DNA from: Micromonospora rosaria
GTDB taxonomy: Bacteria > Actinomycetota > Actinomycetes > Mycobacteriales > Micromonosporaceae
Length of the DNA: 64,000 nucleotides
NCBI RefSeq assembly: GCF_001567585.1
Contig: NZ_LRQV01000007.1
Location: 1-64,000, forward strand
Reading direction: 5' to 3'
This document shows, piece after piece, positions 1 through 64,000 of the stretch (positions are counted from its first letter, which is position 1; every line of letters begins with the position of its first letter). The notes beneath the pieces were generated by a model. That model was given only the letters and a program-made list of their open reading frames with translations. It made no database searches and was not told the origin of the DNA. Position numbers and translations under genes: made by a program.

Positions 1-2
1 AG

Positions 3-287
3 CGCGGTGACGACGAGGCCGAGGCGGCCGAGGAGCCGGGCGGGGCCGAGGCCGAGCGGCCGACCCGGCCGCGCCCCGCCGGCCGCAACGCGGTCGGGCT
101 CACCGAGCGCGAGTTGCAGGTGTTGCTCGGCATGGCCGAGGGGAAGAGCAACGCCGAGATCGGGCGGGAGCTGTTCGTCTCGGAGGACACCGTGAAGACC
201 CACGCCCGCCGGCTGTTCCGCAAGCTCGGCGCCCGGGACCGCGCACACGCGGTGGCCGCCGGCTTCCGCGCCGGCCTGGTCGCCTGA
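3..287 (+). CDS. bldM: BldM-like LuxR-family response regulator, C-terminal part only
   Basis: Only the last 94 residues are present; the receiver half lies before the window. An acidic, proline-rich linker leads into a LuxR/GerE helix-turn-helix with LTERELQVL, SNAEIGRELF and SEDTVKTHARRLF, ending FRAGLVA. This closely resembles my memory of the C-terminus of Streptomyces BldM, a regulator of aerial development, and the guaB-guaB3 pair downstream fits the bldM neighbourhood. It should bind DNA as a dimer and act on development or cell-surface genes. It is open at the left edge, so start, promoter and phosphorylation site cannot be judged. Another orphan LuxR regulator is possible but less likely. 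Confidence 0.75.
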   Translation, partial: RGDDEAEAAEEPGGAEAERPTRPRPAGRNAVGLTERELQVLLGMAEGKSNAEIGRELFVSEDTVKTHARRLFRKLGARDRAHAVAAGFRAGLVA

Positions 288-297
288 CGACCCCGAC

Positions 298-339
298 CCG
301 GCCGGAAGGTTCACCCGCCGGGTCCGACGGACCGGCCGG
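298..339. terminator. possible bidirectional hairpin between convergent genes
   Basis: The arms ccggccgg at 298-305 and 332-339 can pair around a 26-nt loop with a small inner stem. It lies in the 52-bp space between the convergent BldM-like and DUF5319 genes. There is no T tract and the loop is large, so the call is weak. Confidence 0.3.
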
Positions 340-759
340 TCAGCCGGCGGTGGGTCCGTCGGTCGGCTCCTCGTCGGTGCCCTCGGTCAGGGTGTCGTGC
401 ACCCCGTCGGCGTAGCCCCGGGCGTAGTCCCAGGTGACGTAGTGGTCCGGGTCGGGGTCGTAGGCCGGCTCGTGCACCCGGGGGCGACCGGAGTTGAGCA
501 GGTGCCGGAGGTTGCCCCGGAGCAGGTCCCAGTCGAAGTAGTGCGGCTCGCGGCAGTCCTCGCACTCGATCACCAGCCCGCGCACCCCGATCGGCGACAG
601 CAGGGCCTGGTAGATCTCCAGGTCGGCCAGATCCTCCAGGACGTCCTGCCGCTCGACCTCGGTCAGCGGGTCGAGCGGGGCGTCGTCGCCCGGATCGTGC
701 AGGCCGGCTGCCGGATCGGCCGGGTCGCCGTTGAACGGGTCGATGGGCTCGTCGTGCAC
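340..759 (-). CDS. DUF5319 family protein
   Basis: A 139-residue acidic protein beginning VHDEPIDPFNGDPADP, with a conserved core VLEDLADLEIYQALLSPIG, a CxxC pair (ECEDCREPHYFDW) and YVTWDYARGYADGV. These are the marks of DUF5319, an uncharacterised actinobacterial family usually found beside guaB. The CxxC might bind a metal, but no function is known. The GTG at 759 is preferred to an upstream ATG at 879 because family members start here and because a TACGGT -10 box ends six bases before it, which suggests leaderless translation. It is transcribed away from guaB. Confidence 0.85.
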   Translation of the reverse strand: MHDEPIDPFNGDPADPAAGLHDPGDDAPLDPLTEVERQDVLEDLADLEIYQALLSPIGVRGLVIECEDCREPHYFDWDLLRGNLRHLLNSGRPRVHEPAYDPDPDHYVTWDYARGYADGVHDTLTEGTDEEPTDGPTAG

Positions 760-765
760 CCCCTC

Positions 766-771
766 ACCGTA
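766..771 (-). promoter_or_regulatory. -10 box for leaderless DUF5319 gene
   Basis: On the minus strand TACGGT (pattern TANNNT) is followed by six bases and then the GTG at 759. This spacing puts the transcription start on the start codon. No convincing -35 element is seen. Confidence 0.5.
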
Positions 772-865
772 GACCCAACGCCGACCCGACGCCCGCCCCC
801 CGCTCGGTCGGGCTCCGGCTCCGTGCGGACACCCGCCGCCGACGGAGGGCGCGCAGCTCACTGGG

Positions 866-871
866 TACGAT
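866..871 (+). promoter_or_regulatory. possible guaB -10 box
   Basis: TACGAT fits the actinobacterial -10 pattern TANNNT and would start transcription near 878, giving a leader of about 78 nt before guaB. No good -35 hexamer is seen at the right distance. Confidence 0.35.
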
Positions 872-925
872 GAAGCCACGCGCCGTCGCGGTGGCCCGGT
901 CCGCCGCCCGCGCGTTCCTCACTGA

Positions 926-2518
<1,593 letters not shown>

Positions 2519-2553
2519 CCCGCCACCCCACCCCCACTACACCTGGAGTCCCC

Positions 2554-3672
2554 ATGCGTGACGTGGTCGAGATCGGGCTGGGTAAGACCGCGCAGCGCGG
2601 TTACCACCTGGACGACATCGCCATCGTGCCGAGCCGGCGCACCCGGGACGTCGACGACGTCTCCACCGCCTGGCAGCTCGACGCCTACCCCTTCGGCATC
2701 CCCTGTGTCGGGCACCCCTCGGACGCCACGATGAGCCCGGCCTCGGCCGTCCGGCTCGGTCAGCTCGGCGGCCTCGGCGTGCTCAACGTCGAGGGGCTCT
2801 GGACCCGGTACGAGAACCCGACCAAGGTGCTGGAGGAACTGGCCTCCCTCGGCGAGGACGCCCGCGCCACCAAGCGCCTCCAGGAGGTGTACGCCGAGCC
2901 GATCCGCCCCGACCTGATCGCCGAGCGGGTCCGCGAGCTGCGCGCCGGTGGCGGCACGGTGGCGGTGCGGGTCTCCCCGCAGCACACCCTGGCGCTGGCC
3001 CCGGTGATCCTGGACGCCGGGGTGGACATCCTGGTCATCCAGGGCACGATCGTCTCCGCCGAGCACGTCTCCACCACCGACGAGCCGCTGAACCTCAAGG
3101 AGTTCATCGCCGACCTGGACCTGCCGGTCATCGTCGGCGGCTGCACCGACTACAAGACCGCGCTGCACCTGATGCGGACCGGGGCGGCCGGGGTGATCGT
3201 CGGCATCGGCGGGGACGAGTGGTCCACCACCGAGTCGGTGCTCGGCATCCGGGTGCCGATGGCCACCGCCATCGCCGACGCGGCGGCGGCCCGCCGGGAC
3301 TACCTGGACGAGACCGGGGGCCGGTACGTGCATCTGATCGCCGACGGGGACATCCGGACCTCCGGCGACCTTGCCAAGGCGCTGGGCTGCGGCGCGGACG
3401 CGGTGATGCTCGGCGAGCCGCTGTCGCTGTGCGAGGAGGCACCGGCCGGTGGGGCCTGGTGGCACTCGGCGGCCAGCCACCCGTCGCTGCCCCGGGGTGC
3501 GTTCGAGGTGGCCGGCGAGCCGCTCGGCTCGATGGAGCAGGTGCTCTTCGGCCCGGCCGACGAGCCCGACGGCCAGCTCAACCTCTTCGGCGCGCTGCGC
3601 CGGGCGATGGCCAAGTGCGGGTACCGGGACCTCAAGGAGTTCCAGCGGGTGGGCCTGGTCCTGGACCGCTGA
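2554..3672 (+). CDS. guaB3: GuaB3-type IMP dehydrogenase-related protein
   Basis: A 372-residue paralogue of IMP dehydrogenase without CBS domains. It keeps the barrel core (KTAQRGYHLDDIAIVPS, DILVIQGTIVSAEHVS, IADGDIRTSGDLAKALG) and ends KEFQRVGLVLDR as in actinobacterial GuaB3. The loop that holds the catalytic cysteine in GuaB reads IGGDEWSTTESVLGI here, with no Cys, so classical IMPDH chemistry is unlikely. Mycobacteria also carry guaB2-guaB3 side by side, and the role of GuaB3 is unclear. The ATG at 2554 has TGGAG six bases upstream. It probably shares the guaB transcript and ends at a strong hairpin. Confidence 0.93.
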   Translation: MRDVVEIGLGKTAQRGYHLDDIAIVPSRRTRDVDDVSTAWQLDAYPFGIPCVGHPSDATMSPASAVRLGQLGGLGVLNVEGLWTRYENPTKVLEELASLGEDARATKRLQEVYAEPIRPDLIAERVRELRAGGGTVAVRVSPQHTLALAPVILDAGVDILVIQGTIVSAEHVSTTDEPLNLKEFIADLDLPVIVGGCTDYKTALHLMRTGAAGVIVGIGGDEWSTTESVLGIRVPMATAIADAAAARRDYLDETGGRYVHLIADGDIRTSGDLAKALGCGADAVMLGEPLSLCEEAPAGGAWWHSAASHPSLPRGAFEVAGEPLGSMEQVLFGPADEPDGQLNLFGALRRAMAKCGYRDLKEFQRVGLVLDR

Positions 3673-3695
3673 CCCGGCACTCCCCACGACGAAAG

Positions 3696-3729
3696 GAACC
3701 GGCCCCCGCCGATCGGCGGGGGCCGGTTC
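3696..3729. terminator. bidirectional terminator hairpin, guaB3 / ThuA protein
   Basis: A perfect 15-bp stem (gaaccggcccccgcc and its complement) closes a gatc tetraloop between two convergent genes. There is no U tract; this GC-only type is common at gene ends in this window. Confidence 0.8.
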
Positions 3730-3746
3730 TCGTCGTACCTCGGGGG

Positions 3747-6700
3747 TCAGTTGGTGTTGAAGTTGACCCAGTTGAAGTTGAACAGGGCGCTGGTCGGCCC
3801 GCCCTCGACGCCCCGGAAGACGAAGTAGAGCTTGTGCGAGCCGGCCGGCTGGTTCACCGCGACGTCCGTGCTGACGAACGCGTTGTTACCAGCGGTGGCG
3901 TTCAGGGTCGCCGTGCCCACCAGGGGGCCGTCGGGCGCGTCCAGTCGCAGCTCGACCTGGGCCCGGGGCTGACCGGCCGTGGCGGCCGACCCACCGGAGT
4001 GCCGCAGGGTGACCGAGGTGACCCCACCCAGGTTGATCGGGTCCATCGCGATGTAGTCACCCGGGTCGATGCCGTTGACGTGCTGGCCGCCACCGGTGTC
4101 GGCGGTGTTGGCCACGGTCACGCCCTGCTTGATCTGGGCGAACTCGGCCTGCTGACGGAAGAGCTGGATGACCGTCTGGCCGGTGCCGGTCAGGGGGCCC
4201 TGGCCGCCGCCACCGAGGTCGGTGTAGGAGGCGCTGAGCCCGCCGTAGAGGTAGCTACCGGCGTGGTCGGCCCCGTCGGCCGGGGTCGGGATGGTGCCGG
4301 TGCAGCCGGTCACCGAGCCGTCCGGGTGGCCGTGGTCGTCGTGGCCGAGGACGAAGGTGACGGTGACCCGCGAGCAGTCGATCGTCCCGTCCTCGGGGTC
4401 GGTCACGGTGACCACGTACGGGACCTCGTCACCCCAGTTGAACAGGGTGCCCGGGATCGGCGAGGTGACGGTCACCGTCGGGGCGGTGTTGCCGACCGTG
4501 ATCTGCCGGGTCAGCACCGCGGTCTTGCCGCTGGAGTCGGTCACCGTCAACCGGGCGGTGTAGGTGCCGTTCTCGGTGTAGGTGAACGAGGTGACCGGGT
4601 CGGCCGAGTCGACGGTGCCGTCGCTGGTGAAGTCCCAGGCGAAGGAGATCGACTCCCCCGGGTCCGGGTCGTAGCTGGCGGTCGCGTCGAAGTTGACCGT
4701 CAGCGGGGCCTGGCCCGAGGTCGGGCTGGCCTGCAGGTCGGCCACCGGGGCCCGGGTGCCCTTGACGTACCGGATCACCGAGAGCTGGGCCTCCGGGTTG
4801 GCCCGGAAGAAGCCCTTGCCGTACTCCAGGACGTAGAGGGACCCGTCCGGGCCGAACTCCATGTCCATCGGGCTGCTGAAGGGGGTGTTCGGGACGAAGG
4901 ACTCGACGTCGAAGAGCCGGTCCCGCCCGTTGGTCCGCATCATGAAGAACTTGTCGCGGGTGAACTCACCGAAGACCACGGCGTTGTCGTAGTACTCGGG
5001 GAACTTGACCTCGGACTCCAGGTCCTTGTCGTACTTGTAGATCGGGCCGCCCATCGGGCCGACGCCGCCGGTGCCGATCACCGGCCAGGTGAAGTCACAG
5101 GCCTGGGCCGGGGTCTGCAGGTACGCCTCGGGGCACGGGGTGGTGCCGTTGAAGGTGTACCAGAACTGCACCGGCTCGACCTTCGGCAGCTCCCGCAGAC
5201 CCGTGTTGCGCGGCGAGTCGTTGATCGGCGCGGCGCAGTCGAAGGCGCCCTTGGGGGTACGGGTGGCGAAGTCGAAGTCGATGTACGGCATGTCCGGGGT
5301 GTTGCAGTACGGCCAGCCGTAGTTGCCCGCCTTGTTGGTGGCGATCCACCGGCCGGTGCCCTCCGGGCCACGGTCCGGGTGGGGGAGCCGGGCGTCCGGC
5401 GAGTAGTCACCGATGTAGACGAAGCCCTCGTCGGAGACGTCGAACCGGAAGGGGTTGCGCAGACCCATCAGGAAGATCTCCGGGCGGGTCTTCTCGGTGC
5501 CCTCGGGGAAGAGGTTGCCGCGCGGGATGCTGTACGTCCCGTCGTCCTTCATCTTGATCCGCAGGACCTTGCCCCGCAGGTCGTTGGTGTTGGCCGAGGA
5601 GCGCTGGGCGTCGTACGCCGGGCCCTGGGTGGGCATCTCCAGGATCGGGCTGTACTGGTCCGAGCCGCTGGCGTTGGTGTCGTCACCGGTGACCAGGTAG
5701 AGCAGGCCCTTGCCGTCGAACCGGATCTCACCGGCCACGTGGCAGCAGGCGCCCCGGTCGACGTCCACCCGCAGGATCTGCTGCTCGGTGGTGAGGTCCA
5801 GGCGGGGGGTCGGGTCCTCGACGAACTTCACCCGGGAGAGCTGGTTCCAGCCCTTGTAGGCGTCCCAGGTGGTGGGGTCGTTCGAGGTGGCCGGCGCGGT
5901 GCCCTCGTTGGTGCCCGGGATCTTCGGGGCGTAGTAGATGTAGACCCACTTGTCCGTGGCGAAGTCCGGGCCGATGGTGACGTACTGGAGGCCGTCCTCG
6001 TCGTGGGTGTACACCGGGACGGTGGTGATCACCGGGCTGGCGCCGGTGGCCGGGTCGTAGAGCCGGACCTCACCGCCCCGGGTGCTGTGCAGCACCCGGC
6101 CGTCCGGGAGCACCGAGAGGTTCATCGGCTCGCCGGGCTCGTCGTTGAGGGTGACCTTCTCGTAGTTGGCCCACACGGTGGCGCCGCAGTCGCCCTCGAC
6201 CACACCGGCAGCCCAGCGGATGCCGCCGAGGATCTGCTTGCGGAAGGGGTTGTACCGGAAGGTGTCCCCGGTGTGGCCCAGGCCGGTGTAGAAGGACCGC
6301 CCGCCCTGGTAGTCCTGGCACCAGGTGATCGGGTGGTCGAAGCCCATCGAGCCACCGGTGTAGCTCTTCTCGTCCAGGGTGGCCAGCACGTGCGCCTTGC
6401 CCCGGACGTTGGTGGAGAAGTTGTACCACTGGTCGGTGTGCTGGAGCTGACGCGGCAGGGTCTCGGTGGCCGGGTGGGCCCGGTCCGCCACGTCGATGAT
6501 GGCCTCGGTCACCGAGGACTTGCCGGTGGCCTTCGCCCCGATCAGGTCCTGGTAGAACTGCCAGTCCGGCTCGGTCTCGGCGGCGGAGTGGATGCCGACG
6601 AAACCACCGCCGGTCTTGATGTACTCCTCGAAGGCGGCCTCCTGGGCCGAGTTGAGGATGTCGCCGCTGGTGTTGAGGAAGACGATCGCCCGGTACTTCA

Positions 6701-7028
6701 CCAGCTCGTCGGCGGTGAAGAGGGCGGCGTCCTCGCTCACGGTGACCGTGAAGCCGTTGTTCTTGGCCAGGTTCCGCAGCAGCAGGGAGCCGTCCTTGAT
6801 GGAGGCGCGGCGCTCACCGGCGGTCTTGGTGAAGACCAGGACGTCGAAGTTCTCCGGCTCCCGGACGTCGGAGCGCAGGGCTGCCGGGCCGTTCTCGGCG
6901 GCGACCATGTCCTCGGCCGGGGTGTCCAGCTCCGGGTTGGCGGCGGCAGCGGTGGGGGGTACGAGCGAGACGGCGAGCGTCAGGCCAGCGGCGATGGCGA
7001 GCCATCGTCGGCCGGTCTTGAGTTTCAT
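3747..7028 (-). CDS. secreted ThuA / sugar dehydrogenase-like propeller / PKD / CBM6 protein
   Basis: A 1093-residue exported multidomain protein. Residues 1-31 are a Sec signal peptide (MKLKTGRRWLA, hydrophobic core, AAAAN). About 60-275 is a ThuA (trehalose-utilisation, glutamine-amidotransferase-like) domain with GGGFVGIHSAAE and FYTGLGHTG. About 285-700 is a glucose/sorbosone dehydrogenase-like beta-propeller (RNPFRFDVSDEG, DMEFGPDGSLYVLEYG). About 715-805 is a PKD domain (SFAWDFTSDG), then an Ig-like stretch, and the last ~140 residues look like a CBM6 module ending FNFNWVNF. The ATG at 7028 has GGAGGA at ideal spacing. It probably binds and oxidises a sugar outside the cell; substrate unknown. 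The Tat-exported TIM-barrel gene upstream lies in the same orientation. Confidence 0.88.
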   Translation of the reverse strand: MKLKTGRRWLAIAAGLTLAVSLVPPTAAAANPELDTPAEDMVAAENGPAALRSDVREPENFDVLVFTKTAGERRASIKDGSLLLRNLAKNNGFTVTVSEDAALFTADELVKYRAIVFLNTSGDILNSAQEAAFEEYIKTGGGFVGIHSAAETEPDWQFYQDLIGAKATGKSSVTEAIIDVADRAHPATETLPRQLQHTDQWYNFSTNVRGKAHVLATLDEKSYTGGSMGFDHPITWCQDYQGGRSFYTGLGHTGDTFRYNPFRKQILGGIRWAAGVVEGDCGATVWANYEKVTLNDEPGEPMNLSVLPDGRVLHSTRGGEVRLYDPATGASPVITTVPVYTHDEDGLQYVTIGPDFATDKWVYIYYAPKIPGTNEGTAPATSNDPTTWDAYKGWNQLSRVKFVEDPTPRLDLTTEQQILRVDVDRGACCHVAGEIRFDGKGLLYLVTGDDTNASGSDQYSPILEMPTQGPAYDAQRSSANTNDLRGKVLRIKMKDDGTYSIPRGNLFPEGTEKTRPEIFLMGLRNPFRFDVSDEGFVYIGDYSPDARLPHPDRGPEGTGRWIATNKAGNYGWPYCNTPDMPYIDFDFATRTPKGAFDCAAPINDSPRNTGLRELPKVEPVQFWYTFNGTTPCPEAYLQTPAQACDFTWPVIGTGGVGPMGGPIYKYDKDLESEVKFPEYYDNAVVFGEFTRDKFFMMRTNGRDRLFDVESFVPNTPFSSPMDMEFGPDGSLYVLEYGKGFFRANPEAQLSVIRYVKGTRAPVADLQASPTSGQAPLTVNFDATASYDPDPGESISFAWDFTSDGTVDSADPVTSFTYTENGTYTARLTVTDSSGKTAVLTRQITVGNTAPTVTVTSPIPGTLFNWGDEVPYVVTVTDPEDGTIDCSRVTVTFVLGHDDHGHPDGSVTGCTGTIPTPADGADHAGSYLYGGLSASYTDLGGGGQGPLTGTGQTVIQLFRQQAEFAQIKQGVTVANTADTGGGQHVNGIDPGDYIAMDPINLGGVTSVTLRHSGGSAATAGQPRAQVELRLDAPDGPLVGTATLNATAGNNAFVSTDVAVNQPAGSHKLYFVFRGVEGGPTSALFNFNWVNFNTN

Positions 7029-7146
7029 GGTTCCTCCGGTGGTCGGCAGGCGCGCGTGAGCACCGGGCGTCATGCCGGTGGCGCGGGTGCGAGGGGGTGA
7101 ACCTGGAAGGGCGACCCGGGCCGCCGCCGTGCGGAAACGGGTCGGT

Positions 7147-7245
7147 GCCCGCGCGCGTGGCCGCCGATCGGCGCGCGGGCATTCACCGGCCGGTGGGTGC
7201 CGGCCGGTCTACCCGGACGGGGGCCGGCGGGTGCCGGCCCCCGTC
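7147..7245 (-). terminator. cluster of three stem-loops, the last a terminator
   Basis: Three perfect stems follow one another: 7147-7180 (10-bp arms gcccgcgcgc), 7185-7208 (9-bp arms, loop tgggtg) and 7216-7245 (13-bp stem gacgggggccggc with a 4-nt loop). The 7216-7245 hairpin lies six bases past the stop of the TIM-barrel gene and should end its transcript. The other two would then lie in the leader of the ThuA-protein gene, or help to isolate the two genes. Confidence 0.65.
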
Positions 7246-7251
7246 GGGAAG

Positions 7252-8400
7252 TCACTTGGGCAGGTAGATGGTGAGGTCCGAGAGGTTCTGGTAGCTCTGC
7301 GCCGCGATGGCGAGGGACTGGCCCCGGTTCTCGTTGCCGCCGGGGGCGGTGTCCATCTCCCAGTTGGCGCTGCGGAAGTGCCGCTCGCCGATGGTCTGGA
7401 AGAACTGCTGGAAGTTGATGTCACCCTCGCCGAACGGGGTCATCTCGTGCCCGTTGGTCAGGTCGGGGCGGCGGGCGCCGTCCTTGGCGTGGAACAGCGG
7501 GAACCGGCGGGACCGGTCGGCCACGGTGAGGATCGGGTCGAAGAGGCTGGTCTTCTCGACCCCGTTCGGGTTGATGAACTTCTGGTGCCGGAACCGGGCC
7601 ACGTAGGCCCAGTAGATGTCCATCTCGAAGAAGACGTACCGGGGGTCGGTCTGCCCGAAGAAGTACTCCAGCCGGCGGATACCGGAGGAGCGGGTCTGCT
7701 GGCCGGCCGCGTTGCGGGGGCCCGAGTCGATGAGGAAGTTGTACTCCGCGTCGTGGTTGTGCGTGTACAGCCGCATCCCCCGGGAGCGGGCCTGGCGACC
7801 CAGCTCGTTCCAGATGTCGGCGGCGGCGTCCCAGTCGGACTTGTAGGCGCTGTTGGTCGGGGCGCTGCCGGTGCCGAGGTTCTTCATGCCCAGCGTCTCG
7901 GCGATGTCGAGCTGCTGCTGGAAGGTGCTGGGGTTGATGGTGACGTGGCAGCCGTTGGCGACCAGGCCGTTGTCGTCCAGGATCTTGCGGATCTCGGCCG
8001 GGGTGATCTGCCGGCCCAGGATCTCGGTGCTCTGGGTGAAGCCGGCGAACTCGATCTCCTTGTAGCCGATCTCGGCGAGGCGGGCGAGGACCCGCTCGAA
8101 GCCGTACGGCACGCCGCTGTCGTCGGGCGCGGCGGAGATCCGGTCCCGGACCGAGTAGAGGATGATGCCCCGGTTCTGCTCGGGGATCAGCGGGGCGACG
8201 CGCAGGTTGCTGCTGCCGGCGTCCGGGTCGCTGCCGGCCTTGGCGGCGCCGAGGGCGGGCGCGGCGGTGCCGAGCACCGGCAGGCCGACCGCGCCGATCG
8301 CGGCGGCGGCACCGGCCGAGGCCGCGAGCAGCTTGCGCCGGCTGAGCCGCCCGTCGGGGGTCTGGGTGAGGGGGTCGTGGGAGAGTTGGGGCTCCGGCAT
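7252..8400 (-). CDS. Tat-exported sugar phosphate isomerase/epimerase-like TIM-barrel protein
   Basis: A 382-residue protein with a twin-arginine signal (SRRKLLAAS, Arg21-Arg22, hydrophobic core, GTAAPALGA), then a xylose-isomerase-like AP-endonuclease-2 TIM barrel: ILYSVRDRI, EIGYKEIEFAGF, CHVTINPSTF, RLYTHNHDAEY, FFEMDIYWAYVA, and a late His (LFHAKDGARR). Such barrels bind divalent metals through His, Glu and Asp and act on sugars; Tat export fits a folded metalloprotein. The ATG at 8400 has GGAAGG seven bases upstream. The secreted ThuA/propeller protein is encoded 223 bp downstream, so the two probably work together on an extracellular carbohydrate. Substrate unknown. Confidence 0.85.
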   Translation of the reverse strand: MPEPQLSHDPLTQTPDGRLSRRKLLAASAGAAAAIGAVGLPVLGTAAPALGAAKAGSDPDAGSSNLRVAPLIPEQNRGIILYSVRDRISAAPDDSGVPYGFERVLARLAEIGYKEIEFAGFTQSTEILGRQITPAEIRKILDDNGLVANGCHVTINPSTFQQQLDIAETLGMKNLGTGSAPTNSAYKSDWDAAADIWNELGRQARSRGMRLYTHNHDAEYNFLIDSGPRNAAGQQTRSSGIRRLEYFFGQTDPRYVFFEMDIYWAYVARFRHQKFINPNGVEKTSLFDPILTVADRSRRFPLFHAKDGARRPDLTNGHEMTPFGEGDINFQQFFQTIGERHFRSANWEMDTAPGGNENRGQSLAIAAQSYQNLSDLTIYLPK

Positions 8401-8414
8401 TGCTGCACCTTCCA

Positions 8415-8456
8415 GACGGCGTACGCCGTCGAGCGTCCGTGACGGCGGGTGCCGTC
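8415..8456. promoter_or_regulatory. two tandem inverted repeats GACGGC-N4-GCCGTC
   Basis: GACGGC-gtac-GCCGTC (8415-8430, a perfect 16-bp palindrome) and GACGGC-gggt-GCCGTC (8441-8456) lie 26 bp apart, both followed by GAG. They sit 15-56 bases upstream of the TIM-barrel start codon. Two dyads about 2.5 helical turns apart suggest a cooperatively bound operator; two leader hairpins are the alternative. Confidence 0.5.
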
Positions 8457-9001
8457 GAGGGTGAACACCAGGTGTTACGACGGACACGGTGGCGCCGCCG
8501 AAGCGCCGTCGCGATCCCCCGGAGATCCGGTGAGGACCGGTGGTCCGTGGAACGGGTCAGAGGTGGTGGTCTGGTCCACGCCGCCGCCACGGGTGGACGC
8601 GTGCCGCCCCCCTGGGGGGAGGGGCGACCGGGTCGCTGGGCCAAGGTCGTCGTAGCGCGTACGGGGGGACTGTTGCGTCCGCGTTACATCTTGGGGACAG
8701 ACCTTAACTTCGGGGTGACGTCAAAAGAAAGCATCCCTCGGCGCAAACTTTTGTCTTTCTCGACGAAAGCCTGGTGGCGGAGAAGGTGGATGCGGATGAG
8801 TGCGGCGAATCGGACCGGCGCGTCGGCGGGCGTGACGCCCCGGTCACCGGCGGGCGCGGCCCCGGCGGCCGGCACCGGGAGTGTCGTCGTCGGACTCGAC
8901 CTCGTGACCACCGGCGGCGCGGCCCTGGCGCGGCCCGCCGGTCGCCTAGGCTGACCCGGTACGGGCGCATGGCGCCGTTGTGTGCTGTCACGGGAGGATC
9001 C
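8457..9001. other. divergent intergenic region with an AT-richer island
   Basis: 545 bp without a credible gene between the divergent TIM-barrel and M1 aminopeptidase genes. Most is GC-rich, but 8690-8770 is AT-richer and holds inverted repeats, for example CTTTC-tcgac-GAAAG at 8755-8769. TAGGCT at 8947-8952 is a plausible -10 box for the aminopeptidase, giving a ~42-nt leader. Confidence 0.5.
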
Positions 9002-10456
9002 ATGGGTTTTGCGCGGCCCGACGTCCGGCTCGGTGTCACCCTGCTGCTGGCCGGGGCCCTGGTGCTCGGCGGCTGCGACGCGGCACCGGAGCGGGACGCG
9101 CAGCGGTCGGCGACACCGGCCCCGTCGCGCGAGTTCGGGCCCGGTGCCCCCGGCGCCGGCGACGACTACTTCCCCACCTACGGCAACGGGGGCTACGACG
9201 TCGGGAAGTACACCGTGAAGGTCCGCTACGACCCGGCGACCGACCAGCTCAGCGGCGTCACCACCGTGCAGGCCACGGCCACCGCCAACCTCTCGTCGTT
9301 CAATCTGGACCTGGCCGGCCTGACCGTCCGGACGGTCACCGTGGACGGTGCCGAGGCCAAACACCGCCACACCGACGGCGAACTGACGGTCACCCCCGCC
9401 ACCGGGCTGGCCGACGGCAACGGCTTCGTCGCCGAGATCACGTACGCCGGGAAGCCGGAGCCGACCGGCACCGAGATCCTCGGCGAGGGCGGGTGGCTGC
9501 ACACCGCCGACGGGGCCATCGCGCTCGGCCAGCCGGAGTCGGCCAGCACCTGGTTCCCGGTCAACGACCACCCCTCTGACAAGGCGACGTACGACTTCGA
9601 GATCACCGTGCCGGAGGGGCTGACCGCGGTCAGCAACGGGGTGCCGCAGGGCAGCGGCAGCGCCGACGGCTGGACCACCTGGAAGTGGGCCGAGCGGGTG
9701 CCGATGGCCAGCTACCTGAGCACCGTGGTGATCGGCAGGTTCCGGGTGAGCACCGGTGAACACAAGGGCCGGCCGGTGTACCACGCGATCAGCACCGACC
9801 TGCCGAAGGGACCGGCCGACGAGTCGATCGCCGCCACCGTCCGGGTCGCCGACTACCTGGAGACCGTCTTCGGTCCGTACCCCGTCGAGGCGTACGGCGG
9901 GGTGGCCATCGCCGACGACCGCATCCGGTACGCGCTGGAGACGCAGAGCCGCCCGGTGTACGGGGCGAGCTTCTTCAGCAGCGGGGTGAACACCGAGGTC
10001 GTCGCGCACGAACTGGCCCACCAGTGGTTCGGCAACAGCGTGGCGCTGACGACGTGGGAGGACATCTGGCTCAACGAGGGCTTCGCCACGTACGCCGAGT
10101 GGCTCTGGAACGAGCACGACGGCGGGCCCAGCGTCCAGCAGGCGTTCGACACCCACTACGCCGGGGTGGCCGCCGAGGTCTGGCGGACGCCGCCGGGGCG
10201 GCCGGGCCCGCAGAACCTGTTCAGCACGTCGGTGTACCAGCGGGGCGGGATGACCGTGCACGCGCTGCGGCTGGCCGTCGGCGACGAGGCGTTCTTCCGG
10301 ATCCTCAAGGCGTGGCCGGAGCAGAAGCGCGACGCCAACGGCACCACCGCGGACTTCGTGGCGCTGGCCGAGAAGACCTCCGGCAAGCAGCTCAACGCCC
10401 TCTTCGACGCCTGGCTCTACGGCACCGACAAGCCCCCCACCCCCCGACGCCTGTAA
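9002..10456 (+). CDS. M1 family metallopeptidase (aminopeptidase) lipoprotein
   Basis: A 484-residue zinc aminopeptidase of the M1 (gluzincin) family. It begins with a lipoprotein signal whose lipobox LVLGGC places the lipidated residue at Cys25, so it should be anchored on the outer face of the membrane. The N-terminal beta domain ends near residue 230; the zinc motif HELAHQW is at 336-342, with the third ligand Glu in WLNEGFATYAEW. It lacks the long C-terminal helical domain of PepN, as many short bacterial M1 enzymes do. The ATG at 9002 has GGGAGGA upstream. The TAA stop lies inside the first base triplet of a dispersed repeat element. Confidence 0.92.
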   Translation: MGFARPDVRLGVTLLLAGALVLGGCDAAPERDAQRSATPAPSREFGPGAPGAGDDYFPTYGNGGYDVGKYTVKVRYDPATDQLSGVTTVQATATANLSSFNLDLAGLTVRTVTVDGAEAKHRHTDGELTVTPATGLADGNGFVAEITYAGKPEPTGTEILGEGGWLHTADGAIALGQPESASTWFPVNDHPSDKATYDFEITVPEGLTAVSNGVPQGSGSADGWTTWKWAERVPMASYLSTVVIGRFRVSTGEHKGRPVYHAISTDLPKGPADESIAATVRVADYLETVFGPYPVEAYGGVAIADDRIRYALETQSRPVYGASFFSSGVNTEVVAHELAHQWFGNSVALTTWEDIWLNEGFATYAEWLWNEHDGGPSVQQAFDTHYAGVAAEVWRTPPGRPGPQNLFSTSVYQRGGMTVHALRLAVGDEAFFRILKAWPEQKRDANGTTADFVALAEKTSGKQLNALFDAWLYGTDKPPTPRRL

Positions 10457-10506
10457 GGAAGGGCCCCCTCTTAACGCATACGGTAGAGAAGGGCTCCCTT
10501 CTCACC
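10454..10506 (+). repeat. dispersed 54-bp palindromic element, copy 1
   Basis: It begins TAAGGAAGGGCCCCC, has the centre TTAACGCatacgGTAGAG and ends AAGGGctcccTTCTCACC. The two GGGCCC-rich halves can pair as an imperfect hairpin. Its first three bases are the stop codon of the M1 aminopeptidase. Five more copies occur in this window. Confidence 0.85.
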
Positions 10507-10542
10507 GGCGACGAGCGCGCCCCGCGGGGCGCGCTCGTCGCC
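10507..10542. terminator. bidirectional terminator, M1 peptidase / LytR
   Basis: A 36-bp perfect palindrome with 17-bp arms (ggcgacgagcgcgcccc), abutting repeat copy 1, three bases from the convergent LytR stop. Confidence 0.8.
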
Positions 10543-10545
10543 GAG

Positions 10546-11688
10546 TCAGGGGTCGACGCGGAGTTTGGGGTGGTCGGCGAGCCACGCCTCGGCCCGGCCG
10601 GCGCGCAGCTCCGTGACGAACCGCCGGCCCACGGAGGTGAGCTGCTCGCCCCGGTACCCGCGGCCCCGGCCCACCGAGGCGCCGGGCAGGCCGACCAGGG
10701 TCAGGTCCGTCACCCGCAGGCCCCCGAGGGCGTACGCGACGTCGACGATCCGGGGGCCGCCCGAGTAGACGAGCATCTCGCCGAGGGCGGCGACGACCTG
10801 CTGCACCCGCTCCGGCTGGCGGGCCAGGTCCCGGTCGAGGATCTTGCCGACCAGCGCCCGGACGAGTTGCTGCTGGTGGCGCTGCCGGGTGTAGTCGCCA
10901 CCGCGCAGGTACCGCTGCCGGGCGTAGTCGAGCGCCTGCCAGCCGGTGAAGTGCCGGCGTCCCTTCTCGTACACCATCTGCGGCCCGACGTACCCGCCCG
11001 GCCCGGGGTCACGGTGGCTGCCGTCCGGGCGTCGGTGCAGCGAGGCGGTCCGCTGGTCGACGTGCAGGTCGACCCCGCCGACGGCGTCCACCAGCTCGTC
11101 GAACCCGCCGAAGGTGAGCACCGCCCCGGCGTCGATCGGCAGGCCGGTGTAGTCGGTCACGGTCCGGCGCAGCAACTCGTACCCCTGGGCGGTGCTGGGC
11201 TGCTCGCGCCGCCCCGGTACCCGGCTGCCGTAGCTCATCGCGTGGGTCAGTTTCGTGTGCCCGCCCCGGTACCCGGCCGCCGGGTAGGCCGGGATGTCGA
11301 CCAGCAGGTCGCGGGGGAGGGAGAACAGGTACGCCCGGTCCAGTGCCCGGGTGACGTGCAGGATCAGCACCGCGTCGGCGTGCGGCTCCCAGCCCGGCAC
11401 GCTGACCCGGGTGTCCACCCCGACGAGCAGGAAGGTCAGCGGCCCGGTGAGGGTGGCCACCGGTGGCGGGGTGGGACCGGGCGTGACCACCGGGGCGGCC
11501 GGGACGCTGGCGGTCGGGGTGGCCGACGGCGGGGCGCTCACCCCGCTTCCCGGCCCGGCGAGCCGCGCGGTGACCACCGTCCCCGTCGCGAGCAGCGCCA
11601 CCACGGCCAGCGCCGAGACGCCCACCAGCCATCGCCGGCGGGCCGACCACTCCGTGTCGACCACCTCGACCCCTTCCCCCGTACGCAT
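10546..11688 (-). CDS. LytR-CpsA-Psr (LCP) family protein
   Basis: A 380-residue membrane-anchored LCP protein. A short cytoplasmic start, one transmembrane helix (about 20-42) and a Pro/Thr/Ala-rich linker lead into an extracellular LCP domain with LLVGVDTR, LFSLPRDLLVDIP, HTKLTHAMSYG and FTGWQALDYARQRY. The conserved Arg and Asp residues that bind the polyprenyl phosphate are present. LCP enzymes transfer glycopolymers from lipid carriers to peptidoglycan. The ATG at 11688 is chosen because the open frame upstream of it is made of repeat copy 2; its ribosome site is weak. It is convergent with the M1 gene and divergent from guaA. Confidence 0.9.
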   Translation of the reverse strand: MRTGEGVEVVDTEWSARRRWLVGVSALAVVALLATGTVVTARLAGPGSGVSAPPSATPTASVPAAPVVTPGPTPPPVATLTGPLTFLLVGVDTRVSVPGWEPHADAVLILHVTRALDRAYLFSLPRDLLVDIPAYPAAGYRGGHTKLTHAMSYGSRVPGRREQPSTAQGYELLRRTVTDYTGLPIDAGAVLTFGGFDELVDAVGGVDLHVDQRTASLHRRPDGSHRDPGPGGYVGPQMVYEKGRRHFTGWQALDYARQRYLRGGDYTRQRHQQQLVRALVGKILDRDLARQPERVQQVVAALGEMLVYSGGPRIVDVAYALGGLRVTDLTLVGLPGASVGRGRGYRGEQLTSVGRRFVTELRAGRAEAWLADHPKLRVDP

Positions 11689-11715
11689 CGATGATCCCGC
11701 CTGCCCCCGTACCCG

Positions 11716-11770
11716 TGAAAGGAGGGGCCCCTTGTTAACGCCTGGAGTAGAGAAAGGTTCCCCTCTCACC
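11716..11770 (+). repeat. dispersed 54-bp palindromic element, copy 2
   Basis: Reads AAAGGAGGGGCCCCTTGTTAACGC, then GTAGAG, then a second arm ending TCTCACC. It is the only copy in a divergent space (LytR and guaA starts), so here it may lie in a promoter or leader rather than at a gene end. Confidence 0.85.
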
Positions 11771-11820
11771 GGGGCGCGCCGGGTACGCCACCCGCGCCCG
11801 GCCGCCGGCGTGACTGTGGG

Positions 11821-11826
11821 TAGGCT
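11821..11826 (+). promoter_or_regulatory. guaA: -10 box for guaA
   Basis: TAGGCT lies eight bases before the guaA ATG, leaving no room for a ribosome binding site. guaA is probably leaderless or nearly so. No -35 element is evident. Confidence 0.55.
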
Positions 11827-11834
11827 TTCTGCAC

Positions 11835-13388
<1,554 letters not shown>

Positions 13389-13413
13389 CGCCGGCCGTCC
13401 GGCTCAGCCGGCG
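13389..13413. terminator. possible terminator, guaA / PspC gene
   Basis: A 7-bp stem (cgccggc / gccggcg) around an 11-nt loop begins right after the guaA stop and contains the stop codon of the convergent PspC gene. It is short compared with other hairpins in this window. Confidence 0.4.
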
Positions 13414-14120
13414 ACCGGCCCCGCCGCCCCCCGCTCCCCGCCGGGCGCGCCCGGCCCCGCCGAATCCGGCCCGACCTGCGCAGCGGGTCCGGTCGGCTCG
13501 ACCTGCGGAACGAAAACGGTCGGCTCGACCTGCGGAACGGGTGCGGTCGGCTCGACCTGCGGATCCGGCCCGGTCGGCTCGACCGGCGAATCCGGCCCGG
13601 CCGGCCCAGCGGGTGCGGTCGCCCCAGCGTGCGGGATCGGCTCGGGCTGCGGGGCCGGCGCTGCCGGCTCGGGCTGCGGGGCCGGCGTGGGCTGCGAGAT
13701 GGGTGCGGTCGGCCCGGCGTGCGGGATCGGTGCGGTCGGCTCGGCCGGTGGGACCGCTCCGCCGGGCTGGCTCGGCGTGGTCGGGCCGGCCGGCGGGGTG
13801 GGCCCGGTGGACAGGTTCGTCGGCCAGGCCGGGTGGGGCGAGGCCGGGGGGTACCCCGAGGGGTGCTGTCCCGGGTGCGGTGGATGCGGCCAGGCCGGGG
13901 CGCCGGCCGGTTCCTCGGGCATGAGGAACCAGAGCACCGGGTACGCGAGGGCGGCGAGACCGCCGGTGAGGATCGTCGCCACGGCGAAGACCACCCGGAC
14001 CAGCGTCGGGTCCACGGCGAAGTAGCGGCCGAGGCCGCTGGCCACCCCGGCGACCATCCGGTCGGTGGTCGGGCGGCGGAGTTGCTTGTACGGGGCCTGA
14101 GAGGGGTACGGGGACGTCAT
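13404..14120 (-). CDS. PspC domain protein with proline-rich repeat tail
   Basis: A 238-residue protein. Residues ~8-75 are a PspC domain (LRRPTTDRMVAGVASGLGRYF, then the transmembrane segment ILTGGLAALAYPVLWFLMP), as in phage-shock / envelope-stress proteins. The remaining ~150 residues are a low-complexity, Pro/Ala/Gly/Val-rich tail with 9-residue repeats of the type VEPTxxxPQ. PspC domains sense or buffer membrane stress; the tail may reach the cytoplasm or the wall. The ATG at 14120 has GGAGAC only two bases away, a close but usable ribosome site. Two more PspC proteins are encoded at 19729-23271. Confidence 0.8.
   Translation of the reverse strand: MTSPYPSQAPYKQLRRPTTDRMVAGVASGLGRYFAVDPTLVRVVFAVATILTGGLAALAYPVLWFLMPEEPAGAPAWPHPPHPGQHPSGYPPASPHPAWPTNLSTGPTPPAGPTTPSQPGGAVPPAEPTAPIPHAGPTAPISQPTPAPQPEPAAPAPQPEPIPHAGATAPAGPAGPDSPVEPTGPDPQVEPTAPVPQVEPTVFVPQVEPTGPAAQVGPDSAGPGAPGGERGAAGPVAG
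13491..13598. repeat. 27-bp tandem repeats inside the PspC gene
   Basis: Four units begin GGTCGGCTCGACC at 13491, 13518, 13545 and 13572 with a 27-bp period, encoding 9-residue repeats in the tail of the PspC protein. Repeat number may vary between strains. Confidence 0.8.
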
Positions 14121-14314
14121 GTCTCCACGGTGCGCGGACCGGGGCCGGTCCGGCCTCGGTGACCGCCCGGATTCCGACCCTGACCCGACCCGGACGCCTC
14201 GCCCCGACCCGGACACCTCGGCGCTTACCCTGAATGATCTCGCCTGCCGAGCCTTGAGTCAGGAATCCGACTCTTTTCCGCCGCAGTAACGCCATCCGGG
14301 GAGAATTTCCCCCC

Positions 14315-15262
14315 GTGACCACCATGCTGGAGCCGCTTCGCAGGATCGCGGCATACGCAGTTTGTGCTGATTCAGTCGGCCGGGTGTTGCTGGTCCGCGC
14401 ATCGGAGCGCTCCGGCACCCCCGGCACGTGGTCGTTGCCCGGCGGCGCCGTCGACCACGGCGAGGACCCCAACCACACCGTCGTCCGCGAGACGGCGGCG
14501 GAGACCGGCCTCTCGGTGGCCGTCTCCGGACTGGCCGACGTGCTGGCCGACATGCGGGCCCTGGCCGAGCGCGGGATCACCATCCACACCGACCGGCTCA
14601 TCTACCGGGTCTCGGTACGCGGCGGCACGCTCACCGACCGGGTGGACCGGCCGACCGACCTGGCCCGCTGGTACACCCTCGACGAGGCGCGTGCCCTGCC
14701 GCTGCGCTCGTTCACCGCCCGGGCCCTCGGGCTGCCCACCTCCTCGGCCGACGTGGTGCCCGACGAGGCCCCCGAGTTCCCCTCCTTCTACGCCGTTCCC
14801 GGCCCGGACGGGCTGCACCGGGCGCAGCGCTTCGCCGCGTACGCGGTGGCCACCGATCCGGAGGGCCGGGTGCTGCTCACCCGGGTCTCCGACGGCTACC
14901 CCGGCGCGGGCTGCTGGCATCTGCCCGGCGGCGGTACCGACTACGGCGAGCAGCCGGGTGCCGCCCTGATCCGGGAACTGGTCGAGGAGACCGGACAGAC
15001 CGGGCGCCTGGTCGAACTGCTCGGCGTGGCCAGCCACCGGGACGCCGCCTCGCTCGGCCCGGAGGGGTACCCGATCGACTGGCACGGTGTCCGGGCCTTC
15101 TACCGGGTGATGGTCGACCAGCCGGCCCCGCCCACCGTCGCCGACGTCGGCGGCTCCACCTGTGAGGCACGCTGGTTCGCCCGCGAGGAGTTGGGCGCCC
15201 TGCCGACCGACCGGCTCACCGAGGTCACCGCCGAGGCGGTGCAGGCGGCCCACCTCGCCTGA
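14315..15262 (+). CDS. protein with two Nudix domains (first of a pair)
   Basis: A 315-residue protein with two Nudix hydrolase domains. The first (about 5-140) has a slightly altered Nudix box, GGAVDHGEDPNHTVVRETAAET, where the first residue of the EE pair is Ala. The second (about 165-315) has the complete box ending RELVEETG and should bind Mg and cleave a nucleoside-diphosphate-linked substrate. Each domain starts with RxAAYAV, so the protein arose by internal duplication. Start GTG at 14315 has GGGGAGA upstream, inside an inverted repeat gggga-gaatt-tcccc (14298-14312) that could hide the ribosome site. GAGTC-N8-GACTC lies at 14255-14272. Substrate unknown. Confidence 0.85.
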   Translation: MTTMLEPLRRIAAYAVCADSVGRVLLVRASERSGTPGTWSLPGGAVDHGEDPNHTVVRETAAETGLSVAVSGLADVLADMRALAERGITIHTDRLIYRVSVRGGTLTDRVDRPTDLARWYTLDEARALPLRSFTARALGLPTSSADVVPDEAPEFPSFYAVPGPDGLHRAQRFAAYAVATDPEGRVLLTRVSDGYPGAGCWHLPGGGTDYGEQPGAALIRELVEETGQTGRLVELLGVASHRDAASLGPEGYPIDWHGVRAFYRVMVDQPAPPTVADVGGSTCEARWFAREELGALPTDRLTEVTAEAVQAAHLA

Positions 15263-15392
15263 CCCTGGCCTCCCTCCCCGCCCGTCCCCACCCTCCCCGC
15301 TCGTCGGGCAGGGGGCCGACCGGCCGGCGTACCAGCCCGACTCTGGTTAGCCTCATGATCGACGAGGCGGGACGGGCGGGGAGGGTCACATC

Positions 15393-16421
15393 GTGGTTAC
15401 GCGGCGGCGAATCGGGGCGTACGGACTGTGTCGGGACGGTGACCGGGTGCTCCTGGTGCGTGGGTCGGCGCGGTCGGCCCTCCCCGGTGCCTGGCAGCTT
15501 CCCGGCGGCGGGCTGCGGCACGCCGAGCACCCGGCGCACGCGATGGCGCGCAGGTTCGCCGCCGAGACCGGGCTCGCCGTCGAGCCGACCGGCCTGCGGG
15601 CCGCCGTCGCGGACGTGTCGCACCTGGCCGGTGACACCCTGCACACCGACCGGCTGGTCTTCGACGTCGCGGTCCGTTCCGGTGCGCTCCGGGCCGAGGC
15701 GGACGGCGGCACCGACGAGGTGGCCTGGCTGAGCCTGGCCGAGGCGGCCCGACTGCCGCTGACGCCCTTCACCGCCGAGGCGCTCGGGCTGCCGGTCACG
15801 CCGCCGCCCGCCACGGTGCCGGCACCCCCGGCGGGCGGCCCGCCCGACGCCGGGCCGGCACCGGCCGCGACCGGAGCGTCACCGCGTGCGGCTGAGACGT
15901 TGCCCACCGGGGCCGGGGTGACCCCCGGCGTGGCCGGGGTGCCGGGTGGCGGCGCGACGCCGGCGGGTGGCCCGGCGTCGGCCGACCGGGGACAGCGGTT
16001 CGCGGCGTACGGGCTGGTCACCGACCCGGCCGGGCGGCTGCTGCTCACCCGGATCGCCGAGGGGTACCCCGGGGGCGGGCGGTGGCACCTGCCCGGCGGC
16101 GGGACCGACCCTGGTGAACAGCCGGTCGCCGGCCTGCTGCGGGAACTGGTCGAGGAGACCGGACAACTCGGTCGGGTGGTGGACCTGCTGGGCGTGGACA
16201 ACCTGCACAACCCGGCGGCGCTGGGCCCGGAGGGGCGACCGATGGACTGGCACAACGTCCGGGTGGTCTACCGGGTGCTGGTGGACGTGGCGACGGAGGC
16301 GGTGGTGACCGAGGCGGCGGGCGGCTCCACCGCCCAGGCCGCCTGGTTCGCGCCCGACCGGGTCGCCGAGCTGCCATTGACCGAGGTCGCGGCCGACATG
16401 ACCGGACGGTACCGGGCATAG
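15393..16421 (+). CDS. protein with two Nudix domains (second of a pair)
   Basis: A 342-residue paralogue of the preceding gene. The first Nudix domain has a clearly degenerate box (GGGLRHAEHP...ARRFAAETG, Arg replacing the key Glu), so it is probably inactive. A Pro/Gly/Ala-rich linker of about 70 residues separates it from a second domain with the full box (GGGTDPGEQP...RELVEETG). The GTG at 15393 has GGAGGG seven bases upstream. TAGCCT at 15348-15353 could be its own -10 box. The pair lies in tandem, 130 bp apart. Only the second domain is likely to hydrolyse substrate; the first may bind it or mediate dimerisation. Confidence 0.85.
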   Translation: MVTRRRIGAYGLCRDGDRVLLVRGSARSALPGAWQLPGGGLRHAEHPAHAMARRFAAETGLAVEPTGLRAAVADVSHLAGDTLHTDRLVFDVAVRSGALRAEADGGTDEVAWLSLAEAARLPLTPFTAEALGLPVTPPPATVPAPPAGGPPDAGPAPAATGASPRAAETLPTGAGVTPGVAGVPGGGATPAGGPASADRGQRFAAYGLVTDPAGRLLLTRIAEGYPGGGRWHLPGGGTDPGEQPVAGLLRELVEETGQLGRVVDLLGVDNLHNPAALGPEGRPMDWHNVRVVYRVLVDVATEAVVTEAAGGSTAQAAWFAPDRVAELPLTEVAADMTGRYRA

Positions 16422-16750
16422 CGCACACCCGACAGGCCGCTCCGGTCCGACTCCGGTAGAGTCGGTAGGTGAAGTTGGTGCGCGAAGTGGGTGTTAGCGC
16501 GCCAATGAGCGGTTGATATGGGAAGAGGCGCAGTCGTCACAGATGACGGCAAGGGCCGTAGCTGGGAACAAGAGGGCGGTTTGCGCGGTTCACGGGAGAT
16601 ATAAGGACCGCCGGCAGCTATCGCCAAGCCCCGTTCCCCTGTGCAATTGTGTACTCCGCGAAAACGGCTGCCGGGCCAGAAGCGGCCCGGCACGAGAGAG
16701 CCGGGCCCCCGCCCCAGGCGGCGGTGAGCTGATCCGGTGATGGAGGAACC
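16422..16750 (+). promoter_or_regulatory. structured leader region of pssA
   Basis: 329 bp with no credible gene. Seen in order: hairpin ccgactc-cggta-gagtcgg (16447-16465) containing TAGAGT (16457-16462), a possible -10 box; a direct repeat gaagtKggtg at 16471-16480 and 16484-16493; hairpin TTGGTGCGC / GCGCGCCAA (16475-16505); and gccgggcc-agaagc-ggcccggc (16670-16691). If TAGAGT is the promoter, pssA has a leader of about 280 nt. The AT content is higher than in flanking genes. I do not recognise a riboswitch class. Confidence 0.45.
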
Positions 16751-17746
16751 GTGCCGAGAGCCCCATGGCGCCGGCGTCGTACGACTGACAGTCCGCGCCC
16801 CGCAGGGCGTCGCTGGGCGGGCCGGTTGCGCCGCAGCAGCACGTTCGCCCGCCAGGTGCTGCTGGTCCGGGTGGGTCGCCAGAACGGCACCGACCTGTCG
16901 CCCGCCACCGACGTGGTGCCCGAGCCCCGGCACGCCGACCGGCCGCTGCGCCGGTACCGCCTGGGTCGGCCCGGCGTCGCCGAGGTGGCGGCCGTCGCGC
17001 CGGTCAGCCCGGCGCTCGCGCCCAGTCTGCCGGCCGAGGAGTCCCCGGTCGGGGCCGTGCCGCTGCTCCCCGGTGAGCGCACGGTCCAGCGGCGGATGAA
17101 GTTCGCGCTGGTCAACGCCTGCACCCTGGCCAGCCTGGTGCTCGGCATCAACGCCATCTTCGTCGCCATGCACGGCGAGGTGCGGATCGCCGCGCTGCTG
17201 CTGATCGCCTGCGTGGCGTTCGACGGGCTCGACGGACTGCTCGCCCGCCGGCTCGGCGTGGCCAGCCCGTTCGGCGCGCAGATGGACTCGCTGGCCGACA
17301 TGTGCTCGTTCGGCCTCGCCGCCCCGGTCGTGGTCTACGCCTCGCTCGCCGGTGAGGCGCCGACGCCGGCCGCCGCGGTGGCCGCCGCGCTCGTCGCCGC
17401 CTGCGCGGCGATCCGGCTGGCCCGGTTCAACGTCTCGCCCAAGGACGGCCGCTTCTTCTGCGGCGTGCCCACCACGATGGCCGCCGCCGTGCTCGCCCTC
17501 GGGGTCGCCCTCGGCCTGCAACTGCCCGCCACGGTGCAGGTCGCCGGGGTGGCGCTGCTGGCCTTCACGATGGTCTCCAGCTTCCCGTACGCCAAGCTCG
17601 CCCGGCTGGTCAAGCTGCCGCCGTGGGTGTGGCTGGTGCCGGTGACCGGCGCGCTGATCGACGTCCGGCTCACCTTCGCGCTGGTCGTGGTGGGGTACCT
17701 GGTCAGCGGGCCGCTGCTCTGGCTGCACCAGCGCCGGGCCGCCTGA
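16751..17746 (+). CDS. pssA: CDP-diacylglycerol-serine O-phosphatidyltransferase
   Basis: Makes phosphatidylserine from CDP-diacylglycerol and serine in the membrane. The CDP-alcohol phosphatidyltransferase motif is complete: DGLDGLLARRLG, then GAQMDSLAD, in the order D-x2-DG-x2-AR-x8-G-x3-D-x3-D. Several transmembrane helices follow to the C-terminus. At 331 residues it has about 115 residues before the usual start region (MKFALVNACTLASL at base 17095); this basic, Pro-rich extension is supported by the GTG at 16751 with GGAGGA five bases upstream. It is convergent with psd, the next enzyme of the pathway to phosphatidylethanolamine. Confidence 0.9.
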   Translation: MPRAPWRRRRTTDSPRPAGRRWAGRLRRSSTFARQVLLVRVGRQNGTDLSPATDVVPEPRHADRPLRRYRLGRPGVAEVAAVAPVSPALAPSLPAEESPVGAVPLLPGERTVQRRMKFALVNACTLASLVLGINAIFVAMHGEVRIAALLLIACVAFDGLDGLLARRLGVASPFGAQMDSLADMCSFGLAAPVVVYASLAGEAPTPAAAVAAALVAACAAIRLARFNVSPKDGRFFCGVPTTMAAAVLALGVALGLQLPATVQVAGVALLAFTMVSSFPYAKLARLVKLPPWVWLVPVTGALIDVRLTFALVVVGYLVSGPLLWLHQRRAA

Positions 17747-17764
17747 CCCGGCCGCCGAAGCCTG

Positions 17765-17800
17765 GAAGGGGGTGCCACCCGTGCGGGTGGCACCCCCTTC
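17765..17800. terminator. bidirectional terminator, pssA / psd
   Basis: A perfect 16-bp stem (gaagggggtgccaccc) closes a gtgc loop between the convergent pssA and psd genes. Confidence 0.85.
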
Positions 17801-17836
17801 GTCGTCGTACGGACCCGCCACCGGCGGGCGTCGCCG

Positions 17837-19090
17837 CTACCGCCAGCGCGCGATGACGGTGCTGCCGCCGACCACCCGCTCCCCGGGCCCGACCAGCGGC
17901 TCGGCCGCCTCCGCCGGCAGGTAGACGTCGGTCCGCGAGCCGAACCGGATCAGGCCGAACCGCTCGCCCCGGGCCAGCAGCGCGCCGATCGGCGCCCGCT
18001 GCACGATCCGTCGCGCGATCAGGCCGGTCCGCTGTGCCACCACCACCGTGCCGTGGTCGGTGTCCAGCACCGTGTACGCGGCGACGTTGTGCTCGGCCTC
18101 CGGCTTCATGGCGTTGGCGAACCCGCCGTCGGCGACGAAGTAGTCGACCACCTTGCCGGCCACCGGCGCGCGGTTGACGTGCACGTCCAGCACCGACAGG
18201 AAGACCGCGACGCGCAGCCACTCGCCGTCGCCGAAGCGCTCGTCGTGCAGCCGCTGCACGGAGAGGACCTCCCCGTCGGCGGCGGCGACCACGGCGGACG
18301 GGTCCTCGGGCACGTCCCGCTCGGGGTCGCGGAAGAACGCGGCCACCGGTGCGGCGGCGAGCGCCGGCAGCAGCCACAGCCGGGACTTCGGCCGGACCAC
18401 CCGGGCCAGCCCGGCCAGCCCGAGGGCGATCCCGGCGGCGGCCACGCCGTTGGAGTCGATGTGCATGCCCCGGGTCAGCGGCACGCTCGACGGCCGGTAC
18501 GCCGGGGCGAGCCGGGCGGCCAGGCTCACCGGGGCCGGGGTGAGGCGCAGCCGGTACACCCGTACCGGCGGCTTGTTGCGCAGCACCAGGTCGGTGCCGA
18601 CGCCGAACAGCGCGCCCTGTCGCTCCAGCTCGGCCGCCGCGCCCTCGGTGCGACCCGGCGTGGCGGGGGTGGCCACGGCGAGCACCGCGCCGTCGGCCAG
18701 GTGCTTGGCCAGGCCGTCGATCGTCGCCCGGGTCTCCTCGGCGGTGCCGGTGAACGGCTCCGCCACGACGACCACCTCGGCGGGGTCGGCCGTAGCGAGG
18801 GAGTCCACGACGCGTACCCGGTCGGCGATCCACTGGCCCTGGGCGGTGACGTGCTCGCGCAGCTCGGCGGCGGTGCAGTCGGCGGCGGGGACGACGGTGA
18901 GCACGTCGCCGGGGAGCAGCGCGTCGAAGGCGGCGGCGAGGACCGCGTCGCCCGGGGCCGCGCCGACCAGCAGCGCGGGCTTCGGGTCGTTGCGGCGGGC
19001 CAGCTCGGTGACGAGGGTACGGGCGGCGCGCTCGCCGATGCGCACCGGGCCGGACCGGCCGGGGGTACGCACGGCGGGGGACTGGGTCAT
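17837..19090 (-). CDS. psd: phosphatidylserine decarboxylase fused to a methyltransferase-like domain
   Basis: The C-terminal ~215 residues are a short-type phosphatidylserine decarboxylase, which makes phosphatidylethanolamine. Conserved pieces are FFRDPERDVP, DGEVLSVQR, VFLSVLDVHVNRAPV and the self-cleavage site RFGSRTDVYLP, where Gly384-Ser385 would split to give the pyruvoyl group on Ser385. The N-terminal ~180 residues form a Rossmann-like domain (ALLVGAAPGDAVLAAAF, VLTVVPA, EVVVVAEPF) resembling a SAM methyltransferase with a poor glycine motif. Total length is 417, about twice a normal short PSD. The ATG at 19090 is preferred to one at 19189. Convergent with pssA. Confidence 0.85.
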   Translation of the reverse strand: MTQSPAVRTPGRSGPVRIGERAARTLVTELARRNDPKPALLVGAAPGDAVLAAAFDALLPGDVLTVVPAADCTAAELREHVTAQGQWIADRVRVVDSLATADPAEVVVVAEPFTGTAEETRATIDGLAKHLADGAVLAVATPATPGRTEGAAAELERQGALFGVGTDLVLRNKPPVRVYRLRLTPAPVSLAARLAPAYRPSSVPLTRGMHIDSNGVAAAGIALGLAGLARVVRPKSRLWLLPALAAAPVAAFFRDPERDVPEDPSAVVAAADGEVLSVQRLHDERFGDGEWLRVAVFLSVLDVHVNRAPVAGKVVDYFVADGGFANAMKPEAEHNVAAYTVLDTDHGTVVVAQRTGLIARRIVQRAPIGALLARGERFGLIRFGSRTDVYLPAEAAEPLVGPGERVVGGSTVIARWR

Positions 19091-19184
19091 CTCGGACGGG
19101 CTCCTGACGGGGTGGCGAACGGCGGTCGCGGCGGTCCGGCCCGATGCCGCGGACCGGCGGGCGGAGGTGAGGGCTCCGCCGGCC

Positions 19185-19190
19185 AGCATA
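19185..19190 (-). promoter_or_regulatory. possible psd -10 box
   Basis: TATGCT on the minus strand fits TANNNT and would start a transcript about 88 nt before the psd ATG. No -35 element is clear. Confidence 0.3.
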
Positions 19191-19199
19191 TGCGCCGGC

Positions 19200-19219
19200 C
19201 CACGGCGGCACCGCCGTGG
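19200..19219 (-). terminator. hairpin ending the PspC-LiaF operon
   Basis: A 9-bp perfect stem ccacggcgg / ccgccgtgg with a 2-nt loop directly follows the stop codon of the 19220-19732 gene. Confidence 0.55.
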
Positions 19220-19732
19220 TCAGCCACCGGCACGCTCCCGCCCGGCCGGGCCGTCGTCGGGGCGGGTGACCCCGGGCAACTCGGCGGTACCGTCCTCGAC
19301 CGCCCGGACCGGCACGTCGGTGACCACGTCCGGCCACTCGTCGGCCCGCCTCGGCCGGTCGACCTCGGCGGTCGTCCCGGCCGACGGCTCCCACCAGGCC
19401 GGGGAGGTCAGCTCGACCGGCGTACCGGTGCCGGTCTCGGCCGGCGTCGCGGTGCCGGGCGCGGTCGGCGCGGTGGGGACCGGGCCGGTGTCGGTGGTGG
19501 GGCCGGTCGGCCGGACGGGGCCGGTCGGGTCGGTGGTGGTCGCGCGGGAGTGTCCGGACCGGAACGCCCCGACCAGGCCCAGCAGACCGACCAGCAGCAG
19601 CGCGCCGGCGACGAACCAGCCCGCCGCGGGCGCCACGAACCCGAAGAGCTGGGCGCCCAGCCACCAGCCGGCGACGCCGAGGAAGATCAGCCCGAAGGCG
19701 AGCGAGAGCAGGTCGGTGCGGTGGGCTCTCAC
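19220..19732 (-). CDS. small membrane protein of the PspC/LiaF module
   Basis: A 170-residue protein with two predicted transmembrane helices near the N-terminus (LLSLAFGLIFLGVAGWWLG and AAGWFVAGALLLVGLLGLV), then a ~110-residue hydrophilic tail rich in Thr, Pro and Gly. Its GTG start overlaps the stop of the PspC-LiaF gene (GTGA), so the two are translationally coupled. The helix pair resembles LiaI-type small membrane proteins of cell-envelope stress systems. I do not recognise the tail. Confidence 0.75.
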   Translation of the reverse strand: MRAHRTDLLSLAFGLIFLGVAGWWLGAQLFGFVAPAAGWFVAGALLLVGLLGLVGAFRSGHSRATTTDPTGPVRPTGPTTDTGPVPTAPTAPGTATPAETGTGTPVELTSPAWWEPSAGTTAEVDRPRRADEWPDVVTDVPVRAVEDGTAELPGVTRPDDGPAGRERAGG

Positions 19733-21843
19733 CGGGTCACCTCCAGGTGGCCGGCCTTGACGTGGATCTTGAGGGTCAGGGTGCCGCCCCCGGGGCCGTC
19801 CGCGCCCAGGTCGGTCTGCCGGCGGGTGCCGCTGTCGACGCCGCCGGTGCGGTGCCCGAAGACGTCGGCGTCGCCGGCCTTGATGTCGGACACCACCGTG
19901 ACGTCGACGTCCGGGGGCAGGTACACGGTCGCCTGCCCAAAGTTGATCATGACGCTGACCTGGGTGTTCCGGCCGTCGAAGTCGACGGCGCGCAGGTCCA
20001 GCACGGCGTCGCCGAAGAAGTGCTCGTACCGGTCGAGGAGGTCCTCGTGGGCGGTCGGCGCCCAGGTGACGTTGCCCTCGTACGAGCGGACCCGCTCCCA
20101 GGACTCGACCACCGTGACCATCCCGAGCGCGGCCGTGGTGACCAGGCCCAGCGCGATCAGCCACCGGGCGCGGCCGAACCAGGCGCCGACCAGCAGCCCG
20201 AGGCCGATGGTCGCCAGCGCCGCCGCGAAGTACGCCGACGCGCCGACGGCCACCACACCGAGCAGGTGCAGCACGGCCACCACGCCCAGCGCCACGAAGA
20301 CCAGGGAGAACGTCACCGCGCCCAGCGGCGAGCGCTCCCGGGGTCGTTTCGGTGGACGGGGTGCCCACTGCGGCGGGCGGGGCGGGACCGGGGGCAGCGG
20401 CGGCCCGGCGTACGGACCGCGCGGCGCGAACGGTGCCCGATACCCGCCCGGCGGTACCGGCGGTACCGGCGCGGTGACCGGGGGTCCGGGGAGCCGGGCG
20501 GTGCTGCCGGCAGCAGCGGCGTACGCGAGCCCGGACCGGGCCGACGGGGTGCCGGTGGCGTACCCGACGGTCGGCTCCGTGTCGCCCGTGTCGCCTGTGT
20601 CGCCTGGTCCGGACGGAGCCGGCGGGCTGGGGAGGGACGCCCCGGCGGCTCCGGACGATGCCCCGGGGGTCGCCCCACCCGGCGTGAGGTCACCCGAAGG
20701 AGTCCCACCCGGCGCGGCCCCGCCGGCCCCGGCCGGATGCGCCCCCGACACCGGCGCCCCCGACGACGGCCCGGACCCGGTCCAGGGCCAGGACCCGGTC
20801 GAGGACCCGACTCCGGTCGAGGGCTCAGCCCCGGTCGAGGACCCGGCTCCGGTCGAGGGCTCAGCCCCGGTCGACGGCCAGGGGCCGGTCGACGGTCCGG
20901 AAACGGTCGAAGGCCAGGAGCCGGTCGGCGACCAGGGGTCGGCCGGTGGCCAGGGCCGGGGGGCGACACTCCCGGCAGGCCAGCCCGGCGCGTCCGCCGC
21001 CGGTGCGCCACCGAGCGGAGCCGGGCCGGCCGGGCCCGGGTGGTACGCGGCGGCGACGGTCGGGGCCGCCGGCGGCGCGTACGGGGCGGCGCTCGACGGC
21101 CCCGCCGACGGCACCGGACCCGGCACGGGGACACCGGCCGCCCCCGGCGGCCCGCCGCCCGGGGCGGGGGCCCCGCGCCCCGCGCCGCTTCCGTACTCGC
21201 GGTTGAGCAGCAATGCCCCGCCGGCCAGGATGGCCGCGCCGAGCAGTACGGCACGGAACGCGTCGGTGACGATGTACCCGAAGCTGATCGCGACCAGGAT
21301 GCTCAGCACGATCACGGTCACCGGGGACATGCTGGAGCGGCCCCGGCCCAGCATCGACTCGACCGGGGAGGCGGTGTCCCCCTCGCCGGGGATGATCAGC
21401 CAGGCGCTGACGTAGATCAGGATGCCGATCCCGCCGAAGAAGCCGAGGACGGCCAGCAGGACCCGCCAGAGCACCGGGTCGGTGTTGGTGGCCCGGCCGA
21501 TCGCCGCGCAGACCCCGGCGAGGTACCGCCCGTCGTGCGGCCGGACCAGGCCGTACCGGGAGGTGAACCCGGCCCCGCCGGGTGGCGGCGGCCCGCCGGG
21601 GACCGGTCCGGGCTGCCCGAACGGCGGGCCGTCGGTCGCCCCGAACGGCGAGCCGGTGGTGGCCCCGTGGGGTGGACTGTCGGTGGCCCCGAAGGGCGAG
21701 CCGCCGGTGGCGGTGTGGGGCGAGCCGGTGGTGGCACCCGGCGGCGGGCCGTACCCGGTGGGTCCGGCGGCCCCGGGTGGTGGCGTCGCGGACCCGCCCG
21801 GTACGGGACCGGGAGAGGGCGACGTCGCAGGGTGCTCCGTCAT
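19729..21843 (-). CDS. PspC domain protein with LiaF-like C-terminal domain
   Basis: A 704-residue membrane protein. A Gly/Pro/Thr-rich start (repeats TGSPFGATD) leads to a PspC domain (~95-155: [20 protein letters not shown], then [19 protein letters not shown]) and two more helices. A long low-complexity region with 6-residue repeats follows, then about four helices and a ~95-residue C-terminal domain ([30 protein letters not shown]) that matches the LiaF-type beta domain. LiaF proteins restrain a LiaS-type kinase until the envelope is stressed; the divergent kinase gene at 22033 carries its own PspC domain. The ATG at 21843 follows AGGATCGGGG. Confidence 0.85.
20777..20930. repeat. 18-bp tandem repeats inside the PspC-LiaF gene
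   Basis: CCGGTCGA recurs about every 18 bp, with higher-order 36-bp units. In the gene this codes for 6-residue repeats such as GAEPST and GAGSST in a flexible linker. Confidence 0.7.
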
Positions 21844-22032
21844 ACCCCGATCCTGCGTCACCCCGCGCCGGGCGTCCTCCGGACCCGACCCTGACCCCAC
21901 CCTGAGATCCCGGCCGGCGAATGTCCGGGAGGTCCCCGTGGCCACCGCCCGGCCGCCCGTGTGACGATCGGAGCACGAGCCGTCAGCGGCCCGGTGCCGT
22001 ACCCCGTGAACAGGGAGTTTCCGATCAGTACC

Positions 22033-23271
22033 GTGACCCAGCCGCCGCGTCTCTACCGGGACCCGGAGAACCGGATGGCCGCCGGGGTGGCCGCCGGGAT
22101 CGCCGACCACCTGGGCATCTCGGTGGTACGGGTCCGGATCGCCTTCATGGTCCTGCTCGGGCTGAGCGGGCTCGGCCTGCTGCTGTACGCCGCGTTCTGG
22201 GCGGTGGTGCCGCTGCGGCCGGGGGACACCTCGGTGCCACCCCGGCGGGACCTGGCCCAGCTCCTGCCGTTCGTCGCGATCGGCCTTGTCGTGCTGCTCG
22301 TCCAGATGATGGTCTTCAACTCCGTCGGCGCGGCGGGTACCGCCGGCTGGCTGGTGGCGATCATCGCGGTCGGCGCCGGGGTCATCTGGCACCAGTCGGC
22401 GCCGGAGCGGCGGTGGCAGTGGGGCGAGTCGATGCCGGTGCCCTGGCTCGGCGCGGTGGTGGAGGAGAGTGACCGGCGGGCGTTCGTCCTCCGGTTCATC
22501 GGCGGCGGGGTGCTGGTCGCGGTCGGCATCATCGGCGTGGCGGCGGTCTACTCGCCCGCGCAGAACTTCGACGCCGTGCTCAACGGCGTGATCTTCGCGC
22601 TGGTCGGCCTGGCCGGGGTCGGCGTCGTCGCCGCGCCCGTGCTGTGGCGGACGTTCAACCAGCTCCGCTCGGAGCGGGAGGGCCGGATCCGGGAGCAGGA
22701 GCGGGCCGAGCTGGCCGCCATGGTGCACGACCAGGTGCTGCACACCCTCGCGCTGATCCAGCGCAACGCGGCCGACACCACGATGGTGCAGCGGCTGGCC
22801 CGGGGTCAGGAGCGGTCGCTGCGCAACTGGCTCTACAAGCCCACCGCGTCCCCCAACGAACGGTTCGCCGCCGCGCTGGAGCAGGCCGCCGCCGAGGTCG
22901 AGGACACCTTCGCGATCACCGTGGAGACGGTGGTGGTGGGGGACCGGGAGACCGACGAGCGGGTCGCCGCGCTGGTGGCGGCGGCCCGCGAGGCGCTGGT
23001 GAACGCCGCCCGCCACTCCGGGGTACGGACCGTCTCGCTCTACGCGGAGGTGGAGCCGGAACAGGTCAGCGCCTTCGTCCGGGACCGGGGAGCGGGCTTC
23101 GACCTGGATACGGTGGAGAATCACCGGCACGGCGTCCGGGGCTCGATCCTCGGGCGGATGAAACGGCACGGCGGCCGGGCGGAGATCCGCACCGCGCCGG
23201 GGGAGGGCACGGAGGTCCGGTTGATCATGCCGATCTCGCGGGACTCGGCCACGGCGGAGAGGGAGAGATGA
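22033..23271 (+). CDS. sensor histidine kinase with N-terminal PspC domain
   Basis: A 412-residue membrane kinase. Residues ~1-65 are a PspC domain (RLYRDPENRMAAGVAAGIA) with its helix; about four more transmembrane helices extend to ~200. The phosphorylation site is His232 in AAMVHDQVLHTLALI, and the ATPase domain has EALVNAARHSG (N box), VRDRGAGFD (G1) and GVRGSILGRM. This is the NarL/LiaS-type kinase class. The start is uncertain: GTG at 22033 fits PspC homologues, but in-frame GTGs at 22006 and 21961 have no better ribosome site. It overlaps the response regulator by ATGA. With the divergent PspC-LiaF gene it forms an envelope-stress system. Confidence 0.88.
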   Translation: MTQPPRLYRDPENRMAAGVAAGIADHLGISVVRVRIAFMVLLGLSGLGLLLYAAFWAVVPLRPGDTSVPPRRDLAQLLPFVAIGLVVLLVQMMVFNSVGAAGTAGWLVAIIAVGAGVIWHQSAPERRWQWGESMPVPWLGAVVEESDRRAFVLRFIGGGVLVAVGIIGVAAVYSPAQNFDAVLNGVIFALVGLAGVGVVAAPVLWRTFNQLRSEREGRIREQERAELAAMVHDQVLHTLALIQRNAADTTMVQRLARGQERSLRNWLYKPTASPNERFAAALEQAAAEVEDTFAITVETVVVGDRETDERVAALVAAAREALVNAARHSGVRTVSLYAEVEPEQVSAFVRDRGAGFDLDTVENHRHGVRGSILGRMKRHGGRAEIRTAPGEGTEVRLIMPISRDSATAERER

Positions 23272-23960
23272 GCATGGGCGACCAGTCGATGGAACCGGCG
23301 GAGCAGGCGGGCACCCGGGCCGAGCGGCTGCGGGTTTTCCTGGTCGACGACCACGCGATGTTCCGGGCCGGGGTCCGGGCCGAGCTGGGCGCCCACGTCG
23401 AGGTGGTCGGCGAGGCGAGCACGGTGGCCGAGGCGGTCACCCGGATCGCCGGGACGCTCCCGGACGTGGTGCTGCTCGACGTGCACATGCCCGACGGCGG
23501 TGGCCGGGCGGTGCTGGAGGCGATGCGGCGTACCCATCCGCAGGTGCGGTTCCTCGCGCTGAGCGTGTCGGACGCGGCGGAGGACGTGATCGGGCTGATC
23601 CGCGCCGGTGCCCGGGGCTACGTCACGAAGACCATCTCGCCGGACGAACTGGCCGCGGCGATCCGCCGGGTGGCCGACGGCGACGCGGTGTTCAGCCCCC
23701 GGCTGGCCGGTTTCGTGCTGGACGCGTTCGCCGCGCGGCCGGACGCGCCGGTCGCGGACCCCGAGCTGGACCAGTTGACCAACCGCGAGCGCGAGGTGCT
23801 GCGGTTGCTCGCCCGGGGGTACGCGTACAAGGAAATCGCCAAGGAACTGTTCATCTCGATCAAGACGGTCGAGACGCATGTGTCGAACGTGCTGCGCAAA
23901 CTTCAGATGTCGAACCGCTACGAACTGTCACGGTGGGCCGCCGATCGGCGATTGGTTTGA
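23268..23960 (+). CDS. NarL/LiaR-type response regulator
   Basis: A 230-residue regulator paired with the PspC kinase. The receiver domain (18-135) has FLVDDHAMFRAG, the phospho-acceptor Asp71 in VVLLDVHMPDG and Lys in YVTKTISPDEL. The C-terminal LuxR helix-turn-helix (about 165-230) has LTNREREVLRLLARG and SIKTVETHVSNVLRKL. The ATG overlaps the kinase stop, with GGAGAGGGAGAG just before it. By homology to LiaR it should activate envelope-stress genes, probably including the divergent PspC-LiaF operon. Confidence 0.93.
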   Translation: MSMGDQSMEPAEQAGTRAERLRVFLVDDHAMFRAGVRAELGAHVEVVGEASTVAEAVTRIAGTLPDVVLLDVHMPDGGGRAVLEAMRRTHPQVRFLALSVSDAAEDVIGLIRAGARGYVTKTISPDELAAAIRRVADGDAVFSPRLAGFVLDAFAARPDAPVADPELDQLTNREREVLRLLARGYAYKEIAKELFISIKTVETHVSNVLRKLQMSNRYELSRWAADRRLV

Positions 23961-24012
23961 TCAATTTTCTCACCATCAACCGGACAAAGGTGAGTTACCT
24001 CCTTTTCCGGGG

Positions 24013-24042
24013 CTGACAACCGTCCACTCCCCGGCTGATAAT
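24013..24042 (+). promoter_or_regulatory. strong promoter for the TQXA surface protein
   Basis: CTGACA (24013-24018), an 18-bp spacer and GATAAT (24037-24042), preceded by TG-like bases, match the housekeeping consensus at 5 of 6 positions in each hexamer. Transcription would start near 24049, leaving a ~100-nt leader with a hairpin GTTCTCG...CGAGAAC (24053-24090). It also excludes the ATG at 24041 as a start. Confidence 0.65.
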
Positions 24043-24148
24043 GCCTCGGCGCGTTCTCGTGTGCGGGTTGCCGTGCTTCCCCGCGAGAACTGTGGCGTCA
24101 CCAGCCCGCTGGAGCGGGTCACCCCTGGGGGAGAGGTACACAAATCTG

Positions 24149-25351
24149 ATGTTCGGACAACGAGGACGGCGCTGGGCCCGGATCGCCGCGGCGGCCGTCG
24201 TCGGCAGCGCGCTCGCGCTCGGCGTGGCCGGCCCCGCCGCCGCCGAGGAGCCGGTCACCGGGCAGGCCAAGACGGTGAAGGGCACCGAGGTCACCCTTCA
24301 GCTCAACAAGAAGCCGCAGACCACCAGTGCCCTGGAACTGACGATCGGCGAGAAGACCGTTCCGGTCTTCTGCATCGACTTCCACACCCCGGTCGCGATC
24401 AACAAGGACTACCAGGAGGGCACCTGGGACGAGTCCCAGGTGAAGAACCTGGGCAAGGTGCAGTGGGTGCTGACCCACGGGTACCCGAACGCCGACGCCG
24501 ACGCGCTGCTCGCGGCGGCCGGCGTCGAGCTGCCCGAGCGCGGCGCCCGCAAGGACACCGTGCTGTACTTCGGCACCCAGACCGCGATCTGGCACTTCAG
24601 CGACGGCGTGGAGCTGGCCCCCCGGGCCAACCGGCCGAACCTGACCAAGCCGGTCGAGTACACCGCGATCAAGAAGATCTACGACTACCTGATCGCCAAC
24701 GCCACCGACGAGCCCGAGCCGAAGGCCGAGCTGAGCATCGACCCGAAGACCGCCGAGGCGGCCGCCGGCGAGAAGGCCGGCCCGTTCACGGTGAAGGGCC
24801 CGGCGGGCGACATCGAGCTGACGGTCGAGGGCGGCAGCGCCGTCGACGCCGACGGCAACCCGGTCACCAAGACCACCAACGAGGGGCAGTTCTGGCTGAC
24901 CCGCGACGGTGCCGGTGAGGTCAGCGTCACCGCCACCGCCGAGGACTCGGTCTCCTTCGGTCGGGTGTTCCTCTTCGCCGGCAACAAGGACCGGTACCAG
25001 AAGCTGATCCTGGGCGGCAGCACCGGCTCGAAGGTCACCACCGAGGCGGGCGCCACCTTCACCCCCGTGACGGTGCCGAGCCCGACCACCCCGGCTCCGA
25101 CCGAGTCGCCGGAGCCGTCGGAGTCCCCGGTCCCGTCGGAGTCGCCGGTCCCGAGCGAGACCCCGCAGCCGTCCGCCTCCACCCCCGGGGAGAGCCCGGC
25201 GCCGTCGACCTCCCCGGTCAGCGGTGGCGGTGACCTGCCGCTGACCGGCTCGCCGATCGCGCTGGCGGCGACCGTCGGCGTGCTGCTGCTCGCCGTGGGC
25301 GCGGTCACCATGCTGGTGATCCGCCGCCGGAAGGTCCGCTTCACCGCCTGA
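24149..25351 (+). CDS. TQXA thioester-domain, sortase-anchored surface protein
   Basis: A 400-residue wall-anchored protein. A signal peptide (MFGQRGRRWARIAAAA... GPAAAEE) leads to a thioester domain: Cys75 in VFCIDFHTP and Gln144 in GTQTAIWHFSDG are placed to form the internal Cys-Gln thioester known in Gram-positive adhesins that attach covalently to surfaces. A second beta domain follows (~200-310), then a Pro/Ser/Thr/Glu stalk, the sortase signal LPLTG at 363-367, a transmembrane helix and the tail RRRKVRFTA. ATG 24149 is chosen over 24041, which lies upstream of the transcript start. Neither sortase nor partner pilin is nearby. Confidence 0.9.
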   Translation: MFGQRGRRWARIAAAAVVGSALALGVAGPAAAEEPVTGQAKTVKGTEVTLQLNKKPQTTSALELTIGEKTVPVFCIDFHTPVAINKDYQEGTWDESQVKNLGKVQWVLTHGYPNADADALLAAAGVELPERGARKDTVLYFGTQTAIWHFSDGVELAPRANRPNLTKPVEYTAIKKIYDYLIANATDEPEPKAELSIDPKTAEAAAGEKAGPFTVKGPAGDIELTVEGGSAVDADGNPVTKTTNEGQFWLTRDGAGEVSVTATAEDSVSFGRVFLFAGNKDRYQKLILGGSTGSKVTTEAGATFTPVTVPSPTTPAPTESPEPSESPVPSESPVPSETPQPSASTPGESPAPSTSPVSGGGDLPLTGSPIALAATVGVLLLAVGAVTMLVIRRRKVRFTA

Positions 25352-25417
25352 CGGCAGCCCGGCCGGCGGCCATCCCCCTCCGGGACGGCCGCCGACTGAG
25401 CACCGGAAGAATCCGAG

Positions 25418-25461
25418 GGTCCGGCCCCGGTACCGCAGAAACGCGGTACCGGGGCCGGACC
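25418..25461 (+). terminator. terminator after the TQXA gene
   Basis: A perfect 19-bp stem (ggtccggccccggtaccgc) with loop agaaac, followed by gtttccg. One of the longest perfect stems in the window. Confidence 0.85.
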
Positions 25462-26497
25462 GTTTCCGTCTCCGGACCGCGGTGCGCTCCGTTTCGGCAG
25501 GCCGCGCGCTCCGTCTTCGGGGCGGCGGCGCTCCGTCTGCGGACGGCCGCGCGCCCTGCCGCCGGTCGGCGGCGCGCCCCTTGGCCGGGCGTCGCGTCCC
25601 TCGGGCCGGCTCCGGGCCCGGACCGGGGCCGCAGTTCGCGGTACGACTGGTTCATCCTGCTTTGGTGAGCTATGCGGTGAATGACCCTTTGTGCGCCCGG
25701 TGCGCTGGTCGGCGGCTCGGTGTGAGGCCGTTGGGTGGGTCCGGCGCGGCGGGGCGCGCCGCATCCGGACCGACCGGTCACCGGCCGCCGGCCGCCGATC
25801 GGCGCCCTTGGCGCCGTGCTGACCTGGGGTGATCCGGGACAGGGGCGGCTCGGCGGTAGGGTCCCTCGCGGCCGGGGTCGAGCCGGCCGGTGGTCCCGGG
25901 ATGTCCGGGTGGGTCGGCGCGACCGATCGGCGCGTTCGTCGTCCCCTGCCCGGCAGGAGGATCATGTCCGGTCAGGCCAATCGGCTATCATCCGGACGGT
26001 CAGAGTTCGAGTCCTTTCGGGGCTGCCCTGCCGGTTCCCCGTTGGGGGGTCGGTCACAGTCCGTGGAGGTTTGCCGACACCCCTCGTGAGACCGATCTGA
26101 CCGAGTTTTCCCAGCTCAGAGGGCTGGATCTGGGGTATTTCATGATCTTTTTTCAGGTATCGGCAACGTGGCAGCCAACTAACGTCTTGATAACGGCGCC
26201 TTCACGGAACCCGTCGGTAGGTGTCACAGTTGCAGCACCTCGCCCCCCTCGCGTGAGGCGCCCTGCTCGACCCGCCGGCCGCGAGCGCTGCTGATCGAAG
26301 CGCTTCGTGGCCGTCTGTCCTGTGCGGCGTCGAGTGTGACCGGGGTCGGTGGCCCGGCGGATCGGTGCATCAGGGGTGTCCCGATTTCCAGCGGTGAAAC
26401 CGGCGACCGGTGTGGTAAAGGGTCGCCGGACGGTATACCCCCCAAGACGTGCGTGAAACCCACGCGGAACCAGGTCAGAAAGAGGAGGCCCCTCGGA
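25462..26497. other. 1-kb intergenic region upstream of the peptide importer
   Basis: About 1.04 kb without a convincing gene on either strand. 25462-25640 is extremely GC-rich; 26100-26200 is clearly AT-richer (tttcatgatcttttttcagg). TAGGGT (25857-25862) and GGTATACC (26430 region) are possible -10 boxes. A small open frame with a good ribosome site lies at 25964. No tRNA or IS trace was found. Confidence 0.5.
25964..26089 (+). CDS. possible 41-residue small protein
   Basis: An ATG with AGGAGG four bases upstream opens a 41-codon frame starting MSGQANRLSSGRSEF and ending CRHPS. No recognisable family, membrane segment or signal. The ribosome site is excellent and TAGGGT lies ~100 bp upstream, but codon use is not strongly gene-like. 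It may be chance or a leader peptide of the importer operon. Confidence 0.25.
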   Translation: MSGQANRLSSGRSEFESFRGCPAGSPLGGRSQSVEVCRHPS

Positions 26498-28135
26498 ATG
26501 AGAGTCTCGAAGCGGGCGAGCGGCGCCATCGCGGTGGGCGCGGCGTTCGCGCTCGTCGCGTCCGGCTGCTCGAGCGACAGCGAGAGCAACGAAGGCGGCA
26601 ACAGCGCCGACGGCGCGATCACCATCCACGGCGTCCAGCCGGAGAACCCGCTGGTTCCGGCGAACACCACCGAGACCGGTGGCGGCAAGGTCATCGACTG
26701 GATGTGGACCGGCCTGGTGGAGTACCCCAACGACGGCAGCGCCCCGCGCAACGCCGTCGCGGAGTCGATCGAGACCACCGACTCCAAGGTCTTCACGATC
26801 AAGATCAAGCAGGACACCAAGTTCCACGACGGCACCGTCGTCAAGGCGAAGAACTTCGTCGACGCCTGGAACTGGGCCGCGTACTCGCCGAACGGTGTCC
26901 AGGGCGCCAGCTTCTTCGCCGACATCCAGGGCTTCGACGACGTCAACAAGGCGGACCCGGACGGCGAGGGCCCGCAGCAGGCCCCCGAGCCGACCACCGA
27001 CAAGATGTCCGGCCTGAAGGTCGTCGACGACTGGACCTTCGAGGTCACCCTCGAGGCGCCGACCGCCGTCTGGCCGACCAAGCTCGGCTACAGCGCCTAC
27101 GTGCCGCTGCCGGACGCGTTCTTCACCCAGAAGCCCGAGGACTTCGGCCGTAAGCCGATCGGTAACGGCCCGGTCAAGTTCGTTTCCTGGGAGGACAACG
27201 TCCTCATCAAGCTGACGCGCTTCGACGACTACACGCTGCGCGACAAGATGAAGATCAAGGACGTCGACGTCAAGCTGTACCAGGACGAGTCGGCCGCCTA
27301 CAGCGACCTGGTCTCGGGCAACCTGGACTGGGTCGAGCAGGTCCCGGTCTCCGCGCTGGCGGGCGACAAGTGGAAGCAGGACCTGGGCGACCGGGCGATC
27401 ACCACGACCACCCCGATCACCGGCATCATCGCGTTCCCGGTCTACGACAAGCGGTACCAGGACGTGCGGCTGCGCAAGGCGGTCTCGCTCTCCATCAACC
27501 GCCAGGAAGTCGTCGACAAGATCTTCTTCGGCACCCGCCCGCCGGCGACGAGCTGGGCGAACCCGCTGGCCCCGGGTACGGTCGACGGCAACTGCACCGT
27601 CTGCACGTACAACCCGGAGGAGGCCAAGAAGCTCTACGCCGAGGCCGGTGGCTTCGAGGGTGAGATGGTCTTCTACTACAACGCCGACTCCAGCCACAAG
27701 GAGTGGATGGAGGCCGTCGCCCAGCAGGTCAAGACCACCCTGGGTGTCGAGGCTCGGGCCGAGGGCATGCCGACCTTCGCGGTGTTCCGCCAGGCGATCA
27801 ACGCCAAGCAGATGAAGGGCCCGTACCGCGCCGCGTGGCAGCAGGACTACCCGGACGTGGAGAACTGGATCAACCCGCTGTACGTGACCGGTGGTTCCTC
27901 CAACGACGGTGGCTACAGCAACCCGCAGGTGGACGCGCTGGCCAAGGAGGCGGGCGCCCAGGCTGACCTGGCCGCCTCGCACGCCAAGTTCGCCGAGGCC
28001 GTGAAGCTGATCGACGCGGACGTCCCCGCCCTGCCGATCTACTACTACGCCAACCAGGCGGGTCACTCCGAGAAGATCAAGAAGCTCGAGGTGACCGCCG
28101 TCGGCGAGCTCGACATCACCTCCGTCGAGCTCTGA
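26498..28135 (+). CDS. oligopeptide ABC transporter, substrate-binding lipoprotein
   Basis: A 545-residue family 5 extracellular solute-binding protein (OppA/DppA type). The lipoprotein signal has Cys24 in VASGC. Conserved family pieces are DWMWTGLVEY, KFHDGTVVKAKNFVDAW, GTGP-equivalent IGNGPVKFVSW, VRLRKAVSLSINRQEVV and the C-terminal PALPIYYYANQ. It should bind peptides outside the membrane and deliver them to the permeases encoded downstream. The ATG at 26498 has AGGAGG ten bases upstream. A long 5' region of about 1 kb precedes it, and a strong stem-loop separates it from the permease genes, which would keep its mRNA more abundant. Confidence 0.95.
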   Translation: MRVSKRASGAIAVGAAFALVASGCSSDSESNEGGNSADGAITIHGVQPENPLVPANTTETGGGKVIDWMWTGLVEYPNDGSAPRNAVAESIETTDSKVFTIKIKQDTKFHDGTVVKAKNFVDAWNWAAYSPNGVQGASFFADIQGFDDVNKADPDGEGPQQAPEPTTDKMSGLKVVDDWTFEVTLEAPTAVWPTKLGYSAYVPLPDAFFTQKPEDFGRKPIGNGPVKFVSWEDNVLIKLTRFDDYTLRDKMKIKDVDVKLYQDESAAYSDLVSGNLDWVEQVPVSALAGDKWKQDLGDRAITTTTPITGIIAFPVYDKRYQDVRLRKAVSLSINRQEVVDKIFFGTRPPATSWANPLAPGTVDGNCTVCTYNPEEAKKLYAEAGGFEGEMVFYYNADSSHKEWMEAVAQQVKTTLGVEARAEGMPTFAVFRQAINAKQMKGPYRAAWQQDYPDVENWINPLYVTGGSSNDGGYSNPQVDALAKEAGAQADLAASHAKFAEAVKLIDADVPALPIYYYANQAGHSEKIKKLEVTAVGELDITSVEL

Positions 28136-28149
28136 TCCACAACGGTTAA

Positions 28150-28191
28150 GCCCCGGGCCGGGCTCACATACCCGTGAGCCCGGCCCGGGGC
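28150..28191 (+). terminator. intercistronic stem-loop after the binding-protein gene
   Basis: An 18-bp perfect stem (gccccgggccgggctcac) with a 6-nt loop lies between the binding protein and the permease genes. It may act as a partial terminator or block 3' decay, as is usual where the binding protein must outnumber the permease. Confidence 0.75.
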
Positions 28192-28278
28192 CGTTCCGCG
28201 CGGAGCACCACCCCGCTGCGCGCGTAGCCACCACCCGTGTCGGCCGTCCGACGCGCCCCTTTCTTGGAGGACCACCCC

Positions 28279-29205
28279 ATGGGCCGTTATCTGTTGAGGC
28301 GGCTGCTGCAACTCGTCCCGGTCTTCATCGGCACGACGTTCCTGATCTACTGGCTCGTCTGGTCCGTGCCCGGTGACCCGTTCGCCGGCAAGTGCGGCGA
28401 ACGACGCTGCCCGGAGCAGTACGTCGCCTTCATGACCGAGAAGTACCAGCTCGACCAGCCGGTACTGGTGCAGTACGCCCACTACATGCAGAACCTTTTC
28501 CAGGGTGACTTCGGCGAGACGTTCAGTGGCCGGTCGGTCAACGACATCATCGTCGCGGCGTACCCGAACACCCTGAAGCTGGCCCTGGTGGCCCTGGCGA
28601 TCGAGGCGCTCATCGGCATCACCGCCGGTGTGCTGACCGGCCTGCGGCGCAACGGCTTCCTGGACAACCTGGTCCTGGTCTCCACCCTGTTCCTGATCGC
28701 GCTGCCGGTCTTCGTCATCGGCTTCGTGCTCCAGTGGCTGCTCGGGGTGCAGTGGGGCATCGTCCGGCCGACCGTCTCCAGCGAGATGCGGCTGACGGAA
28801 CTACTCGTGCCAGGGTTCGTGCTGGGCAGCGCCTCGATGGCGTACGTGGCCCGGCTGGCCCGCACCAGCATCGCGGAGAACCGGCGGGCCGACTACGTCC
28901 GTACCGCGATCGCCAAGGGCCTGCCGATGCGCCGGGTGGTCGGGGTGCACCTGCTGCGCAACTCGCTCATCCCGGTGGTCACCCTGCTCGGCACCGACCT
29001 GGGTGCGCTGATGGGCGGTGCGATCGTCACCGAGGGCATCTTCGCGGTCAACGGGATCGGCCGGGAGGTCTACCGGGCGATCGTCACCAAGGAGAGCGCT
29101 ACGGTTGTCTCCATCGTGGTGGTCCTGGTGCTGGTCTACCTGGTCATGAACCTGCTGGTGGACCTGCTCTACGCCGCCCTCGACCCGAGGATCCGCTATG
29201 AGTGA
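28279..29205 (+). CDS. oligopeptide ABC transporter permease (OppB/DppB type)
   Basis: A 308-residue inner-membrane permease. It starts MGRYLLRRLLQLVPVFIG, has six predicted helices, and carries the EAA-type loop that docks the ATPase (NRRADYVRTAIAKGLPMRRV). An internal CxxxxC (KCGERRCPEQY), seen in some DppB proteins, lies in the large periplasmic loop. The ATG at 28279 has GGAGG eight bases upstream; an in-frame ATG at 28237 lacks one. It overlaps the next permease gene by eight bases. Confidence 0.94.
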   Translation: MGRYLLRRLLQLVPVFIGTTFLIYWLVWSVPGDPFAGKCGERRCPEQYVAFMTEKYQLDQPVLVQYAHYMQNLFQGDFGETFSGRSVNDIIVAAYPNTLKLALVALAIEALIGITAGVLTGLRRNGFLDNLVLVSTLFLIALPVFVIGFVLQWLLGVQWGIVRPTVSSEMRLTELLVPGFVLGSASMAYVARLARTSIAENRRADYVRTAIAKGLPMRRVVGVHLLRNSLIPVVTLLGTDLGALMGGAIVTEGIFAVNGIGREVYRAIVTKESATVVSIVVVLVLVYLVMNLLVDLLYAALDPRIRYE

Positions 29206-30181
29206 CCCGACGTCCGCATCGATCGTCTCCACGCCGCCCTCGCACCAGCCGACCCAGGCCGGTTCCACGGCGCCCGCCGACGCGGGCCTGCCGGAGAACG
29301 CTCGCCGGGACAAGCCCCGGGGCCTGCTCGGTGACGCCTGGCGCGACCTGCGGCGCAAGCCGCTGTTCTGGATCTCCGCGACGCTGATCCTGGTCTTCGT
29401 GCTGATGGCGGCCTTCCCGTGGCTGTTCACCTCGAAGGACGCGGTCAACGGCGCGCTGGCCAACAGCCGGGTGGAGCCCTCGGGCGACGCCTGGTTCGGC
29501 TACGACGTGCAGGGCCGGGACGTGTTCGCCCGGGTGATCTACGGCGCCCGCGCCTCGATCCTGGTCGCGGTGGTCGCCGTGCTCGGCACCCTGATCTTCG
29601 GCGGCACGGTCGGCATCATCGCCGGGTACCGTGGTGGTTGGGTGGACGCCCTGCTGTCCCGGATCGCCGACGTCTTCTTCGGCCTGCCGTTCGTCCTCGG
29701 TGCGATCGTCATCCTGACCACGTTCAACGGGTCCGGGACGAGCAACAGCGAGTGGGAGATCATGGGGCTGGTGATCATCTCGCTGATGGTGCTGAGCTGG
29801 CCGGTCTCCATGCGGCTGATGCGCTCCTCGGTGCTGGCCACCAAGGAGGCCGACTACATCGTCGCGGCCCGCGCCATGGGCGCCAGCACCAGCCGGATCA
29901 TCATCAAGCACCTGCTGCCGAACTGTCTCGCTCCGCTGCTGGTGTACGGGACGATCATGGTGGGCTCGTTCATCGGCGCCGAGGCCACGCTGTCCTTCCT
30001 CGGTGTCGGCCTGAAGAGCCCGGTGGTCTCCTGGGGGATCATGATCAGTGAGGCGCAGAACTACATCCGCGTCTCGCCGTTCCTGCTCTTCTTCCCCGCC
30101 GGGTTCCTCGTCACCGCCGTGCTGAGCTTCGTGATGCTCGGTGAGACGGTCCGCGAGGCCCTCGATCCGAAACTCCGCTAG
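29198..30181 (+). CDS. oligopeptide ABC transporter permease (OppC/DppC type)
   Basis: A 327-residue partner permease. The N-terminal cytoplasmic stretch is Pro/Ala-rich; then LFWISATLILVFVLMAAFPWLF is the first helix, followed by five more. The ATPase-docking loop has ATKEADYIVAARAMGASTS, and LGVGLKSPVVSWGIMISEAQ is typical of the family. Its ATG lies inside the end of the OppB-type gene, so the two are translationally coupled. It ends 11 nt before the first ATPase gene. Confidence 0.94.
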   Translation: MSDPTSASIVSTPPSHQPTQAGSTAPADAGLPENARRDKPRGLLGDAWRDLRRKPLFWISATLILVFVLMAAFPWLFTSKDAVNGALANSRVEPSGDAWFGYDVQGRDVFARVIYGARASILVAVVAVLGTLIFGGTVGIIAGYRGGWVDALLSRIADVFFGLPFVLGAIVILTTFNGSGTSNSEWEIMGLVIISLMVLSWPVSMRLMRSSVLATKEADYIVAARAMGASTSRIIIKHLLPNCLAPLLVYGTIMVGSFIGAEATLSFLGVGLKSPVVSWGIMISEAQNYIRVSPFLLFFPAGFLVTAVLSFVMLGETVREALDPKLR

Positions 30182-30192
30182 GGGAGATCCAG

Positions 30193-31236
30193 TTGTCCGA
30201 CATTCTCGTGTCCGAGCAGTCCACGCCGGGTGCCGATGGATCCGGCCGCCCGTCGGGGCGTCTCCTGGAGGTCGAGGACCTCCGGGTGGAGTTCCGTACC
30301 CGGGACGGCGTCGCCAAGGTCATCAACGGGGTGACGTACCACGTCGACGCGGGGGAGACCCTCGCCGTGCTCGGCGAGTCCGGCTCCGGCAAGAGCGTCA
30401 CCGCGCAGACCGTCATGGGCATCCTGGACACGCCGCCCGGGTTCGTCACCGGCGGCCAGGTCCGCTTCCACGGCAAGGACATGCTCACCATGTCCGACGA
30501 GGAGCGCCGGCGGATCCGTGGCGAGGGCATCGCGATGATCTTCCAGGACGCGCTCTCCGCGCTGAACCCGGTCTTCACCGTCGGGTTCCAGATCGCGGAG
30601 CAGTTCCGCGTCCGGCGGGGGATGGGCCGCGCCGAGGCCAAGAAGCGCGCGATCGAGATGCTCGACCAGGTCAAGATCCCGAACGCGAAGAGCCGGTTCA
30701 GCCAGTACCCCCACCAGTTCTCCGGCGGCATGCGGCAGCGCGCCATGATCGCGATGTCGCTGGCGCTGGACCCGGAGGTGCTGATCGCCGACGAGCCGAC
30801 CACCGCGCTGGACGTCACCGTGCAGGCCCAGATCATGGACCTGCTCGCGGAACTCCAGCGGGAACGGCAGATGGGGCTGATCCTGATCACCCACGACCTC
30901 GGCGTGGTCGCCGACGTCGCGGACCGGATCGCGGTCATGTACGCCGGTCGGATCGTCGAGGAAGCCGACGTGTACGAGCTGTACGCCAAGCCGGCGCACC
31001 CGTACACCATCGGTCTGCTCGAATCGATCCCCCGGCTCGACGAGAAGGGGCAGGAACTCCGGACGATCAAGGGCCTGCCGCCGAACCTGATGAACATTCC
31101 GCCGGGTTGCCCGTTCAACCCGCGGTGCCCGATGGCGCAACCGGTGTGCCGGGAGAAGATCCCGCCGCTGTTGCAGGTGGCCCCCGGCCGGGCCAGCGCC
31201 TGCCACTTCGCCGAGGAGCTGGTGAGCCGTGACTGA
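30193..31236 (+). CDS. oligopeptide ABC transporter ATPase (OppD/DppD type)
   Basis: A 347-residue ATPase. Walker A is GESGSGKSVT, the Q loop is in MIFQDALSALNPVF, the signature is FSGGMRQRAMIAMSLALDP and Walker B is VLIADEPTTALD. The C-terminal oligopeptide-transporter domain has the cysteine pattern CPFNPRCPMAQPVC, which in this family can hold an iron-sulfur cluster. The start is TTG at 30193, with GGGGAG about six bases upstream, the only TTG start I propose in this window. It overlaps the next gene by eight bases. Confidence 0.93.
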   Translation: MSDILVSEQSTPGADGSGRPSGRLLEVEDLRVEFRTRDGVAKVINGVTYHVDAGETLAVLGESGSGKSVTAQTVMGILDTPPGFVTGGQVRFHGKDMLTMSDEERRRIRGEGIAMIFQDALSALNPVFTVGFQIAEQFRVRRGMGRAEAKKRAIEMLDQVKIPNAKSRFSQYPHQFSGGMRQRAMIAMSLALDPEVLIADEPTTALDVTVQAQIMDLLAELQRERQMGLILITHDLGVVADVADRIAVMYAGRIVEEADVYELYAKPAHPYTIGLLESIPRLDEKGQELRTIKGLPPNLMNIPPGCPFNPRCPMAQPVCREKIPPLLQVAPGRASACHFAEELVSRD

Positions 31237-32242
31237 GAACATTCTGGAGATCCGGGACCTGGTCAAGCACTACCCGGTCACCCGGGGCGTGGTCTTCAAG
31301 AAGACCATCGGCCAGGTCAAGGCGGTCGACGGCGTCTCCTTCGAGCTCAAGGCCGGGGAGACGCTGGGGCTGGTCGGCGAGTCGGGCTGCGGCAAGTCGA
31401 CGCTGGCCCGGGTCCTGATGAACCTGGAGAAGCCGACCGCCGGTAGCGTCGTCTACAAGGGCCAGGACATCTCCCGGCTCACCGGGGCGGCGCTGCGCCG
31501 GCTGCGGCGGCAGATCCAGCTCGTCATGCAGGACCCGTACACCTCGCTCAACCCCCGGATGACGGTGGGTGACCTGATCGGTGAGCCGTTCGAGATCCAC
31601 CCGGAGGTGGCGCCGAAGGGCAGCCGGCAGGGCAAGGTCAAGGAGCTGCTCGACCTGGTCGGCCTCAACCCGGAGCACATCAACCGGTATCCGCACCAGT
31701 TCTCCGGCGGCCAGCGGCAGCGGATCGGCATCGCCCGCGCGCTCGCCCTGCGTCCGGAGATCATCGTCTGCGACGAGCCGGTGTCGGCGCTGGACGTGTC
31801 GATCCAGGCCCAGGTGATGAACCTGCTGGAGAAGCTCCAGAACGAGTTCGGCCTCTCGTACGTCTTCATCGCCCACGACCTGTCGGTCGTGCGGCACCTC
31901 TCCGACCGGGTCGCGGTGATGTACCTCGGCAAGATCGTGGAGATCGGGACCGAGGACGAGATCTACGAGCGGCCGACCCACCCGTACACCCAGGCGCTGC
32001 TGTCGGCGGTGCCGGTGCCGGACCCGACGCTGCGGTCGAGCAAGGCGATCATCCGGCTGACCGGGGACGTGCCGTCACCGATCAGCCCGCCCTCGGGCTG
32101 CCGGTTCCGGACCCGCTGCTGGAAGGCGCAGGACGTCTGCGCCGAGCAGGTGCCGGCGCTGGAGATCCGGGACGGCTCGGACCACCCGAGCGCCTGCCAC
32201 TTCGCCGAGAAGCGCGAGATCGTCGCCACCCACGAGGCCTGA
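31229..32242 (+). CDS. oligopeptide ABC transporter ATPase (OppF/DppF type)
   Basis: A 337-residue second ATPase. Walker A is [11 protein letters not shown], the Q loop [12 protein letters not shown], the signature [19 protein letters not shown] and Walker [13 protein letters not shown]. The C-terminal domain has [14 protein letters not shown]. With OppD it forms the heterodimeric motor for peptide import. The GTG at 31229 overlaps the OppD stop, so the last four genes are closely coupled. A long hairpin and repeat copy 3 follow. Confidence 0.94.
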
Positions 32243-32256
32243 TCCCGCCCGACCCC

Positions 32257-32300
32257 CGAGCCGCCGCCCGGCGTCACCCGTGACACCGGACGGCGGCTCG
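32257..32300 (+). terminator. terminator of the peptide importer operon
   Basis: A long stem: CGAGCCGCCG pairs with CGGCGGCTCG, and the inner segments CCGG and GTCAC pair with GTGAC and CCGG, with two mismatches in all. It lies 15 bases after the OppF-type stop. Confidence 0.8.
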
Positions 32301-32347
32301 TCGGCGTCGGCGGTGGGTGCGGTGGCCGGAGCGCCGGGGCCGGGGTG

Positions 32348-32401
32348 TTAGGAAGGGGCCCTTCTACTACCGGAAGCGTTAACAGGGGGCCCTTCCTTAC
32401 C
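32348..32401 (-). repeat. dispersed 54-bp palindromic element, copy 3
   Basis: Reverse orientation: ends CAGGGGGCCCTTCCTTACC on the plus strand with the centre taccggaagcgttaac. It lies between the convergent importer operon and the chorismate mutase gene, three bases past the latter's stop. Confidence 0.85.
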
Positions 32402-32403
32402 TC

Positions 32404-32772
32404 TCAGAGGGGGCCTCGGCCGGCGCGGAGCAGCAGCAGCGCGAGCTGGGTGCCGTCGGCGCCGAGTTCCCGGCGGAACCGCTCCAGGATCTCGCGTTCC
32501 CGGGAGAGCACCAGCCGGGTGCCGCCGGAGGCCATCCGGGTCGCGCCGACCTGCTGCGACAGGCCGGCCCGCTCCTGCCACAGCGCGATCAGGGTCCGGT
32601 CGATCTCGTCGATCCGCTCCCGGATCGCGCTGATCCGCGCCGCCGCCTCGGGTTCGTCGGTGCCGGTGCCCGGCCGGGCCGGGTCGGTCGGCGCCGGTCC
32701 CGCGCCCCCGGCGCCGGCCCCCGCGTCGGACCGCGCGACGCCGCCGCTCTGCTCCACCACGTCTGTCATCAT
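32404..32772 (-). CDS. chorismate mutase, AroQ type
   Basis: A 122-residue protein with a ~50-residue Gly/Ala/Pro-rich start and an AroQ helical domain in its second half: ISAIRERIDEIDRTLIALWQER, then LVLSREREILERFRREL. The conserved Arg of the first helix, the Arg/Lys region and the Glu-rich second helix fit the AroQ fold, which turns chorismate into prephenate for Phe and Tyr synthesis. The ATG at 32772 (an ATG-ATG pair) has GAGGGG about eight bases upstream. It lies behind a tyrosine/phenylalanine-coding leader and a terminator-like hairpin, so attenuation is likely. It is unlinked to other aro genes here. Confidence 0.88.
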   Translation of the reverse strand: MMTDVVEQSGGVARSDAGAGAGGAGPAPTDPARPGTGTDEPEAAARISAIRERIDEIDRTLIALWQERAGLSQQVGATRMASGGTRLVLSREREILERFRRELGADGTQLALLLLRAGRGPL

Positions 32773-32820
32773 CGTCGTACCCCTCGGACGTCGGGCCCGG
32801 GTGCCCGGATCCCGGAACGG

Positions 32821-32854
32821 AAAAGCCCCGGGCTCCTGCGAGCCCGGGGCTTTT
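32821..32854 (-). terminator. attenuator hairpin upstream of chorismate mutase
   Basis: On the minus strand a perfect 15-bp stem (aaaagccccgggctc) closes a gcag loop and its 3' arm ends in TTTT. It is one of the few hairpins here with a U run. It lies in a divergent space, between a short aromatic leader frame and the chorismate mutase start, where an ordinary gene-end terminator is not expected. Confidence 0.8.
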
Positions 32855-32869
32855 CGTAGGTCTGGTCGA

Positions 32870-32935
32870 TCAGGCGTGACCCACGGCTGCCGGACTCCCG
32901 GTGCCGTAGTAAAAGTAGAGGCGCTGACCGAACAC
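32870..32935 (-). CDS. aromatic leader peptide of chorismate mutase
   Basis: A 21-codon frame starting GTG at 32935, reading VFGQRLYFYYGTGSPAAVG and then HA, stop at 32870. Codons 7-10 are Tyr-Phe-Tyr-Tyr, with TTT used for Phe, a rare codon in this genome. A CATACT -10 box ends seven bases before the GTG, so translation would be leaderless. The stop lies 15 nt before the attenuator hairpin. Upstream in-frame TTG (32971) and ATG (32995) are possible but have no ribosome site. Low Tyr or Phe would stall the ribosome here and allow read-through into chorismate mutase. Confidence 0.65.
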   Translation of the reverse strand: MFGQRLYFYYGTGSPAAVGHA

Positions 32936-32942
32936 GCCGTCG

Positions 32943-32971
32943 AGTATGCCGCCGCCGTCTCCGGGGCGCAA
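32943..32971 (-). promoter_or_regulatory. promoter of the leader-chorismate mutase transcript
   Basis: TTGCGC, a 17-bp spacer and CATACT on the minus strand. Three of six -35 and four of six -10 positions match consensus, and spacing is ideal. The transcript would start at or next to the leader GTG. Confidence 0.5.
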
Positions 32972-33104
32972 GCAGACCGCCGATACCGCCCGCATGCCGG
33001 GCAGGTCACCGGGCGGGACGGGAAAAGGCCAGGTCGCCGGGGTGATGGTCGGCACGCGCCGGGTCGCCGACCCGCCTTGCCCCGGAACTGTCCGGGGGTC
33101 GGCA

Positions 33105-33110
33105 TAGACT
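33105..33110 (+). promoter_or_regulatory. -10 box for uvrD
   Basis: TAGACT lies nine bases before the uvrD ATG at 33120, which has no ribosome binding site; probably a leaderless transcript. No -35 element at proper distance. Confidence 0.5.
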
Positions 33111-33119
33111 CGCCGTGCG

Positions 33120-35558
33120 ATGCATCCTCTCTTCGACATCCCCGCGTCCCCGTCCACGCCCGACCCCGCGCCGGCTCCGCCGCGCCGGCCCGGCCCCGCC
33201 GTCCGCCTCGATCCACAGGACCTGGTCGAGGGCCTCAACGGGCCGCAGCGTGACGCGGTCACGCACGCCGGCTCGCCGCTGCTGATCGTGGCCGGGGCCG
33301 GCTCGGGCAAGACCCGGGTGCTCACCCACCGGATCGCGTACCTGCTGGCCGCACGGGACGTGCACCCCGGCGAGATCATCGCGATCACCTTCACCAACAA
33401 GGCCGCCGGGGAGATGAAGGAGCGGGTGACCCACCTGGTCGGGCCGCGCGCCCGGCTGATGTGGGTCTCCACCTTCCACTCCGCCTGCGTGCGGATCCTG
33501 CGCGCCGAGCACGAGCACGCCGGGTTGAAGTCGACCTTCTCGATCTACGACGCGGACGACTCCCGCCGGCTGATGCAGCTCGTCGCCCGGGAGCTGGACC
33601 TGGACCCGAAGCGGTACCCGGCCCGGGGGCTGGCCGCCCAGGTCTCCAACCTCAAGAACGAGCTGGTCGACCCGGAGACGTTCGCCGGCCGGGCCAGCGG
33701 GCCCAACGAGCGGGCCCTCGCCGAGGCGTACACGCTCTACCAGCGGCGGCTGCGCGAGGCGCACGCGCTGGACTTCGACGACCTGATCATGACCACGGTG
33801 CACCTGTTCCAGTCGCACCCGCACGTCGCGGAGAGTTACCGCCGTCGGTTCCGGCACGTCCTGGTCGACGAGTACCAGGACACCAACCACGCCCAGTACG
33901 TGCTGATCAAGGAGCTGGTCTCCGGCACCGAGGGGATCGAGCCGGCGGAGCTGTGCGTGGTCGGTGACGCCGACCAGTCGATCTACGCGTTCCGGGGCGC
34001 CACGATCCGCAACATCCTGGAGTTCGAGCGGGACTTCACCGACGCCCGCACGATCCTGCTGGAGCAGAACTACCGCTCCACCCAGACCATCCTCAACGCG
34101 GCCAACGCGGTGATCGACCGGAACACCTCGCGCAAGCCGAAGCGGCTGTGGAGCGACGCCGGCCCCGGCGAGCAGATCGTCGGGTACGTCGCCGACACCG
34201 AGCACGCCGAGGCGGACTGGGTCGGCCGGGAGATCGACCGGCTGGTCGACGAGGACGCGGCCCGGCCCGGTGACGTGGCGGTCTTCTACCGCACCAACGC
34301 CCAGTCCCGGGTCTTCGAGGAGGTGTTCATCCGGGTCGGCCTGCCGTACAGGGTGGTCGGCGGGGTGCGCTTCTACGAGCGCAAGGAGGTCCGCGACGCG
34401 CTGGCGTACCTCCGCGCGGTGGTCAACGACGACGACACGGTCAACCTGCGCCGGATCCTGAACACCCCGCGCCGGGGCATCGGCGAGCGGGCCGAGGCCT
34501 GCGTGGAGGCGCTGGCCAGCCGGGACCGGATCTCTTTCGGCGCGGCGCTGCGCCGGGCCACGGACGCCCCCGGCATCTCCACCCGGGCCGCGAACGGCAT
34601 CGGTGACTTCGTCGCGCTCCTCGACGGTGTGCGGGAGGTGGCCGAGACCGGCACCCCGGAGGAGGTGCTGGAGGCGGTGCTGACCCGGTCGGGCTACCTC
34701 AGCGAGCTGGAGGAGAGCCTGGACCCGCAGGACGCCGGCCGGGTGGACAACCTCCAGGAACTGGTCAGCGTGGCCCGGGAGTACACCGAGCGGATCGAGG
34801 CGACCGGCGCAGAGGGGGAGCGGGCCACCCTGGCCGGGTTCCTGGAGCAGGTCGCCCTGGTCGCCGACGCCGACCAGATCCCTGCGCAGCCTGACTCGGC
34901 AGCCGACGGTGCCGAGGCCGACGACCCGGCGCCATACCAGGGCGTGGTCACCCTGATGACGCTGCACACCGCCAAGGGGCTGGAGTTCCCGGTGGTGTTC
35001 CTGACCGGCCTGGAGGACGGCGTCTTCCCGCACCTGCGCGCGCTCGGCGACACCCGTGAGCTGGAGGAGGAGCGCCGGCTCGCGTACGTCGGCATCACCC
35101 GGGCCCGGCAGCGGCTCTACCTGTCCCGGGCGGTGACCCGCTCGGCCTGGGGGCAGCCCGCCTACAACCCGCCCTCGCGGTTCCTGGAGGAGCTGCCTCC
35201 GGCGCTGGTCCGCTGGGAGCGCACCGAGGGGACGTACACCTCGTGGGGTGGCGGGGGCGGCGGCGTCGGCGGGCGCGCGGACCGGGTGCCCGGCGGGCGC
35301 GGCGGCTTCACCGGGGGGACCCCGAAGGCCGCCCAGTTGGCGAAGCGGCTCGGGGTCGACGGCAGCCGGCTGACCACGGCCAGCGAGCTGCCCCAGGGGC
35401 CGAAGGTGGCGGCCGGCGACCGGGTCAACCACCAGCGGTACGGGCTCGGTCGGGTGCTCGCCGTCGAGGGGCACGGCCCCGGTGCCCGCGCCCAGATCGA
35501 CTTCGGCGACCAGACCATGTGGCTGGTGCTGCGGCACGCGCCGGTCGAGAAGATCTGA
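33120..35558 (+). CDS. ATP-dependent DNA helicase, UvrD/PcrA type
   Basis: An 812-residue superfamily 1A helicase for nucleotide excision repair, replication restart and removal of proteins from DNA. Motifs in order: Q motif LNGPQRDAV, Walker A GAGSGKT at 59-65, motif Ia ITFTNKAAGEM, Walker B VDEYQDTNHAQY, motif III GDADQSIYAFRGA, motif IV EQNYRSTQTIL, motif V LHTAKGLEFP and motif VI VGITRARQRLYLSRA. The C-terminal ~60 residues form the RNA-polymerase-binding Tudor-like domain after a Gly-rich linker (GGGGGGVGG). Length is usual for PcrA. It appears leaderless and ends in a hairpin that overlaps its stop. Confidence 0.96.
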   Translation: MHPLFDIPASPSTPDPAPAPPRRPGPAVRLDPQDLVEGLNGPQRDAVTHAGSPLLIVAGAGSGKTRVLTHRIAYLLAARDVHPGEIIAITFTNKAAGEMKERVTHLVGPRARLMWVSTFHSACVRILRAEHEHAGLKSTFSIYDADDSRRLMQLVARELDLDPKRYPARGLAAQVSNLKNELVDPETFAGRASGPNERALAEAYTLYQRRLREAHALDFDDLIMTTVHLFQSHPHVAESYRRRFRHVLVDEYQDTNHAQYVLIKELVSGTEGIEPAELCVVGDADQSIYAFRGATIRNILEFERDFTDARTILLEQNYRSTQTILNAANAVIDRNTSRKPKRLWSDAGPGEQIVGYVADTEHAEADWVGREIDRLVDEDAARPGDVAVFYRTNAQSRVFEEVFIRVGLPYRVVGGVRFYERKEVRDALAYLRAVVNDDDTVNLRRILNTPRRGIGERAEACVEALASRDRISFGAALRRATDAPGISTRAANGIGDFVALLDGVREVAETGTPEEVLEAVLTRSGYLSELEESLDPQDAGRVDNLQELVSVAREYTERIEATGAEGERATLAGFLEQVALVADADQIPAQPDSAADGAEADDPAPYQGVVTLMTLHTAKGLEFPVVFLTGLEDGVFPHLRALGDTRELEEERRLAYVGITRARQRLYLSRAVTRSAWGQPAYNPPSRFLEELPPALVRWERTEGTYTSWGGGGGGVGGRADRVPGGRGGFTGGTPKAAQLAKRLGVDGSRLTTASELPQGPKVAAGDRVNHQRYGLGRVLAVEGHGPGARAQIDFGDQTMWLVLRHAPVEKI

Positions 35559-35584
35559 CCCCGGCCGGCGCGGGCCGGGGTCAG
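35555..35584. terminator. bidirectional terminator, uvrD / M23 peptidase
   Basis: A 12-bp stem ctgaccccggcc / ggccggggtcag with a 6-nt loop that contains both stop codons of the convergent genes. Confidence 0.75.
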
Positions 35585-36399
35585 CAGCCCAGGTCGACGC
35601 CGCGTGCGCGCATGAACGGGGCCGGGTCGATCTGGTTCCACATCGCGCCCTGGTGCACCTCGAAGTGCAGGTGCGGGCCGGTGGAGTCGCCGGTGGAGCC
35701 CTCGCTGCCGATCCGCTGACCGGCGGTGACCTTCGCGCCGACGTCGACCGCCGCCTGGCTCAGGTGGGCGTAGTGGGTCAGGTACCCGTTGCCGTGGTCG
35801 ACGACGACGGAGATGCCGTAGCCGTCGCCGACGTCGCCGGCCTTGTCCACGGTGCCGGCGGCGGCGGCGCGGACCGGGGTGCCGGCGGGCAGCGCGAGGT
35901 CGATGCCGGCGTGCAGGGTGCCCCAGCGGGGGCCGTAGCAGGAGGTGACCGCCGCGCCGGGCATCGGGTTGACCCAGGCCGGTTTCGGCGCGCTGGTGGT
36001 CTTCACCGGCTTCGGCGCGGCCTTCGTGCTGGCCTTGGCGGTGGCGGTGCGGGTGGGGGCCGCGCTGCTCGGGGCCGCGCTGGTCGGGCTGGCCGACGGG
36101 CTCGCCGTCGACGGGGCCGGCGTGGGGGTGGGGCTGGCCGATTCACGGGCGGCCCGGTCGGCGCGCTCGACGGCGTCGGCGCGCTCGGCGGCCAGGGCCT
36201 CGGCGTCCAGCACGACGGCGCCGGGCTCCGGCCCGTCGGGGCCGCCGGCGGTGACGGCGACACCGCCGATGCCGACGCCGACCAGCGCGACCGCTGCGGC
36301 GACCAGCCAGGGAGTACGGCCGGCGACCCGCAGTGGTCGCCGGTGGCGGGCCGGGGTGCTGCCGATCCGCTCGCGGGGGGTGAGGTTCTCGTCCGGCAC
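35581..36399 (-). CDS. M23 family peptidase, membrane-anchored (first)
   Basis: A 272-residue protein with one N-terminal transmembrane helix (about 30-50), an Ala/Glu-rich short helix, a Ser/Thr/Pro/Ala-rich linker, and a C-terminal M23 (LytM) domain. The zinc ligands are in HAGIDLALPAG and GPHLHFEVHQG, and HYAHLSQ supplies the second catalytic His region, so it is probably an active peptidoglycan endopeptidase outside the membrane. The GTG at 36399 has GGAAGG seven bases upstream. A second M23 gene lies upstream on the same strand, separated by a terminator. Confidence 0.9.
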   Translation of the reverse strand: MPDENLTPRERIGSTPARHRRPLRVAGRTPWLVAAAVALVGVGIGGVAVTAGGPDGPEPGAVVLDAEALAAERADAVERADRAARESASPTPTPAPSTASPSASPTSAAPSSAAPTRTATAKASTKAAPKPVKTTSAPKPAWVNPMPGAAVTSCYGPRWGTLHAGIDLALPAGTPVRAAAAGTVDKAGDVGDGYGISVVVDHGNGYLTHYAHLSQAAVDVGAKVTAGQRIGSEGSTGDSTGPHLHFEVHQGAMWNQIDPAPFMRARGVDLGC

Positions 36400-36541
36400 G
36401 GTTGACCTTCCCGGTCGGGGGCACTGACCCGGGAAATACTGGTGTGGGCGGGACCGGGACCGGGTAGGGGTGTGGGACTCACCGGCGGTGACGCCGGTGA
36501 CTGCTGTCCGGTTACGTCCCAGGTCAGACCGTTCCGTCCCG

Positions 36542-36579
36542 AAAAGTGATCATGATGCGACGTGGCGCTGCTCACTTTT
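36542..36579. promoter_or_regulatory. inverted repeat aaaagtga / tcactttt
   Basis: Perfect 8-bp arms 22 bp apart in the space between the two M23 genes. The arms are AT-rich in a very GC-rich context and lie ~140 bp before the downstream M23 start. It may be an operator or a leader hairpin. Confidence 0.4.
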
Positions 36580-36624
36580 GCGGCTGTGACGAGCGACATA
36601 TCTGTCCGGGTGTCCGCACGAGAA

Positions 36625-36652
36625 ACCGCCCGGATCGGCTGATCCGGGCGGT
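36625..36652 (-). terminator. terminator of the second M23 gene
   Basis: A perfect 12-bp stem (accgcccggatc) with a 4-nt loop, followed on the minus strand by tttctcg; it lies 20 bases past the stop codon. Confidence 0.8.
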
Positions 36653-36671
36653 CGACGGGCGGTACGGAGCG

Positions 36672-37388
36672 TCAGGAGGCGGCTACGTCGCTGTAAAATG
36701 CCTCGACTTGCAGCTTGATGTCCACTCCGCGCTCCTGGAGCCACGGCACCGGGTCCTGCGGCTTGCCGTTGACATGCACCTCCAGGTGCAGGTGCACGCC
36801 GTAGGAGTGGCCGGTGTTGCCGACCAGTCCGAGCTGGTCGCCCGCCTTGACCTGCTGGCCCTCCTTGACGCTCACCGCCGCGGAGTGACCGTAGATGGCC
36901 TCGCTGCCGTCGGGGTGCTGGACGATCACGGCGTTGCCGTAGCCGCCGAACCAGCCGGCCTTGGTGACCTTCCCGCCGTGGATCGCGACGTACGGGGTGC
37001 CCTCCGGGGCGACCAGGTCGACGCCGGTGTGCAGCTTCCCCCAGCGCATGCCGTACGGGGAGTTGAAGTCGTAGCCCTGGAGCGGGAGCAGCCAGATGCC
37101 GTCCTCGCTGGCCTCGTCCGCGCCACCGCGCCCGCTGTCCCGGGAGGCCCGGTCGGCGGACTCGCCCCGGGCCGCGATGTCCTCGCTGAGGGCCGAGGAC
37201 TGCCGCAGCTCGTCCAGGACGGAGGGGCTGACGCTCTTGGCGTCCGGCAGGGCGCCGGCGCCGAGGGCCACCACACCGGCGCCGACGAAGGCGGTGGTGA
37301 CGACGGCTGCGTAGCGGCTACGCGGGGGGGTGGGTACGCGGCGGCGACCGCGATATCGATCCGGCTCAGACGACAGGCGCTGGCGCAC
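36672..37388 (-). CDS. M23 family peptidase (second)
   Basis: A 238-residue protein: a basic N-terminus, a transmembrane or signal segment (YAAVVTTAFVGAGVVALGAGALP), a coiled, Asp/Arg/Ser-rich linker and an M23 domain with HTGVDLVAPEG, GHSAAVSVKEGQQV and GVHLHLEVHVNG. The zinc ligands are kept, so it should cut peptidoglycan cross-bridges. The start GTG at 37388 is chosen for its six-base spacing from GGAGG; another GTG six bases upstream overlaps that site. The ORF could run to 37535, but without support. I looked for c-di-AMP riboswitch hallmarks upstream and found none. Confidence 0.88.
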   Translation of the reverse strand: MRQRLSSEPDRYRGRRRVPTPPRSRYAAVVTTAFVGAGVVALGAGALPDAKSVSPSVLDELRQSSALSEDIAARGESADRASRDSGRGGADEASEDGIWLLPLQGYDFNSPYGMRWGKLHTGVDLVAPEGTPYVAIHGGKVTKAGWFGGYGNAVIVQHPDGSEAIYGHSAAVSVKEGQQVKAGDQLGLVGNTGHSYGVHLHLEVHVNGKPQDPVPWLQERGVDIKLQVEAFYSDVAAS

Positions 37389-37814
37389 GCACACCCTCCG
37401 TTGTCGGGGATCCGAAGCGGTCGTCCCGGGTTCGTGTCGCTGGTGAACGTCGGTGGGCCGCGTCGTCACCCGTCCTAAGACCTGATGACAACCGTGGACA
37501 CGGTAGCCAACAGCCACAGGAGTCACAAGCGGCACCGCCGAAATCCCCGTTCAGTTATGTCCAGATTCGCCCCTAAGTGTGGCATCTCGTCACCTTTACT
37601 GGGGGGCCTCGTTACCGCTCGAATGTCGCACACGGTGACCGTGACCACGTCGATGTCCGAATCGTCGCCCGGTACCCGGCGGGTCGGGCCGGACCGCTCC
37701 CGGCGCGGTGGCCCCTTCCCGGATTCCCCGGACCGGGTCCGCCGGGTTACCGTTCGTTCAGGTGAGGGCCGCTCGGCCGGCTGACGGCCGCGGAACCGGG
37801 AAGGGTGTGCGCTG
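37389..37814. other. divergent region between M23 and B12-binding genes
   Basis: 426 bp without a gene. Two dyads share one half-site: ACCGT-ggac-ACGGT (37491-37504) and CACGGT-g-ACCGTG (37631-37643, perfect). The centre (37540-37620) is AT-richer than the flanks. TACCGT at 37748-37753 is a possible -10 box for the B12-binding gene. Confidence 0.4.
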
Positions 37815-38219
37815 ATGAGCTCTCGTATCCGGGTCGTCGTCGCCAAGCCGGGCCTCGACGGGCACGACCGTGGTGCCAAGGTGGTCGCCCGCGCCCTCCG
37901 GGACGCCGGCATGGAGGTCATCTACACCGGCCTGCACCAGACCCCGGAGCAGATCGTCGAGACCGCGATCCAGGAGGACGCCGACGCGGTCGGCCTCTCC
38001 GTGCTCTCCGGCGCGCACATGACGCTCTTCCGGCGGGTGCTGGAACTCCTCGACGAGCGGGACGCCCGCGACATCGTCGTCTTCGGCGGCGGCATCATCC
38101 CCGACGCCGACCTGCCGGAGTTGGCGCGGATCGGCGTCGCCAAGATCTTCACCCCGGGCGCGACCACCACGTCCATCGTCGAGTGGGTACGGCAGAACGT
38201 GGCGCAACCGGTCGCCTGA
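37815..38219 (+). CDS. cobalamin (B12)-binding domain protein
   Basis: A 134-residue protein that is only a B12-binding domain of the methylmalonyl-CoA mutase type. The motif DGHDRG (Asp15-x-His17-x-x-Gly20) supplies the lower axial His ligand, and [10 protein letters not shown] and VVFGGGIIP are the other conserved binding parts. In known enzymes such a free subunit pairs with a separate barrel subunit to form isobutyryl- or methylmalonyl-CoA mutases. No barrel subunit is encoded in this window. The ATG at 37815 has GGGAAGGG upstream. A hairpin follows 77 bases after the stop. Confidence 0.9.
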
Positions 38220-38295
38220 CGCCCGGCGGGCCCGACGCCCGGGTGGGGAAGCCGGCGGGCTCCGGACAGCCGGCGGGGGTTTACGGACAGGGGGG

Positions 38296-38330
38296 AGGGG
38301 CCGGACGCACCCCTCACACGTCCGGCCCCT
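38296..38330 (+). terminator. terminator after the B12-binding gene
   Basis: A 12-bp stem aggggccggacg / cgtccggcccct with an 11-nt loop. Confidence 0.65.
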
Positions 38331-38501
38331 CTATGCACGATGCCCCGCCGCCACCCCTCGACCGACAGGGCATCGGCCGCTCCCGTCCTCGCGCTGTGCT
38401 CAGCGCTCCGACATCTGACTCAACGACGCCTCCGGCCGGGGGTTACGCACCCGTTCCGAACATTGCCGCTGTGTAGTACGGCACACCGTGTACCCGCTCG
38501 G

Positions 38502-38529
38502 TTGCCGGTGCCGTCCGCCTCGCTAGGCT
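38502..38529 (+). promoter_or_regulatory. promoter upstream of sucCD
   Basis: TTGCCG (38502-38507), a 16-bp spacer and TAGGCT (38524-38529). The transcript would begin at about 38536, exactly on an ATG that opens a five-codon frame, and reach sucC after ~97 nt. The rest of 38331-38632 shows no gene. Confidence 0.5.
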
Positions 38530-38535
38530 GCGCCA

Positions 38536-38553
38536 ATGGCCTGCTTCAACTGA
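38536..38553 (+). CDS. possible five-codon leaderless uORF (MACFN)
   Basis: ATG GCC TGC TTC AAC TGA begins six bases after the TAGGCT box and would be translated from the transcript 5' end. Its stop lies 80 nt before the sucC start. It may tune sucCD translation, or may be chance. Confidence 0.3.
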
Positions 38554-38632
38554 TGACAGGCGTCAGGATGTTTTCCACAACGCTGGTGGCGGCGCGACGG
38601 CGCGCCGCGGAGACGGGACGGGACGCGCAATC

Positions 38633-39811
38633 GTGGACCTGTACGAGTACCAGGGGCGGGACCTGTTCGAGCGGCACGGCTTGCCCGTGCTCGCCGGCGG
38701 CGTCGCCACGACCCCGGAGGAGGCCCGCGCGATCGCCGAACGCCTCGGCGGTCGGGTGGTCGTCAAGGCGCAGGTGAAGGTCGGCGGCCGGGGCAAGGCC
38801 GGTGGCGTCAAGCTCGCCGAGGGCGCCGAGGAGACGGTGGCCCGCGCCACCGACATCCTGGGCATGGACATCAAGGGGCACACGGTCCACAAGGTCATGA
38901 TCACCGTGACCGCGGACGTGGCCGAGGAGTACTACTTCTCGTACCTGCTCGACCGGGCGAACCGCACCTTCCTCTGCATCGCCAGCGTCGCCGGCGGCAT
39001 GGACATCGAGCAGGTCGCGGCCGAGACCCCGGAGCGAGTCGTCAAGGCCCCGATCGACGCGGTCACCGGCGTGGACGAGGCCAAGGCGCGGGAGATCGTC
39101 ACCGCCGCCGGCTTCCCCGCCGAGGTCGCCGACCAGGTGGTCGACGTCGCGGTCAAGCTCTGGCAGGCCTTCGTCGCCGAGGACGCCACGCTGGTCGAGG
39201 TGAACCCGCTGGCCACGACCAAGGACGGCGGGCTGTTGCTGCTCGACGCCAAGGTCACCCTCGACGAGAACGCCGCGTTCCGGCACCCCGACCACGAGGC
39301 GCTGGTCGACCAGGCCGCCGTGGACCCGCTGGAGCAGGCCGCCAAGGAGAAGGACCTCAACTACGTCAAGCTCGACGGCGAGGTCGGCATCATCGGCAAC
39401 GGCGCGGGCCTGGTCATGTCCACCCTCGACGTGGTCGCGTACGCCGGTGAGCGGCACGGCGACGTCAAGCCGGCGAACTTCCTCGACATCGGCGGCGGCG
39501 CGAGCGCCGCGGTGATGGCCAACGGTCTGGAGATCGTGCTCTCCGACCCGGCGGTGCGCAGCGTCTTCGTCAACGTCTTCGGCGGGATCACCGCCTGCGA
39601 CGAGGTCGCCAACGGTATCGTGCAGGCGCTGGCGCTGCTGGAGCAGCGGGGCGAGAAGGTCACCAAGCCCCTCGTCGTCCGGCTCGACGGCAACAACGCC
39701 GAGGCCGGTCGGGCGATCCTCGACGGCGCGAACAACCCGCTGGTGCAGCGGGTCGACACCATGGACGGCGCGGCCGAGCGGGCCGCCGAGCTGGCGGCTG
39801 CGGGGAACTGA
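38633..39811 (+). CDS. sucC: succinyl-CoA synthetase beta subunit (ADP-forming)
   Basis: The 392-residue beta subunit of succinyl-CoA ligase in the TCA cycle. The N-terminal ATP-grasp domain starts [15 protein letters not shown] and has [15 protein letters not shown] and [13 protein letters not shown]; the C-terminal CoA-ligase domain has [10 protein letters not shown] and [15 protein letters not shown]. The GTG at 38633 is fixed by homology; its ribosome site is weak. sucD starts one base after the stop, so the two are co-translated. Confidence 0.96.
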
Positions 39812-39812
39812 G

Positions 39813-40700
39813 ATGGCTATCTGGCTGACCAAGGACTCGAAGGTCATCGTGCAGGGGATGACCGGCTCCGAGGGGTCCAAGCACACCCGGCGGATGCTCG
39901 CGGCCGGCACCACCGTCGTCGGTGGGGTCAACCCGCGCAAGGCGGGGCAGACCGTCGACTTCGACGGTACCGAGCTGCCGGTCTTCGCCTCGGTGGCGGA
40001 CGCGATGAAGGAGACCGGGGCCGACGTCACGGTCATCTTCGTGCCGCCGCAGTTCACCAAGGGCGCGGTGGTCGAGGCGATCGACGCCGGCATCCCGCTG
40101 GCCGTGGTGATCACCGAGGGCGTGCCGGTGCACGACACCGCCGCCTTCTGGGCGTACAACGTGGCCAAGGGCGAGCAGACCCGGATCATCGGCCCGAACT
40201 GCCCCGGCATCGCCTCCCCGGGGGCCTCCAACGCCGGCATCATCCCGGCCGACATCACCGGCGCCGGCCGGATCGGCCTGGTCAGCAAGAGCGGCACGCT
40301 GACCTACCAGATGATGTACGAGCTGCGCGACATCGGCTTCTCGACCTGCGTCGGCATCGGCGGTGACCCGATCATCGGCACCACCCACATCGACGCGCTG
40401 GCCGCGTTCGAGGCGGACCCGGACACCGACGCCATCGTGATGATCGGTGAGATCGGCGGCGACGCCGAGGAGCGGGCCGCCGACTTCATCAAGGCCAACG
40501 TGACCAAGCCGGTGGTCGGCTACATCGCCGGCTTCACCGCGCCCCCCGGCAAGACCATGGGGCACGCCGGCGCGATCATCTCCGGCTCGGCGGGCACCGC
40601 CGAGGCGAAGAAGGAGGCGCTGGAGGCGGTCGGGGTGAAGGTCGGCAAGACGCCGACCGAGACCGCCAAGCTGATGCGGGAGATCATGTCCGCCGGCTGA
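39813..40700 (+). CDS. sucD: succinyl-CoA synthetase alpha subunit
   Basis: The 295-residue alpha subunit. The N-terminal CoA-binding Rossmann domain has [16 protein letters not shown], followed by [10 protein letters not shown] and [15 protein letters not shown]. The phosphorylated residue is His251 in [13 protein letters not shown]. With SucC it converts succinyl-CoA to succinate while making ATP. It is directly downstream of sucC with a one-base gap and is followed by a bidirectional hairpin. Confidence 0.97.
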
Positions 40701-40717
40701 ACGGGTACGACGCACCG

Positions 40718-40750
40718 CGAGGGAGCCGACCGCTGTGGTCGGCTCCCTCG
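40718..40750. terminator. bidirectional terminator after sucCD
   Basis: A 14-bp perfect stem cgagggagccgacc with loop gctgt, between sucD and the convergent small membrane protein gene. Confidence 0.8.
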
Positions 40751-40825
40751 GTCGTCTCCGGCCCACCGTCGTGCCCCGGTCGGCCCCGGCCTCCCTGACC
40801 CCGGTCCGGCCCGCTCGCCTCCTGC

Positions 40826-41086
40826 TCAGCGGTTCCAGAACGGGTAGTTGCCGGTGGACCGGAGGACCCAGCTCCCGATAATGTTGATCACGCCGAAGGC
40901 GATCGCCAGGTAGCCCAGGACCGGCGACTGCCCGAACCGCTTGGCGTCCCGGACCGACAGGTACCCGAAGAGGATGCCGAGGACCCCGCAGCAGAGCAGG
41001 CCGAGGACGATGCCCAGCACACCCCAGAGCGTCGTACGGTCCCGGCCCGCGGCCGGTGGCGGCGACGGCGGATACGGAGCGTTCAC
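40826..41086 (-). CDS. small DUF4190-like membrane protein
   Basis: An 86-residue protein with a Pro-rich N-terminus and two transmembrane helices (LWGVLGIVLGLLCCGVLGILFGYL and VLGYLAIAFGVINIIGSWV) joined by SVRDAKRFGQ, typical of the DUF4190 helix pair. The GTG at 41086 has GGAGGA six bases upstream. Function unknown; a longer relative with a repeat-rich N-terminus is at 42726. Convergent with sucD. Confidence 0.75.
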   Translation of the reverse strand: MNAPYPPSPPPAAGRDRTTLWGVLGIVLGLLCCGVLGILFGYLSVRDAKRFGQSPVLGYLAIAFGVINIIGSWVLRSTGNYPFWNR

Positions 41087-41280
41087 GGCTTCCTCCGAGC
41101 GGTCGGTGCCGCGACGGTGACGGTCGCGTCCTGGGCCGAGGCTAAACCGGATCCGTACGCCGGGCGGGGAGATCGCGGAACTGCCCGCCGGGTGGTGGAC
41201 CGCCGCCTTTTCGGGCGGGAGTTGGCGTCGCGGGAGATACCGGACTGCCGATCGGCGCGCGACATGCCAGAGTAGAGCCG

Positions 41281-42627
41281 ATGTCCTCCGTCCCCCCTGA
41301 CCAGCCCCGCCGCTCCACCGGCGTGCACGCCGGAGCCCGGCCGGTCGACCCTGCCGGGCGGGAACGGCGGGTGCCGGCGCCCCGGCCCGGTGGGCCCCGG
41401 CCGCCCCGCCGGGCCCCGCTCGCCCTAGCCGCCGCAGTCGCCGCCGGCTGGGCCGCGCTCACCTCGTACCTGCCGGTCGCGCTCGTGCTCGGGCTGGCCC
41501 AGCTCAGCGAGGACGCCGCCGCCGTCGCCGGGGCGCTGCTCGCCGGGCTGGCCGGCTGGCTGCTCGGGCACGGGGTGCCGCTGACCACCCCGGCCGGCCC
41601 GTTGCACCTCGCCCCCCTGGTGCTGACCGCGCTCGCCGCCTGGCGGCTGGTCCGGGCCGGGGTGCACGTCAGCCGGGCGATCGGCGCCCGCAACGGCCGT
41701 TCGCCCCGCCGGACGGTCACCGTGGCCGTCGCGGTGGGCATCGGGTACGGCCTGCTCGGCGCGCTCGCGGCGGCGCTGGCCGGCACCGGCGAGGTGCGGG
41801 CGTCACCGGTGCGGGCCGGGCTCACCCTCGCCGCCTTCGGCACCCTCGCGGCGCTGGTCGGGGCGGCCCGGACCACGGACGTGACCGCCCTGCTGGCCGA
41901 ACGCGTGCCGCCGGTGCTGCGCGACGGGATCCGCACCGGCCTGGTCGCCGCGCTGCTGCTGCTCGCGGCGGGGGGCGGCGCGGCCGGACTGGCGGTGGCG
42001 ACCGGCGGCGGGGACGCCGCCGACATGATCGGGGCCTACCGGACCGGGGTGGCCGGGCAGGCCGGGGTCACCCTGGTCAGCCTCGGCTACGCGCCGAACG
42101 CCACCGTCTGGTCCATCAGCTACCTGCTCGGCCCCGGCTTCGCCGTCGGTACCGGCACCGTGGTCCGGACCAGTGAGGTGTCGGTCGGCGGGCTGCCGGC
42201 CATCCCGTTGCTGGCCGGGCTGCCCAGCGGCCCGGTGGACGGGTTCGGCGCGGCGCTGCTCGCGGTGCCGGTCCTCGCCGCGATGGCGGCGGGCTGGCTG
42301 CTGGCCCGCCGGCTGCTGCGAACGGCCGGACAGCGGCTCGGTTCCGGCCGGGCCGGCACCGAGGACCGGCACCGGCTCGACTGGCCGGCGCTGCTCGGTC
42401 CGGCCGCGCTGGCCGGGCCGGTGGCCGGCGTGGTGCTGGCGGCGGCGGCGCTGGTCTCCGGCGGCTCGCTGGGGGCCGGCCGGCTCGCCGAGATCGGCCC
42501 GGTGCCCTGGCAGGTGGCCGCCGTGACCACCGCCGTCGTCACCGTCGGCGCGGTGCTCGGCGCCGCGGCCACCCGCGCCCTCACCCCGAGCCGAGGACGC
42601 CCAGCGGTGACCCAAGCCCGGCGGTGA
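41281..42627 (+). CDS. DUF6350 multi-pass membrane protein
   Basis: A 448-residue integral membrane protein with a ~45-residue Pro/Arg-rich cytoplasmic start, then about ten hydrophobic segments, for example VAAGWAALTSYLPVALVLGL. It matches the DUF6350 family (called PerM in mycobacteria, where it has been linked to cell division), which by my memory sits upstream of purN in actinomycetes as here. No catalytic motifs. The ATG at 41281 has no ribosome site; CAGAGT seven bases upstream may be a -10 box. A 98-bp space separates its stop from the convergent repeat-rich gene. Confidence 0.8.
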   Translation: MSSVPPDQPRRSTGVHAGARPVDPAGRERRVPAPRPGGPRPPRRAPLALAAAVAAGWAALTSYLPVALVLGLAQLSEDAAAVAGALLAGLAGWLLGHGVPLTTPAGPLHLAPLVLTALAAWRLVRAGVHVSRAIGARNGRSPRRTVTVAVAVGIGYGLLGALAAALAGTGEVRASPVRAGLTLAAFGTLAALVGAARTTDVTALLAERVPPVLRDGIRTGLVAALLLLAAGGGAAGLAVATGGGDAADMIGAYRTGVAGQAGVTLVSLGYAPNATVWSISYLLGPGFAVGTGTVVRTSEVSVGGLPAIPLLAGLPSGPVDGFGAALLAVPVLAAMAAGWLLARRLLRTAGQRLGSGRAGTEDRHRLDWPALLGPAALAGPVAGVVLAAAALVSGGSLGAGRLAEIGPVPWQVAAVTTAVVTVGAVLGAAATRALTPSRGRPAVTQARR

Positions 42628-42725
42628 CCCCGCGCCCAGCGGTGGCGCGGGAGGGTGCCCAGGGGTGGCGTGCGCCAGGGGCGCCCCGGACGAGCCGGAA
42701 CGCCCCTCGCGCGGTCGGTGTGGAC

Positions 42726-43277
42726 TCAGACGCCGGTCGGCGCGTTCACGTTCAGCACCACGATCGCGATGATCTGGAGGATGCCGAGCACGATGCCGAT
42801 CCCGCCGCAGATCAGACCGGCCTTGGCCTGACCGCCGTTGGCGGCCTGCCCCTGGTCGGCCTTCTGCTTGCCGAGGAAGCCGAGCACCAGGCCGGCGATG
42901 CCCAGCGGGATGCCCATGTAGCAGCAGGCCAGCGGGATGGACGCGATGCCGAGGATCATCGCCAGCAGGCCCAGGGTGTTGTTCTGCCCGGCCGGCTGCG
43001 GGTACCCGGCGTTCGGGTAGGTGGGGGCGCCGTACCCGGGCTGCTGCCCGTACGGGTCGGGCTGGCCGTACGGCGCCTGCGGCGGCGGGGCGTACGGGTC
43101 GGGCTGGCCGTAGGGCTGCTGGCCGTAGGGCTGCCCCGAGGTGGGCTGCTGGCCGTACGGTTGCCCCGAGGTGGGCTGCTGGCCGTAGGGCTGCCCTGAA
43201 GTGGGCTGCTGGCCGTAGGGCTGGCCCGACGAGGGCTGCTGGCCGTACGGATCCTGACCGGGGTTGCCGGGCTGCAT
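42726..43277 (-). CDS. DUF4190 membrane protein with Gln/Pro/Gly repeats
   Basis: A 183-residue protein. The first ~100 residues are low-complexity (SGQPYGQQPT repeats, then YGQPDPYG), and the last ~85 form the DUF4190 helix pair (LGLLAMILGIASIPLACCY and LICGGIGIVLGILQIIAIVV). The repeats are exact 30-bp units in the DNA. The tail of repeats is probably cytoplasmic and flexible; function unknown. The ATG at 43277 has AAGGAG nine bases upstream. Confidence 0.8.
   Translation of the reverse strand: MQPGNPGQDPYGQQPSSGQPYGQQPTSGQPYGQQPTSGQPYGQQPTSGQPYGQQPYGQPDPYAPPPQAPYGQPDPYGQQPGYGAPTYPNAGYPQPAGQNNTLGLLAMILGIASIPLACCYMGIPLGIAGLVLGFLGKQKADQGQAANGGQAKAGLICGGIGIVLGILQIIAIVVLNVNAPTGV
43131..43250. 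repeat. four 30-bp tandem repeats in the DUF4190 gene
   Basis: Units start at 43131, 43161, 43191 and 43221 and share GGGCTGCTGGCCGTA. They encode 10-residue repeats (QPTSGQPYGQ). Near-identity suggests recent expansion or slippage. Confidence 0.85.
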
Positions 43278-43309
43278 GTCGGACTGCTCCTTGGCTGGTG
43301 ACTGTCAGT

Positions 43310-43378
43310 ACGTGGGCTCCACCGGAGCCATGACGTGGGTCCCACCGGGACCATCACGTGGGCCCCACCGGAACCATG
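43310..43378. repeat. three 23-bp tandem repeats with internal dyads, upstream of purN
   Basis: Units at 43310-43332, 43333-43355 and 43356-43378 follow acgtggg-ycc-acc-gg. Each holds a dyad: GGCTCC-acc-GGAGCC, GGTCCC-acc-GGGACC, and the imperfect GGCCCC-acc-GGAACC. Between units 1 and 2 both arms change together, keeping the pairing. They lie between the divergent DUF4190 and purN genes. Confidence 0.75.
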
Positions 43379-43523
43379 GTCGCGCCAGGACACCGAGCGC
43401 GCAGCACGGGAGCGGGACCGCACCACGTCGGATACCGAGCGACCGGCAGCGTACCTGGTCGTTGCGACATTCGGGGGGTACCGACGTCGTCCGCCCAGCC
43501 GACGGACCTCGCGTCGCGCCCGA

Positions 43524-43529
43524 TATGGT
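43524..43529 (+). promoter_or_regulatory. purN: -10 box for purN
   Basis: TATGGT ends six bases before the GTG at 43536, so purN should be leaderless. 43379-43523 shows no other structure. Confidence 0.55.
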
Positions 43530-43535
43530 GACCGC

Positions 43536-44156
43536 GTGACCGACCCCGCGTCCGCCGCCCGTCTCGTCGTCCTCGTCTCCGGCTCCGGCAGCAACCTCCA
43601 GGCGCTCCTGGACGCCTGCGCCGACCCGGCGTACGGAGCCCGGGTGGTCGCCGTCGGCGCCGACCGGGACGGCATCGCCGGCCTGGACCGGGCCGCCGCC
43701 GTCGGGGTGCCGACCTTCGTCGAGCGGGTGAAGGACCACCCCACCCGCGAGGACTGGGACGCCGCGCTCACCGCGCAGGTCGCCGAGCACAAGCCGGACC
43801 TGGTCGTCTCGGCCGGCTTCCTCAAGCTGGTCGGGCCGCGCTTCCTGGCCGCCTTCGGCGACCGGTACCTGAACACGCACAACACGCTGCTGCCGGCGTT
43901 CCCCGGCATCCACGGCCCCCGCGACGCGCTCGCCTACGGCGTCAAGGTCACCGGGGCCACCCTCTTCTTCGTCGATGCCGGGATGGACACCGGTCCGATC
44001 GTCGCGCAGGTCGCGGTGCCGGTGCTCGACGGCGACGACGAGGAGACGCTCACCGAGCGGATCAAGGAAGCCGAACGCGGTCAGCTCGTCGAGCAGGTCG
44101 GTCGGTTGGTCCGCCGTGGTTGGACGATCACCGGAAGAAAGGTCACCGTACCGTGA
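43536..44156 (+). CDS. purN: phosphoribosylglycinamide formyltransferase
   Basis: A 206-residue GAR transformylase, the third step of purine synthesis, using 10-formyltetrahydrofolate. Conserved features are [16 protein letters not shown] (GAR binding), the catalytic Asn-His-Asp set in [15 protein letters not shown] and [12 protein letters not shown], and Rossmann strand order. The GTG at 43536 is chosen over a long upstream extension (to 43335) that runs through the 23-bp repeats. It overlaps purH by GTGA, so the two enzymes are coupled. FolD, encoded 1.8 kb downstream, helps supply its cofactor. Confidence 0.95.
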
Positions 44157-45724
44157 GTGCCACTGCGGACCAGCGCCGCCCGATCCGGCGGGCGCTGGTC
44201 AGCGTCTACGACAAGAGCGGTCTGGTCGAGCTGGCCACGGCCCTGCACGACGCCGGGGTGGAGATCGTCTCGACCGGCAGCACCGCGGCGACGATCGCGG
44301 CGGCCGGGGTGCCGGTGACCGCGGTGGAGACGGTGACTGGTTTCCCGGAGATCCTCGACGGCCGGGTGAAGACCCTGCACCCGAAGATCCACGGGGGCCT
44401 CCTCGCCGACCTGCGCAAGGAGAGCCACGCCACCCAGCTCGACGAGCACGGCATCGCCGGCATCGACCTGCTGGTCTCCAACCTCTACCCGTTCCAGGCC
44501 ACGGTCGCCTCCGGCGCGGGCGTGGAGGAGTGCGTGGAGCAGATCGACATCGGCGGGCCCGCCATGGTCCGGGCCGCCGCGAAGAACCACGCCTCCGTCG
44601 CGGTGGTCACCGACCCGGCCGCGTACCCGGCGGTGCTGGCCGCCCTCGGCGACGGCGGGTTCACCCTGACCCAGCGCCGGGCGCTGGCCGCGCGGGCCTT
44701 CGCCGACATCGCTGAGTACGACATCGCGGTGGCGAACTGGTGCGCCGTCCAGCTCGGCCCGGCCGACCTGGAGTGGCCGGGCTTCGCCGGGATGGCCCTG
44801 CGTCCCGACCGCGCCCTGCGGTACGGGGAGAACCCGCACCAGGCGGCGGCCCTCTACACCGACCCGGGCTCCCCCGTGGGGCTGGCCCAGGCGGAGCAGT
44901 TGCACGGCAAGGAGATGTCGTACAACAACTACGTCGACGCGGACGCCGCCTGGCGGGCGGCGAACGACTTCGCCGACCAGCCGGCCGTGGCGATCATCAA
45001 GCACGCCAACCCGTGCGGCATCGCGGTCGGCGCGGACGTCGCCGAGGCGCACCGCAAGGCGCACGCCTGCGACCCGGTGAGCGCCTACGGCGGGGTGATC
45101 GCGGTCAACCGGCCGGTCACCGTCGCGCTGGCCGAGCAGGTCTCGGAGATCTTCACCGAGGTCCTGGTGGCGCCGGAGTTCGAGGCCGACGCGCTGGACG
45201 TGCTGCGCGCCAAGAAGAACCTGCGGCTGCTGCGCGCGCCGGCCTGGAGCCCGGCGCCGGCCGAGTGGCGGCAGGTCAGCGGCGGCGTGCTGGTGCAGAT
45301 GGCCGACCGGGTGGACGCGGCCGGCGACGACCCGGCCACCTGGCGGCTGGCCACCGGGGAGGCGGCCGACGAGGCGCTCCTGCGTGACCTGGTCTTCGCC
45401 TGGCGGGCGGTGCGGTCGGTGAAGAGCAACGCGATCCTGCTGGCCACCGACGGGGCGACCGTCGGGGTGGGCATGGGCCAGGTCAACCGGGTCGACTCGG
45501 CGAACCTGGCGGTCAGCCGGGCCGGTGCGGACCGGGCCCGGGGCGCGGTGGCCGCCTCGGACGCGTTCTTCCCCTTCGCCGACGGCCTCAAGATCCTCGC
45601 CGACGCCGGGGTGCGCGCGGTGGTGCAGCCGGGCGGCTCGATCCGCGACGAGGAGGTCGTCGCCGCCGCCAAGGAGGCCGGCCTCACCATGTACCTCACC
45701 GGCACCCGGCACTTCTTCCACTGA
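44153..45724 (+). CDS. purH: bifunctional AICAR transformylase / IMP cyclohydrolase
   Basis: The last two steps to IMP, in 523 residues. The N-terminal IMP cyclohydrolase domain (about 1-200) has [31 protein letters not shown] and [16 protein letters not shown]. The C-terminal AICAR transformylase domain has [38 protein letters not shown] and [11 protein letters not shown]. The GTG at 44153 overlaps the purN stop. IMP made here feeds GuaB, encoded at 956. A long hairpin follows. Confidence 0.97.
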
Positions 45725-45741
45725 TCCCGGCGCACGACCAC

Positions 45742-45791
45742 ACCGCCCGGCACCCGCACGGCGCGCGACCGCGCCCGGGGTGCCGGGCGGT
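45742..45791 (+). terminator. terminator after purH
   Basis: A 14-bp outer stem accgcccggcaccc / gggtgccgggcggt encloses a second small stem ggcgcg / cgcgcc. Confidence 0.75.
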
Positions 45792-45932
45792 CCGTCATCT
45801 GCCGGCCGGTCCGCCCCCGCCGGCCGGTCGGTCCGCCGGCTGGTCCGGCCGGCCCCGGTGGCCCTGGCCGGCGGCGGTCCCGTCTGCCGGGTCGTCGCGG
45901 GCGTGCCCGTCGGACGTGAGACGATCGGAGTC

Positions 45933-46793
45933 GTGACGGCGACGGTTCTGGACGGCAAGGCGACAGCGGCAGAGATCAAGGACGAGCTGCGGACCCGGGT
46001 CAAGGCCCTGGCGGAGCGCGGCATCACCCCGGGACTGGGTACGGTCCTGGTGGGCGCCGACCCCGGCTCCCAGGCGTACGTCAACGGCAAGCACCGTGAC
46101 TGCGCCGAGGTGGGCATCGCCTCGATCCGCCGGGAGCTGCCCGCCGACGCCACCCAGGAGCAGGTGGACGCGGTCCTGGCCGAGCTGAACGCCGACCCGG
46201 CCTGCCACGGGTACATCGTCCAGTTGCCGCTTCCCGGGCACCTGGACACCCAGCGGGCGCTGGAGCTGATCGACCCGGAGAAGGACGCCGACGGGCTGCA
46301 CCCGGTCAACCTGGGCCGGCTGGTGCTCGGGTACGACGCCCCGCTGCCCTGCACCCCGCGCGGCATCGTCGAGCTGCTCCGCCGGTACGACGTGCCGCTG
46401 CGCGGCGCGAAGGTGGCACTGGTCGGCCGGGGCAACACGGTGGGCCGGCCGCTCGGCCTGCTGCTCACCCGGCGCAGCGAGAACGCCACGGTGACCCTCT
46501 GCCACACCGGCACCCTGGACCTCGCCGCGCACACCCGGGCGGCGGACATCGTGATCGTCGCGGCCGGGGTGCCCGGCCTGCTCACCGCCGACATGATCCG
46601 GCCCGGCGCGGTGGTGGTCGACGTCGGCATCACCCGGGTCATCGGCCCGGACGGCAAGGGCCGGTACACCGGTGACGTGGACCCGGAGGTCGCCGAGGTC
46701 GCCGGGGCGCTCGCCCCGATGCCCGGCGGGGTCGGCCCGATGACCCGGGCCATGCTCCTCACCAACGTCGTCGAGCGCGCCGAACAGCGGTAA
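45933..46793 (+). CDS. folD: methylenetetrahydrofolate dehydrogenase / cyclohydrolase
   Basis: A 286-residue FolD that interconverts 5,10-methylene- and 10-formyl-tetrahydrofolate, the donor for PurN and PurH. Motifs: [13 protein letters not shown] (catalytic Lys), [27 protein letters not shown], the Rossmann loop [14 protein letters not shown] and [15 protein letters not shown]. The GTG at 45933 is fixed by homology; GGAG is only two bases away, and GACGAT seven bases upstream could be a -10 box for a leaderless message. Repeat copy 4 follows the stop after ten bases. Confidence 0.95.
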
Positions 46794-46803
46794 GCCCGGC
46801 GGG

Positions 46804-46857
46804 TAAGGAAGGGCCCCCTGTTAACGCATTCCGCAGAGCAGGGGCCCCTTCTTAACC
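46804..46857 (+). repeat. dispersed 54-bp palindromic element, copy 4
   Basis: TAAGGAAGGGCCCCCTG, TTAACGCattccGCAGAG, then CAGGGGCCCCTTCTTAACC: the most regular copy. It lies between the tandem genes folD and mdh, about 100 bp before the mdh start. Confidence 0.9.
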
Positions 46858-46962
46858 GAGAGTGGTGCCGGCGACGTCATATCCGTCCGCCCCTGGCCTG
46901 CTCGGTGCCAGGATGACTGATACGGTCCGGAAAACCGACTGGTATCAGGGAGTGGGACGACC

Positions 46963-47913
46963 ATGGGTAAGAAGGTCACTGTCGTCGGGGCCGGCTTCTA
47001 CGGCTCCACCACCGCGCAGCGCCTGGCCGAGTACGACGTCTTCGACACCGTCGTCATCACCGACATCGTGGAGGGCAAGCCCGCGGGTCTCGCACTGGAC
47101 CTCAACCAGTCGCGGGCGATCGAGGGCTTCGAGACCAAGGTCGTCGGTGCCACCACCGGCCCGAACGGCGAGGGCTACGAGGCCATCGAGGGCTCGGACG
47201 TCGTGGTGATCACCGCCGGTCTGCCCCGTAAGCCGGGCATGAGCCGGATGGACCTGCTGGAGACCAACGCCAAGATCGTCCGCCAGGTCTCCGAGAACGT
47301 CGCCAAGTACGCCCCGAACGCGGTCGTCATCGTGGTCTCCAACCCGCTCGACGAGATGACCGCGCTGGCCCAGATCGCCACCCAGTTCCCGCACAACCGG
47401 GTGCTCGGCCAGGCCGGCATGCTGGACACCGCCCGGTTCACCAACTTCGTCGCCGAGGCGCTGAGCGTGCCGGTGAAGTCGGTGAAGACGCTCACCCTCG
47501 GCTCGCACGGCGACACCATGGTCCCGGTGCCGTCGCAGAGCACGGTGAACGGCGCCCCGCTGCGCGACGCCATGCCGGCCGAGCAGATCGAGGAGCTGGT
47601 GGTCAAGACCCGCAACGGCGGGGCCGAGGTGGTCGCGCTGCTCAAGACCGGCTCGGCGTACTACGCCCCGTCGGCCGCCGCGGCCCGGATGGCGAAGGCC
47701 GTCGCGGAGGACTCCGGCGAGGTCATGCCGGTCTGCGCCTGGGTCGACGGCGAGTACGGCATCTCCGGCGTCTACCTGGGCGTCGAGGCGGCGATCGGGG
47801 CCGAGGGCGTCAAGCGGGTCGTCGAGACCGACCTGGACGCCGACGAGTTGGCCAGCCTCAAGGAGGCCGCCGAGGCGGTCCGCGCCAAGCAGGCCGACGT
47901 CGCCTCGATGTGA
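46963..47913 (+). CDS. mdh: malate dehydrogenase (LDH-like type)
   Basis: A 316-residue NAD-dependent malate dehydrogenase of the lactate-dehydrogenase-like subgroup. It has the NAD motif VTVVGAGFYGSTTA, Asp in VVITDIVEG, the substrate loop GLPRKPGMSRMDLL with Arg (malate rather than lactate specificity), NPLDEM and the catalytic His182 in LGSHGDTMVP. TACGGT near 46921 could be a -10 box, and GGGAGTGGG precedes the ATG. It stands next to icd, the other TCA dehydrogenase, separated by a strong terminator, so the two are transcribed independently. Confidence 0.95.
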   Translation: MGKKVTVVGAGFYGSTTAQRLAEYDVFDTVVITDIVEGKPAGLALDLNQSRAIEGFETKVVGATTGPNGEGYEAIEGSDVVVITAGLPRKPGMSRMDLLETNAKIVRQVSENVAKYAPNAVVIVVSNPLDEMTALAQIATQFPHNRVLGQAGMLDTARFTNFVAEALSVPVKSVKTLTLGSHGDTMVPVPSQSTVNGAPLRDAMPAEQIEELVVKTRNGGAEVVALLKTGSAYYAPSAAAARMAKAVAEDSGEVMPVCAWVDGEYGISGVYLGVEAAIGAEGVKRVVETDLDADELASLKEAAEAVRAKQADVASM

Positions 47914-47922
47914 TCCACGTAC

Positions 47923-47969
47923 ACCGCCGAGGGGCGGGCCGGCGCTGAGCCGGTCCGCCCCTCGGCGGT
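47923..47969 (+). terminator. terminator after mdh
   Basis: A 15-bp outer stem (accgccgaggggcgg) plus an inner ccggc / gccgg stem, followed by TTT. Confidence 0.85.
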
Positions 47970-47982
47970 TTCCCCGGCCCGC

Positions 47983-48117
47983 CTCGTCGATCGGGGGAGC
48001 TGCGTTCTGCGGCGCGGTTTCCGGACGCGATTCCCCTGCTCGACGAGACGGGGCAGGGGGGTGGCGGGCAGGGTGGTGGTGGGGCGGTGTCTCCCGGTGG
48101 TGAGGGTGGGTGGGGGG
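47983..48117 (+). promoter_or_regulatory. inverted repeat and G-rich tract upstream of icd
   Basis: CTCGTCGA (47983-47990) pairs with TCGACGAG (48040-48047), with inner GGGGGA / TTCCCC pairing. Directly after it, runs of three or more G at 48050-48053, 48056-48061, 48066-48068, 48071-48073 and 48081-48084, and more near 48104-48117, meet the usual G-quadruplex pattern on the plus strand. Confidence 0.45.
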
Positions 48118-48131
48118 TGCCGGCCCGTTTC

Positions 48132-48147
48132 CAGTACGCTCGTACTG
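48132..48147 (+). promoter_or_regulatory. palindrome overlapping the icd -10 box
   Basis: CAGTAC-gctc-GTACTG contains TACGCT (48135-48140), a TANNNT -10 box that would give a ~35-nt icd leader. A protein bound to the dyad would block RNA polymerase, so this may be an operator. Confidence 0.45.
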
Positions 48148-48182
48148 CTTGAGCACGTGTCCCCCGAGAGGAGCGCCGGCCG

Positions 48183-49400
48183 ATGGCGAAGATCAAGGTA
48201 AACAACCCGGTCGTGGAGCTCGACGGCGACGAGATGACCCGGATCATCTGGAAGCAGATCCGGGAGCAGCTGATCCTGCCCTACCTCGACGTCGACCTGC
48301 ACTACTACGACCTCTCGATCCAGCACCGTGACGCGACCGACGACCAGGTGACCATCGACGCCGCCAACGCGATCAAGGAGCACGGCGTCGGCGTCAAGTG
48401 CGCCACCATCACGCCGGACGAGGCCCGGGTGGAGGAGTTCGGCCTGAAGAAGATGTGGCGGTCGCCGAACGGCACCATCCGCAACATCCTCGGCGGTGTC
48501 GTCTTCCGTGAGCCGATCATCATGTCGAACGTGCCCCGCCTGGTGCCGGGCTGGACCAAGCCGATCATCATCGGCCGGCACGCCCACGGCGACCAGTACA
48601 AGGCCAGCGACTTCGTGGTCCCCGGCCCGGGTACGGTCACCATCACCTACACCCCGGCCGACGGCTCGCAGCCGGTCGAGCTGGAGGTCGCCAACTTCCC
48701 CGGCGGCGGCATCGCGATGGGCATGTACAACTTCGACGAGTCGATCCGGGACTTCGCCCGCGCCTCGTTCCGGTACGGCCTGGACCGGGGCTACCCGGTC
48801 TACCTGTCGACCAAGAACACCATCCTCAAGGCGTACGACGGCCGGTTCAAGGACATCTTCGCCGAGGTCTTCGAGACCGAGTTCAAGACCGAGTTCGACG
48901 CCGCCGGCATCACCTACGAGCACCGGCTGATCGACGACATGGTCGCCGCCGCCCTGAAGTGGGAGGGCGGCTACGTCTGGGCCTGCAAGAACTACGACGG
49001 TGACGTGCAGTCCGACACCGTCGCGCAGGGCTTCGGCTCGCTCGGCCTGATGACCTCCGTGCTGCTCTCCCCCGACGGCCGGACCGTCGAGGCCGAGGCC
49101 GCCCACGGCACGGTCACCCGGCACTACCGGCAGTACCAGAAGGGCGAGAAGACCTCGACCAACCCGATCGCCTCCATCTACGCCTGGACCCGGGGCCTGG
49201 CCCACCGGGGCAAGCTGGACGGCACCCCGGCGGTCACCGAGTTCGCCACCACCCTGGAGCAGGTCATCGTCGACACCGTCGAGGGCGGCCAGATGACCAA
49301 GGACCTCGCGCTGCTCATCTCGCGGGACGCCCCGTGGCAGACCACCGACGAGTTCATGAACACCCTGGACGAGAACCTGGCGCGCAAGCTCGCCGCCTGA
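48183..49400 (+). CDS. icd: NADP-dependent isocitrate dehydrogenase (homodimeric, eukaryote-like type)
   Basis: A 405-residue isocitrate dehydrogenase that makes 2-oxoglutarate and NADPH. It starts [19 protein letters not shown] and has [30 protein letters not shown], the NADP region [17 protein letters not shown] [29 protein letters not shown] and [17 protein letters not shown]. It belongs to the ~400-residue type II family, not the ~740-residue monomeric type found in many streptomycetes. GAGAGGAG lies nine bases before the ATG. It has its own promoter and a 17-bp terminator. Confidence 0.96.
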
Positions 49401-49414
49401 TCTCCGTACCGCTC

Positions 49415-49456
49415 CCGACGGGCCCACCGGCCGCACCGTGCCGGTGGGCCCGTCGG
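49415..49456 (+). terminator. terminator after icd
   Basis: A perfect 17-bp stem (ccgacgggcccaccggc) with an 8-nt loop. Confidence 0.85.
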
Positions 49457-49717
49457 CGTCACCGTGCCGCTGACGGATCGTTGAGCTGGGTGGACGTGAT
49501 GCCAGTCGCGTCCAGGAAGGTTGACCGCGGTCGCCTCGCGGCACGAGTGCCGATCAGCCAGCCTTCCCGGCTGTCGAGCACACAGCCAGCCGTCCCTTCC
49601 CTGCGGGGGGCCCTGTCCCGGGCCCCCCGCGCCCTGTCTGCCCCTTCGCCCTGTCTGCGCCCGCGTCCGCGCATGCCACTCGCCCCCGGCCCGGCCCCGC
49701 GCCCGGCATCCTGGGTG
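49457..49717. other. intergenic region between icd and galT
   Basis: No gene on either strand. A second hairpin, gcggggggcc / ggccccccgc, lies at 49603-49630. The stretch 49640-49700 is C-rich and low-complexity. Confidence 0.45.
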
Positions 49718-49771
49718 TTAACAAGGGGCCCCTGCTCTACCGGAAGCGTTAACAGGGGGCCCTTCCTTACC
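49718..49771 (-). repeat. dispersed 54-bp palindromic element, copy 5
   Basis: Reverse orientation: TTAACAAGGGGCCCCTGCTCTAC, then cggaagcGTTAAC, then AGGGGGCCCTTCCTTACC. The stop codon of galT (TAA, 49767-49769) lies inside its outer TAAGGAAGG end. Confidence 0.9.
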
Positions 49772-50849
49772 GGCCGGCGGCGCGGAGCAGGTCGGCGGCG
49801 CGTTCCGGGGCGACGTCGTTGATGAAGACGCCCATCGCCGACTCCGAGCCGGCCAGGTACTTCAGCTTGTCCGCCGCCCGCCGGATGCTGAACAACTGCA
49901 GGTGCAGGTACGCCAGCTCGCGGTCGAGCCGGACCGGGGCCTGGTACCAGGCCGAGATGTACGGCATGGGCACGTCGAAGAGCCGGTCGAAGCGGCCCAG
50001 CAGATCCAGGTAGAGCGGCCCGAAGGCGTCCCGTTCGGCGTCGGTGAGCGCGGGCAGGTCGGGTACCACCCGGTGCGGCGCGAGGTGCACCTCGAACGGC
50101 CAGCGGGCCGCCGCCGGGACGTACGCCGTCCAGTGCTCGTTGGCGGCGACCACCCGGTCCCCGGCGGCGCGTTCGGCGGCGAGCACGTCGGCGTGGAGAT
50201 TGCCCCCGCCGGTGGCCTCGGCGTGCCGGCGGGCGGCGGCCAGCATGCTCCGGGTCCGGGGGGTCAGGAACGGGTACCCGTAGACCTGCCCGTGCGGGTG
50301 GTGCAGGGTCACGCCGATCTCCACGCCCCGGTTCTCGAAGCAGAACACCTGCTCCACGCCGGGCAGCTCACCCAGGGCGGCGGTCCGGTCGGCGAGGGCG
50401 TCCAGCACGGTACGGACCCGCCGTGGCGGCAACTGGGCGAAGGAGGTGTGGTGGTCGTCGGTGAAGCAGACCACCTCACACCGCCCCCGGCCGGGCCGCA
50501 CCGGCGTGTACGGGGTGATCCCGGTGGGCTCGTCGGCGATCCGCTGGCCGAACGCGGGGAACCGGTTCTCGAAGACCGCCACGTCGTACGCCGGTGCGGG
50601 GATCTCGCCGGCCCAGGACGGGGTGGCGGGACAGAGCGGGCACTGGTCGGCCGGCGGCAGGAAGGTCCGGGTCTGCCGGTGCACCGCCAGCGCCACCCAC
50701 TCGTCGGTCAGCGGGTCGTACCGCAACTGCGAGGCGGGGGACGGGGGCGGCAGGTCCCGCCGGTCCGGCTGGTCCCGGACCGCGTCGTCGCGCTCGTCGA
50801 AGTAGATCAGCTCGCGGCCGTCGGCCAGCTCGATGCTCGTCCGCTTCAC
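49767..50849 (-). CDS. galT: galactose-1-phosphate uridylyltransferase
   Basis: A 360-residue enzyme of the Leloir pathway, exchanging UMP between UDP-glucose and galactose-1-phosphate. Zn-binding CPLCP lies near residue 70, ENRFPAFG precedes the active site, and the nucleotidyl-His motif HPHGQ is at 184-188. The N-terminus is slightly longer than in E. coli. The GTG at 50849 overlaps the stop of the DeoR-type gene (GTGA), so the two form an operon. No galE or galK is in the window. The gene ends inside repeat copy 5. Confidence 0.94.
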   Translation of the reverse strand: MKRTSIELADGRELIYFDERDDAVRDQPDRRDLPPPSPASQLRYDPLTDEWVALAVHRQTRTFLPPADQCPLCPATPSWAGEIPAPAYDVAVFENRFPAFGQRIADEPTGITPYTPVRPGRGRCEVVCFTDDHHTSFAQLPPRRVRTVLDALADRTAALGELPGVEQVFCFENRGVEIGVTLHHPHGQVYGYPFLTPRTRSMLAAARRHAEATGGGNLHADVLAAERAAGDRVVAANEHWTAYVPAAARWPFEVHLAPHRVVPDLPALTDAERDAFGPLYLDLLGRFDRLFDVPMPYISAWYQAPVRLDRELAYLHLQLFSIRRAADKLKYLAGSESAMGVFINDVAPERAADLLRAAGR

Positions 50850-51655
50850 CCGGTCGTCCCTCCGTCCGCCGTGCGGCCCGGTCCGGCCGGCACGATCATC
50901 AGCTCACCCACCTCGTCGCTGAGCAGCCGGCGGGCCTCCGGCGTCAGCCGGTCGTCGCTGACCAGCACGTGCGCCGAGGAGAGCGGGACGATGGAGGAGA
51001 TGCCCACCGTCCCCCACTTGGTGTGGTCGGCGAGCACCACCAGGCGGTCGGCCGCCGCGACCAGGGCGCGGTCGGTCTCCGCCTCCATCAGGTTGGGGGT
51101 GGTGAACCCGGCTCGCTCGCTGATCCCGTGCACGCCGAGGAAGAGCAGGTCGAGGTGGAGCGAGCGGATCGCCGTCACGGCCAGCGGCCCGACCAGGGCG
51201 TCGGACGGGGTCCGCACCCCGCCGGTGAGGATCACGGTCTGGTCCGGTCGGCCCCCGGCGTGCAGGATCTCCACCGCCGGCAGCGAGTTGGTCACCACCG
51301 TCAACCCGGGTACGTCGACCAGCCGGCGGGCCAGCGCGGCGGTGGTCGTACCGGCGGAGAGCGCGACCGCCGCGCCGGGCCGGACCAGCCCGGCCGCCCG
51401 CGCCGCGATGGCCTCCTTCTCCGGGAGCTGGCGCACCGACTTGGCGCGGAAGCCGGGCTCGTCGGTCGAGCCGGCCCCGGTCACCGTGGCGCCGCCGTGC
51501 ACCTTCGCCAGCAGCCCCCGCTCGTGCAGGGTCTCCAGGTCCCGCCTGATGGTCATGTCGGAGACGCCGAACGCGGCGGCCAACTCGCCGACCCGGACCC
51601 CGCCCGCCGTGCGGACCCGGTCCAGGATCGCGCTCTGCCGCTGCCGTGCCAGCAT
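50846..51655 (-). CDS. DeoR-family transcriptional regulator
   Basis: A 269-residue DeoR regulator. The N-terminal winged helix-turn-helix has RQRQSAILDRVRTAGGVRVGE-type start and VSDMTIRRDLETLHERGLL, followed by KVHGGA. The C-terminal DeoR sugar-sensor domain has ALSAGTTTAALARRL, TVVTNSLPAV and ADHTKWG, typical of sugar-phosphate effectors. Coupled to galT, it probably represses this operon and responds to a galactose-derived phosphate. The ATG at 51655 has GGGGGTG upstream; the frame could extend to 51799 without support. Confidence 0.9.
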   Translation of the reverse strand: MLARQRQSAILDRVRTAGGVRVGELAAAFGVSDMTIRRDLETLHERGLLAKVHGGATVTGAGSTDEPGFRAKSVRQLPEKEAIAARAAGLVRPGAAVALSAGTTTAALARRLVDVPGLTVVTNSLPAVEILHAGGRPDQTVILTGGVRTPSDALVGPLAVTAIRSLHLDLLFLGVHGISERAGFTTPNLMEAETDRALVAAADRLVVLADHTKWGTVGISSIVPLSSAHVLVSDDRLTPEARRLLSDEVGELMIVPAGPGRTADGGTTG

Positions 51656-51690
51656 CCACACCCCCACGAATGTCACGCGCCCGGACGCGT

Positions 51691-51710
51691 TCCAACAGGT
51701 GCGAACAGTA
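51691..51710 (-). promoter_or_regulatory. possible operator of the deoR-galT operon
   Basis: AACAGgtgcgAACAG forms a 10-bp direct repeat (CTGTT-type half-sites on the minus strand) 36-55 bases before the deoR start. DeoR proteins often bind such TGTT-containing repeats, so autoregulation is plausible. Confidence 0.35.
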
Positions 51711-51901
51711 GCGCGCAGGAGATGGGGGTGGTAGTGGGCTGAACGACCGGTCCGCGCCCCCGAGTGGTCGGCCGGTGGTGCGTGTTCCGGCGTCCACATC
51801 GGACCGCCGGACGATCCGTGGCCGGTCGCCGGGCACCGCCCCGCGCCCCCGGGCCGCCGGGGGTGCGAGGCGAGCAGAGCCGGGGCCGCCGGCCGGGCCG
51901 A

Positions 51902-51930
51902 CGCCGGGGTCCCCGGGTGGGGCTCCGGCG
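51902..51930 (-). terminator. terminator after the APS kinase fusion gene
   Basis: An imperfect stem cgccgg-gg-tcccc / gggg-ct-ccggcg with loop gggt, one base past the stop codon. Confidence 0.55.
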
Positions 51931-51931
51931 G

Positions 51932-53461
51932 TCAGGCCGGTTGCAGGCGCGGCTCCACCCAGCCGGTCTCGGTCAGCAGGTGCATGACCGCCTCCACCGC
52001 CTCGTCCACCGTCCCGGTGGAGGTGTCGAGGACCAGTTCCGCGTCGGTCGGCACCTCGTACGGGTCGTCGACGCCGGTCATCCCGGTGAGCAGACCGGCC
52101 CGTGCCCGCGCGTACAGGCCCTTGCGGTCGCGCTGCTCGCACACCTCGATCGGGGTAGCCACGTGGACCAGCAGGAAACCGGCGCCGGCCGCCAGTGCCA
52201 TCTCCCGGGCGGTCGCGCGGGCCTGCGCGTACGGCGCGATCGGGCAGCAGACGGCGACGCCCCGGTGCCGGGCGATCTCGGCGGCGACCCAGCCGATCCG
52301 GCGGACGTTGAGGTCCCGGTCGGCCTTGCTGAAGGTCAGCCCGGCGGAGAGTTCCCGGCGCACCACGTCCCCGTCGAGCAGGGTGATCGTCCGGTCGCCC
52401 TGCTCACGCAGCACGTCGGCCAGCCCCCGGGCGACGGTCGACTTCCCGGAGCCGGAGAACCCGGTGAAGAAGACCACCAGACCCCGGTACCGCCGGGGCG
52501 GGCGGGCCCGGGTCAGCTCCTTCGCCACCGCCGGTGGGGTGTGCCACTCGGGCAGCGGGAAGCCCCGGTCCAGGTGGTCGTCGATCTCCTGTTGGGTGAA
52601 GGCCAGCCGCCGGTTGCGCGGCGGGATGTCGTCGCGCCAGCGCCACTGCCCGTCCCGGTTGTCGTACGCCAGCTCCCGGGGGACCAGCACCCGCAGCCCG
52701 GCACCGGAGAGCGACTCGCCGGTGGAGAGCAGGTGGGTGACCCCGTACGCGGCGGCGACCCGGGCGCGTAGCAGGGCGTCGCTGATCTCGTCCCGCCGCC
52801 GGGCCAACGGCACCGTGACGATGGTGGCCGGCGGCATCCGGTCCCGGGCGGCGAAGACGCTGCGCACCAGTGCCTCGGACGGCAGCCCGCCGGTGGGCTG
52901 CTCGCTGACCGGGATCAGCACCAGCAGGTGCGCGCCGAGGGTCCGCGTCGCGTGCGCGATCTGGGCGAGCTGGGGGCGGTGCAGCGGCCGGTCGGCGACG
53001 ACGCCGAGCACCCGGCCCGGGGGCAGCAGCGCGCGGACCTCCTCGGGGTCGCGGCGCAGCCGCTGGAAGGGGCCGTGCCCGCCGTCGCCGAGCCGGCGCA
53101 CCGTCCCGCCGGCACCGGCGATCCCGTCGCGGACCGTCCAGACGTCGGTGACGTCCAGCGTCGCCACCGGGGCGCCCTCCGCGTCGGCGAGCACCAGCAG
53201 CCGCCGCGCGGGGTCGGTGACGTCCAGCCCCTGGGCGAGCGCCGCCGGGATCTGCAACGCCACCGGCACCGGCCACGGCGTACCGTCGGCCAGCCGGCCC
53301 CGACGGCTGATCGAGACCAGGTCGGCGCGGGTCATGAAGCCGGTCAGCGGTGCGTACGCCCCGGTCAGCAGCAGCTCCAGGTCGGCCAGCTCACCCGGGC
53401 GCGGCGTGTACGCCGGCGCGTCCCGGAGCACCTCGTCGGGCAGCACCCACCCGTTGCTCAT
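51932..53461 (-). CDS. APS kinase fused to a degenerate ATP-sulfurylase domain
   Basis: A 509-residue fusion. The C-terminal ~180 residues are an APS kinase (CysC): Walker A GFSGSGKST with Lys340, DGDVVRRELSAGLTFSKADRD and YEVPTDAELVLDTS; it makes PAPS from APS and ATP. The N-terminal ~320 residues follow the fold order of ATP sulfurylase (GELADLELLLTGAYAPLTGFM, a PUA-like domain), but the active-site motifs QTRNPxHRAH and GRDHAG are lost (RPLHRPQLAQIAHATR instead), so sulfurylase activity is unlikely. No cysD, cysN or cysH lies nearby. ATG 53461 follows GGGAGGG. Its sulfate-donor role is inferred. Confidence 0.87.
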   Translation of the reverse strand: MSNGWVLPDEVLRDAPAYTPRPGELADLELLLTGAYAPLTGFMTRADLVSISRRGRLADGTPWPVPVALQIPAALAQGLDVTDPARRLLVLADAEGAPVATLDVTDVWTVRDGIAGAGGTVRRLGDGGHGPFQRLRRDPEEVRALLPPGRVLGVVADRPLHRPQLAQIAHATRTLGAHLLVLIPVSEQPTGGLPSEALVRSVFAARDRMPPATIVTVPLARRRDEISDALLRARVAAAYGVTHLLSTGESLSGAGLRVLVPRELAYDNRDGQWRWRDDIPPRNRRLAFTQQEIDDHLDRGFPLPEWHTPPAVAKELTRARPPRRYRGLVVFFTGFSGSGKSTVARGLADVLREQGDRTITLLDGDVVRRELSAGLTFSKADRDLNVRRIGWVAAEIARHRGVAVCCPIAPYAQARATAREMALAAGAGFLLVHVATPIEVCEQRDRKGLYARARAGLLTGMTGVDDPYEVPTDAELVLDTSTGTVDEAVEAVMHLLTETGWVEPRLQPA

Positions 53462-53709
53462 CCGCCACCCTCCCAGATCGCCGGCCGGCGCTCAGGCTCG
53501 TCGCGGCCGGGCACACAGTTTCTCAGCCGACCGCCGATCGGTCGAGAGCGCCACTCCCCACCCGGGCCGCACCCCCACCGCCGCCGGCCACCGTCCGTCG
53601 CGGTCGCCGCCGGCACGCCGGGCGGTGGGTGGTGACCCCGAGCTGCCGGAGCGCGGAATCAGGGGGATTCCCCCGGGTGTTTCCCGATGCCCCGATGGCT
53701 CCGGGTCCC

Positions 53710-53715
53710 TACGCT
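53710..53715 (+). promoter_or_regulatory. -10 box for the first ABC ATPase
   Basis: TACGCT lies seven bases before the GTG at 53723. No ribosome site is present, so the first gene of this four-gene operon looks leaderless. Confidence 0.5.
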
Positions 53716-53722
53716 GAGCGAC

Positions 53723-54637
53723 GTGACACTGATCGCGACCGAGTCGCTGACGAAGACGTACGGGGGTGGGGTCACCGCTCTGGCGGACCTGACCGTCGCG
53801 GTCGAGCCGGGGATCATCGGCCTGGTCGGCGCCAACGGCGCCGGGAAGTCGACACTGATCAAGATCCTGCTCGGCCTGCTCGAACCGTCCAGCGGGCAGG
53901 TCCGGGTGCTCGGCCTCGACCCGACCACCGACCCCGCCGCCGTGCGGGCCCGGGTCGGGTACATGCCCGAGCACGACGCCCTGCCGCCGGATCTCTCCGC
54001 CGCCGAGCTGGTCACCCACCTGGGCCGGATCAGCGGCCTGCCGCCCACCGTCGCCCGGGAACGCGCCTCCGAGGCGCTGCGGCACGTGGGCCTGCACGAG
54101 GAACGGCACCGCGCCGTCGGCGGCTACTCCACCGGCATGAAACAGCGGGTGAAACTGGCCCAGGCCCTGGTGCACGATCCGGACCTGCTGCTGCTCGACG
54201 AGCCGACCAACGGGCTGGACCCGGCGGGCCGGGACGCGATGCTCGCGCTGATCCACCGGATCGGCACCGAGTTCGGCATCTCCGTGCTGGTCTGCTCGCA
54301 CCTGCTCGGCGAGGTGGAACGGATCTGCGACACGCTGGTCGCCATCGACGGCGGCCGGCTGCTGCGCGCCGACCACATCGCCGCGATGACCTCCGCCACC
54401 GACGTGCTCGCGGTCGAGGTCAGCGAGGGTACGGACCTGCTGGCCGCCCGGCTCGCCGCGCTGGAACTGCCGGTGAGCCGGGACGGGCGGATGCTGCTCG
54501 TCCCGCTCGCCGACGATGACACCTACGACCTGATCCTCGGCGCGGTCGCCGAGCTGGACCTGCCGCTGCACCGGCTGGACCAGCGCCGGCACCGGGTGGC
54601 CGAGCTGTTCGCCCCGAGGGAGCCCAGCCATGCCTGA
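53723..54637 (+). CDS. ABC transporter ATPase (operon gene 1)
   Basis: A 304-residue ATPase of the CcmA/DrrA type. Walker A is GANGAGKSTLI, the signature YSTGMKQRVKLAQAL and Walker B LLLLDEPTNGLD, with the H loop in VCSHLLGEVE. The C-terminal ~80 residues resemble the regulatory tail of drug exporters. It overlaps the next gene, a permease, by eight bases. The operon has two ATPase-permease pairs, so it may form two exporters or one heteromeric complex. Substrate unknown. Confidence 0.9.
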   Translation: MTLIATESLTKTYGGGVTALADLTVAVEPGIIGLVGANGAGKSTLIKILLGLLEPSSGQVRVLGLDPTTDPAAVRARVGYMPEHDALPPDLSAAELVTHLGRISGLPPTVARERASEALRHVGLHEERHRAVGGYSTGMKQRVKLAQALVHDPDLLLLDEPTNGLDPAGRDAMLALIHRIGTEFGISVLVCSHLLGEVERICDTLVAIDGGRLLRADHIAAMTSATDVLAVEVSEGTDLLAARLAALELPVSRDGRMLLVPLADDDTYDLILGAVAELDLPLHRLDQRRHRVAELFAPREPSHA

Positions 54638-55507
54638 GCCGACCGGCGTCATCCACGACATCGGCTACCAGCGGTACACCGGGCCCCGGCTGGGCCGCCG
54701 GCACGTCTTCGGCGCGCTCTACCTGCACGGGCTGCGGACCGCGTTCGGCCTCGGCCGCAGCGCCAAGGCCAAGATCTTCCCCTGGCTGGTGGTGGGCGTG
54801 GTGGCCGTCGCCGCGGCCGGGATCACCGCCGTGCGGACCCAGATCGGCGAGGTCGTGATGACCTACGCCCAGTTCGCCGACCGGATGAGCTGGATGGTCA
54901 TCTTCTTCGTCGCGGTGGTCGCCCCCGAGCTGGTCTCCCGGGACCTGCTCAGCGGGGTGCTGCCGCTGTACTTCTCCCGCCCGCTGCCCCGCGAGGACTA
55001 CGCGCTGGCCAAGCTGCTGGCCCTGGTCACCGCGCTCTGGCTGCTGCTCGGCGGCCCGCAGCTGGTGATGTTCCTCGGTGCGGCGTTCACCACCGACGAC
55101 GGGATACGCGGGGTCTGGAACGAGCTGCTGGACCTGCTGCCGGGGCTGCTGTACGCCGGGCTCTGGGCGGTGGTCTTCGCCTCGATCGGGCTGCTGATCT
55201 CCTCGCTCACCGGCAAGCGGGCCTTCGCCGCCGGCGGCATCGTGGCGGTCTTCCTGATGACCACCCCGATCGTCGGCATCCTGTCGATCATGCCGTCCCA
55301 GACGGTCAACGAGCTGGCCTTCCTCGCCTCCCCGTCCACGCTGGTGGGCGCCACCGGGGCGTGGGCGCTGGGCGACCTGCTGGTCTTCGAGGGATCCAGC
55401 GGCCCGCCGATCGGCGGCTTCGGCCCGCTCTACGCGGTCGCCACGGTCGCCCTGGTGGCCGTCGCCGTCCTGTTGCTGCTGCTGCGATACCGGAAGGTGG
55501 CCACCCG

Positions 55508-55511
<4 letters not shown>
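54630..55511 (+). CDS. ABC transporter permease (operon gene 2)
   Basis: A 293-residue ABC-2-type membrane protein with about six helices. It begins VIHDIGYQRYTGPRLG, a motif seen in permeases annotated as ABC-2 subunits, and has RDLLSGVLPLYFSRPLPREDYALAKL, characteristic of this group. The C-terminal helix ends LLLLRYRKVATR. It is coupled to the ATPase before it and to the one after it by overlapping start and stop codons. Confidence 0.87.
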
Positions 55512-56476
<965 letters not shown>

Positions 56477-56477
56477 G

Positions 56478-57188
56478 GTGTCGACCGTTTCCTGGATCAC
56501 CGCGCGTGGGCTGTTCGGCCGGCGGCGGTTCCTGCTGCTGATTCCGCTGCCGTTGCTGTTGGTGGTGCTCGCGGTGGTCTCCCGCGTGCTGAAGGTGGAC
56601 CCGGGCCAGTGGGGGCCGCCGATCCTGGTCGGCCTCGGCCTGGCGGTGGTGCTGCCGGTGGTCGCGCTGATCGTGGGCACCGGCGTGCTGGGCGCCGAGA
56701 TCGACGACGGCACGGTGGTGCACATCCTGACCAAGCCGCTGCCGCGCTGGCAGATCGTGCTGCCGAAGCTGGCGGTGGCGACCGGGGTCACCGCGGTCAC
56801 CGTCGCCGTCCCGCTCTACGTCGCGGCCGTGCTCGCCCACTCGGTACGCCTCGGTCTGGGGCTGGTCGTGGCGGCGGCGCTGGGGGCGCTGGCGTACTCG
56901 GCGTTGTTCCTGGCGCTGAGCCTGGTCACCCGGCGGCCGGTCCTGCTCGGCCTGGTCTACGTGCTGATCTGGGAGGGGCTGCTCGGCAACCTGGTCACCG
57001 GCACCCGGGTGCTCTCGATCCAGCAGTGGGTGATCGCGCTGGCCGACCGGCTGGCCCCCACCGACCTGCTCTCCACCACGGTCTCGGTGCCGGTGGCGGC
57101 GGTGATGACGGCGCTGGTCAGCGTCGGCTTCACGGTGCTCGCCGTGGACCGGCTCCGCTCGTTCAGCGTGGCCGGTGAGACGAGCTGA
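56478..57188 (+). CDS. ABC transporter permease (operon gene 4)
   Basis: A 236-residue ABC-2-type permease with six predicted helices, including FLLLIPLPLLLVVLAVVSRV and GLVVAAALGALAYSALFLALSL. The conserved EIDDGTVVHILTKPLPRWQIVLPKL segment matches the family. Its GTG start lies one base after the ATPase stop. It ends the operon; repeat copy 6 follows and is the only hairpin between this gene and valS. Confidence 0.87.
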   Translation: MSTVSWITARGLFGRRRFLLLIPLPLLLVVLAVVSRVLKVDPGQWGPPILVGLGLAVVLPVVALIVGTGVLGAEIDDGTVVHILTKPLPRWQIVLPKLAVATGVTAVTVAVPLYVAAVLAHSVRLGLGLVVAAALGALAYSALFLALSLVTRRPVLLGLVYVLIWEGLLGNLVTGTRVLSIQQWVIALADRLAPTDLLSTTVSVPVAAVMTALVSVGFTVLAVDRLRSFSVAGETS

Positions 57189-57262
57189 CCTGCCCCGCGG
57201 CTGGTGGTCCCGCCCACCCCGCGTCCCGCCCCCCGCGTTCCCGGCCCACCTGAGCCGGGGTG

Positions 57263-57317
57263 TTGGGAAGGGGCCCCTGCTCTGCAGAATGCGTTAACAA
57301 AGGGCCCCTCCTCACAC
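57263..57317 (-). repeat. dispersed 54-bp palindromic element, copy 6
   Basis: Reverse orientation: GGGAAGGGGCCCCTGCTCTGC, then agaatgcGTTAAC, then AAAGGGCCCCTCCTCACACC. It lies one base from the valS stop, between two convergent transcription units, with no other terminator hairpin there. Confidence 0.85.
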
Positions 57318-57318
57318 C

Positions 57319-59883
57319 TCAGAAGGCGCAGGCGACGACGAGTTCGGGGGTGCGGTCGGGGAGCAGGTCGAGCCGGCCGATCCGACCGGCCGCCCGCAGG
57401 TCGTCGACGACCAGGGTGAGCTGGTCGAGCAGGGCGGCCGGGCCGAGCGCCTCGGCCAGCGGGACCTCCGCCCTCATGGAGAGCTTCCGCTCGGACTTGG
57501 CCCGACGGACCTGGGTGAGCGCGTCGGCGGCGAGCCGGAACAGGGCCGGGTCACCGGTGCCCCGGATCGCCCGGTCCACCTCGTACGTGGTGGGCCACGG
57601 GGCGCGGTGCACCGAGCCGTACCGCCACCAGGACCACACCTCCTCGGTCACGTACGGCAGGGTCGGGGCGAAGAGTCGCAACAGCACCGACAGCGCGGTG
57701 GCCAGCGCGGCGCGGGCCGAGTCGGCGCCCGGCCCGGTGCCGTACGCGCGGTCCTTGACCAGCTCGATGTAGTCGTCGCAGAACCGCCAGAAGAAGCTCT
57801 CCACCACCTGCACCGCGGCGGTGTGGTCGTAGCCGTCGAGGGCGGCGGTGGCCGCCGCGACCACGGTGGAGAGTTCGGCAAGCAGCGCGGTGTCCAGCGG
57901 CTCGGTGACCGGGGCGCGCAGCGCGTCGGCCGCGCCCAGCCCGAGCGCGAACGTCGAGGCGTTGAGAAGCTTGGTGGCCAGCCGCCGGCCCACCTTGATC
58001 TGCGCCGGGTCGAAGGCCAGGTCCATGCCGGGTCGCCCGTTGGCCGCCCAGTACCGGACCGCGTCGGAGCCGTACTGCTCCAGCAGGGCCAGCGGGGTGA
58101 CCACGTTCCCCTTGGACTTGGCCATCTTCTTCCGGTCCGGGTCGAGGATCCAGCCGGAGAGCACCGCGTCCCGCCAGGGCAGCACCCCGTGTTCCAGGTG
58201 CGCCCGGACCACGGTGGCGAAGAGCCAGGTCCGGATGATCTCCTGCCCCTGCGGGCGCAGGTCCATCGGGAAGACCCGGGCGAACAGGTCCGGGTCGGTC
58301 TCCCAGCCGCCGACGATCTGCGGGGTCAGCGACGAGGTGGCCCAGGTGTCCAGCACGTCCGGATCGCCCACGAAACCGCCCGGCCGGCCCCGCTGAGCCT
58401 CGTCGTACCCGGGTGGCGGCTCGCTGGACGGGTCGACCGGCAGCATCACCTCCGGCGGTGTGAGAGGCTGGGAGTGGTCCGGCTCGCCAGCGTCGTCGAG
58501 CCGGTACCAGACCGGCACCGGCACGCCGAAGAAGCGCTGCCGACTGACCAGCCAGTCACCGGTCAACCCGCCGACCCAGTGCTCGTACCGGTGCCGCATG
58601 TGCGCCGGCACCCAGGTCAGCTCCGCGCCCCGGGCCAGCAGCGCCGCCCGCAGGTCGGCGTCCCGGCCGCCGTTGCGCAGGTACCACTGCCGGGTCGAGA
58701 CGATCTCCAGCGGCCGGTCGCCGCGCTCGTAGAACTTCACCGGATGGTTGATCGGGCGGGGCTCGCCGACCAGGTCGCCCGCGTCGGCCAGCAACCCGAC
58801 CACGGCCCGCCGGGCCCCGTTCACGGTCTGCCCGGCCAGCGCCGCGTAGGGCCCGGCCGGCAACCCGGCGGGCGGCTCCGGCAGCAGCCGGCCGTCCCGG
58901 CCGACCACCACCCGGGTGTCCAGGTCCAGCTCCCGCCACCAGGTCACGTCGGTCAGGTCACCGAAGGTGCAGACCATCGCGATGCCGGTGCCCTTGGCCG
59001 GGTCCGCCAGCGGGTGCGCGCGCACCGGCACCTCGACCCCGAACACGGGGGTACGCACGAGCGCGCCCACCAGGTCGGCGTACCGCTCGTCGTCGGGATG
59101 GCAGACCAGCGCGACGCAGGCCGGCAGCAGCTCCGGTCGGGTGGTGTCGATCGGCACCGCCCGCCCGTCCGGCCCGGTGAACCGCAGCCGGTGGTACGCG
59201 CCCGGCCGCTCCCGGTCCTCCAGCTCGGCCTGGGCGACGGCGGTGGCGAAGCCCACGTCCCACAGGGTCGGCGCCTCCGCCTGGTACGCCTCGCCCCGGG
59301 CCAGGTTGCGCAGGAACGCCCGCTGCGACGTGGCGCGGGCGGTCGCCCCGATGGTGGTGTACGTCAGCGACCAGTCCACCGACAGCCCCAGCCGCCGCCA
59401 GAGCGCCTCGAAGACCTGCTCGTCGGCGGCGGTCAGGGTCTCGCAGAGCGCGACGAAGTTGCGCCGGGAGATCGGTGTGGGGTTCTTCCGGGCCGCCTCG
59501 TCGACCGGGGTGGCCGGTGGCGTCCACGCCGGGTCGTACGGCAGCGACGGGTCGCAGCGCACGCCGTACACGTTCTGCACCCGGCGTTCGGTGGGCAGCC
59601 CGTTGTCGTCCCAGCCCATCGGGTAGAACACCGTCCTGCCGCGCATCCGCTGGAACCGGGCCACGATGTCGGTGTGGGTGTACGAGAAGACGTGTCCCAT
59701 GTGCAGTTCGCCGGAGACCGTCGGCGGCGGGGTGTCGATCGCGTACACGTCGGACCGGTCCCGGGTCCGGTCGAACGCGTACGTGCCGTCGGACTGCCAG
59801 CGCCGTGACCAGGTCTCCTCGATGCCGTCCAGGGTGGGACGCTCGGGCCGGCCGGTGCGCTGCGCCGTGGTCGGGTCGGTCAT
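57319..59883 (-). CDS. valS: valyl-tRNA synthetase
   Basis: An 854-residue class I synthetase that charges tRNA-Val. HMGH (the HIGH motif) is at 61-64 in the start PPPTVSGELHMGHVF, the editing domain spans about 190-380, and the second signature is KMAKS at 586-590 rather than KMSKS. TVSGELH, QDTWATSS-like DTWATSS and WALS-type motifs identify valine specificity. It is shorter than E. coli ValS and has only a short C-terminal coiled coil. TACCAT six bases before the ATG suggests a leaderless message. Confidence 0.93.
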   Translation of the reverse strand: MTDPTTAQRTGRPERPTLDGIEETWSRRWQSDGTYAFDRTRDRSDVYAIDTPPPTVSGELHMGHVFSYTHTDIVARFQRMRGRTVFYPMGWDDNGLPTERRVQNVYGVRCDPSLPYDPAWTPPATPVDEAARKNPTPISRRNFVALCETLTAADEQVFEALWRRLGLSVDWSLTYTTIGATARATSQRAFLRNLARGEAYQAEAPTLWDVGFATAVAQAELEDRERPGAYHRLRFTGPDGRAVPIDTTRPELLPACVALVCHPDDERYADLVGALVRTPVFGVEVPVRAHPLADPAKGTGIAMVCTFGDLTDVTWWRELDLDTRVVVGRDGRLLPEPPAGLPAGPYAALAGQTVNGARRAVVGLLADAGDLVGEPRPINHPVKFYERGDRPLEIVSTRQWYLRNGGRDADLRAALLARGAELTWVPAHMRHRYEHWVGGLTGDWLVSRQRFFGVPVPVWYRLDDAGEPDHSQPLTPPEVMLPVDPSSEPPPGYDEAQRGRPGGFVGDPDVLDTWATSSLTPQIVGGWETDPDLFARVFPMDLRPQGQEIIRTWLFATVVRAHLEHGVLPWRDAVLSGWILDPDRKKMAKSKGNVVTPLALLEQYGSDAVRYWAANGRPGMDLAFDPAQIKVGRRLATKLLNASTFALGLGAADALRAPVTEPLDTALLAELSTVVAAATAALDGYDHTAAVQVVESFFWRFCDDYIELVKDRAYGTGPGADSARAALATALSVLLRLFAPTLPYVTEEVWSWWRYGSVHRAPWPTTYEVDRAIRGTGDPALFRLAADALTQVRRAKSERKLSMRAEVPLAEALGPAALLDQLTLVVDDLRAAGRIGRLDLLPDRTPELVVACAF

Positions 59884-59889
59884 CGGTCG

Positions 59890-59895
59890 ATGGTA
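59890..59895 (-). promoter_or_regulatory. valS: -10 box for valS
   Basis: TACCAT on the minus strand ends six bases before the valS ATG at 59883, with no ribosome site between. Confidence 0.55.
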
Positions 59896-59904
59896 GAGCC
59901 GCCT

Positions 59905-59939
59905 GCGGGCCCCGCGCGTGGGGAATACGCGGGGCCCGC
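59905..59939 (-). terminator. terminator after the amidase gene
   Basis: A perfect 12-bp stem gcgggccccgcg with an 11-nt loop, 23 bases past the amidase stop and just upstream of the valS -10 box. Confidence 0.75.
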
Positions 59940-59962
59940 GGGCGGGCGCGGAGCCGGGCGGC

Positions 59963-61603
59963 TCACTGGCTCAGCTCGGCGACCTCCTCGGCGGTGAGCC
60001 GCAGCGCGCCGCCGGGCGCGGCGCTGCGGGCCGCCGCCGCCGGGGCCGGGTCCGCCGGCCGGCGCCAGTGCCAGTCGGTGAGCGCCTGGTACGCGGCGGC
60101 GACCGAGAGCAGCCGGTCCTCGCCGTACGGCAGGCCGCCGAGGATGGTGCCGATCGGCACCCCGGTGCCGTCGAAGCCGATCGGGAAGGCGATCTCCGGC
60201 AGGCCGAGGATGTCGAACGGCACCGGCCCGGTCTGCACCACCACGTCGCAGGCGTCGAACATCTGGTCCAGCACCCGCTCCATGAGCAGCAGCTTGGCCC
60301 GCTGGCCGGTGAGGAACTCGTTCGAGCCGAGCAGCGCGCCCTGCAACCAGCCGGTCACCGACACTCCGAAGCCGCGCAGGTCCTGCCGCAGGTACGGCAT
60401 GAACGGCTCGCTGCGCTCGGGCAGCCGGACGTTGTTGAAGGCGGTGCCGGTGAGCAGGTCCCAGTCGTCGGGCAGCGGCACCTCGACCAGCGTGGCGCCC
60501 TCGATGCCGGCCAGGGTGTCCAGGTACGCCCGGCGGGCCTGGGCGGTGGCCGAGGTGCCGGAGGTGAACCCGGGCAGCACGCCGATGCGGGTCTTCCACC
60601 GCATGACGACCCGGTCCCCGGTGCGCTTCGGGGTGGCCGCGTTGATCAGGTTCGGCAGCGCCGGCAGCCCCTGGGTACGCGGGTCGGCGGCGTCCTCGCC
60701 GGCCATCGCGGTCAGCATGATCGCCGCGTCCTTGGCGTCGCGGGCCAGCGGGCCGGGGTGGTCCCGGGTGTAGCTGAGCGGGATGATCCCGGCCAGCGAC
60801 ACCCGGCCCATGGTCGGCTTCAGCCCGGTCAGGTTCTGCGCGTTCGCCGGAGCGGTGATCGAGCCACCGGTCTGGGTGCCGGTGCCGCTGGCGGCGAGCC
60901 GGCCGGCCACGGCGGTGGCGGTGCCGGTGGAGGAGCCGCCCGGGTTGGTCGCCGGGTTGTTCGGGGTCCACGCGTTGACCGTGGTGACCACGCCGTCCGG
61001 GGTGGTGGCCCGGGTGGTGGCCAGCGGCCCCATCTGGGTCTTGCCCAGCACGATCGCCCCGTTGACCGTCAGCTTCGCCACCGAGGTGGCGTCGTACGGC
61101 GGCACGAAGTCGGCGAACAGGTACGAGTTGGCGGTGGTCCGGACCCCGGCGGTCCAGTAGTTGTCCTTGACGGCCAGCGGGATGCCGTGCAGCGCGCCCC
61201 GGTACGGCCGGTTGGCGGCCTGCCGGGCGGCCTTCACGGCGGCCTCGGCGAGCACCAGGTTGAACGCCTTGTACGTGCCCTCGTACGCCTCGATCCGGGC
61301 CAGGTACGCCTTGACCAGCTCCACCGGGGTGAGCTTGCCGTGGCGGATCATCCAGGCGGCCTCGGCGATGGTCAACTCGGTCGGGTCGGCCATCGCCTCG
61401 GGGCGGGGCTTGACGAAGGCGTTCGGCACGTCCAGCGCCGGGTTCCACGTGACCTTGCTGGTGGGCCCGGTCACCGGCGGGGCGGCCGACGCGATCCCGG
61501 GCAGGGTCACCGACGCGCCGACCGCCGAGACGGCGGCGAGGGCGGCGGTGCGGGCCAGGAAGGCCCGGCGGTCGATGCTCCGGTCGAGGGGTTCGGCGCT
61601 CAT
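59963..61603 (-). CDS. Tat-exported amidase (amidase signature family)
   Basis: A 546-residue amidase. The twin-arginine signal is DRRAFLARTAALAAVSAVGA, ending near IASAAPP, so the enzyme should be exported folded. The Ser-cis-Ser-Lys triad is in place: Lys146 in PLAVKDNYW, GGSSTGTATAVAG (Ser224/225) and the nucleophile Ser248 in TQTGGSITAPAN. The family hydrolyses many amides; substrate unknown. The ATG at 61603 overlaps the stop of the small upstream gene (ATGA), although an ATG at 61615 is also possible. It ends with VAELSQ, and a hairpin separates it from valS. Confidence 0.9.
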   Translation of the reverse strand: MSAEPLDRSIDRRAFLARTAALAAVSAVGASVTLPGIASAAPPVTGPTSKVTWNPALDVPNAFVKPRPEAMADPTELTIAEAAWMIRHGKLTPVELVKAYLARIEAYEGTYKAFNLVLAEAAVKAARQAANRPYRGALHGIPLAVKDNYWTAGVRTTANSYLFADFVPPYDATSVAKLTVNGAIVLGKTQMGPLATTRATTPDGVVTTVNAWTPNNPATNPGGSSTGTATAVAGRLAASGTGTQTGGSITAPANAQNLTGLKPTMGRVSLAGIIPLSYTRDHPGPLARDAKDAAIMLTAMAGEDAADPRTQGLPALPNLINAATPKRTGDRVVMRWKTRIGVLPGFTSGTSATAQARRAYLDTLAGIEGATLVEVPLPDDWDLLTGTAFNNVRLPERSEPFMPYLRQDLRGFGVSVTGWLQGALLGSNEFLTGQRAKLLLMERVLDQMFDACDVVVQTGPVPFDILGLPEIAFPIGFDGTGVPIGTILGGLPYGEDRLLSVAAAYQALTDWHWRRPADPAPAAAARSAAPGGALRLTAEEVAELSQ

Positions 61604-61902
61604 CGGTCCCGCCATTCTGTGCTGATCGAGGGGTAGAGCATCGGCGCGGGCTGCTGGGACAGGGCCATCGCGACCGCCGGGTCGGTGCCGGCCGGGGCCG
61701 GCATCTGGTACGCGGCCAGCGCGGTGACCGTGGAGCGGACGAACGAGCGCAGGGAGGCCAGCACCGAGTCGCGGCCGGGCGAGCCGGTGACCGGGTCGGC
61801 GGTGGTGCCGGGGGGAAGTTGGTCGAGGTCGATGCCGAGGGATGCGAGCCGGGCGCGGATGAACGTGTCGAGTTCGGCGTCGGTCGGCGGGACAGGTGCC
61901 AT
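61600..61902 (-). CDS. small protein coupled to the Tat amidase
   Basis: A 100-residue protein with no signal or transmembrane helix. It begins APVPPTDAELDTFIRARLASLG and has DSVLASLRSFVRSTVTALAAYQMP, then a Pro/Ala-rich end. AGAGGAG five bases upstream of the ATG is a strong ribosome site, and its stop overlaps the amidase start. I do not recognise the family. The helical, soluble character and tight coupling suggest a chaperone or folding partner for the Tat substrate, which is only inference. Confidence 0.8.
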   Translation of the reverse strand: MAPVPPTDAELDTFIRARLASLGIDLDQLPPGTTADPVTGSPGRDSVLASLRSFVRSTVTALAAYQMPAPAGTDPAVAMALSQQPAPMLYPSISTEWRDR

Positions 61903-61952
61903 CGTTCTCCTCTGAGCTGCGAAAACGTGGCCCTACTGTCGGGGCGGGCGGT

Positions 61953-61966
61953 GTCACGCCCGTGAC
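61953..61966. promoter_or_regulatory. palindrome GTCACG-cc-CGTGAC
   Basis: A 14-bp perfect dyad 51-64 bases upstream of the small-protein start. Its position suits an operator for the small protein-amidase operon; gtgatcatc lies nearby. Confidence 0.45.
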
Positions 61967-62004
61967 GCGATGATCACCAGCTTGTGAACCGGCGGCGGTG
62001 TCGG

Positions 62005-63885
62005 TCACACCAACGAGTTCCGCCACTGTCGGTGCAGGCCCGCGTACCGGCCGCCGGTGGCGATCAACCGTTCGGGTGGGCCGTCCTCGACGATCCGGCC
62101 GCCGTCGAGGACCAGGACCCGGTCGGCGGTCTCCACCGTGGAGAGCCGGTGCGCGATGACCAGGGCGGTCCGGTCCCGCAGGATGGTGCCGAGGGCGTGC
62201 TGCACCAGCCGCTCGGTGGGCACGTCCAGCGAGGAGGTCGCCTCGTCCAGGATCAGCACCGCCGGGTCGGCCAGGAAGGCGCGGGCGAACGCGACGAGCT
62301 GCCGCTGCCCGGCGGAGAGCCGGCCGCCGCGCCGGTGCACCTGCGTGTCGTACCCGTCGGGGAGCGCGGCGATGAAGTCGTGCGCGCCGATCGCGCGGGC
62401 GGCGGCCCGCACCGCCGCGTCGTCGGCGTCCGGCCGGCCGAACCGGATGTTCTCCGCCACCGTGCCGGTGAACAGGTGGTTCTCCTGGGTCACCAGCACC
62501 ACTGCGGCGCGCAGGTCGGCGTCGGCGACGTCGCGCAGGTCGACCCCGTCGAGGGTGACCGTGCCGGTGACCGGGTCGTGGAACCGGGCGAGCAGCTTCG
62601 CCAGCGTCGACTTGCCCGCCCCGGTCGGGCCGACCAGGGCGACGGTCTGCCCGGCCGGCACCGTCAGGTCCAGCCCGGCCAGGATCGGCGCGTCCGCGCG
62701 GTACCCGAAGGTGACCGACCGGAACTCCACCGCGCCCCGGCGGCCCTCGGCGGGCAGCGGCACCGGGCGGGCCGGCTCGGGCACCGACGGGCGTTCGTCC
62801 AGCACCCCGGTGAGCTTCTCCAGCGCCGCCGTGGCCGACTGCAACGAGTTGTAGAACTGGCTCAGCTCCTGCATCGGCTCGAAGAACCGGCGCAGGTAGA
62901 GCAGGAACGCGGCGAGCACCCCCACGCCGGTCTCCCCGTCGAGCACCCGCAGGCCGCCGTAGCAGAGCACCACCGCCACGGTGACGTTGCCGATCACCTT
63001 GATCCCCGGCGAGTACGTGGCGATCAGCCGGAAGGCCTGGCGGCTGGCCACCCGGTAGTCGTCGTTGACGACGCCGAAGATGGCCTCGTTGCGCCGCTCC
63101 CGCCGGTACGCCTGCACCGCGCGGATGCCCCGCAACGACTCCACGAAGTGGACGATGACCAGCGCCACCGCCTCCCGGGTGCGCCGGTACGCGTCGGCCG
63201 AGGCACGCGCGAACCACCGGGACAGCCAGAGCAGCGGCGGGAAGGCGAGCAGCGTCACGGCGGCCAGCGGCAGGTCCAGCCAGAGCAGGACACCGGCGAT
63301 CGACACGATCGACAACCCGGCGAGGACCAGGCTGTCGATCCCGCCGTCGACCAGCTCGCCGATCGAGTCGAGGTCACTGGTGAGCCGGGAGACCATCCGG
63401 CCGGAGGTGTACCGCTCGTGGAACGTCACCGACAGCCGCAGGAAGTGCCCGTACACCCGCTGCCGGAGGTCGAGCAGGACGGCCTGGCCGAGCCGGGCGG
63501 ACAGGACGAGGAAGCCGCGCCGGGCCGCGTACTCGATCCCGGCGGCGACCACGAACGCGGCGGCCACCGCCACCAGCGGCACCGGGTCGCCGGCCCGCAG
63601 CGGCCCGGCGGCCCGGTCGATGCCGAGCATCACCAGGTACGGCCCGGCCATCCCGGCCGCGTTCTGGGCCAGCAGCAGCGCCACCGCCAGCCCGAGCCGG
63701 CGGCGGTGCGGGCGCAGCAGGTCCCGCAGCAGGGCCCGGCTGCGCACCCGGAGCCGGGCCACCGCCGCCGGGGAGGTGTCCTCGGCGAGGCTGCGGTCGG
63801 CGTCCGGATCGGTGGAGACGCCCCGCCACCGCTGCGGCTGCGTCCCGTCGCCCCGGTCGGTGTCCCGGTCCCCGAGGGCGGTCAC
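62005..63885 (-). CDS. ABC exporter, fused membrane and ATPase domains
   Basis: A 626-residue half-transporter of the MsbA/LmrA class. An Asp-rich cytoplasmic start of ~50 residues leads into six membrane helices (to about 370), with the coupling sequence SVTFHERYTSGRMVSRLTSD. The ATPase domain has Walker A GPTGAGKSTLA, Q loop in TQENHLFTGTVAENI, signature LSAGQRQLVAFARAF and Walker B VLILDEATSSLD. GTG 63885 overlaps the stop of a second exporter gene, so the two probably form a heterodimer. Substrate unknown. Confidence 0.93.
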   Translation of the reverse strand: MTALGDRDTDRGDGTQPQRWRGVSTDPDADRSLAEDTSPAAVARLRVRSRALLRDLLRPHRRRLGLAVALLLAQNAAGMAGPYLVMLGIDRAAGPLRAGDPVPLVAVAAAFVVAAGIEYAARRGFLVLSARLGQAVLLDLRQRVYGHFLRLSVTFHERYTSGRMVSRLTSDLDSIGELVDGGIDSLVLAGLSIVSIAGVLLWLDLPLAAVTLLAFPPLLWLSRWFARASADAYRRTREAVALVIVHFVESLRGIRAVQAYRRERRNEAIFGVVNDDYRVASRQAFRLIATYSPGIKVIGNVTVAVVLCYGGLRVLDGETGVGVLAAFLLYLRRFFEPMQELSQFYNSLQSATAALEKLTGVLDERPSVPEPARPVPLPAEGRRGAVEFRSVTFGYRADAPILAGLDLTVPAGQTVALVGPTGAGKSTLAKLLARFHDPVTGTVTLDGVDLRDVADADLRAAVVLVTQENHLFTGTVAENIRFGRPDADDAAVRAAARAIGAHDFIAALPDGYDTQVHRRGGRLSAGQRQLVAFARAFLADPAVLILDEATSSLDVPTERLVQHALGTILRDRTALVIAHRLSTVETADRVLVLDGGRIVEDGPPERLIATGGRYAGLHRQWRNSLV

Positions 63886-64000
63886 GACGACACCCCGGCA
63901 CCGGCGGCGGGGCGTGGGTCGGCGGAGAGCACCGACCGGTACGCGGGCACGGTGGCGAGCAGGTCGGAGTGGGTGCCGACGGCGGTGATCCGCCCCTGCT
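63882..64000 (-). CDS. ABC exporter partner, C-terminal end only
   Basis: The last 39 residues of a gene that continues past the right edge: QGRITAVGTHSDLLATVP then AYRSVLSA and a Pro/Ala tail ending GVSS. The sequence GRI-x-AVGTH-x-xLL is the usual end of an ABC exporter ATPase domain. Its TGA overlaps the GTG of the 62005-63885 gene. It is the upstream gene of the pair. Confidence 0.8.
   Translation of the reverse strand, partial: QGRITAVGTHSDLLATVPAYRSVLSADPRPAAGAGVSS

What the first reader, a model, noticed from the sequence alone, without database searches (positions are those of the whole stretch)
32772..32971. Aromatic leader peptide and attenuator in front of chorismate mutase
Seen: on the minus strand, TTGCGC-N17-CATACT is placed seven bases before GTG 32935; the 21-codon frame holds Tyr-Phe-Tyr-Tyr; its stop is 15 nt before a perfect 15-bp hairpin ending TTTT (32821-32854); the AroQ gene begins 48 nt later. 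The space is divergent (uvrD starts at 33120), so an ordinary gene-end terminator has no reason to be there. Known: ribosome-mediated attenuation uses leader peptides rich in the product amino acid; an aromatic leader for a DAHP synthase is known in Corynebacterium (from memory). Inference: Phe/Tyr scarcity stalls the leaderless ribosome and relieves termination. A weak point is the antiterminator: by eye only a CCGGG core after the Tyr codons can pair with the terminator's 5' arm.
Basis: partly seen in the sequence, partly recalled or inferred. Interest (0 to 1): 0.78.

Follow-up and report, generated by a model that had tools for sequence, protein, structure and literature searches.

The report
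Phe/Tyr-reading attenuator before chorismate mutase
In front of the chorismate mutase gene of a Micromonospora bacterium lies a 21-codon reading frame with a Tyr-Phe-Tyr-Tyr run and a stretch of RNA predicted to fold in two mutually exclusive ways, which would let the gene be transcribed only when tyrosine or phenylalanine runs short; the same layout recurs before this gene in many other actinomycetes, and where it stands instead before the enzyme that feeds all three aromatic amino acids the frame usually also holds tryptophan codons.

Summary
Leader frame, start codon 6-8 nt after a -10 box (probably leaderless), terminator and aroQ recur in 43 of 43 Micromonosporaceae genera read, in 79 of 80 named loci (the exception is a second aroQ copy), and in other actinomycete families; some lineages lack it. 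The weak point, the antiterminator, is resolved: GAGUCCGG-CA-GCCGUGGGUC behind the Tyr codons pairs with GACCUACG plus the terminator's 5' arm (19 bp, -28.9 kcal/mol). In simulated folding it forms while the ribosome is no further than codon 10 (Tyr-Phe-Tyr-Tyr are codons 7-10) and not with the ribosome at the stop codon. Covariation supports it, though the pairing energy of the window alone is not unusual against shuffles. New: leaders before AroQ almost never carry Trp in the aromatic cluster (3 of 208 loci), leaders before DAHP synthase usually do (20 of 24, or 17 of 21 without repeated loci). A new, widespread family of a known kind, ribosome-mediated attenuation. Nine literature searches found no report of it at an actinobacterial chorismate mutase; key papers were not held. 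No transcript or reporter data exist here.

The parts
32966..32971 (-). -35-like element TTGCGC
   Evidence: same CTTGCG stretch seen in many Micromonosporaceae relatives; does not pass the sigma-70 scan
32943..32948 (-). -10 box CATACT, 7 nt before the leader start
   Evidence: in 67 of 68 relatives the start codon lies 6-8 nt behind such a box
32870..32935 (-). leader frame, 21 codons plus TGA, VFGQRLYFYYGTGSPAAVGHA
32906..32917 (-). codons 7-10, TAC TTT TAC TAC (Tyr Phe Tyr Tyr), predicted stall site
32881..32909 (-). leader hairpin 1:2 (core), predicted to hide segment 2 when the leader is not translated
   Evidence: fold without ribosome; pair counts
32878..32897 (-). segment 2, antiterminator 5' strand GAGUCCGG-CA-GCCGUGGGUC
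   Evidence: pair counts
32840..32862 (-). segment 3, antiterminator 3' strand GACCUACG-AAAA-GC-C-CCGGGCUC, overlapping the terminator 5' arm
   Evidence: pair counts
32821..32854 (-). terminator hairpin 3:4, 15-bp stem ending TTTT
   Evidence: pair counts
32404..32772 (-). aroQ, chorismate mutase, 122 aa, the controlled gene

Best explanation
The region is a predicted ribosome-mediated transcription attenuator that would turn on chorismate mutase (aroQ) when charged tRNA-Tyr or tRNA-Phe is scarce. Shown by sequence and comparison: the leader frame with its conserved aromatic codons, the terminator, and a conserved segment that can pair either with the first half of the leader or with the spacer plus the terminator's 5' arm. 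Inferred: transcription starts at or next to GTG 32935, so a ribosome loads on a leaderless message. With Tyr and Phe plentiful the ribosome runs to the stop codon and covers segment 2, the 3:4 terminator forms and RNA polymerase stops before aroQ. A ribosome stalled at codons 7-10 covers segment 1, segment 2 pairs with segment 3 and the emerging terminator arm, and transcription runs on into aroQ. Without translation the 1:2 hairpin hides segment 2 in the window's RNA, so termination is the default. The same device precedes AroQ in many actinomycetes and DAHP synthase in some, where the leader usually adds Trp codons, so its codons follow the amino acids that the controlled enzyme serves.
For: Leader present before aroQ in 43 of 43 Micromonosporaceae genera read, in 79 of 80 named loci and in all 40 order-level and 27 class-level loci read, which were picked by model score (35 of the 40 and 27 put before AroQ or DAHP synthase by tblastn are). 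Antiterminator cells 93.3% paired against 19-48% when slid, 15 cells changed on both sides against 3.0 in shuffles and 5-11 when slid; hairpin plus terminator 95.6%. Stall simulation: antiterminator with the A-site at or before codon 10, none at the stop. In 220 leaders the terminator arm is engaged at the first aromatic codon in 210 and at the stop in 10. Cognate segment 2/segment 3 pairs are better than permuted ones, 0 of 2000. Trp rule. Peptide tail changes frame while the pairings stay. Phe codon TTT, 0 of 64 in six window genes, is used in 95 of 141 Phe codons of 66 Micromonosporaceae leaders.
Against: No expression data. The U run is 4 long and the hairpin is not flagged by the terminator scan. 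At full length the terminator is the better fold in every state, so kinetics must decide. The window's own antiterminator energy is reached by 9 of 60 shuffles of segment 2, and only 109 of 220 leaders reach p<=0.05. Without a ribosome the arm is already engaged in 116 of 220 leaders, so default termination is not clear in all relatives. The count of pairs changed on both sides (8 of 17) is equalled by one slid control, +3. With the terminator arm alone, 33 of 67 cognate pairs beat the mean swap and 15 of 67 are in the best tenth. The leader is absent in 8 of 12 family f8 genomes and in 11 of 30 DAHP synthase loci.
Confidence: 0.91

Rival explanations
1. Translational control: stalling rearranges the RNA so that the aroQ ribosome-binding site is opened or closed, and the hairpin is only a stable barrier.
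For: Short U run, hairpin not flagged by the terminator scan. A conserved CCCGGG-like block follows the terminator in many relatives (consensus tail) and is not explained by the attenuator.
Against: The conserved pairing partner of segment 2 is the terminator arm, not the ribosome-binding site. The strong hairpin at this place is kept throughout the 68 loci, 95.4% of its cells paired.
Confidence: 0.05
2. A constant terminator that lowers aroQ expression without sensing amino acids; the aromatic run is a by-product of U-rich unpaired sequence.
For: The aromatic codons lie in the unpaired part of the leader hairpin and are U-rich.
Against: Frame, start and stop are kept while the block changes (for example FYFYY, FFYY, FVFTY, FFYG). 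Trp codons TGG appear before DAHP synthase and almost never before AroQ, which U-richness does not predict.
Confidence: 0.03
3. The 21-residue peptide has a function of its own and the hairpin ends its small message.
For: The peptide FYFYYGxGSPAAVGRA is similar through much of Micromonosporaceae.
Against: The tail is changed by frame shift in L032, L037, L039, L040 and in Streptomyces leaders such as L109 and L233 with the RNA pairing kept. Second aroQ copies L069, L070 and L225 lack it.
Confidence: 0.02

Closest known systems
Corynebacterium glutamicum aroR leader before aroF (Neshat et al. 2014; passages of PMC11802643, and PMC4046766; the original was not looked up)
   Same: Aromatic leader (Phe-Tyr-Phe) in an actinobacterium, attenuation of an aromatic pathway gene
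   Different: Controls DAHP synthase; responds to Phe limitation, not Tyr, by the review. No sequence comparison was made here
E. coli pheA leader pheL (passage of PMC11802643)
   Same: Ribosome-mediated attenuation of a chorismate mutase gene (bifunctional CM-prephenate dehydratase)
   Different: Different phylum and gene architecture; sensing of Phe only by the review; no sequence comparison was made
Actinobacterial trp, ilv and leu leaders (passages of PMC1262725 and PMC8079986)
   Same: Often leaderless leader peptides with terminators in Streptomyces and relatives
   Different: Other amino acids and genes. The 2005 survey reports no RNA elements before phenylalanine and tyrosine operons; the eight S. 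lividans leaders include none before chorismate mutase
uORFC-13-1 before aroF in Acholeplasma (passage of PMC8632094)
   Same: Predicted uORF with Phe codons and a terminator before DAHP synthase
   Different: Another phylum and another gene from the window's; prediction only

Membership tests
Ribosome-mediated transcription attenuator | Leader ORF with codons for the end product of the controlled enzyme | tested here: met
   Tyr-Phe-Tyr-Tyr at codons 7-10; aromatic cluster in relatives
Ribosome-mediated transcription attenuator | Intrinsic terminator between leader and gene | tested here: inconclusive
   15-bp GC-rich stem ending in U4, conserved; not flagged by the terminator scan
Ribosome-mediated transcription attenuator | Antiterminator that excludes the terminator and is favoured by a stalled ribosome | tested here: met
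   energy of the window alone not unusual against shuffles
Ribosome-mediated transcription attenuator | Termination when the leader is not translated (1:2 hairpin) | tested here: inconclusive
   Predicted in the window; in 116 of 220 leaders the arm is engaged even without a ribosome
Ribosome-mediated transcription attenuator | Read-through rises when the amino acid is limiting | not testable with these tools
   needs RNA or reporter data
C. glutamicum aroR-aroF attenuator | Sits before DAHP synthase | tested here: not met
   The window's gene is chorismate mutase
C. glutamicum aroR-aroF attenuator | Common descent of the leader RNA | not tested
   the aroR sequence was not fetched
Any Rfam 15 family (riboswitch, T-box, known leader) | Match at the curated gathering score | tested here: not met
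   window 31500-34500: six weak matches, all below gathering; L114, L172, L151, L140, L253: 0
Actinobacterial intracellular chorismate mutase (AroQ; the delta subclass name is recalled) | Sequence match to the family and its solved members | tested here: met
   NF005894 110.2 bits (cut-off 73), TIGR01808 73.4 (cut-off 52.15); 5hub E 9.3e-20, 2qbv E 2.1e-19

The most novel reading that the evidence does not exclude
Actinomycetes carry one ancestral aromatic attenuator module that sits at whichever enzyme gates the pathway in a lineage and is re-coded to match it: Phe/Tyr codons before chorismate mutase, which serves only those two, and Trp with Phe and Tyr before DAHP synthase, which feeds all three. 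The leader peptide is then a readable statement of which amino acids an enzyme is accountable for.
Probability: 0.5. Interest if true: 0.72.

Novelty: new member of a known kind. Interest (0 to 1): 0.62.

Why it matters
It gives a concrete, testable mechanism for how many actinomycetes, Micromonospora and Streptomyces among them, would set Phe/Tyr supply at the chorismate branch point, where a 2005 survey reported no RNA control for phenylalanine and tyrosine (PMC1262725, passage). The small chorismate mutase is related to Rv0948c, which by recalled work must be activated by DAHP synthase, so its dose could steer carbon between Phe/Tyr and Trp, precursors of many antibiotics (recalled). If the Trp rule of the leaders holds, leader codons can be used to predict which amino acids a downstream enzyme serves.

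Tried and rejected
Chance frame: rejected by the rule-based scan and by conservation. Ordinary gene-end terminator: rejected, since it lies in a divergent space in the window and recurs where the upstream DNA is different. Known riboswitch or T-box: no Rfam match at gathering score. Attenuator on the genome's own type II DAHP synthases: 500 nt upstream of both copies read by eye, no aromatic leader seen. Model R1 tallies at order and class level (258 of 298 and 162 of 296 genomes) were not used as prevalence, because many weak hits match only the terminator part; only loci read by eye or by rule are counted, and those were picked by score. Pair counts on the f15 and Streptomyces alignments were not run, since the pairing looks nearly invariant within each. 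A first -10 pattern was wrong and was replaced.

Results against or outside the reading: in family f8 the leader is present in 4 of 4 genomes of genus g51 and in 0 of 8 of other genera. Of 11 loci from distant families, five were scanned without a clear result and six were not looked at. Of 30 DAHP synthase loci fetched (capped at the best 30), 19 have an aromatic leader (16 by rule, L181 by eye, L176 and L177) and 11 show none. Counts of loci include repeats: L123/L172, L127/L173 and L107/L186 are the same loci, and L209, L214, L218 repeat unnamed contigs of the same length; one search kept the best 80 of 479. By distinct peptide Trp is in 2 of 135 before AroQ, plus 1 of 39 whose stretch did not reach the gene match, and in 13 of 17 before DAHP synthase; the Fisher test ignores relatedness.

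Full report
What is there. On the minus strand, a promoter-like pair (TTGCGC 32971-32966, CATACT 32948-32943) stands 7 nt before GTG 32935. The 21-codon frame VFGQRLYFYYGTGSPAAVGHA ends at TGA 32872-32870; 15 nt later comes a 15-bp hairpin (32854-32821), and 48 nt after that aroQ (32772-32404) begins. uvrD reads away on the plus strand from 33120. The product is a chorismate mutase of the actinobacterial intracellular type (Pfam CM_2, NF005894, TIGR01808; nearest solved chains 5hub and 2qbv/Rv0948c). Every coordinate of the finding is right.

Is it more than chance? A rule (short ORF, at least three aromatic residues in six, a -10-like box, a strong hairpin behind the stop) finds this leader and nothing else on either strand of the window (two hits on the minus strand if the box is not asked for), and nothing in 374,332 strand-bases of flanks of 80 relatives. 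The RNA from GTG to aroQ folds at -85.7 kcal/mol, z -4.07 against 200 shuffles.

Conservation in the family. aroQ was found in 149 of 150 genomes drawn from the window's family. I read upstream DNA for 43 of the 44 genera in that draw (g5, a weak match, was not fetched): 30 loci and 40 stretches. All 43 genera have the leader before at least one aroQ copy (L056 by eye only; L038 and L057 with a weaker cluster). Second copies L069 and L070 lack it. In 67 of 68 leaders the start lies 6-8 nt behind the -10 box, which points to leaderless translation. G127, in the window's genus g1, has a contig of the same length and locus position as Micromonospora chaiyaphumensis, so I take the genus to be Micromonospora and family f1 to be Micromonosporaceae.

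The antiterminator. With segment 1 blocked, the window's nascent RNA folds 32897-32878 against 32862-32840: GAGUCCGG with CCGGGCUC of the terminator's 5' arm, and GCCGUGGGUC with GACCUACG and the next GC, 19 pairs and -28.9 kcal/mol. A model ribosome (12 nt covered from the A-site codon's first base) was moved codon by codon. In one search, run from codon 6 on, 9-10 nt of the terminator arm are engaged at codons 6-10, 6-8 at codons 11-12, none at 13-15, 5 at 16-17, and none from 18 to the stop. The profile shows that earlier codons are permissive too. So the aromatic codons 7-10 are the last stall positions that allow the full antiterminator, not the only ones. In 220 leaders of all groups the arm is engaged (5 nt or more) with the A-site on the first aromatic codon in 210, on the last in 209, at the stop in 10, and without a ribosome in 116.

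Covariation. On 68 loci (66 distinct) the antiterminator has 93.3% of cells paired against 19-48% when slid; cells changed on both sides are 15 against 3.0 in shuffles (0 of 500 as high) and 5-11 when slid; pairs changed on both sides are 8 of 17 against 2.5 in shuffles, but the +3 slide also gives 8. Leader hairpin plus terminator: 95.6% paired, 10 of 26 pairs and 47 cells changed on both sides, slid controls 5-8 pairs and 8-21 cells. Examples by eye: GAGUCCGG/CCGGGCUC in most, UUGUCCGGG/CCCGGGCAA in L032, CGUCCGGG/CCCGGGCG in L040, GGACUCCGG/CCGGAGUCC in family f15. Across 67 leaders of nine groups of my choosing, segment 2 with its own segment 3 and arm averages -25.24 kcal/mol against -22.21 for permuted partners (0 of 2000 as low; 55 of 67 beat the mean between-group swap, 15 of 67 are in the best tenth); for the arm alone -16.3 against -15.35 (0 of 2000), 33 of 67 beat the mean swap. 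Against this, the window's own energy is reached by 9 of 60 shuffles of segment 2, and 109 of 220 leaders reach p<=0.05. At full length the terminator is the better fold in every state; the mechanism needs the order of events during transcription, as in classical attenuators (recalled).

RNA versus peptide. In L032, L037, L039 and L040 a two-base gap shifts the peptide tail (GRPGRRSR and the like in place of GSPAAVGRA) while the arm can still be engaged, as computed for L032, L037 and L040. Some Streptomyces leaders show the same change (L109, L233). Selection thus seems to act on codons in the aromatic block and on RNA behind it. Phe is written TTT in 95 of 141 cases in 66 Micromonosporaceae leaders but in 0 of 64 cases in six window genes.

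How far it reaches. A covariance model (R1) led to other families. All 40 order-level loci outside f1 that I fetched and all 27 class-level loci L102-L128, picked by score, have an aromatic leader (34 and 26 by rule, the rest by eye). By tblastn 38 of the 40 order loci are before AroQ, L167 before DAHP synthase and L168 was cut before a match (AroQ by eye); 23 of the 27 are before AroQ and four before DAHP synthase. One scan of named genomes kept the best 80 of 479 loci (25 Micromonosporaceae, 55 Streptomyces or Kitasatospora): 78 have the leader by rule, L221 on inspection, and L225, a second aroQ copy of M. fulviviridis, does not. A typical Streptomyces leader is MRKHQTFLFTYGNRPTGCHGRAA (S. 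coelicoflavus, L253). In family f8, 4 of 4 genomes of genus g51 have leaders such as VLDKRRFFYGYRSAVPVV and 0 of 8 of other genera; in L283 and L286 aroQ itself appears to start just behind the -10 box. Handles of unnamed families are not translated into names here except f1.

The Trp rule. Leaders were sorted by the gene behind them (tblastn). Before AroQ, Trp occurs in the best six-residue aromatic window in 2 of 169 loci, plus 1 of 39 whose stretch ended before the gene match but (38 of them) had been fetched upstream of aroQ: 3 of 208. Before type I DAHP synthase (P0003; PF00793, PF18152) it occurs in 18 of 22 plus 2 of 2 found later: 20 of 24, or 17 of 21 after taking out three repeated loci. 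Examples: MRTAWSFWYG, MRTAFWFWYG, MQRNFWRFYG. By distinct peptide 13 of 17 against 2 of 135, Fisher p about 1e-13, which ignores relatedness. Those without Trp in the window are L181 (Trp further on), L185, L187 and L200. Chorismate mutase serves Phe and Tyr only, DAHP synthase all three (established pathway knowledge); the codons follow. Two f31 genomes with the DAHP synthase leader, G503 and G436, show no AroQ match to the one query used. Of 30 DAHP synthase loci fetched, 11 show no leader. That both leaders descend from one module is inference: R1 matches the DAHP synthase loci L107 (E 2.1e-14) and L123 (4.9e-11), but part of that score is the terminator.

Known relatives, from passages only. 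The C. glutamicum aroR leader (Phe-Tyr-Phe) controls the aroF operon and responds to Phe but not Tyr limitation (PMC11802643; leader also in PMC4046766). The 2005 survey found no conserved RNA elements before phenylalanine and tyrosine operons in Actinobacteria (PMC1262725). The eight S. lividans leaders include none before chorismate mutase, a term that does not occur in that text (PMC8079986). An Acholeplasma aroF uORF is predicted in PMC8632094. The word chorismate does not occur in PMC1262725, PMC8632094, PMC11109978, PMC13236596, PMC5784534 or PMC4633059; PMC9094748 was searched for Rv0948c, 0. Nine searches brought no report of an attenuator at an actinobacterial chorismate mutase. Neshat 2014 was not looked up; an Actinoplanes transcriptome paper of 2017 (identifier recalled), the mycobacterial cysteine-leader paper and a 2023 mycobacterial termination paper are not held; no supplements were read. 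An earlier report cannot be excluded.

Verdict. By the sequence tests available this is a real, conserved, ribosome-mediated attenuator: a new and widespread family of a known kind, with a codon logic that appears to follow the branch point. The response to Phe or Tyr remains to be measured.

Noticed in passing
window 32350-32362 and 32385-32397, also 10456, 11720, 46806, 49755: AGGAAGGGSCCCT palindrome-like repeat: 6 matches with up to 1 mismatch in the window (0.23 expected) and 133 exact matches in the window's genome against 0 for the reversed control. It also stands between the upstream gene and the aroQ leader in relatives such as L005, L013, L017, L019, L028. It looks like a dispersed intergenic repeat.
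   Followed up: partly
window 32820-32773 and relatives in A1: A CCCGGG-like block follows the terminator in many relatives (consensus tail GTTCCGGG); the attenuator model does not explain it.
   Followed up: no
L283, L286 (family f8): Genera without the leader appear to start aroQ itself directly behind the -10 box, as if the whole attenuator had been removed.
   Followed up: no
L185, L187, L200: DAHP synthase leaders without Trp have a long GC-rich tail (ARAGRPAAAA) and a different-looking RNA fold; possibly a third subtype.
   Followed up: no
G000:C73:22888-24006 (L170, L171): A second type II DAHP synthase in the window's genome, matched in two adjoining pieces; role not examined.
   Followed up: no
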